Virus record (IMG/VR): IMGVR_UViG_3300021959_000308
Span: 1-27,627 of that record
DNA: 27,627 bases
Reading direction: 5' to 3' (one strand)
DNA from: a virus
The notes under the pieces were generated by a model, which was not told where the DNA came from, made no database searches, and saw only the letters and a program-made list of their open reading frames with translations. Each line of letters opens with the position of its first letter. Within the stretch, counting starts at the first letter, position 1. Positions 1-27,627 of this stretch are shown piece after piece. Both the position numbers and the translations under genes were made by a program.

Positions 1-78
1 CTATAACAATATAAGAATATAAAGTTAAAAGTTAAATAGTATATTAGTAGTAATGTTTAGGAGTATTAGAGTATATGG

Positions 79-95
79 CATTTATTAAATAAATG
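79..95. repeat. short perfect palindrome, possible operator
   Basis: CATTTATT-A-AATAAATG has two 8-base arms around one central base. The symmetry fits a small dimeric repressor site, but AT-rich palindromes of this size also arise by chance. The phage encodes two small HTH proteins (23497-23682 and 23845-24063) that could bind such a site; this is inference. Confidence 0.3.
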
Positions 96-255
96 TGTAT
101 CTCATCAGATAAAAAAGAGTTTAACTACATTATACCTTAATTAGTGGCATAATAACCCTATGGGCTTTATATCCAAGTTATGAGCATATTGATACATATA
201 GGTATAATCATAAGCAACTACCTTGTAATCTTTATATGAACACAGGACAAAATGA

Positions 256-346
256 GAACTTATGTTCTATGTATGTTCTATTTGCAGCTGTTCTACATTT
301 GTTCTATAATATATTTGTTCTACCTTTGTTCCAGGATAGAAGGTTC
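256..346. promoter_or_regulatory. tandem GTTC-N7-GTTC operator array (LexA/SOS-box-like)
   Basis: GTTC occurs at 264-267, 275-278, 290-293, 301-304, 317-320 and 328-331. Within each pair the spacing is exactly 7 bases (264/275, 290/301, 317/328), and the pairs are 11 and 12 bases apart. A seventh GTTC at 343-346 follows after 11 more bases. A GAAC at 256-259 forms GAAC-N4-GTTC with the first repeat. GTTC-N7-GTTC is the known direct-repeat LexA box of alphaproteobacteria. Three phased copies point to cooperative binding by host LexA or a phage regulator of similar specificity. The repeats are seen directly; the identity of the binder is inference. Confidence 0.6.
282..310 (+). promoter_or_regulatory. 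candidate sigma70-type promoter inside the GTTC array
   Basis: A perfect -10 hexamer TATAAT lies at 305-310, with a weak -35 TTGCAG at 282-287 and a 17-base spacer. GTTC copies lie just upstream of the -35, within the spacer (290-293), directly against the -10 (301-304) and near the predicted start at about 317. A protein bound to the array would therefore block polymerase. Transcription would run rightward to the terminase and head genes with a leader of roughly 245 bases. The -35 matches only half the consensus, and TATAAT is easy to find in AT-rich DNA. Confidence 0.4.
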
Positions 347-386
347 ATTGACATTTTTATTTTTAGATTTTTTTTACAATAAACGG

Positions 387-433
387 ATGTGGGGTGGTAC
401 TGGTGCTAATCTAAAGGCATATAGTACCCACAT
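387..433 (+). other. bulged stem-loop in the putative leader RNA
   Basis: ATGTGG (387-392) pairs with CCACAT (428-433) and GTACT (397-401) with AGTAC (423-427). Together they form an 11-bp stem with a 4-base bulge (393-396) and a 21-base loop. Inside the loop TGC (404-406) could pair with GCA (417-419). The arms are GC-richer than the surroundings. No T-run follows, so this is not an intrinsic terminator. It could be a leader structure, a small RNA or a protein-binding site; I cannot choose between these. Confidence 0.4.
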
Positions 434-526
434 ACTAAACAACACCTTGCAACCTATTGGCTAAATAATTTTGGGGTATAAAATAAGTGTTTACTGCTAG
501 TAAAACTATAAAAAACAAAAAAGGTT

Positions 527-555
527 TTGACATATGGTGATTAGTTATTTATATG
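527..555 (+). promoter_or_regulatory. candidate promoter giving a leaderless small-terminase transcript
   Basis: A consensus -35 TTGACA (527-532) is followed after 17 bases by TATATG (550-555). The expected transcription start falls at about 562, beside the ATG at 563. No Shine-Dalgarno-like sequence precedes that ATG, which fits a leaderless message. The -10 matches four of six consensus bases, so the call is moderate. Confidence 0.45.
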
Positions 556-562
556 TTGTTGT

Positions 563-949
563 ATGACTGTAGCAATTAAAGGTGGTAGACCTAAGTTTGA
601 ACTAAATGAAGAGAACAGGCATCAAGTAGAGTTGGCTGTTGGGTTTGGATTAAATCAGGCACAGATAGCTAAGTTAATGAATTGTGATGTTACTACCCTC
701 AGGAAATATTTTAGGCATGAGTTAGATGCTGGTAAAGAGAAGTTGGTAATGTCTATTGGTAGCCAGTTGTATAAGAAAGCTATGAAGGGTGATACTATCT
801 CGGCAATATTTTTAGCTAAGACAAAGGCAGGTTTTAGAGAAACTGTAGAGCATGAAGGATTACCTAATAATATAACAGTAAGTTTTAATTTAGATGATAA
901 GAAACCGATTGAAGCTGAAGTAGTAAAGGAGAAACTAACGCATGGCTAG
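563..949 (+). CDS. terminase small subunit-like DNA-binding protein
   Basis: This 128-residue protein has an N-terminal helix-turn-helix-like segment (about residues 20-51, around LNQAQIAKLM and VTTLRKYF). It is followed by the AMKGDTISAIFLAKTKAGF stretch (about 72-91), a pattern typical of phage small terminase or packaging-associated DNA-binding proteins. Small terminases recognise phage DNA and load the large subunit. The position at the head of the late block, one small-gene cluster before the large terminase, agrees. No ribosome binding site precedes the ATG, and a promoter-like sequence sits directly in front, suggesting leaderless translation. The end overlaps the next start at 942. 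The family is recognised by pattern only. Confidence 0.7.
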   Translation: MTVAIKGGRPKFELNEENRHQVELAVGFGLNQAQIAKLMNCDVTTLRKYFRHELDAGKEKLVMSIGSQLYKKAMKGDTISAIFLAKTKAGFRETVEHEGLPNNITVSFNLDDKKPIEAEVVKEKLTHG

Positions 950-1103
950 ACGAGGATTATATTCTAATATTAACGCAAAAAGAAAACGTATAGCAGCAGG
1001 GTCTGGTGAGAAGATGCGTAAAGTAGGACAAAAGGGTGCACCAGCTAAAGGCATCTTTAAGAAAATTGCAAATAAAATAAAAAAGAAAAAAAGGAGTACA
1101 TAA
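942..1103 (+). CDS. small basic protein, 53 residues
   Basis: The start ATG overlaps the small terminase gene by 8 bases, with AAGGAG 10 bases upstream. The product begins MARRGLYSNI and is packed with Lys and Arg, including a KANKIKKKKRST-like tail (KKKKR near residue 51). It resembles a tiny conserved protein I recognise near terminase genes in marine phages, with an AGSGEKMRKVGQKGAPAK core. The function is unknown; the charge suggests DNA or RNA contact. The stop shares an A with the next start (TAATG), so translation is probably coupled. Confidence 0.75.
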   Translation: MARRGLYSNINAKRKRIAAGSGEKMRKVGQKGAPAKGIFKKIANKIKKKKRST

Positions 1104-1213
1104 TGGCATACGGATATAATAATAAAAAAATGACTACTAAGAAACCTATGAAGAAAAAAGTACGAGTAGTAATCGGTACTATGGGTAAAAAGAAAGCAAA
1201 GAAAAAATCATGA
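1103..1213 (+). CDS. tiny lysine-rich protein, 36 residues
   Basis: The frame begins MAYGYNNKKMTTKK and ends GKKKAKKKS; over a third of the residues are Lys. AAGGAG lies 6 bases before the ATG, and the ATG overlaps the previous stop (TAATG), so initiation is well supported despite the small size. There is no known domain. It is part of four overlapping basic microgenes between the two terminase subunits. It might bind DNA or be packaged with it, but this is inference from charge alone. Confidence 0.6.
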   Translation: MAYGYNNKKMTTKKPMKKKVRVVIGTMGKKKAKKKS

Positions 1214-1380
1214 AGGGTGTAAAACATTATAAAAGAGATGGTTCTTTGTTTAAAGGCAATACCCATAAAATGCCTAACGGAGATTTACACTCTGGTAAGA
1301 CACATGGTAAAACTAGTGTTAAATTATTTCACTTTAGTGGTTTGTCAAAAAAGGCAAAGGTAAAAGCTAAAAACGCATGA
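1210..1380 (+). CDS. small conserved phage protein, 56 residues
   Basis: The frame starts in an ATGA overlap with the preceding tiny gene. The product carries KGVKHYKRDGSLFKG near the start, then HKMPNGDLHSGKTHGKTS and LFHFSGLSKKAK. I recognise this pattern from small hypothetical proteins of marine podoviruses. It is rich in Lys and His and has no membrane segment or signal. The function is unknown. The stop overlaps the next ATG (ATGA), so it is translated as one unit with its neighbours. Confidence 0.75.
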   Translation: MKGVKHYKRDGSLFKGNTHKMPNGDLHSGKTHGKTSVKLFHFSGLSKKAKVKAKNA

Positions 1381-1631
1381 GTATAGACTATAAAGGTGTA
1401 AAGTTAGATGGTGTTAATAAACCTAAACGCACACCTAAACATCCTACAAAATCTCATGTAGTATTAGCATCAGAAAATGGTAAAAAAAAACTAATACGTT
1501 TTGGGCAACAAGGAGTATCTGGTGATAAAAAAAATACACCTCGCTCCAAATCATTTAAAGCACGACATGCAAAAAATATAGCAAAAGGAAAAATGAGTGC
1601 AGCTTTCTGGGCTAACAAAGTAAAGTGGTAA
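1377..1631 (+). CDS. basic conserved phage protein, 84 residues
   Basis: The protein contains KKLIRFGQQGVSG (about residues 37-49) and ends in SFKARHAKNIAKGKMSAAFW plus ANKVKW. This C-terminal signature is common in small proteins of marine phages and sometimes sits next to terminase genes. It is strongly basic, and its role is unknown. It starts by ATGA overlap with the upstream microgene and ends one base before the large terminase ATG, so it is in the packaging operon. A nucleic-acid-binding role in packaging is possible but not shown. Confidence 0.8.
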   Translation: MSIDYKGVKLDGVNKPKRTPKHPTKSHVVLASENGKKKLIRFGQQGVSGDKKNTPRSKSFKARHAKNIAKGKMSAAFWANKVKW

Positions 1632-1632
1632 T

Positions 1633-2967
1633 ATGCACATAACCATTCCTTACACACCCAGACCACAACAAGCAGACTTACATAAAAATGATAAACGATT
1701 TAAGATTTGTGTATCACACAGACGTTGGGGTAAATCTGTGTATGCTATAACAGAAATATTACGTAAAGCATTAGAAATAAAAACAGAAAGAAAAGATGGT
1801 AGATACGCATACATTGCTCCGTACTACCGACAGGCAAAAGCTGTGGCTTGGGATTATTTATTATATTATACAAAAAATATTCCTGGTACTAAAGTAAACC
1901 AATCCGAACTACGAGTAGATTTAATTAATGGTAGTCGTATACGATTGTATGGTGCAGGAGATGACCCAGATGCCTTGAGAGGAATTTTCTTAGATGGTTG
2001 TGTTATGGATGAGTATGCAGATATGTCTCCTAGAATGTGGTCAGAAGTTATAAGACCTGCATTAACCGATAGAAAAGGGTGGGCAATATTTATTGGTACA
2101 CCAAAAGGTAGAAATCAATTCTGGCAATTATATGAAGATGCTAAACATGAACCTGATTGGCATAGAGCTATCTATCGTGCAAGTGAAACAGGAGTAGTAG
2201 ACCCTGTAGAATTAGAAGCTGCAAAAAAACAAATGGGTGAAGATGAGTTTATGCAAGAATTTGAGTGTTCATGGGCAGCTGCTATTAAAGGCTCATACTA
2301 TGGTAATTTAATTATAGAAGCAGAACAAGAAGGACGAATTACAAAAGTAGAAAGAGACCCTAGCTTACCTGTTCATGTAGCATGGGATTTAGGAATATCT
2401 GATAGTTGTGCTTTATGGTTTTTTCAAGTTACTATGGGCGAGATAAGAATATTTGATTATTATGAAAGTGCAGGAGTTGGATTAGACCACTATGTAAAAG
2501 TAATGGATGAGATGCAAATAGAATACTGGGGTGATGATTACTTGCCACATGATGCTAAAGTACGAGAACTAGGTACAGGTAGAACTAGAGCAGAAACTTT
2601 AATCAATATGGGTAGACGACCTCGTATCGTACCAAACCATAAAGTTGATGATGGAATCAATGCTGTAAGATTATTGTTGCAAAATTGTTATTTTGATGTT
2701 AAGAGATGTGAAAATGGTATTAATGCTTTGAGAAATTATCAAAGAGAATGGGATGATGTTAAAAGAGTATTCAAAAGAAACCCTTTACACAATTGGGCAT
2801 CACATGGTAGTGATAGTTTTAGGTATTTAGCTATGTCTTATAAAAATATAAAACCAAAAGAAAAAGAACCAGATATTATGAAAGAATTACTGCGTACTCC
2901 AACACTAGATGAAATGATGGATATACACGACAGAGAACAACTTAGAAAACCAGAAAAAAGGATATAA
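1633..2967 (+). CDS. terL: terminase large subunit
   Basis: This 444-residue protein is the ATPase-nuclease motor that pumps DNA into the prohead. The ATPase part has a Walker A-type motif SHRRWGKS (residues 28-35), a Walker B GCVMDE (122-127) and the coupling motif IGTPKG (154-159). The EFMQEFECSW stretch (205-214) links to the nuclease part. Candidate metal-binding acids of the RNase H-like nuclease are D252 in AWDLGISD, D307 in LPHDAK and D394 in HGSDSFRY. The length is usual for short-tailed phages. The start follows the previous stop by one base. Confidence in the family is high; the headful or cohesive-end packaging mode cannot be told. Confidence 0.95.
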   Translation: MHITIPYTPRPQQADLHKNDKRFKICVSHRRWGKSVYAITEILRKALEIKTERKDGRYAYIAPYYRQAKAVAWDYLLYYTKNIPGTKVNQSELRVDLINGSRIRLYGAGDDPDALRGIFLDGCVMDEYADMSPRMWSEVIRPALTDRKGWAIFIGTPKGRNQFWQLYEDAKHEPDWHRAIYRASETGVVDPVELEAAKKQMGEDEFMQEFECSWAAAIKGSYYGNLIIEAEQEGRITKVERDPSLPVHVAWDLGISDSCALWFFQVTMGEIRIFDYYESAGVGLDHYVKVMDEMQIEYWGDDYLPHDAKVRELGTGRTRAETLINMGRRPRIVPNHKVDDGINAVRLLLQNCYFDVKRCENGINALRNYQREWDDVKRVFKRNPLHNWASHGSDSFRYLAMSYKNIKPKEKEPDIMKELLRTPTLDEMMDIHDREQLRKPEKRI

Positions 2968-2968
2968 T

Positions 2969-3283
2969 ATGCAAGTAGACCCCAGAATGTATGACAGACC
3001 CATGACAGAAGAAGAAAAAAGATTAATGATGATTCAAGGATTAAGGCAAAATAATATGAGTATGGCAAATGCAGAACAAGGTATGATGAATGACCCTTCT
3101 ATGGAAGCAGATAGAACAAGAGGAGTTCCTATGCCTGATAGTATGAACCCTACATTAAGAAATGAACAACCTTATACACCACCTGTAGAAAGAATAAGTC
3201 CTATGGGTAGTTTTATGACCCCACAAGAAATAGATGAAGAAATTATGAGATTACAAATGCTTAAACAGACGTTGGGAACTTAA
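2969..3283 (+). CDS. unknown Met-rich protein, 104 residues
   Basis: I do not recognise this protein. It is rich in Met, Gln and Glu, begins MQVDPRMYDRPMTEEEKR and has a proline-containing middle (about residues 50-80). It ends with a predicted helix TPQEIDEEIMRLQMLKQ. There is no signal or membrane segment. A GGA-containing ribosome binding site precedes the ATG, and the stop overlaps the next start (TAATG). The position between large terminase and portal suggests a packaging or portal-associated accessory role, which is inference. Confidence 0.75.
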   Translation: MQVDPRMYDRPMTEEEKRLMMIQGLRQNNMSMANAEQGMMNDPSMEADRTRGVPMPDSMNPTLRNEQPYTPPVERISPMGSFMTPQEIDEEIMRLQMLKQTLGT

Positions 3284-3741
3284 TGACCGAAGAAGAAAGA
3301 TTAATGATGGCAGATATGTTAAAAAGAGAAAATAATTTATTGCAGTATCATCAAGATTCTATTAATAATAACCTTATGTTTGATGAAAAAGGCACACCTA
3401 CTACTGTTTATACTACAGGAGCAGTAAATCCAGAACAACCAGATAGATTATACACAGTTCCAGGATATGATAATATTTCTGGAGAGTATGTAGCTAAATT
3501 AGATGAGTTTGGAGAACCTCTTAAAAATGAAAGAGGGGATGTAATAATAGACGAAGATAAATTATATAATATGGCACAAGATAGAAACTATTTTGATACT
3601 ATGCCATACACTACTAGATACCCTGACAATAAAAAACTTACAATAGAAGAACACATGGAATTAGTAAATAGATTAAAAAATGTAATAAATAGAGATGGCA
3701 CTATGGTTCAAAAAATAAGAGGAACTTATGGCAGAAACTAG
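3283..3741 (+). CDS. unknown protein between terminase and portal, 152 residues
   Basis: This is an acidic, soluble-looking protein with no recognised domain. Its N-terminal TEEERLMMADMLKRE resembles the start of the previous gene product (TEEEKRLMMIQGLRQ), so the two may share a short related helix. The middle is Tyr- and Asp-rich (YTVPGYDNISGEYV, DEDKLYNMAQDRNYFD). It ends within the portal gene with a 14-base overlap. A conserved accessory of the head vertex is a fair guess but not supported by a motif. Confidence 0.75.
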   Translation: MTEEERLMMADMLKRENNLLQYHQDSINNNLMFDEKGTPTTVYTTGAVNPEQPDRLYTVPGYDNISGEYVAKLDEFGEPLKNERGDVIIDEDKLYNMAQDRNYFDTMPYTTRYPDNKKLTIEEHMELVNRLKNVINRDGTMVQKIRGTYGRN

Positions 3742-5683
3742 AAAAGAAATGGAAGTAGTGCAAGGTACTGCACAATACTGGCAAATGGAATTAGAAAGTG
3801 CCGACCAAACTGAAAAGGATTGGAGAGACAGAGGAAGAGCTGTTGTAGCACGTTATAGAGACGATAGAAGTGCAGATAGCTTTGGTGCAGGGTTATATAA
3901 GCAGTTTAATATCCTATGGTCTAACACAGAAACTATGAAAGGTGCATTATTTGCTCGTATGCCTAAACCAGATGTGCGTAGAAGATATAGCGATAATAAC
4001 CCTATTACAAGACAAGTAGCTATAGTGCTAGAAAGAGCATTACAGTACGGAAATGAGGTATATTCAGCAGATAAACCAATAAAAGCTGCATTAGAGGACT
4101 ATTTACTACCAGGAAGAGGGGTAGTTTGGGTAGTATATGAGCCTATTTTTGTAAAAGAAACTATACAAGTAGAATCCTTAGATGAATTTGGCAATATGAT
4201 AATGATTGACCAAGAAGAAGAGAGAATTGCAGACCAAAGATGTTACTTTGAGTACATAAATTGGGAAGATTACAGAGAAAGTCCAGCAAAAAGACCAGAA
4301 GATGTATATTGGAAAGCAAGAAGGCACTTACTTACAAGAGATGAATTAATAGAAAAAGGCTTTAAAAATGCATCCAATATACCCCTAAATTGGTCTCCAG
4401 AACCTACTGAAGGCTATAATGAAGAGTATTCTGAGGTATTTTCTCGTGCAGAAGTATGGGAAATATGGGATAAATACAAAGAAAAACGATATTTTGTATC
4501 AAAAGGTTACAACGAAATATTAGCAGAAGATGATGACCCTTATGGATTAGAAAAATTTTTTCCTTGTCCTGATTCATTAGTAGCAATACGAACCAACGAA
4601 ACCAGTGTTCCTATACCTGAGTTTACATTATATCAAGACCAAGCTGATGAATTAGACAGAATTACTACTAGAATAAGTAATTTAATAGAAGGATTAAAAA
4701 GAAGAGGTGTATATGATGCTTCTGTACCAGAATTATCACATTTAGCAGATGCTGGAGATAATGATTTTGTGCCATCAGAGAATTTTGCACAATTAATCTC
4801 AAAAGGTGGTCTACAATCAGTATTTCAACAAGAAGATATAGCTCCTATTGCACAAGTATTATCAGGGTTATATCAGCAAAGAAACCAAGTTTTAGACACT
4901 ATTTACCAAATAACAGGCATATCAGACATTATTAGAGGGTCTACAAAAGCTAGTGAAACTGCTACAGCACAGCAATTAAAAGCACAATTTGGTAGTATGC
5001 GTATGCGTAAAAAACAGTCTGAAATAGCTGAATATGTAAGAGATTTATTTAGAATTAAAGCAGAACTTATAGCAGAGCATTATGAACCAGAAACTCTAGC
5101 TGCTATGACAGCATTAACGATTACCCCAGAAATGATGCAAATAATGCGTGATGATAAATTAAGAGGTTATAGTATAGATATAGAATCAGATGCTACAATT
5201 TTTACAGATGAAGAAGAAGAAAAAAGAACTAGAATAGAGTTTTTACAATCATTTGGTGGATATTTAGAAAGAACTGTAGCTATAGCAAATCAATCACCTG
5301 CTTTAACACCATTAGCATTTCAAGCACTAAGATTTTTAATGGGTGCATGGAAAGTAGGAAGAAACTTTGAAGATATTATTGATAGAACAGAAGCACAACT
5401 AACACAACAAGCTCAACAAGCATTACAAGCTGGTCCTCAACCTTCAGAAGCTGAAAGAATTGCTGCACAGAAAATGCAAACAGAAATGGCTAAAGAAGAG
5501 TTAAAACAACAAGGCAAACTAGCAGATATACAATCAAGAGAAAGAACTGTAGGTAATAAAACAGCTACAGAAGCACAAGCTAGTCAGGGTAGAATGGATG
5601 CAAAAAAAGAACTAGCATTATTAGAAAGTGATATGAAAATAGCAGCTCAATTAAATCAGGATGCAAAAGATGAGTTACAATAA
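3728..5683 (+). CDS. portal protein, P22-like
   Basis: This 651-residue protein would form the dodecameric ring at the DNA-entry vertex. It carries the typical portal core: an N-terminal YRDDRSADSFGAGLYKQFNI stretch followed by an MPKPDVRRR-like segment, and later TGISDIIRGSTKASETATA with QQLKAQFGSMRMRKKQ (about residues 397-435), a hallmark of P22-type portals. The C-terminal 110 residues are Gln/Ala/Glu-rich and helical, comparable to the P22 portal barrel. The size is within the family range. It overlaps the upstream gene and the next small gene. Confidence 0.9.
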   Translation: MAETRKEMEVVQGTAQYWQMELESADQTEKDWRDRGRAVVARYRDDRSADSFGAGLYKQFNILWSNTETMKGALFARMPKPDVRRRYSDNNPITRQVAIVLERALQYGNEVYSADKPIKAALEDYLLPGRGVVWVVYEPIFVKETIQVESLDEFGNMIMIDQEEERIADQRCYFEYINWEDYRESPAKRPEDVYWKARRHLLTRDELIEKGFKNASNIPLNWSPEPTEGYNEEYSEVFSRAEVWEIWDKYKEKRYFVSKGYNEILAEDDDPYGLEKFFPCPDSLVAIRTNETSVPIPEFTLYQDQADELDRITTRISNLIEGLKRRGVYDASVPELSHLADAGDNDFVPSENFAQLISKGGLQSVFQQEDIAPIAQVLSGLYQQRNQVLDTIYQITGISDIIRGSTKASETATAQQLKAQFGSMRMRKKQSEIAEYVRDLFRIKAELIAEHYEPETLAAMTALTITPEMMQIMRDDKLRGYSIDIESDATIFTDEEEEKRTRIEFLQSFGGYLERTVAIANQSPALTPLAFQALRFLMGAWKVGRNFEDIIDRTEAQLTQQAQQALQAGPQPSEAERIAAQKMQTEMAKEELKQQGKLADIQSRERTVGNKTATEAQASQGRMDAKKELALLESDMKIAAQLNQDAKDELQ

Positions 5684-5936
5684 AAATTACGATAATATCC
5701 AATGGGGTAAAAGTAACTATAAGTTTGCTAAAGCAACAAAAAGAACAAAATCACACCAAGTTATGGGTGATATACAAGAATTTGTGTCTCCAATCGACAA
5801 GACTGTTATAGGCAGTCGTTCTCAAATAAAAGAACACGAAAGGAAACATAATGTTAGGCAAGTAGGTAACGATTATGTAGGCTCTACGAAACCTAAGTTT
5901 TGGGATAATATGATTAACAATAACAAAAGAGGATAA
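5670..5936 (+). CDS. small conserved phage protein next to portal, 88 residues
   Basis: I prefer the ATG at 5670 (MSYNKNYDN) over 5661, because AGGA sits about 9 bases before 5670 but directly against 5661. The core GDIQEFVSPIDKTVIGSRSQ followed by IKEHERKHNVRQVGND and KPKFWD is a recurrent small-protein pattern in phages, usually between portal and scaffold genes. The EFVSPID/HERKHNVRQ layout suggests a compact fold, but there are no Cys pairs for a zinc ribbon. The function is unknown. It starts inside the portal gene and ends one base before the scaffold. Confidence 0.8.
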   Translation: MSYNKNYDNIQWGKSNYKFAKATKRTKSHQVMGDIQEFVSPIDKTVIGSRSQIKEHERKHNVRQVGNDYVGSTKPKFWDNMINNNKRG

Positions 5937-5937
5937 T

Positions 5938-7062
5938 ATGACACAAGAAAGCACTCCTGCACAGGAATCAGCACCTAATCCAGCACCGACACTAGAAGCT
6001 GTATTAGAAGGTGCTATTAACCAAACTATAGAACCTGAAACACCTAGCAGTGATACACCAAAGGAAGAAGTAGAAAACACTACTATTCCTAATGCTCCCA
6101 AACAAGTGGAGAACACTAATTCCGAAGAATCTAATTCTGAATCATTAGACCAGGTAGCTCCTGAGAGTGAAACAGAAACCAAAGATTCTACAGAAGAACC
6201 TTCTGATGATGCTGTAGTGGCTCATGTTGATGGAGAGGATTCGAAAGAAACACCTTTAGAAGCTCCAAAAAACTGGTCAGAAGACGTAAAAGGCACGTTT
6301 AAGGATTTACCTCGAGAAGCACAGGAGTATATGCTAAAACGAGATAAAGAGATGACTGCTGATTACACTAGAAAGACGCAAGAAGTAGCTCAACAACGCA
6401 AAAGTTATGAATCACTAGATAAAGTTATAGCTCCAGTAAGACAGCGAATAGCAGCAAGTGGTATAGGGGAATCCGAATATATTTCCAGATTACTAAATGC
6501 TGATATGGCTCTTAGAAATAACCCAAAAGTGGCAATCAAACAATTAGCACAAGGCTATGGCATTGACCTTTCATCAATCGAAGACACTGGGGATTGGAAT
6601 GATTCCGACCCTCAAATCACCCAACTACAACAACAAAATCAGGCGATACTTGCTGAACTAAATCAGTTCAAACAGCAAAATCTACAATCGGCTAGACAGC
6701 AAACAGAAAATCAAATTTCTACTTTTGCACAATCAACTGATACTAAGGGTAACTTAAAATATCCTCATTTTGAGCAATTAAGAGTTAAAATGGGTAATCT
6801 AATAGATGCAGGAGAAGCTAAAGGCTTAGAAGATGCTTATAGTAAAGCTGTTCGATTAGACGATAATTTATATAAACAATCTTTAGAATCACAAAGAAAA
6901 AGTGCTAAAGCAGAAGAAGATGCTAAGAGAAAAGCAGCAGTTGAAAAGGCTAAAAAAGTTAGACCTAGAACTGCGACAGCTCCTCCTAGTGGTTCTGTTA
7001 AAACTAGCGATTTAGATGCTTTGCTTATGGAATCAATTAGTGGTGCAGGTATAACTAAATGA
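5938..7062 (+). CDS. scaffolding protein
   Basis: This 374-residue protein lies directly before the major capsid gene. The first 110 residues are low-complexity and acidic (Glu, Thr, Ser, Pro). A conserved segment NWSEDVKGTFKDLPREAQEY (about 118-137) leads into long charged helices with coiled-coil character (EMTADYTRKTQEVAQQRKSY, then Gln-rich stretches at about 225-265). The tail is Lys/Ala-rich and basic, as expected of a capsid-binding end. This composition and position fit an assembly scaffold. No protease motif is visible. Confidence 0.85.
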   Translation: MTQESTPAQESAPNPAPTLEAVLEGAINQTIEPETPSSDTPKEEVENTTIPNAPKQVENTNSEESNSESLDQVAPESETETKDSTEEPSDDAVVAHVDGEDSKETPLEAPKNWSEDVKGTFKDLPREAQEYMLKRDKEMTADYTRKTQEVAQQRKSYESLDKVIAPVRQRIAASGIGESEYISRLLNADMALRNNPKVAIKQLAQGYGIDLSSIEDTGDWNDSDPQITQLQQQNQAILAELNQFKQQNLQSARQQTENQISTFAQSTDTKGNLKYPHFEQLRVKMGNLIDAGEAKGLEDAYSKAVRLDDNLYKQSLESQRKSAKAEEDAKRKAAVEKAKKVRPRTATAPPSGSVKTSDLDALLMESISGAGITK

Positions 7063-7098
7063 GTTGTGGGTATAACAATAACTTAATGAGGTAAAAAA

Positions 7099-8052
7099 AT
7101 GGCAAGTCCAAATAGTACGTTTACTGAAATAGTTACAACTACTCTTGCAGGATATTCAAAAACTCTTGCAGATAACGTAACTAACAGTAATGCCTTACTT
7201 CGTCATATTGATGAAAAAGGCAACAAACAAATCGCCACAGGTAGAACAATTGTGCAGGAATTAGAATACGCAAGTAACTCAACTGCAAAATGGTATAGTG
7301 GCTACGAGGTATTAGATACATCTACATCTAATGTATTCACAGCAGCTGAGTTTAATTATAAACAATTAGCAGGTAATGTGGTTATATCAGGTTTAGAACA
7401 GGTCGAAAACTCTGGTAAAGAAGCAATCTTTAACTTACTTAAATCAAGAGTAAGAAACTTAGAAAAAACTCTAAAAAATACTATGGCTACTGGCTTATAT
7501 GCTGATGGCACAGGTACTGATGGAAAAGAACTAGGTGGATTACAGTTGATTGTAGCTGGTACAAACACTAACACAGTTGGTGGTATTAACGCAGGTACTT
7601 ATACATTTTGGAAAAACCAAGTATATGATTTTTCAACAGAAAGTGTAACACCTAGTGCAACTACTATCCAAACAGCTATGAACACACTATGGTTAAGTAC
7701 AACTAGAGGTGCAGACCACCCTGATGTTATAGTAGCAGACACTAATTACTTTCAATTCTATTGGAGTTCTTTACAGACTAACCAAAGATTTACAAGTGAT
7801 GATAGTGCTAGTGCTGGATTTATGAACTTAATGTTCATGGATGCACCAGTATACTATGATGACCAATGTCCGAGTAATAAAATGTATATGTTAAACTCAG
7901 ACTATTTATTCCTTCGTCCAGCTCAAGGTAGAGAGTTCTCTCCTTTAGGTGAGAAGGCTTCTGTTAACCAAGATGCTATGGTATTACCAGTCGTTTGGGC
8001 AGGTAATATGACTTGTTCTAATAGAGCAAGACAAGGCATCATACAAGCATAA
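7099..8052 (+). CDS. major capsid protein
   Basis: This 317-residue protein follows the scaffold gene and has a strong GAGG ribosome binding site. The sequence pattern (ALLRHIDEKGNKQIATGRTI near residues 33-52, KWYSGYEVLD, QLAGNVVISGLEQ, then NLEKTLKNTMATGLYADGTG) matches major capsid proteins of marine podoviruses, which are expected to have the HK97 fold. The C-terminal part has MYMLNSDYLFLRP and NQDAMVLPVVWAGN. There is no N-terminal delta-domain or cleavage site, so scaffolding is provided by the separate upstream protein. Confidence 0.9.
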   Translation: MASPNSTFTEIVTTTLAGYSKTLADNVTNSNALLRHIDEKGNKQIATGRTIVQELEYASNSTAKWYSGYEVLDTSTSNVFTAAEFNYKQLAGNVVISGLEQVENSGKEAIFNLLKSRVRNLEKTLKNTMATGLYADGTGTDGKELGGLQLIVAGTNTNTVGGINAGTYTFWKNQVYDFSTESVTPSATTIQTAMNTLWLSTTRGADHPDVIVADTNYFQFYWSSLQTNQRFTSDDSASAGFMNLMFMDAPVYYDDQCPSNKMYMLNSDYLFLRPAQGREFSPLGEKASVNQDAMVLPVVWAGNMTCSNRARQGIIQA

Positions 8053-8068
8053 TAAAGGAGAAAAAATT

Positions 8069-8533
8069 ATGGCTTATATTACTGGAATGGACAAAACTGA
8101 AGTTAGTGATTCTGCTACTTTCCTAGTCGGTCAAAAAGGCATGGATGCAGCTGGAAACACCTTTAAGTATGTTCAATACGATACTGGTGCAGGAAGTGTT
8201 GCAGCAGTAAGTGGACAAGTTGCTTATTACTATGCACCATCAGGTGCTTCAGCAGGTGCTGTAAATGTAGTAACAAGTGATTTATCTGATTCAGCAGAGA
8301 TAGGTGCTGGTGTTTTACAATCTGCCCCAACAGACGGACAATATTGTTGGATTCAGATAGGTGGAACAGCAACTCTATCTATTGCACTAACAGCAGGAGC
8401 TGATGGAGACCCACTAACACCAACAGGTGCTGGTGATGGTACTCTTGATGTAACAGCAGCAGCAACTTCATCTGTGTGTGCATTTGCTGTAGATGCTTCA
8501 GCTAAAATAATTGCTTGTCAATTTGCAGGTTAA
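8069..8533 (+). CDS. probable capsid decoration or head protein, 154 residues
   Basis: The protein is rich in Gly, Ala, Ser and Thr and looks all-beta (AGVLQSAPTDGQYCWIQIGG, TLSIALTAGADGDPLT). This resembles small capsid cement proteins of the DUF2190 type. It sits directly after the major capsid gene with an AAAGGAG ribosome binding site, and a stable hairpin follows it. Decoration proteins bind the outside of expanded heads; the family match here is by composition, position and the AGADGDPLT-type motif, so the function remains probable, not certain. Confidence 0.65.
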   Translation: MAYITGMDKTEVSDSATFLVGQKGMDAAGNTFKYVQYDTGAGSVAAVSGQVAYYYAPSGASAGAVNVVTSDLSDSAEIGAGVLQSAPTDGQYCWIQIGGTATLSIALTAGADGDPLTPTGAGDGTLDVTAAATSSVCAFAVDASAKIIACQFAG

Positions 8534-8544
8534 AGCAGTATAAT

Positions 8545-8567
8545 TATGGGGGTGAAATTCCCCCATA
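8545..8567 (+). terminator. strong hairpin after the capsid genes, no T-run
   Basis: TATGGGGG (8545-8552) and CCCCCATA (8560-8567) form a perfect 8-bp stem with five G-C pairs and a 7-base loop. In this AT-rich genome the GC run stands out. The stem is followed by ACAAACAGGAGG, not by a T-run, so complete intrinsic termination is unlikely. It may act as a partial terminator, a mRNA 3' stabiliser or a processing site that raises capsid and decoration mRNA relative to downstream genes. Confidence 0.5.
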
Positions 8568-8582
8568 CAAACAGGAGGTAAC

Positions 8583-8978
8583 ATGGGTAATTTAAGAGTA
8601 AACATATTTAAGAGTGAAGATGGTAAACAAGATTTAGTAGAGTTTAAACTAATCGGAGACCCTAATACTGTTATATATAAAATGAGTGAAAAAGAAGAAC
8701 AGATTAAAAAAGAATTTCCTGCTGAATACAACGCATATTATAAAACTAAAAAACCAATACCAAAAGCAACTCCTATAAGTAAATTAAAAACAATTAATAA
8801 AAGTAAAATAAAATTCTTTGATTTAGAGGGCATTAGTTCTATAGAACAACTAGCAGACTTATCTGATGGTGCTTGTCATGGATTAGGTAAAGATGTATTA
8901 GATTGCAGAAAACAAGCTAGAAATTACTTAGCAAAAGAACATGATATTAAACCACAATTAATAGTAGGTAAAGAATGA
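8583..8978 (+). CDS. phage structural-region protein with helix-hairpin-helix-like segment, 131 residues
   Basis: A near-perfect AGGAGGT site precedes the ATG by 3 bases. The N-terminal half (FKLIGDPNTVIYKMS, EEFPAEYNAYYKTKK-like) is unrecognised. The C-terminal part has GISSIEQLADLSDGACHGLG followed by DCRKQARNYLA (about residues 83-117), which resembles the helix-hairpin-helix-like repeat found in many small phage proteins near the head-tail genes. The function is unknown. The stop overlaps the next start (ATGA). It may be a connector accessory protein, which is inference from position. Confidence 0.75.
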   Translation: MGNLRVNIFKSEDGKQDLVEFKLIGDPNTVIYKMSEKEEQIKKEFPAEYNAYYKTKKPIPKATPISKLKTINKSKIKFFDLEGISSIEQLADLSDGACHGLGKDVLDCRKQARNYLAKEHDIKPQLIVGKE

Positions 8979-9679
8979 GTTTATTAACCATATGCCAAGA
9001 TGCAGCTAATGAGATAGGAGTACCCTCTCCTTCTACTGTAGTAGGTAGTACTGATACTACTAACATACAATTATTAGCAGCTGCCAATAGAGAAGGTAAA
9101 AACCTTGTTGCAGGATATGACTGGCAAACATTAATTAAAGAAGAAGCACATACAACACTTGCAGCAGAATCGCAAGGAGATATGAGTACCATAGCTACTG
9201 ATTTTTTAAGATTTAGTAACGATACTATGTGGAATAGAACCACAGATAGAAAGTATTACGGACCACTTAACAACGCACAATGGCAAAGACTAAAAGCAAG
9301 TGTTAGTAGTGGTATAACAAATTACTTTAGAATAAGAGGTAATGCGTTATTATTTCACCCAGCTCCTCCAGCAGGAGAATCTGTGTTTTTTGAATACATA
9401 GGTAAAAACTGGGCAATAACATCTGGTTCATCAGCTAACGCAACTAGCTTTGCAGCAGATGCAAATACAACAGTATTAGACGAAGATTTAATTACACTTG
9501 GTGTAATATGGAGATTTTTAAAACAAAAGGGTTTGCCTTATGATAACCAGTTTCAAGAATACAGATTGAAATTATCAGAAAAGCAATCCAAAGATGGTGC
9601 GAAGCAAATCATTCGTATGGCAGGACCAAATAGACTATATTTACCTGTTAACGAACCAGAAGGTAACTTTTCACTATAA
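8975..9679 (+). CDS. head-to-tail adaptor-like protein, 234 residues
   Basis: This protein starts MSLLTICQDAANEIGVPSPS, and its N-terminal helix is typical of phage adaptor or head-completion proteins (P22 gp4-like, tail-tubular A-like). Later features are GYDWQTLIKEEAH, GNALLFHPAPPAGESVFFEY and a long C-terminal helix EYRLKLSEKQSKDGAKQ. Adaptors form the ring between portal and tail. Its place between capsid genes and the gp10-like tail protein agrees. The assignment rests on sequence pattern and order, not on a catalytic motif. Confidence 0.75.
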   Translation: MSLLTICQDAANEIGVPSPSTVVGSTDTTNIQLLAAANREGKNLVAGYDWQTLIKEEAHTTLAAESQGDMSTIATDFLRFSNDTMWNRTTDRKYYGPLNNAQWQRLKASVSSGITNYFRIRGNALLFHPAPPAGESVFFEYIGKNWAITSGSSANATSFAADANTTVLDEDLITLGVIWRFLKQKGLPYDNQFQEYRLKLSEKQSKDGAKQIIRMAGPNRLYLPVNEPEGNFSL

Positions 9680-9810
9680 TGCCTGTTAAAAAAGTAAAGG
9701 GTGGTTATAGGTTTGGAACAAAAGGAAAAGTATATAAAACTAAAACAAAGGCTAATAAACAAGCAAAAGCAATCTATGCTTCAGGGTATAAGTCTAAAAA
9801 AGGTGCGTAA
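9679..9810 (+). CDS. small basic phage protein, 43 residues
   Basis: The reading frame begins MPVKKVKGGYRFGTKGKVYK and ends IYASGYKSKKGA. I recognise this K-G-G-Y/F-G-x-x-G-K-x-Y pattern as a common tiny phage protein in the tail/head region. Both junctions are TAATG overlaps (9679 and 9810), which argues for real, coupled translation. It is strongly basic with no membrane segment. The function is unknown. Confidence 0.75.
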   Translation: MPVKKVKGGYRFGTKGKVYKTKTKANKQAKAIYASGYKSKKGA

Positions 9811-11324
9811 TGGTATTTAATCCTACAGGAGAAAGTACATCTCAATCTGCACCTATTGGTGGTTTAAACACAAGAGATGCTGTGGACTTGATGCCACAAA
9901 CTGATGCTATACGATTAGATAATTTCTTTCCTGGTTCTACAGATGTAAGTTTAAGAAAAGGTTATACAAACCATGTAACTGGTTTGCCTAGCACAGTACA
10001 AAGTTTATTAACTTATAATTCTCCTACAGTAAATAAATTATTTGCTGCTAGTAATAATGCTATTTATGATGTAACCAGTTCTGGTAGTGTAGGAAGTGCT
10101 GTAGTATCTAGTATGACTAATTCAAAATGGGAATCCGTTAACTTTACTACATCAGGAGGTTCATTTTTATTTATAGTAAATGGTGCTGATTCAGCTAGAT
10201 ATTATAATGGAAGTTCTTGGACTGTACCTAGTATCAATCATATTACTTCTTCTGACATTATTAATATAACTGTATTTAAAGAACGATTATTTTTTGTAAT
10301 GAAAGATAGTTTAAAGTTTGCTTATTTAGCAGTAAATAGTGTTTCAGGTAATTCAACTGTATTTGATTTAGGCAGTATTTTTAATAAAGGTGGTTATTTA
10401 GTAACAGCTGGAACTTTAACAAGAGATGGTGGTTCTGGTTCAGATGACTACATAGCATTTATCACATCAGAAGGTGAAGTAGCTGTATATCAAGGAACAG
10501 ACCCTAGTGATGCTACTAAATGGTCTTTAGTGGGTGTATTTAAAATAGCAAGACCTATAGGTAAAAGATGTATTGTAAATGTAGGACCAGAGTTAATTGT
10601 TATTACAGAATCTGGTTTTGTGCCATTAACACAAATGTATGCAGAAAATGAATCGAATTATTCTAAAGCAATATCAGATAAAATAAGTGGTAGTATATTA
10701 ACAGCAGTAACTAATTTTAAATCTACATTTGGTTGGGAAGCACTAATCTATCCTAAAGGACAGTTTGGTTTATTTAATGTACCTAATGGAGTATCAGGTG
10801 AGTTTGTGCAATTTGTAGTAAACTTATCCACAGGTGCATGGGGTAGATTTACAGGACAAAATGCGTATTGTTGGGGTTTATTAAATGGTGATTTATATTT
10901 TGGTGGTAATACCAAAGTATATAAAGCAGATAATGGTTTAAGTGATGCAGGAGTACAAATACAAGGTAACGCAAAAACAGCATTTGTATATTATGGTGGT
11001 AGAGGTACATCTAAAAGATTTACAGCTATACGACCTATTGTATCATCAGATGCAGACTTACCAGTTAGTATAGGATTTGATGTAGACTTTAATGATGGCA
11101 CTTCTACTTATACACCCTCTAGTGCTACTACAACAGGAGCAGATTGGGACACAGCAACTTGGGATGTAGCAGAATGGGCAGGAACAATTGCATCACAATT
11201 AGTGTGGAGAAGTGTTGCAGATATAGGCTGGAACGCAGCAATACGAATACAAACCAGTACACAAGCACAAAGTATTAAATGGCATAGTGTAGATATTTAT
11301 TATGAAAAAGGAGTAGGTTTATGA
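9810..11324 (+). CDS. tail protein, P22 gp10-like (beta-propeller type)
   Basis: This 504-residue protein opens with APIGGLNTRDAVDLMPQTDA and RLDNFFPGSTDVSLRKGY, a start shared by gp10-like 'packaged DNA stabilisation' or tail-tubular proteins of short-tailed phages. The body is beta-rich with repeating short strands and Gly/Asn turns (KLFAASNNAIYDV, FLFIVNGADSARYYN, GEVAVYQGTDPSD, GLLNGDLYFGGNTKVYKAD), consistent with a propeller. It follows the adaptor and would extend the tail tube. The stop overlaps the next gene. Confidence 0.8.
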   Translation: MVFNPTGESTSQSAPIGGLNTRDAVDLMPQTDAIRLDNFFPGSTDVSLRKGYTNHVTGLPSTVQSLLTYNSPTVNKLFAASNNAIYDVTSSGSVGSAVVSSMTNSKWESVNFTTSGGSFLFIVNGADSARYYNGSSWTVPSINHITSSDIINITVFKERLFFVMKDSLKFAYLAVNSVSGNSTVFDLGSIFNKGGYLVTAGTLTRDGGSGSDDYIAFITSEGEVAVYQGTDPSDATKWSLVGVFKIARPIGKRCIVNVGPELIVITESGFVPLTQMYAENESNYSKAISDKISGSILTAVTNFKSTFGWEALIYPKGQFGLFNVPNGVSGEFVQFVVNLSTGAWGRFTGQNAYCWGLLNGDLYFGGNTKVYKADNGLSDAGVQIQGNAKTAFVYYGGRGTSKRFTAIRPIVSSDADLPVSIGFDVDFNDGTSTYTPSSATTTGADWDTATWDVAEWAGTIASQLVWRSVADIGWNAAIRIQTSTQAQSIKWHSVDIYYEKGVGL

Positions 11325-11659
11325 TGCTTACAGACAAAGTATGGAAACTGTTAGAACCAGCTACAACTATTGGAGAAAATCTAACAAAAGAAAATATAGA
11401 AAAAGGTATTGATGATGGAACATACCAAATATTTATGGATGAACAAAGTGTAGTTATCACAGCAGATTATCAAGATGCACTGCGTATAGGTTTAGCAGGA
11501 GGAGAATTAAATAGTTTGAAAAAATTAGAAAAAAAGATTATAACTTATGCAAAAGAAAAAAAATATAAATATGTTGACATTTTAGGAAGAATGGGTTGGG
11601 AAAAAGCATTAAAAGGTTATAAGAAACAAGCAGTCTTATTAAGGAAGGAAGTAACATGA
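11321..11659 (+). CDS. GNAT-like phage protein, 112 residues
   Basis: The protein contains VVITADYQDALRIGLAGGEL and a C-terminal YVDILGRMGWEKALKGYK motif (about residues 85-102). The GRxGW...GYK ending is common in small phage proteins that resemble N-acetyltransferases and lie beside internal virion genes, as T7 gp13 does. I see no clear acetyl-CoA loop, so enzymatic activity is doubtful and a structural or assembly role is equally likely. It begins and ends in overlaps with its neighbours. Confidence 0.6.
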   Translation: MMLTDKVWKLLEPATTIGENLTKENIEKGIDDGTYQIFMDEQSVVITADYQDALRIGLAGGELNSLKKLEKKIITYAKEKKYKYVDILGRMGWEKALKGYKKQAVLLRKEVT

Positions 11660-12849
11660 GTTTTATAAGTAATATATTTAGTCCTCCAAAACCACCAGCA
11701 GCACCAGATTATGCAGGTGCAGCACAGGCTCAAGGAGCAGCTAATGTAGAAACTGCAAGAGTAGAAGGTAGAATGAATAGACCTGATGTATTTTCTCCTT
11801 ATGATATTACTACAGTTACAGATTTACCTGATGATAGATTTAGATTAGATTATAGTTTAACACCAGAGTACGAAGCACAAAGACAAAAACAAGTAGGAAT
11901 ACAAGATGCGTATTTAGATACGGCTGGTAGATTATTAGGTGGTTTGCCACAAGAAAGTTTTAGTTTAGCTAATCTACCTTCACAACCAGGTATGATAGAT
12001 AGAAGCACTTTTGCTACAGTACCCACTATGGGTGATTTAGGTGATTATGCAACTAGAGTTGAGGGTGCGTATTATAACAGAGCAGTAGGTAGATTACAAC
12101 CACAGTTTCAACAACAAGAAATAGACCTTCGAACCCAATTAATTAATTCAGGAATACCAGAAGGCTCTACTGCATATAATAACGCATTAGGAGAGCTTAG
12201 AATGGCTCAGAATGATACCTTACAAGGTGTAGCTGCTGAATCCATTAGAGAAGGACAAGCATTAGCTGATGCTCAATTAGGCAGAGCTACAGGATTAAGA
12301 AGTTTTCAGATAAGTGATGCAGCAAGTAGAGTAGCAGAACAAGAAAGAATGAGAGATAGACAATTATCTGATTTATTATTACAAAGAGAAGTACCTCTAT
12401 CAGAGATAGCTACATTAACAGGACTACCATCTCCAACAACCAGAGGTGGACAAGTAGCAACAACTGGATTAGATGTACCAGCAACAAGTATTGCACCTCC
12501 ACCATTATTTGCAGCAACACAAGCACAAGGTATGAATGATGCAAGAAGATACGGAACAGAAATGGCAGGTTATGGTGCAGGTATGGCAGCATTAGGTAGT
12601 GCTGTAGGGGGTGCAGCAAGTAATCCTAAATTATCAGACAAAACATTAAAGAAAAACATTAAATACAAATCTAAATCTAAATCTGGATTAAATGTATATG
12701 AATTTGAGTATAATTGGTCTCCACAAAAGTATATTGGTGTAATGGCACAAGAAGTTAAGAAAGTAAAACCATCAGCAGTATCTGAAAATATCTTTGGACA
12801 CATGATGGTAGATTATAGCCAATTAGATGTAAACATGGAAAGAGTGTAA
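11656..12849 (+). CDS. internal virion/tail protein with C-terminal S74 chaperone domain
   Basis: This 397-residue protein begins MSFISNIFSPPKPPAAPDYA and continues with Ala/Gln/Arg-rich helices (residues 20-270), as in ejection or tail-associated proteins of marine podoviruses. The last 75 residues look like an intramolecular chaperone (peptidase S74) domain: SDKTLKKNI (327-335), with the expected Ser327/Lys332 dyad, then YEFEYNW, IGVMAQEVKKV and a terminal VDYSQL. In tailspikes this domain helps trimer folding and cuts itself off at the serine. Here it seems short and sits on a non-spike protein, so activity is uncertain. Confidence 0.75.
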   Translation: MSFISNIFSPPKPPAAPDYAGAAQAQGAANVETARVEGRMNRPDVFSPYDITTVTDLPDDRFRLDYSLTPEYEAQRQKQVGIQDAYLDTAGRLLGGLPQESFSLANLPSQPGMIDRSTFATVPTMGDLGDYATRVEGAYYNRAVGRLQPQFQQQEIDLRTQLINSGIPEGSTAYNNALGELRMAQNDTLQGVAAESIREGQALADAQLGRATGLRSFQISDAASRVAEQERMRDRQLSDLLLQREVPLSEIATLTGLPSPTTRGGQVATTGLDVPATSIAPPPLFAATQAQGMNDARRYGTEMAGYGAGMAALGSAVGGAASNPKLSDKTLKKNIKYKSKSKSGLNVYEFEYNWSPQKYIGVMAQEVKKVKPSAVSENIFGHMMVDYSQLDVNMERV

Positions 12850-12850
12850 T

Positions 12851-14758
12851 ATGGCAGTAAGAGGTTTCCCTAGTAGAAAAGAAGACCCATTAATACAACA
12901 ACTATTAGAAAGGGCAAGACAAGAAGCAGCTCAATCTAGTGCTATAGGTTCTCCTAGTATGTATGCAGCAGAAGCATATGGAGGTAATTTTCCTATTGGT
13001 ACATTAACAGCACAAGTATTAGGTGGTGTTAGGTCAAGAAATGCCTTAAAAGCTGCACAGTTAAAACAAGAACAATATAATATAGCAGATACTAAATTAA
13101 CCCAAGCATTAATTAAAAAAGAAGTAGATGGTAAAATAGTAGGACCTAGAGGACAATTTTTTGAAGCTACACAAAGTGCAGATGTACCATTAACAGAATC
13201 TAATTTAGCTAGTGCATTAAAACAAGATATGTCTGGAGTAGAAGGTTTTGTAACTCCTATTAGGCAAAGAGAAGAATTTGTTGATATACCTGAAACAGCT
13301 ACACAACCAGCTACAGTAGAAACAAGAAAACTGCCGATAACATTAGACCAAATACCAGAAAATGAAAGATTTTTATATACAGGAACACAAGATGTATTTA
13401 CTCCTGCAACAGTAGATATAGCAGGAACACCTAAAGCAGACAATTTCTTAGCAAAAGCTGCGAACTTTATAACAGGTAAACAAAATGTAAAAGATATAAA
13501 AGCAGCAGATTTATTTGAGTTAGCTTCAGCTTCTGGTAGAAGTCCACTAGAAGTATATAATTACTTACAAGCAGAAGAAGAAAAAACTGGTAAAACTACT
13601 TTTACTAAACCAGAACAAAGTGGTTTATTGACAACTGATGATGAGGGTCAAGAAAATTTACAAGAAGTTACTTTACGAACTAAAACTATAACAGAAAATG
13701 GATTAGCTAAACAAATAATAGAAATAAGAAAACCTGGTGAAGATGGTAATTTTAGACCAATAAGAAGTAACGAAACAATTACTGGAGTAGCAGGTCAAGG
13801 AGATGATACTGAAACTTTTAAAGCAGAATATATAGTATCAAGTGCAAATGCTAAAAATTCAGTAGGCAAAATAACACAAACAAAAAAAATAGTAAATGGA
13901 GAAATAGAATTTTTAATTACTCCTACTTCAGGACCTTTAACAGGTACAACAATAAGCAATATTCACAATGCTGATAAATTTGCAGAATTTTTAAAAGGTA
14001 ATAAAATAATAACTACGCAACAATTATCTGCTGAATTAGGAGAAACAAGTATAAAAAGAGATAATTTAGTAAAATTTGTAAAAGATATAAGAGAACAAGA
14101 AAGAGGAATAAGAAAATTAGACAACTATGTAGTAGCTTTAGATAATAGTCCACAAGGAATAGATAGATTCGCTACAAGAATGAAATCATTTGTAAAACAA
14201 TTAGCTACTAAAAACAACTTAACTGAAGGAGAGGTAATGTTGCAATTAGCTAATGGTCAGTTACAAGGATTATTAGGTTCTAGCAGATTAGAAGTATTAG
14301 GTGGTGGAGTTATGACTGAATTTGATGCACAAAGAGTTATTCAATATTTAGGGGGAGATGTTGATTCTTTTCAAAGTATACAAAAAGTTAAAATGGCTAT
14401 GCAAAAATTATTAGAAGAAAAAAAATCTCGATATAATATTGATTTAGAATCATATTCACTAGATAGAGAAGGTTTAGGACAAAAAGGTCAATTAAGATTT
14501 AAGTCTATAGAAAGCATTTTTCCTACTTTAAAATCAAATGAAATATTAGCTCCTACTGAATATCCTAGATTTACTGAATATGAAATTGAAAATATGGATA
14601 AAGGTGGTCAAGTTGTAAATACAATAAATGAAGTAATAGAAAAAATACTAGGTAATAAACCTCCAAATTATGAATTACAAGATGAAGATTTATTAGAATA
14701 TTTTAATGCAAAACAAATTAGAGATATTAAGAAAAGATTTAATGAGTTAGGGATTTAA
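12851..14758 (+). CDS. large internal (ejection) protein, 635 residues
   Basis: I infer an internal virion protein from size, position and composition. The first 75 residues are Ala/Gln/Glu-rich helices (IQQLLERARQEAAQSSA, AAQLKQEQYN). A charged middle has many Thr/Lys/Glu. A later helical part includes EQERGIRKLDNYVVALDN and FVKQLATKNNLTEGEVMLQL, with GSSRLEVLGGGVMTEFDAQR at about 473-492. No lysozyme or transglycosylase catalytic motif is evident. It lies between the S74-domain protein and another large protein. Such proteins are ejected with DNA to cross the envelope; this role is inferred. Confidence 0.65.
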   Translation: MAVRGFPSRKEDPLIQQLLERARQEAAQSSAIGSPSMYAAEAYGGNFPIGTLTAQVLGGVRSRNALKAAQLKQEQYNIADTKLTQALIKKEVDGKIVGPRGQFFEATQSADVPLTESNLASALKQDMSGVEGFVTPIRQREEFVDIPETATQPATVETRKLPITLDQIPENERFLYTGTQDVFTPATVDIAGTPKADNFLAKAANFITGKQNVKDIKAADLFELASASGRSPLEVYNYLQAEEEKTGKTTFTKPEQSGLLTTDDEGQENLQEVTLRTKTITENGLAKQIIEIRKPGEDGNFRPIRSNETITGVAGQGDDTETFKAEYIVSSANAKNSVGKITQTKKIVNGEIEFLITPTSGPLTGTTISNIHNADKFAEFLKGNKIITTQQLSAELGETSIKRDNLVKFVKDIREQERGIRKLDNYVVALDNSPQGIDRFATRMKSFVKQLATKNNLTEGEVMLQLANGQLQGLLGSSRLEVLGGGVMTEFDAQRVIQYLGGDVDSFQSIQKVKMAMQKLLEEKKSRYNIDLESYSLDREGLGQKGQLRFKSIESIFPTLKSNEILAPTEYPRFTEYEIENMDKGGQVVNTINEVIEKILGNKPPNYELQDEDLLEYFNAKQIRDIKKRFNELGI

Positions 14759-14760
14759 TT

Positions 14761-16440
14761 ATGACTTCTTTTTTTTCATCATCATCTTCAAGAAATAAAT
14801 TAAAATCTTTAACTACAGATAGAGATAATGATAAATTTATACAAAGAGTAGATGGTGGAGTACAATTAAATATACCAGTACCAGGTCCTTTTGGAAGCAG
14901 CTCTATACCAATAAATTTAACTAAAAAATCAGCAAAAGATGTAACCAGACAAGTAGCTCAAGGCATAACTTTAGGAACAGCAGATGAAGTAGAATCTTAT
15001 GTTCGTTCTTTAGCAGGTAAAGACAGAAATGAAGCATTAGAAGAAATAAGAACAGAAATAAAAAAATTTGAACAAAATAATCCTGGTGTAGCTTTATCTT
15101 CTGAAATAGTAGGTAGTGCTTTAACAGGAGGTCTAGGCATAGGCAAAACAGCAGTTAGAACATTTTTAAAAAGCACAGGATTAGGTGGTGTTTACGGAGC
15201 AGGAAAAACAGAGCCAGATAAAGATGCTACATTAACAGAAGCTATAGCAAAAAGAGCAAAAGAAGGACTTACTACAGCAGCATTTACAGCTCCATTTTCA
15301 GCAGTAGGTAGTGCTTTTCAAGCTAGTCCTATATCTAAAGAATTAATTAAAAAAGGAGTAAAATTAAGTCCAGCTCAAATAGCTGGTGGAGGAGCAGCTA
15401 GTGCAGAAGAAGCTGTTAGTGTATTACCTATTATAGGTAGAGGACCTAGAATAGCTAGAGAAGAAAGCCTTATGTCTTTTAGCAGAGCTAGTGCTAATGA
15501 GGTATTAGGAAAAGTTAAAAATGCTATTGGAGATAATTTAAATAAAATCGTAAATATAAAACCTTTAAAAAATAATATTACAGGTAATCAAGGCACTAAA
15601 ATATTAAATAGCAAAGTAGATAAAGCATATACAGAAGTGTTAAAGCCTTTAATAATAACTAATGGTAAAATTTTTAAAGAACAAGCTACTTCTATAATAA
15701 ATGCTGCTTTACCTGTAAATTCTGCAAAATTAGTAAATAAAAGATTACAAAATATTGTTTATTCTAAATTTAAAAATATAGAAGGTGGCACTTTAAAAGG
15801 TAAAAATTTAAAAGAAGTACATTCTAATTTAAGAGATGAAATAGTAAAATCTAGTAAATCATCTAGTGCTGAAATTGTTGATAGGGGTAAAGCTTTAACA
15901 CAAGTAGATAAATTATTTAAAGATGCTATGAAAAATTCTAGTAAAGCAGAAGATTATGCTAAATATGTAGCTTTAGATACATCTTACCCAAGTGTTGTAG
16001 CTTATAATAAAGCTGCTGAAAAAGCACAAATTAGTGGTACTGTAGAAAGAGCAGGAAATTTATTAACAGGAGTAGTAAGTCCTGAAGGTTTATTGCAAGG
16101 TGGTATAAGTGTAGCTAGAAAAAGAGGTCAAAATAGAGCTATATCAGAGGGAAGATTTCCTATGTCTACTACTGCACAACAAGGTACAGAAATATTAAGA
16201 AAAAGTGATTTAGGAAAGGGTTTAGCAACATTTTATACTGTAGGTGGATTAGCTGCACCTTCAGCAGCAGCTTATGGAACTACAGGAGACCCATCTGCTG
16301 GTATATATACTACAGCAGGATTAGCTGCTTTATATGCAACACCACAAGGTAGAAGAATTTTAGCAGAATTACTTAAAAGAAATGCCATTCCTAGAAGCAC
16401 TCCATTTTTAGGAGCAGAAACAAGAGAAACATTTAGATAG
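14761..16440 (+). CDS. large internal (ejection) protein, 559 residues
   Basis: The protein opens with an unusual Ser-rich run (MTSFFSSSSSRNKLKSL). At about 65-84 there is a QVAQGITLGTADEVESYVRS segment that I associate with ejection proteins of podoviruses. It then shows Gly/Ala-rich stretches that may insert in membranes (VGSALTGGLGIGKTAV at about 120; AAFTAPFSAVGSAFQ; GGLAAPSAAAYGTTG near the end). Long helices rich in Lys and Asn fill the centre. No enzyme motif is visible. It ends the internal-protein cluster; a 58-base gap then precedes the fibre genes. Confidence 0.65.
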   Translation: MTSFFSSSSSRNKLKSLTTDRDNDKFIQRVDGGVQLNIPVPGPFGSSSIPINLTKKSAKDVTRQVAQGITLGTADEVESYVRSLAGKDRNEALEEIRTEIKKFEQNNPGVALSSEIVGSALTGGLGIGKTAVRTFLKSTGLGGVYGAGKTEPDKDATLTEAIAKRAKEGLTTAAFTAPFSAVGSAFQASPISKELIKKGVKLSPAQIAGGGAASAEEAVSVLPIIGRGPRIAREESLMSFSRASANEVLGKVKNAIGDNLNKIVNIKPLKNNITGNQGTKILNSKVDKAYTEVLKPLIITNGKIFKEQATSIINAALPVNSAKLVNKRLQNIVYSKFKNIEGGTLKGKNLKEVHSNLRDEIVKSSKSSSAEIVDRGKALTQVDKLFKDAMKNSSKAEDYAKYVALDTSYPSVVAYNKAAEKAQISGTVERAGNLLTGVVSPEGLLQGGISVARKRGQNRAISEGRFPMSTTAQQGTEILRKSDLGKGLATFYTVGGLAAPSAAAYGTTGDPSAGIYTTAGLAALYATPQGRRILAELLKRNAIPRSTPFLGAETRETFR

Positions 16441-16498
16441 AATAAAATATTGATTTATGAACTATAATACTATAAAAAGAACGAAAGGAGAATAAAAA

Positions 16499-17530
16499 AT
16501 GGGTTGGTCAGGAGGAACATATACAAGGTCAGATGGTGTATTTACAGGTACATCTATTTGGCAAAGTAACAGAGATGCAGGAACAAAGATTGTTGCAGAC
16601 AGGCACGATACACACGACCAAGATATTGCAACAGGATTAAACCAAGCTATTAACAAAGATGGAAGTAATGCTTTCACAGGTGCAGCTAACTTAGGTAGTC
16701 AAAAGATAACAGCACTAGCTGATGGTACAGCACATACAGACGGAGTAAATGCAGGACAGATACAAGATGGTGGATTAATATTCCAAGCAACAGATAGTGG
16801 TAGTGCTAATACTTATGCTATAGCTTTAACACCAGCAGTAACTGCGTATGTAGCAGGACAAGTATTTCATTTTAAAGCAGCCAACGCATCTAGTGGTGCG
16901 TCAACCTTAAATGTAAATGCTTTGGGTGCAAAGAATATAAAAAAGAAAAATGACCAAGATATTGCAGCTGGTGATATAGAACAAAATGCAATCGTATCTG
17001 TAATCTATGATGGTACATCTTTTCAAATGTTATCACAATTAGGTACATCAGCAGGTTCTATGAGTTCATTTACTCTTACTGGTGATAGTGGTAGTAACCA
17101 AACTATTAATGATGGTAATACAGTAGACGTAGCAGGTGGTACAGGTATAGACACTGTAGTTGGTGCAACTGATACAGTAACAGTAGCTATAGATTCTACA
17201 GTACCACAGTTAGCCACAACCAATACATTTACTGGTGTAAATAGAAATGCTTTGACGGCAGATAATGATGGTTCATTCGATATGAACGCAAATAACAATT
17301 TTAAGTGTACCCCTAGTGGTAACTTTGCCTTGACATTTACTAACTTTGCTGATGGACAATCTGGGTATATATTACTAATAAATAGTGGTGGGCATACTGT
17401 ATCATTACACGCAAATAGTAAAGCAGATGCAAACTTAGCTACTACAGTAACAAGTGCAGGTACTTATCTAATATCTTATGTATCAGATGGTACAAATGCT
17501 TATCTAACTAACTCGGCAGTATTTGCTTAA
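16499..17530 (+). CDS. tail fibre or tailspike-type protein, 343 residues
   Basis: The N-terminal MGWSGGTYTRSDGVFTGTSI, with a following HDQDIATGLNQAINKDG (about residues 40-56), is a common head-binding start of phage fibres. It is followed by the NAFTGAANLGSQKITALADG repeat-like motif and then beta-rich segments. The end (NNFKCTPSGNFALTFTNFAD and later ISYVSDGTNAYLTN) looks like a beta-structured fibre tip. AAAGGAG precedes the start within a 58-base gap, the largest in the late block after 562. It probably attaches to the tail and anchors the lectin-like ORFs downstream. Confidence 0.75.
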   Translation: MGWSGGTYTRSDGVFTGTSIWQSNRDAGTKIVADRHDTHDQDIATGLNQAINKDGSNAFTGAANLGSQKITALADGTAHTDGVNAGQIQDGGLIFQATDSGSANTYAIALTPAVTAYVAGQVFHFKAANASSGASTLNVNALGAKNIKKKNDQDIAAGDIEQNAIVSVIYDGTSFQMLSQLGTSAGSMSSFTLTGDSGSNQTINDGNTVDVAGGTGIDTVVGATDTVTVAIDSTVPQLATTNTFTGVNRNALTADNDGSFDMNANNNFKCTPSGNFALTFTNFADGQSGYILLINSGGHTVSLHANSKADANLATTVTSAGTYLISYVSDGTNAYLTNSAVFA

Positions 17531-18324
17531 TGGGTATTCTCCAAAATGAAAATGCAATACCTAGTGCATCAGGTGCAGCAGCATTTTATGACTATCAGAT
17601 AGAACAGAGCTGTAGATTTGATGGAAGTCCAGATAATTTAGAAAAAACTTATAGTGGTAGTCCTACTAGTACAACTACAGGTACATTATCTCTTTGGTAT
17701 AAAAGAAGTGAGATAGGTAATGAAGATTCTATGATTACATCAGGAAATGGTAGTGGAGATGCAGAATTAAATTTTAGAGTTTTAGCAGATGGTACTATAA
17801 GATTAAATATTTATAATGGTTCTTCTCAAGTTGGAAGTATTATTAGTAATGCTGTAATTCGTGATATAAGTGGTTTTAATCATTTTCTTGCCTCTTGGGA
17901 TACTACTCAAGGAACTTCATCTAATAGATTAAAAATGTATTTAAATGGTAATCAAATAACTAGTTTATCAGCATCTACTTATCCAAGTTCAAGTCAAAAT
18001 AGTTATATATTTGGTAGTGGTAGAAAAGTAGGAATAGGACATAATAGTTGGAATGGAAGTAGTCATATAAAAGGATATTTAGCAGAAATATATGGTATTG
18101 ATGGTATAGCTTATACTCCTAGCACATTTGGTGAAAGTAAGAATGGTGTGTGGATTCCTAAAGATGCTAGTAGTTCTGTTACTTTTGGTAATGGAGGTTT
18201 TTATTTTAAATTTGAAAATGCAAGTGATTTAGGTAATGACAGTTCAGGAAACAATAATGATTTTACAGTGACTGGACTTGGTACAGACCATCAAGTTCTT
18301 GATAGTCCAACATTTGGGAGTTAA
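17530..18324 (+). CDS. LamG/ConA-like lectin fibre protein, N-terminal part of a split gene
   Basis: This 264-residue product has a concanavalin/LamG-type domain: LSLWYKRSEIGNEDSMITSG, DGTIRLNIYNGSS, HFLASWDTTQG, RLKMYLNGNQIT, ending with KGYLAEIYGIDG and GFYFKFENASDLGNDSSGNN. Such domains bind host surface glycans at fibre tips. The last residues (TVTGLGTDHQVLDSPTFGS) are the usual linker into the next domain of a longer fibre, but an in-frame TAA at 18322-18324 ends the frame. The next ORF continues in the same frame after two codons. I read this as the first piece of a gene that is usually one protein. Confidence 0.75.
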   Translation: MGILQNENAIPSASGAAAFYDYQIEQSCRFDGSPDNLEKTYSGSPTSTTTGTLSLWYKRSEIGNEDSMITSGNGSGDAELNFRVLADGTIRLNIYNGSSQVGSIISNAVIRDISGFNHFLASWDTTQGTSSNRLKMYLNGNQITSLSASTYPSSSQNSYIFGSGRKVGIGHNSWNGSSHIKGYLAEIYGIDGIAYTPSTFGESKNGVWIPKDASSSVTFGNGGFYFKFENASDLGNDSSGNNNDFTVTGLGTDHQVLDSPTFGS

Positions 18325-18330
18325 ATAGAT
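18322..18330 (+). other. in-frame TAA plus two codons between the fibre pieces
   Basis: The stop TAA, then ATA and GAT, lead directly to ATG at 18331 in the same frame. GGGAG, about 10 bases before that ATG, could serve as a ribosome binding site for re-initiation. TAA is used as a normal stop throughout the window, so recoding of TAA as a genome-wide code change is excluded. Nonsense mutation, re-initiation, readthrough or sequence error remain possible. Confidence 0.7.
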
Positions 18331-19956
18331 ATGGCAAGTAGTGGAAATTTCGCAACAATGAATCCTTTGCATAAAACAAGCAATAGTGTTGGCTATTCTC
18401 AAGGCAATTTAAAAACAAGTCCTAGTAGTAATTGGAGTAGTACAACTTGGTGTTTTAGTAATATAGTAATACCTAAAGATAAAAAAATATATGTAGAAGC
18501 TAGACTAAGTGCAGGAGCAGGAGTTTATGCTAGTCTTGCTGCAGCTACAAACTTATCTACTCCTGGCACTAGTGAAGTTGGTGGTGATGGTAGTGTAAGT
18601 TTATATAATGAATCAAAATATGTAAATGGTACTAGAAGTGCAAGTTGGATTACTGCAGCATCAGCAGGAGATATACTTCAATTAGCTATTGATGGTTCTA
18701 ATAATAAAGTTTGGTTAGGTTATAATAATACTTGGGGTGGTTCTGGTAATCCTTCAGCAGGTTCTAATGAAGCAGGTACTATTAATACAAGCACTGCTTT
18801 AGGTTATGATATTTTTATAGCATGTACACAAAACTCTGTATCAACAATGACATTTAATTTTGGACAAGATTCTACATTTGGTGGAGAAGTTTCTGCAGGA
18901 GGTAATGCAGATGCTAATGGCTTTGGTGATTTTAAGTATGCACCACCAACAGGATTTCTTTCGTTGGCGAGTTCTAACTTACCCATATCAGATGACATAG
19001 ACCCTGCACAAGAAAATCAACCTTCTAAACATTTTGATGTTGTTACTTATACAGGTAATGGTGGTACACAAAGTATAACATCTTTAGGATTTCAACCTGA
19101 TTGGACTTTAATTAAAAATAGAGCAAGTGGTGATTGGTGCAATCAAAATAGTTCATTAGGTGTAGGTAAAAGTCAAAAATGGAATGATAGTAGTGGAGTT
19201 TCATCTGATACAGATGCTGTTACATCATTTAATAGTGATGGTTTTTCATTAGGAGCTGATAGTAAAGTTAATACAAGTAGTGCTAATTATGTAGCTTATT
19301 GTTGGAAAAAAAGTGCTGAAGCAGGATTAGATATTGTTACTTATTCTGGTGGTGGTGGCTCACAAGCAGTTAGTCATAGTTTAGGTGTTACTCCTGATTG
19401 TATATTTATTATGTTAAATACTGGAACTGCATTAGATAGTATTATGTATTTAAATTCTGCATCTATGGGAACTTCTTATGGTATATTTCCTACATCAGCT
19501 AATGCTAGACAAAATACAACTTATGTATCTGCAACTACTTCAAGCAACTTTACAGTCACAGGTTCAGCTGATACAAGTGGAAGAACATATTTTGCCTATG
19601 TTTTAAAATCAATAGAAGGATTTAGTAAGTTTGGAGAATATCTTGCAAATGCAAATACTGATGGACCTTTTACATATCTAGGATTTAGACCTCGTTTAGT
19701 AATTATTAAAGCATTAGAATCAGGACAAACATGGTTCTTTTTTGATACAGCTAGGTCAACACATAATGTAATAGATTTATATTTATATGGTCAAAGAGAT
19801 TTACCAGAAAGTACAGCAGGTACTATAGATATAGATTTTTTATCAAATGGTTTTAAAATAAGGTCAAGTGGTGTAGATTTAAACAGTTCTTCTGGTCAGG
19901 CTTATGCTTATTTAGCATGGGCTGATGTACCATTTAAATATAACAATACTTTTTAG
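18331..19956 (+). CDS. SPRY-like plus repeated DUF7483-type fibre protein, C-terminal part of a split gene
   Basis: The 541-residue product begins MASSGNFATMNPLHKTSNSV, the usual start of a domain after a LamG linker. Residues of roughly 1-225 are SPRY-like (KKIYVEARLSAGAGVYASLA, GDILQLAIDGSNNKVWLGYN). Three related repeats follow at about 234-330, 333-428 and 430-541, with the pattern VTYTGNGG...LGFQPDWTLIKNR...VAYCWKK, typical of DUF7483 phage fibre domains. It lies in frame with the upstream lectin ORF, separated only by TAA and two codons. It probably functions as the distal receptor-binding part of the fibre. Confidence 0.75.
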   Translation: MASSGNFATMNPLHKTSNSVGYSQGNLKTSPSSNWSSTTWCFSNIVIPKDKKIYVEARLSAGAGVYASLAAATNLSTPGTSEVGGDGSVSLYNESKYVNGTRSASWITAASAGDILQLAIDGSNNKVWLGYNNTWGGSGNPSAGSNEAGTINTSTALGYDIFIACTQNSVSTMTFNFGQDSTFGGEVSAGGNADANGFGDFKYAPPTGFLSLASSNLPISDDIDPAQENQPSKHFDVVTYTGNGGTQSITSLGFQPDWTLIKNRASGDWCNQNSSLGVGKSQKWNDSSGVSSDTDAVTSFNSDGFSLGADSKVNTSSANYVAYCWKKSAEAGLDIVTYSGGGGSQAVSHSLGVTPDCIFIMLNTGTALDSIMYLNSASMGTSYGIFPTSANARQNTTYVSATTSSNFTVTGSADTSGRTYFAYVLKSIEGFSKFGEYLANANTDGPFTYLGFRPRLVIIKALESGQTWFFFDTARSTHNVIDLYLYGQRDLPESTAGTIDIDFLSNGFKIRSSGVDLNSSSGQAYAYLAWADVPFKYNNTF

Positions 19957-19969
19957 GAGGTGAAATAAT

Positions 19970-20605
19970 ATGTGGGCTTTAATAAAGGATAATAAAATAG
20001 AGGAGATTATAAGATTTCCCAAAACAATGGTAATAGATGATGTTACTCATTCTCGTAGAATATTTACAGCATGGACTTGGGATGAACTCAATGCCATAGG
20101 TATTTATACAGTAGAAGCAGGAACACAAGGTGATGATAGGTTTGAATATACTTCACAACCTACATATACCTATAGTGCTTCTGGTAAAAAAGTAACTACT
20201 GCGTACACTACAACTGATAAAGCATTAACCGATACTAATGATGTAGATGAAGATGGTAAAGCTATACTAGATTACAAAGGCAATCAAACAGTAACACTAG
20301 GGTTAAAATCTATAGCTAAGAATCAAGCTAAAGAAACAGCAAATGGTCTTATAAAGCAATTTAATTGGCTTGTAGAGAGGTCTATCTATGATAGCAGTAA
20401 AACTATACCAAGTGCAGTTGGAACGTATGTAGGAAAGATTAAAGCAGACTGTGCTACTATTGAAGCAGCAATAGATGGTGCAAGTGATATGGCAGCTTTT
20501 AAAAAACTATATGAATGGGAATATAATGAAGATGGTAGTGTAAAAACTATCGCACCAATACAAAATTGGAGTGATGATTATGATGTTAAAACGTATATAC
20601 GATAA
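19970..20605 (+). CDS. fibre-associated protein, possible assembly chaperone, 211 residues
   Basis: AGGAGGTGA gives a strong ribosome binding site. The N-terminal MWALIKDNKIEEIIRFPKTM and a middle TYTYSASGKKVTTAYT look beta-rich. The C-terminal LKSIAKNQAKETANGLIKQF, NWLVERSIYDSSKTIPSAVG and TYVGKIKADCATIEAAIDGA stretches resemble the conserved helical end of proteins found right after fibre genes in many phages. A fibre chaperone or fibre-tip cap is the best guess. The tiny gene at 20580 starts inside its end. Confidence 0.65.
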   Translation: MWALIKDNKIEEIIRFPKTMVIDDVTHSRRIFTAWTWDELNAIGIYTVEAGTQGDDRFEYTSQPTYTYSASGKKVTTAYTTTDKALTDTNDVDEDGKAILDYKGNQTVTLGLKSIAKNQAKETANGLIKQFNWLVERSIYDSSKTIPSAVGTYVGKIKADCATIEAAIDGASDMAAFKKLYEWEYNEDGSVKTIAPIQNWSDDYDVKTYIR

Positions 20606-20681
20606 AATTAAGAAAAGATTATTTGGTAAACTATGTGAATGTAAACCTAAGAAAAAAGGTAGACCCAGAAAGGATAAGTAA
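20580..20681 (+). CDS. AT-hook-like microprotein, 33 residues
   Basis: The frame starts MMLKRIYDKIKKRLFGKLCE, with an alternative ATG at 20583, and ends KPKKKGRPRKDK. KKKGRPRKD matches the AT-hook core (GRP flanked by Lys/Arg), which binds the minor groove of AT-rich DNA. The N-terminal part could form a cationic amphipathic helix, and there is a CxC pair (residues 19 and 21). It overlaps the upstream gene by 26 bases and the next ATG by one (TAATG). I recall similar short 'CxC...GRPxK' phage peptides. The role is unknown. Confidence 0.65.
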   Translation: MMLKRIYDKIKKRLFGKLCECKPKKKGRPRKDK

Positions 20682-20932
20682 TGGCTACAAACTCAGAAGC
20701 AAGACAAGCATCTATAAGAGCAGTAACCTCTACAACAGCATTACATAATGAAGATTGGTTAGCTTTATTTGCAGCAAGGTCTATACCAGCAGGTACATTT
20801 AACGAAAGAATGTTAGCTTATATTAATGGTGAGTTAAGTACATCTTACACTGATATAAACCTAGCCTTACAAGCATTTGCTACAGACCAAGATGATTTTA
20901 ACTTTTCTAGTATGGGGACATTTACACCATGA
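20681..20932 (+). CDS. unknown protein, first of two tandem paralogues, 83 residues
   Basis: The protein has HNEDWLALFAARSIPAGTFN at about residues 22-41, then ERMLAYINGELSTSYTD, and ends SSMGTFTP. The same pattern (YNEDWIKTFEEAGITTGTFS, ERMLQYTREQGSAW, SSLGTFSAD) recurs in the next gene, so the pair looks like a diverged duplication. No domain is recognised. It starts by TAATG overlap with the AT-hook-like microgene. The location just before the holin and after fibre genes suggests a virion or tail-tip role, but nothing in the sequence proves it. Confidence 0.75.
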   Translation: MATNSEARQASIRAVTSTTALHNEDWLALFAARSIPAGTFNERMLAYINGELSTSYTDINLALQAFATDQDDFNFSSMGTFTP

Positions 20933-21234
20933 GCCAACAATCATTAAGACAAAAGAGTTGCAGAGATGCTTCAGATACAGAAGGTACATATAATGAAGAT
21001 TGGATTAAAACCTTTGAAGAAGCTGGTATAACTACAGGTACATTTTCTGAGAGAATGTTACAGTATACAAGAGAACAAGGTTCTGCTTGGGATAATGCAC
21101 AATGGGATGTATCAAGTTGGGGACAAGGTGCTTTTGTAAATGTTAATCAATCAATGGCACAATTAGGTAAACAAAATGGTACAACAGTTCCTGGTTCTCT
21201 ATGGAGTAGCCTAGGTACATTTAGTGCCGATTAG
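20929..21234 (+). CDS. unknown protein, second of two tandem paralogues, 101 residues
   Basis: The frame starts four bases before the end of its paralogue (ATGA overlap). It keeps the NEDW...TGTFSERML core and the C-terminal WSSLGTF motif, but has an extra segment, AWDNAQWDVSSWGQGAFVNV (about residues 53-72), rich in Trp and Asn. That segment resembles the Trp-rich motif in the gp10-like tail protein at about 445-460 (DWDTATWDVAEWAG), which may be a shared virion-protein feature. The function is unknown. Confidence 0.75.
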   Translation: MSQQSLRQKSCRDASDTEGTYNEDWIKTFEEAGITTGTFSERMLQYTREQGSAWDNAQWDVSSWGQGAFVNVNQSMAQLGKQNGTTVPGSLWSSLGTFSAD

Positions 21235-21242
21235 GGGGTATT

Positions 21243-21623
21243 ATGGCTATTACAGCACTTATAGCACCAGCAACTAAACTTCTAGGTAAGTTTATACAAG
21301 ACAAAGACAAAAAAGCAGAGTTAGCTCATAAACTAGCTACAATGGCAGATGAACACGCACAACAACTAGCTTTAGCACAAATCAAACTTAATACAGAAGA
21401 AGCAAAAGGTAACTGGTTTCAATCAAGTTGGAGACCTCTTATTGGTTGGATAGCTGGGTTTTCTTTAGCTATAAATTATCTTATTTCTCCTATATGTGCT
21501 GGGTTTGGTGTTAACATACCACAAGCTGATATGTCTGTAATGATGCCTCTTTTACTCGGAATGCTAGGAATTGGAGGATTACGCTCCTTGGACAAAATTA
21601 AAAAGGTTGATTCTAAAAAATGA
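21243..21623 (+). CDS. holin, GTA-type three-TM family
   Basis: This 126-residue protein has an amphipathic N-terminal part and a long charged helix (AELAHKLATMADEHAQQLALA). Then SSWRPLIGWIAGFSLAINYL (about residues 60-79) and PLLLGMLGIGGLRSLDKIKK (about 100-119) form membrane segments, with hydrophobic ISPICAGFGV between. The WRPLIGW motif is characteristic of the GTA_holin_3TM family. It lies directly upstream of, and overlaps, the lysozyme gene, the usual holin position. Holins time lysis by opening the inner membrane. A basic C-terminal tail agrees. Confidence 0.8.
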   Translation: MAITALIAPATKLLGKFIQDKDKKAELAHKLATMADEHAQQLALAQIKLNTEEAKGNWFQSSWRPLIGWIAGFSLAINYLISPICAGFGVNIPQADMSVMMPLLLGMLGIGGLRSLDKIKKVDSKK

Positions 21624-22054
21624 GAGTAGATAAAGGTAAATTAATAGATATGTTAATTCTACATGAAGGATTAGAGTTAAAACCATATCAATGTACAGCA
21701 GATAAAACAACAATCGGAGTGGGTAGAAACTTATCTGATGTAGGTATTACAGATGAAGAAGCAAAGTTTTTATTATTAAATGATTTGCAAAGAATACAAA
21801 AAGAAGTAGAGCATTGGACATTTATGGAATCATTAGCAGAGCCTAGACAAGCTGTATTATTAGATATGGTATTTAATATGGGTATCAGTAGGTTTAATGC
21901 TAACACATGGGTTAAGACTTTTGCAGCAATACAAGATAATGATTGGGAAAAAGCAGCAAATGAAATGTTAGAATCCAAATGGGCAAAGCAGGTAGGTCAA
22001 AGAGCTATACGATTATCACAAATGATGCGTAAAGGGGTATGGTATGTCGATTGA
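21620..22054 (+). CDS. endolysin, T4-type lysozyme (GH24)
   Basis: This 144-residue protein has the T4-lysozyme-like catalytic pattern Glu-8 residues-Asp/Cys-5 residues-Thr: E16 in HEG, C25 in YQCT and T31 in TTIGVGRN. Cys in place of the T4 Asp20 is a known natural variant in this family. The remaining helices (AVLLDMVFNMG; WEKAANEMLESKW; RAIRLSQMMRKG) fit GH24. It cleaves the murein glycan strands. No signal peptide is present, so it should depend on the adjacent holin. It overlaps the holin stop by four bases. Confidence 0.9.
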   Translation: MRVDKGKLIDMLILHEGLELKPYQCTADKTTIGVGRNLSDVGITDEEAKFLLLNDLQRIQKEVEHWTFMESLAEPRQAVLLDMVFNMGISRFNANTWVKTFAAIQDNDWEKAANEMLESKWAKQVGQRAIRLSQMMRKGVWYVD

Positions 22055-22292
22055 CCCTATGATGATGTGGAACATAATTATAACTGTGGTTTTAGGACCA
22101 TTTGCATGGGCATTTTCTAAAATGTTTAATGAAGTAAAAAGATTACAAATACTTCTAAACAAAACTAGAGAAGATTTAGGAAAAGAATATGCCACAAAAT
22201 CCGAGCTTCACAATGAAACAAGAGAGATTAAAGAGCTAGTATTAAGACTAGAAGTTAAACTCGACAGGTTCATTGAGAAGCATAATGGTTGA
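22044..22292 (+). CDS. membrane-anchored coiled-coil protein, possible spanin or holin accessory
   Basis: This 82-residue product has one N-terminal hydrophobic segment (NIIITVVLGPFAWAFS, about 10-25), followed by a charged heptad-like helix to the end (NEVKRLQILLNKTRED, EIKELVLRLEVKLDRF). One TM plus coiled coil directly after the endolysin is the layout of an Rz-like inner spanin, but no outer-spanin lipoprotein is visible nearby. Phage XhlA-like membrane proteins have the same layout, so the call is open. It overlaps the lysozyme gene by 11 bases. Confidence 0.65.
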   Translation: MSIDPMMMWNIIITVVLGPFAWAFSKMFNEVKRLQILLNKTREDLGKEYATKSELHNETREIKELVLRLEVKLDRFIEKHNG

Positions 22293-22917
22293 CCCAGTAT
22301 CAATTCTTACAGGAATTGCATTAGTAAAAAAATCAGTAGACTTTATTAAAAGCAATATAAGCACAGCACAAGATATTGGTGATATTATTGGTCATGTAGA
22401 TAAAGCACTTAATGGTCAACAAGAAGTTATAAAAGCCAGAGATAAAGCTAATGTAGACCACTTTGCAGTAGAAAATGTGGCAAAGGAAGTGATTGATGCT
22501 AAATTAGCACAAGAGCATCTCTATGAAATGAAACAATTAATCAACCTTCGCTTTGGTCATGGAACTTGGGAGTTTATCTTAGAAGAACGCAAGAAACGTA
22601 TTGATGCAAAAAAGAAAGCAATAAAAATAGCAAAAGCTAAAAAAATGAAAAAACAAGAAGAAATGGTAGAAATGATTAGGAATATATTTTTAGTTGTAGG
22701 TGGTTTTATATTTATAGGGTTATGTGCTTTCTTAGGATATATATTGTTTATATCAAAAGGAGTGGCACATCCAGTAGAAGGAGATGAAAAATCCTGTAAA
22801 CTATATGAGCCTAAATACTATCTTATCTGTTTAAATGAAGGCAGAGGATATGCAGATACGCAGTTATATTTAGATTATCAATTACAAAAAGATAACTGGA
22901 TAATAGAAAAAGATTGA
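22285..22917 (+). CDS. unknown membrane protein, last gene of the late block, 210 residues
   Basis: I choose the ATG at 22285 (MVDPVSILTGIALVKKSVD), a start common to similar phage proteins; an upstream TTG at 22273 would add four residues. Residues 1-45 form an amphipathic helix region; 85-130 is very basic (RKKRIDAKKKAIKIAKAKKM), followed by a membrane segment at about 136-160 (NIFLVVGGFIFIGLCAFLGY). The C-terminal tail has two Cys and many Tyr. It overlaps the preceding gene by 8 bases. It could take part in lysis or be a virion membrane factor; no motif decides. Confidence 0.65.
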   Translation: MVDPVSILTGIALVKKSVDFIKSNISTAQDIGDIIGHVDKALNGQQEVIKARDKANVDHFAVENVAKEVIDAKLAQEHLYEMKQLINLRFGHGTWEFILEERKKRIDAKKKAIKIAKAKKMKKQEEMVEMIRNIFLVVGGFIFIGLCAFLGYILFISKGVAHPVEGDEKSCKLYEPKYYLICLNEGRGYADTQLYLDYQLQKDNWIIEKD

Positions 22918-22971
22918 TTTCTACATTAACATATATATACTTGTCAAACGGACTAGAGATTTTATTAATAT

Positions 22972-23004
22972 AAAAAATGAAAGGTATAGTTACCTACAAT
23001 TTTT
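22972..23004. terminator. weak bidirectional terminator between convergent blocks
   Basis: AGGTA (22982-22986) and TACCT (22991-22995) form a 5-bp stem with a TAGT loop. An A-run lies on the left (22972-22977) and a T-run on the right (23000-23004), so each strand reads a hairpin followed soon by T residues. The position in the 148-base gap between the rightward and leftward blocks is where a terminator is expected. The stem is short and the T-runs are a few bases away, so efficiency is doubtful. Confidence 0.4.
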
Positions 23005-23065
23005 AATAATAAAAATAGATAATTATATATTGTGGTATTTGGAATTTATCATACTCTAGTTCGTA

Positions 23066-23500
23066 CTATTCATATCCATTATTTAACATCTTTCTAGCTC
23101 TATCAGCAGCACTTACAGATGAAAACTTATCTATTTTTTTATTAACATATACCTTTGGTTTTTTACTCCACCTTCTTTGCATAGCCTTTTTACCACCTTC
23201 ACTCTTTTTTACTAAAATATCTTGTATCTTATTCTTTATAGCTTTAATTCTTTTCTGTGTAACTTTTTCTCCGTTATCTATAAGCAAAGGATATACATTA
23301 GTCATTATTCTATCAAACCTTCTTTTATCTTGTATGCCTAATATATTCTGTATATGCCTTTTAAACACACTACAATCCTCTTGGAGGTACATTGTACTAA
23401 TTAAAGTTATGTATGCACCTTTTTCTTCTAAAGTTAATACAGAGACATCTGCTAACCAATCAGCAGGGTAAAATGGAAAATAAAATAGTTTCTCTTTCAT
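23066..23500 (-). CDS. DUF1376-like replication-region protein, 144 residues
   Basis: The start I use is MKEKLFYFPFYPADWLADVS at 23500, because GGAGG lies 4 bases upstream and the ATG overlaps the previous stop (ATGA). An upstream ATG at 23524 is less supported. The YFPFYPADWLADVSVLTLEE motif and GAYITLISTMY are the signature of DUF1376 (YdaU-like) proteins found in phage replication or regulatory regions. The C-terminal half is strongly basic (KKSEGGKKAMQRRWSKKPK), consistent with DNA binding. It is the last gene of the leftward block. Confidence 0.75.
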   Translation of the reverse strand: MKEKLFYFPFYPADWLADVSVLTLEEKGAYITLISTMYLQEDCSVFKRHIQNILGIQDKRRFDRIMTNVYPLLIDNGEKVTQKRIKAIKNKIQDILVKKSEGGKKAMQRRWSKKPKVYVNKKIDKFSSVSAADRARKMLNNGYE

Positions 23501-23682
23501 ACTTCCTCCATAATTGTATTCCAAGAATATTTATATTTACCTTTAATTTTTTTAAGTAAATTTATACTAGCTCTTCTATCACCTGATAAAAGCATACTTG
23601 TATAAGATTTAGATATTTCTAATTCCTTTGATACTTGGGTTAAGTTCATTTTATTTTCTTTCATAATCTTTTCTATAATCAT
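23497..23682 (-). CDS. XRE-family HTH regulator, 61 residues
   Basis: This small protein is a single helix-turn-helix of the Cro/C1 type: MNLTQVSKELEISKSYTSML (about residues 12-31) followed by SGDRRASINLLKKIK. AAGGAG lies 5 bases before the ATG, and the start overlaps the zinc-finger gene (ATGA). It could repress or modulate early or late promoters. Candidate targets are the palindrome at 79-95 or the GTTC array, both speculative. Its size is that of Cro-like repressors with no extra dimerisation domain. Confidence 0.8.
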   Translation of the reverse strand: MIIEKIMKENKMNLTQVSKELEISKSYTSMLLSGDRRASINLLKKIKGKYKYSWNTIMEEV

Positions 23683-23843
23683 TTTATCTCCTTAATTAAT
23701 TTTTCATAACATTCTTTGCAGTAAAATTTTAATTTATGATAATGAACTGCTGCATTATCACAAAAGCTACACATTTTTAAATGTATAAGTTTCTTCCAGT
23801 GACTACTGGTATTATCTTTTTTTATCGGTTTCCTTTTAACCAT
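23679..23843 (-). CDS. small zinc-finger-like protein, 54 residues
   Basis: Two Cys pairs, CSFC (C25, C28) and CKEC (C42, C45), spaced by 13 residues with YHKLKF between, should bind one zinc ion. The N-terminal part is basic (VKRKPIKK). I prefer the ATG at 23843, two bases after the upstream HTH stop with GAGAG about 10 bases before it, over the ATG at 23864, which lacks a ribosome site and would add seven residues. It lies between two HTH genes and may regulate transcription or bind nucleic acid. The family is not identified. Confidence 0.65.
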   Translation of the reverse strand: MVKRKPIKKDNTSSHWKKLIHLKMCSFCDNAAVHYHKLKFYCKECYEKLIKEIK

Positions 23844-23844
23844 T

Positions 23845-24063
23845 TCATATATTCTCTCTTTCATATTTTTTTCTAAGTAACATTGATTTATCAGAAGATA
23901 AAATAAAATCTCCTTTTAAAATAGACCTTATATAAACTACAGAACAAGATAATTCTTTAGCTAAATCTTGAATGGTTAAATTATTTTTTTTACCAATATT
24001 ATAAAGTAATTTTCCATGAGCTGTAGTTACTTTGTAATCATCTAATGTTGCTATCTTAGGCAC
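23845..24063 (-). CDS. HTH DNA-binding protein, 72 residues, GTG start
   Basis: The start is GTG at 24063, which shares its first G with the preceding TAG (TAGTG). AAGGAG lies about 8 bases upstream. LTIQDLAKELSCSVVYIRSI followed by LKG (about residues 29-51) is a helix-turn-helix of the XRE or similar type. The N-terminal PKIATLDDYKVTTAHGKLLY is not recognised. Together with 23497-23682 it gives the phage two small HTH regulators in one operon, so one may act like a Cro and the other like a repressor or anti-repressor; this is inference. Confidence 0.7.
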   Translation of the reverse strand: MPKIATLDDYKVTTAHGKLLYNIGKKNNLTIQDLAKELSCSVVYIRSILKGDFILSSDKSMLLRKKYERENI

Positions 24064-24227
24064 TATTTTTTCTCCTTTACTTCTTTTCTAGTTACATAAT
24101 AATCGTTTTCTTCTACTGTTCTTAAAACAAAACCTTTAGCTAATAAATTCCATAACTTATCTTGTACTTCAAATTTAGTAGGTCTAGTCTTAAACTCCAT
24201 TTTATAATTTATAATATACTTACTCAT
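24063..24227 (-). CDS. unknown small protein, 54 residues
   Basis: The frame starts in an ATGA overlap with the PAPS-reductase-like gene and ends sharing bases with the next gene's GTG (TAGTG), so it is translated within the operon. The product begins MSKYIINYKMEFKTRPTKFE and contains VQDKLWNLLAKGFVLRTVEE and YYVTRKE. It is predicted to be a small alpha/beta protein with basic character. I do not recognise it; winged-helix-like folds would fit the size but this is a guess. Confidence 0.7.
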   Translation of the reverse strand: MSKYIINYKMEFKTRPTKFEVQDKLWNLLAKGFVLRTVEENDYYVTRKEVKEKK

Positions 24228-25015
24228 ACTCCACACATCCCTTCATCACATATATCATTAAACATATCCATTTGGTCTTTGTTAGGGTCTAAATCAGCTT
24301 CTTCTAAAGGCACATAAGATTTGTGTAAAAATACTTCATCTTCTGGTTTTCTAGTAGCATTTCTAATTTTTCTATCTACCTCTACTACTTCTTTCCACAT
24401 TTCTTTATCATTGTTTTTAATATCTAACCAAAAATCATTTGAATGATAAGGACAAAAAGTACAGGCAGATTTTTTAGGTAATGGGTGATTATGATTTTTC
24501 AACCATTCCATGCAATCACCTCTATTAAATTTCTTATCAAATACTAAAGGATAATCATTTTTAATATAAGGTAATCTACTTTCTTTACATCTTACCATTT
24601 CATCTCTGGATATACCTATAACCATTTCTATCATTGTACCTTTTGGTACTCTTTGGTATTTTTTTAAACCTAATAACCTTCTTATTTTCTGATAAATAGG
24701 TTGTATTTTATATTCATTAGTGCATTGACGCATAGTAAAACCTTTCTTACCTGTTTTACTATTAATGGTATATGTAGGTATTGCTAAAAATTTATATTTA
24801 CTAGATAACATATCTTCTTTTAAATTACCTTTAGATACAATATGCACAGGATAAGAAACTCTATTTTTTAAATATTGTAACCAATCGTACACGTATTTAG
24901 GTTCATTCTGAGTGTCAGCGAATATTGCACAATCGACCATGGGTAATTCGCCATACTCAATCATTAATGCTACTGTGCTGCTTTGTACTCCTGCACCTAA
25001 AGATAATACTCTCAT
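24224..25015 (-). CDS. PAPS-reductase-like PP-loop ATP pyrophosphatase protein
   Basis: This 263-residue protein begins MRVLSLGAGVQSSTVALMIE; the LGAGVQSST (6-14) is a PP-loop that binds and adenylates with ATP. AIFADTQNEP (30-39) follows as in N-type ATP pyrophosphatases. Cys positions are C98 in RQCTNE, C185/C188 in CTFCPYHS and a terminal GMCGV (C261), which suggests a metal or Fe-S site. Phage homologues are annotated as PAPS reductase. Its true reaction is probably not sulfate assimilation, since neighbouring genes are for replication; nucleic-acid sulfur or base modification is a reasonable alternative. The exact substrate is unknown. Confidence 0.8.
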   Translation of the reverse strand: MRVLSLGAGVQSSTVALMIEYGELPMVDCAIFADTQNEPKYVYDWLQYLKNRVSYPVHIVSKGNLKEDMLSSKYKFLAIPTYTINSKTGKKGFTMRQCTNEYKIQPIYQKIRRLLGLKKYQRVPKGTMIEMVIGISRDEMVRCKESRLPYIKNDYPLVFDKKFNRGDCMEWLKNHNHPLPKKSACTFCPYHSNDFWLDIKNNDKEMWKEVVEVDRKIRNATRKPEDEVFLHKSYVPLEEADLDPNKDQMDMFNDICDEGMCGV

Positions 25016-25083
25016 TATAATATTCCTGCGTTCTGTAAACCTATAAAAGTATAAATTATTGTATACATAATTAAAAATTCCAT
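25015..25083 (-). CDS. hydrophobic microprotein, 22 residues
   Basis: The reading frame has a perfect AGGAGGT site 4-5 bases before its ATG, overlapping the helicase stop, and its TAA shares a base with the ATG of the PAPS-reductase-like gene (TAATG). The product, MEFLIMYTIIYTFIGLQNAG plus IL, is almost wholly hydrophobic, enough for one membrane span. The strong ribosome site and both exact junctions argue that it is a real translated peptide. No homologue is known to me. It could also serve only as a leader that couples translation of the next gene. Confidence 0.6.
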   Translation of the reverse strand: MEFLIMYTIIYTFIGLQNAGIL

Positions 25084-25092
25084 GTTGACCTC

Positions 25093-26604
25093 CTAGTCAT
25101 CTAAATCGTTCCAATGTTTTACTATCTTACTTTTCTTTTCTGGCTTCTCTTTTTCGTATGATTCAAAGCAACCATTATCTAAATTCATTTGTATATCTAA
25201 TACTCTTGGATATCCTAACTCTTCATAACGAGTTTTACAAACAGTTAATAAACTTTCTGTGCATCTTGACCCATCTTCATTCTCAAACTTAGGTCGCCAA
25301 AGACTAAAAATATGGTCTGGTTTATTAAACCAATGAGCAGAACCTGCAATTTGATAAGCAGTCGGTGCAGAGTTACCCATTTTCATATCTGGTTTAGCAG
25401 GGTGTGCTTGTATCATAATATGTATATCTAATAGTTTAGCTAAAGTAGTAAGATGGTCTAAACACTTACCTATCCATAATGTTTCAGACATTTTACCAAA
25501 CTCAGGTGTGCTAAGTTTATTCCAAGGGTCGAGTATAAAGGCACTAATTCCGTACCTAGATTTCATATCTTGTATCCTATCACACATCCAGTCAAAGTCA
25601 GGACTGTTGTTAGGATGATTAAGAAATACAAAGTGTTTTCTAATAAAGTTATCAGCTTCATTTTTTTCCTCATCTGATTGCTCCCATTCTAATTTTTTAT
25701 TATAAAATGTTCTAATGTTACGTTGTATATATGGTCGCACCCTAGTTTCTCCAGAGTACATACCTATGTTAATTTTGTATTCTTTGGCAATTTGTGTCCA
25801 TAACTGAGTAGAAAAAGAAGTCTTACCATGTCCAGGAAATGAAGTAAGCACAGACACCATACCCATACCAAGCATAACCTTATCATTCCATCCAAACATA
25901 GGATTAAACAACTTAATCTTTGCAGGTTGTGGTATATCATCTAAAGAATAAATGCCTTCTAATGGATAATCACATAATCCTTCATTAATTGTCCATTTTA
26001 AATCATCTTTACCCCATTTAAGTAAGGCTTCATTACAATCTTTAACACCATCCCAATCAAAATACTTACATTTACCATGACCTAGTATCGAAGCTAAGTC
26101 TTGACGTAGTGCTAATCCTGGTTCATCTGCATCTGTCAACAATACAAAACAATTTGCTTGGTCTAAACCTTGGTCTAGTGCATCTAATACATATTGATAC
26201 TTCCTAGATGCTTCTGGTTGCTCTGTAGGTGATGCTACAGCACCTGTTGGCACACTTAGGATAGAATCTATATCAAAACCTCCCTCATAGAGTGCTAGTG
26301 CATCCATTTCTCCTTCTACAATAAAAATAGTATTGTTTTTTAACTTATTAGAGTTCAAAACATTATCTAAATTGTAGAATCTTTGTTCGCCACCTTTTTC
26401 TTGTTTAAATATCTTCTCTGATATAGCTCTAGCTTTATAATTTACTCTTTTACCTTCTAAATTATAGTAACCAAATACAATGCTTTCTAAGTTTCTATCA
26501 CCATATGACCCTTTTCCTGCTTGTACCCTTAAATCTTCGAGAGTTTTCTGGCTTATCCCCCTCTGTGCTGCGAACTGTATTACTTCTGCTGTTAGTTTGG
26601 TCAT
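25093..26604 (-). CDS. TOPRIM primase / DnaB-like helicase, T7 gp4B-like
   Basis: This 503-residue replicative protein starts at MTKLTAEVIQFAAQRGISQK (26604), chosen because AAGGAGGAG lies 7 bases upstream; the longer in-frame start at 26652 has no such site. TOPRIM motifs are VEGEMDA (96-102, catalytic E97) and TDADEPG (157-163). The helicase has Walker A SFPGHGKTS (255-263), Walker B FILDPW (356-361) and IMIQAHPAKP (397-406). The start resembles T7 gp4B (...TARGISKET), which lacks the zinc domain. The zinc ribbon lies in a separate overlapping ORF upstream. It unwinds DNA and probably primes lagging-strand synthesis. Confidence 0.9.
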   Translation of the reverse strand: MTKLTAEVIQFAAQRGISQKTLEDLRVQAGKGSYGDRNLESIVFGYYNLEGKRVNYKARAISEKIFKQEKGGEQRFYNLDNVLNSNKLKNNTIFIVEGEMDALALYEGGFDIDSILSVPTGAVASPTEQPEASRKYQYVLDALDQGLDQANCFVLLTDADEPGLALRQDLASILGHGKCKYFDWDGVKDCNEALLKWGKDDLKWTINEGLCDYPLEGIYSLDDIPQPAKIKLFNPMFGWNDKVMLGMGMVSVLTSFPGHGKTSFSTQLWTQIAKEYKINIGMYSGETRVRPYIQRNIRTFYNKKLEWEQSDEEKNEADNFIRKHFVFLNHPNNSPDFDWMCDRIQDMKSRYGISAFILDPWNKLSTPEFGKMSETLWIGKCLDHLTTLAKLLDIHIMIQAHPAKPDMKMGNSAPTAYQIAGSAHWFNKPDHIFSLWRPKFENEDGSRCTESLLTVCKTRYEELGYPRVLDIQMNLDNGCFESYEKEKPEKKSKIVKHWNDLDD

Positions 26605-26773
26605 AAAATTCTCCTCCTTTTGCGTTACAATGGTGGCAATAATACACCACACCTTCTGTTTTAATCGTTACACTTAAACATCTATCGTGCTTATTCTTTC
26701 TTGAATGACTACACTCTGGGCATAAATACTTACCACTATGATGTCTACTTAGTAACCATTCTCTAGTTATCAT
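26498..26773 (-). CDS. free-standing primase zinc ribbon, 91 residues
   Basis: The protein carries CPEC (C18, C21) and CHHC (C46, C49) around a beta segment (LSVTIKTEGVVYY), the T7 gp4-type DNA-binding zinc ribbon that reads the primase recognition site. In T7 it is fused to the TOPRIM-helicase. Here the zinc frame runs on 107 bases into the helicase gene in another frame and stops. The tail after residue 54 (YDQTNSRSNTVRST...) is low-complexity and basic and may be only overlap. The start overlaps the HTH gene. It probably works in trans with the helicase; a frameshift fusion is possible. Confidence 0.75.
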   Translation of the reverse strand: MITREWLLSRHHSGKYLCPECSHSRKNKHDRCLSVTIKTEGVVYYCHHCNAKGGEFYDQTNSRSNTVRSTEGDKPENSRRFKGTSRKRVIW

Positions 26774-27020
26774 TTTTAATTCTATCCATTAAATCCATTT
26801 GTTTACCATCACCTTTGTAATGATATTCTGCAAAATGATTCTTTTTTACTCCATTGTTTATCATTTTAGTTTCTATATTGTACCCTTCATCTCTTAAAGT
26901 ATGAATAATTGCAGCAATACGAAAAGTTCCGTACAAGTTAAGTGCTTCTATAGGGTTTATTTTTTTATTTTCTTGTAAATGTGCTAATACTTTATCTTTT
27001 TGTGTCATAATTTTTGTCAT
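26763..27020 (-). CDS. winged-helix HTH protein, 85 residues
   Basis: AAGGAG lies 7 bases before the ATG at 27020; MTQKDKVLAHLQENKKINPI (from residue 5) starts an HTH_39-like winged helix with ALNLYGTFRIAAIIHTLRDE and GYNIET. This pattern is common in phage replication-region proteins and binds DNA. The C-terminal YHYKGDGKQMDLMDRI is unremarkable. It overlaps the HNH gene by 29 bases and the zinc-ribbon gene by 11. A role in replication control or as an accessory of the primase is likely but not shown. Confidence 0.75.
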   Translation of the reverse strand: MTKIMTQKDKVLAHLQENKKINPIEALNLYGTFRIAAIIHTLRDEGYNIETKMINNGVKKNHFAEYHYKGDGKQMDLMDRIKNDN

Positions 27021-27378
27021 TTAGTTGCTCCTTGTTATATGGGCTTTCTTCCCAACATTTTTGTGCAGTAATAATTCCAAACCTAGAATTACATACTACT
27101 TTTTCAAAAAAATTATATTCATTACCATTTCTATGTAACTCCGTATGATGTTTAAAGCATAAAGGTATAACGTCTTTATCTCCTGCTCTTAAACTCATAC
27201 CTCGGCTACTATAATAAGGTTTAAGCAAGTGATGGGCTTGTATATTAAAATCCCCACAACTTGCCCTATCCTTCGGCAACGTACCATTTTCTCTTAATCT
27301 TTGAAAATGCTCTGCTATACAACAGTCTAAGTTGCTTACATATTCAACGTGCTTTTTATTTGAATATCGTTTAGCCAT
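26992..27378 (-). CDS. HNH endonuclease, DUF968-like
   Basis: This 128-residue protein has a compact HNH-type core: DFNIQAHHLL (43-52) and GDKDVIPLCFKHHTELHRNG (66-85), with candidate catalytic His49/His50 and zinc ligands C20, C41, C74 and H77. DUF968-like proteins, including the RecA-linked nuclease Ref, share this AHHL...VIPLC.HHTELH pattern. In phages they sit in replication or recombination regions and may resolve or nick DNA. GAGGAT precedes the start, and its ATG overlaps the stop of the previous gene (TAATG). Confidence 0.8.
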   Translation of the reverse strand: MAKRYSNKKHVEYVSNLDCCIAEHFQRLRENGTLPKDRASCGDFNIQAHHLLKPYYSSRGMSLRAGDKDVIPLCFKHHTELHRNGNEYNFFEKVVCNSRFGIITAQKCWEESPYNKEQLNDKNYDTKR

Positions 27379-27617
27379 TAAAAGCTATCCTCTGCATTAG
27401 ATAACCTATTATGGGTTGCTTCCATACCTGCTTTATAATTATCTAATATAAACTTTAACTTTTGGTCAGCAGTTAGTGTGCTATCCCTATTACAGCAGCT
27501 CTGTAGCACTATTAGAAAGTCTTTTGGTGTCATAGTACTACTTGATGCACTAGGTTGTACTGTAGAGTAATTACTAACCACTTTAGAATCAGGAAACGTC
27601 TGTTTTATTTTTTGCAT
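27378..27617 (-). CDS. unknown early protein, 79 residues
   Basis: I do not recognise this protein. It opens MQKIKQTFPDSKVVSNYSTV, passes a Ser/Thr-rich linker (QPSASSSTMTPKDF) and then a helical part with SCCNRDSTLTADQKLKFILD and NYKAGMEATHNRLSN. AGGAT lies immediately before the ATG, a close but acceptable site. The stop overlaps the HNH ATG. It is the most upstream leftward gene in the window; only ten bases remain beyond it, so its own promoter lies outside. The ending resembles small phage HTH-free accessory proteins, which is a weak impression. Confidence 0.6.
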   Translation of the reverse strand: MQKIKQTFPDSKVVSNYSTVQPSASSSTMTPKDFLIVLQSCCNRDSTLTADQKLKFILDNYKAGMEATHNRLSNAEDSF

Positions 27618-27627
27618 ATCCTGATTA

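Follow-up and report, generated by a model that had tools for sequence, protein, structure and literature searches.

Clusters of GTTC-N7-GTTC boxes upstream of the terminase genes in a group of marine phages as candidate host LexA sites

Gene organization and GTTC repeats of the locus

The window analyzed here is the whole 27,627-nucleotide stretch of viral record IMGVR_UViG_3300021959_000308. Its rightward packaging/structural operon begins with the terminase small subunit gene (terS, positions 563–949, plus strand) and continues with the gene for the terminase large subunit (TerL, 1633–2967, plus strand), whose nearest named relatives are found in Pelagibacter phages (46–47%), followed by portal, major head protein and tail genes. 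The portal protein has its closest counterparts in phages infecting Myxococcus, Bradyrhizobium, Rhizobium and others, and the phage also encodes a GTA-type holin. Early genes, including one for a primase/helicase, occupy the opposite end of the contig, where they point leftward on the minus strand; a phosphoadenosine phosphosulfate reductase-like gene (24224–25015, minus strand) is located among the leftward genes. In two related contigs, G006 (33.8 kb) and G011 (32.9 kb), leftward early/replication genes, an intergenic region and rightward packaging genes follow one another, and the first bases of G011 are repeated near its contig end. A SET-domain protein is encoded in G006 (L361, 4938–5237, minus strand) as well as in G011. 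No integrase, CI-type repressor or LexA could be identified among the annotated early genes of the near-complete G006, which include many small genes without a known family. A phage-encoded LexA was also rejected for the window record, which contains no LexA_DNA_bind match. The window phage is apparently virulent.

Upstream of terS, GTTC occurs at positions 264, 275, 290, 301, 317, 328 and 343. The first six copies form three exact GTTC-N7-GTTC boxes on the plus strand, namely box 1 (GTTCTATGTATGTTC, 264–278), box 2 (GTTCTACATTTGTTC, 290–304) and box 3 (GTTCTACCTTTGTTC, 317–331), separated by 11 and 12 bases exactly as an earlier, sequence-only reading of this DNA had described. The position and spacing of box 1 and the spacing of boxes 2 and 3 are kept in relatives. 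The seventh copy, an extra GTTC half-site (343–346, plus strand) also pointed out in that reading, is variable or absent in some relatives, is kept as AAGGTTCATT in relatives lacking the array as well, and probably lies outside any box.

The clustering had been called far from chance expectation, and this is borne out by two types of null model. When both strands of the whole 27.6-kb window were scanned, GTTC-N7-GTTC matched just three times (264, 290 and 317), while dinucleotide shuffles of the window yielded a mean of 0.42 boxes and never reached three (0 of 100). Under a first-order Markov null for the 562-bp upstream region, the probability of at least one box was 0.003, and neither two or more boxes nor seven GTTC copies within 83 bp were obtained in 20,000 trials (0/20,000 each). 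The one feature that would favor a chance or coding origin of the repeats is a 70-codon open reading frame (252–464) that spans the array in the window. L013, L014 and L017, among other contigs, do not keep this frame, and the GTTC copies fall in different frames. With the spacing conserved and the null models giving the counts above, chance and coding repeats were both rejected as the source of the array, and we assign this explanation a negligible probability.

Conservation of the array and its surrounding promoters

Comparison with related phages had been proposed as a check of the repeat spacing, and in at least 13 related contigs (L003, L008, L009, L011–L020) the region upstream of terS indeed contains all three boxes, the GTTC-to-GTTC distances being fixed at 11, 15, 11, 16 and 11. 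Across 11 distinct array sequences, none of the 24 GTTC columns varies, compared with 19 of the 44 other columns; since the arrays were chosen by their GTTC pattern, more weight rests on the contrast seen in spacing and flanks. Within the 1 kb preceding terS in related loci, a spacing of 7 was seen 58 times and other spacings 0–23 times, the next commonest ones, 11 and 12, being the between-box gaps within one array. Downstream of terS, a spacing of 7 was found 0 times. All boxes of the window group (45/45) fit the motif TGTTCTnnnTnTGTTCY.

Most relatives carry a fourth box about 119 bp upstream of the array, which is located on the opposite strand in L019 and L020, while L005 and L006, which lack a triple array, have two boxes on the opposite strand. 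In L008, a 132-codon gene that has a perfect TTGACA-N17-TATAAT promoter of its own lies between the array and terS and places the two further apart. An exact box was looked for in G015, L007 and L021, which encode nearly the same terminase, and none was found; the array is therefore not essential. L021 contains a degenerate 11-bp GTTC/GTTT series on the minus strand (about −421 to −384 relative to terS), possibly representing a decayed box array. G015 (L369, L370), which has a TerL identical to that of the window and lacks the array, carries its early module in the opposite orientation relative to terS when compared with G006 and G011.

The sequence-only reading further held that the boxes cover a promoter-like TTGCAG-N17-TATAAT in front of the late genes. 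This sequence is present in the window as described (282–287 and 305–310), but its two halves fare differently in relatives. The segment between boxes 2 and 3, TATAATATATTT (305–316), which includes the TATAAT at 305–310, is nearly invariant, with one change (in L018), whereas TTGCAG, the candidate −35 element (282–287, plus strand), is found only in the window, L003, L008, L016 and L183. For the internal TATAAT, each of the two possible −35 elements is weak in the majority of relatives. In contrast to the equally long but variable gap separating boxes 1 and 2, TATAATATATT in the gap from box 2 to box 3 hardly varies, a pattern suggestive of a −10 element that LexA controls. Positions 305–316 thus likely contain a −10 element, and we consider a working promoter within the array reasonably probable.

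Two further promoter-like sites flank the array. A conserved, box-free TTGACA-N17-TATATG promoter (527–555, plus strand) is located directly upstream of terS and approximately 200 bp downstream of the array. On the other side, about 400 bp from the array, there is a conserved TTTACA/TATACT-like site in front of the first leftward gene. The array overlaps neither of them and probably controls a third promoter situated between the two. The earlier proposal that the boxes directly block transcription toward the late genes does not agree with the terS operon having a conserved box-free promoter of its own. The data do not support direct LexA control of every structural gene; since the late operon possesses this separate promoter, LexA would govern no more than a portion of late transcription.

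Among noncoding stretches upstream of terS, the strongest conservation is seen in a different element, the block CGGATGTGGGGTGGTACTGGTGCTAATCTAAAGGCATAT (384–422). It is kept in array-lacking relatives, with its middle diverged in L027, and a search against Rfam returned no match to a known RNA element. It is possible that this block represents a packaging or origin signal.

LexA boxes of Alphaproteobacteria and the probable host

GTTCN7GTTC is the published LexA motif of Caulobacter (PMC12700426). In lexA promoters from 62 sampled alphaproteobacterial genomes, GTTC-N7-GTTC was present in 50 and any other spacing in at most 2, so that the box named in the sequence-only reading, and not another one, was recovered at the class level. 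All SAR11 lexA genes found (24/24) carry GTTCTAYAAAAGTTC just upstream. Ten SAR11 genomes show recurring boxes before umuD (GTTCTTGTTTTGTTC) and before nrdA (GTTCTATAAATGTTC and variants), with nrdB next where seen, and no exact box adjoins SAR11 recA. The predicted SAR11 LexA regulon is therefore small, comprising lexA, umuDC and nrdAB (loci L491–L514 and L637–L650). In G207, an alphaproteobacterium with 28% GC, boxes precede lexA, recA, umuD and nrdA, all of them fitting the phage motif, and mraZ is possibly preceded by such a box as well; gene names in these comparisons are a reading of translated starts, except for lexA and SAR11 recA. The G207 lexA box, GTTCTATATATGTTC, is identical to boxes in L009, L013 and L018.

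The phage boxes share the architecture of the alphaproteobacterial LexA regulon known from Caulobacter (PMC12700426), and low-GC members of the class also share their flanking preferences. T follows the first GTTC in all 45 of 45 phage boxes and in nearly all lexA boxes, compared with 52 of 248 in other phage arrays. Each of the host SOS genes examined has a single box, whereas the phages carry three or four at fixed spacing. With spacing, half-site and flanks all matching boxes from host genomes, the earlier identification of the repeats as alphaproteobacterial LexA boxes finds support. The assignment of the array to alphaproteobacterial host LexA is supported by these motif comparisons, and its binding by host LexA would be quite likely.

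The host of this marine phage probably belongs to the Alphaproteobacteria. None of 397 Pelagibacterales genomes and none of 162 genomes of the order of G207, an order represented by fewer genomes than SAR11, contains a portal homologue; across the class, such homologues were detected in 10 of 385 sampled genomes at 28–42% identity. A search for exact core DNA in genome contigs revealed no prophage or host link. The k-mer composition of the phage is near those of SAR11 and G207, a weak method that does not firmly separate the two. The SAR11 strain HTCC1062 has an intact SOS system with recA, lexA and umuDC, and recA, lexA, umuDC and nrdAB are upregulated during infection by pelagiphage HTVC027P (PMC12753301). 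Among named pelagiphages, HTVC010P, Lederberg and HTVC203P contain no box, HTVC027P (first 50 kb) contains one box and no array, and Baldr contains two scattered boxes; the boxes are thus ruled out as a general pelagiphage trait.

GTTC arrays also exist in other viruses. Unrelated viral contigs (L134, L143, L148, L225, L162, L164, L157, L173, L185, L188, L190, L216 and L220) carry 3 to 14 GTTC direct repeats each, frequently at intervals of exactly 11 bp; GTTCAcgTTTT flanks predominate, and several of the arrays lie close to terminase genes. The GTTCA-flank type TTTGTTCACNTTTTGTTC occurs in 4 of 289 alphaproteobacterial genomes, and the GTTCA arrays of other phages may answer to a different protein. 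They were set apart from the window array by their flank and were not counted as support; likewise, raw counts from a triple-box scan of viral contigs were left out of the evidence, being lower bounds, as were those of its N8 control owing to coding repeats.

Possible functions of the array

We hypothesize that the array is a cluster of host LexA sites acting as an SOS-responsive operator for a promoter inside the divergent early/late region, a reading we regard as fairly probable. With the leftward early/replication genes on one side and the rightward packaging/structural genes on the other, the cluster would bind one LexA dimer per GTTC-N7-GTTC, and three dimers would flank and cover the conserved TATAAT, thereby silencing the promoter. 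Infection or DNA damage would lead, via RecA on single-stranded DNA, to LexA self-cleavage; the promoter would then open and part of the phage program would be tied to the SOS state. We see about an even chance that the array promoter is indeed SOS-induced. More tentatively, a multi-box LexA operator could serve as an SOS-triggered switch or timer within the lytic cycle and not in prophage induction, with phage replication itself generating single-stranded DNA, engaging RecA and causing LexA cleavage so as to open a second wave of transcription.

The main rival to the operator reading is LexA titration, because nrdAB belongs to the predicted host regulon. Here, the array would regulate no phage gene; instead, the 3–4 boxes per genome would act as decoys that titrate LexA as phage DNA multiplies, derepressing host nrdAB, umuDC and lexA and yielding more dNTP. 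The location of the array away from both conserved phage promoters, the conserved LexA box at SAR11 nrdAB and at G207 nrdA, and the joint rise of nrdAB, recA, lexA and umuDC in HTVC027P infection (PMC12753301) would all agree with such a function. A decoy, however, would have no need for fixed 11/12-bp gaps or an invariant TATAATATATT, and HTVC027P, from which the rise in SOS genes is known, carries no array. We consider titration unlikely. The repeats could also be the operator of a phage-encoded regulator that uses GTTC direct repeats 11 bp apart, as suggested by the unrelated viral contigs with 11-bp GTTC arrays, whose GTTCA flank is rare in alphaproteobacterial genomes. This appears improbable, given that the window group shows GTTCT like host SOS genes, unlike the GTTCA arrays, and that HTH_39, the sole recognizable DNA-binding protein found in relatives, is encoded in array-lacking G015 as well. 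Finally, the repeats might be iterons or belong to an origin or packaging site to which a replication or terminase protein binds. Their location in a divergent intergenic region beside terS and the conserved GGATGTGGGG block would fit this, but relatives sharing this block and having nearly identical terminases do not carry the repeats, and the repeats occur on either strand, which makes this explanation very improbable.

Control of phages by host LexA is already known, and the general idea is not new. In the Bacillus thuringiensis phage GIL01, host LexA acts together with gp7 on the SOS boxes of promoter P1 (PMC4551915, PMC6182141), and further phages using host LexA are cited in PMC9437464. 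The window group resembles GIL01 in having several boxes of the host SOS repressor type in a phage regulatory region; transcription tied to damage belongs to GIL01 and is proposed here. In contrast to GIL01, which is temperate and relies on a Gram-positive LexA box and a phage co-repressor, the window group has no lysogeny genes that could be found and uses the alphaproteobacterial direct repeat. A second parallel is provided by the clusters of CtrA sites in alphaproteobacterial phages, discussed in terms of "lytic deferment" (PMC9437464). In both cases, dense direct-repeat N7 motifs of a host global regulator occupy a divergent intergenic gap of alphaproteobacterial phages; however, the CtrA clusters consist of TTAA-N7-TTAA and relate to cell cycle and motility, whereas the window array carries the LexA motif and would relate to DNA damage. 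The literature searched contained no description of LexA-box clusters in phages of this type, which is not proof of their absence.

The analysis yields a predicted SAR11 LexA regulon (lexA, umuDC and nrdAB) together with a sharp DNA motif. Host-LexA control is known from temperate phages. If the operator reading is true, a conserved module of three to four boxes in phages without recognizable lysogeny genes would mean that lytic phages can also read the damage state of their host, which would be relevant to UV-exposed surface water.
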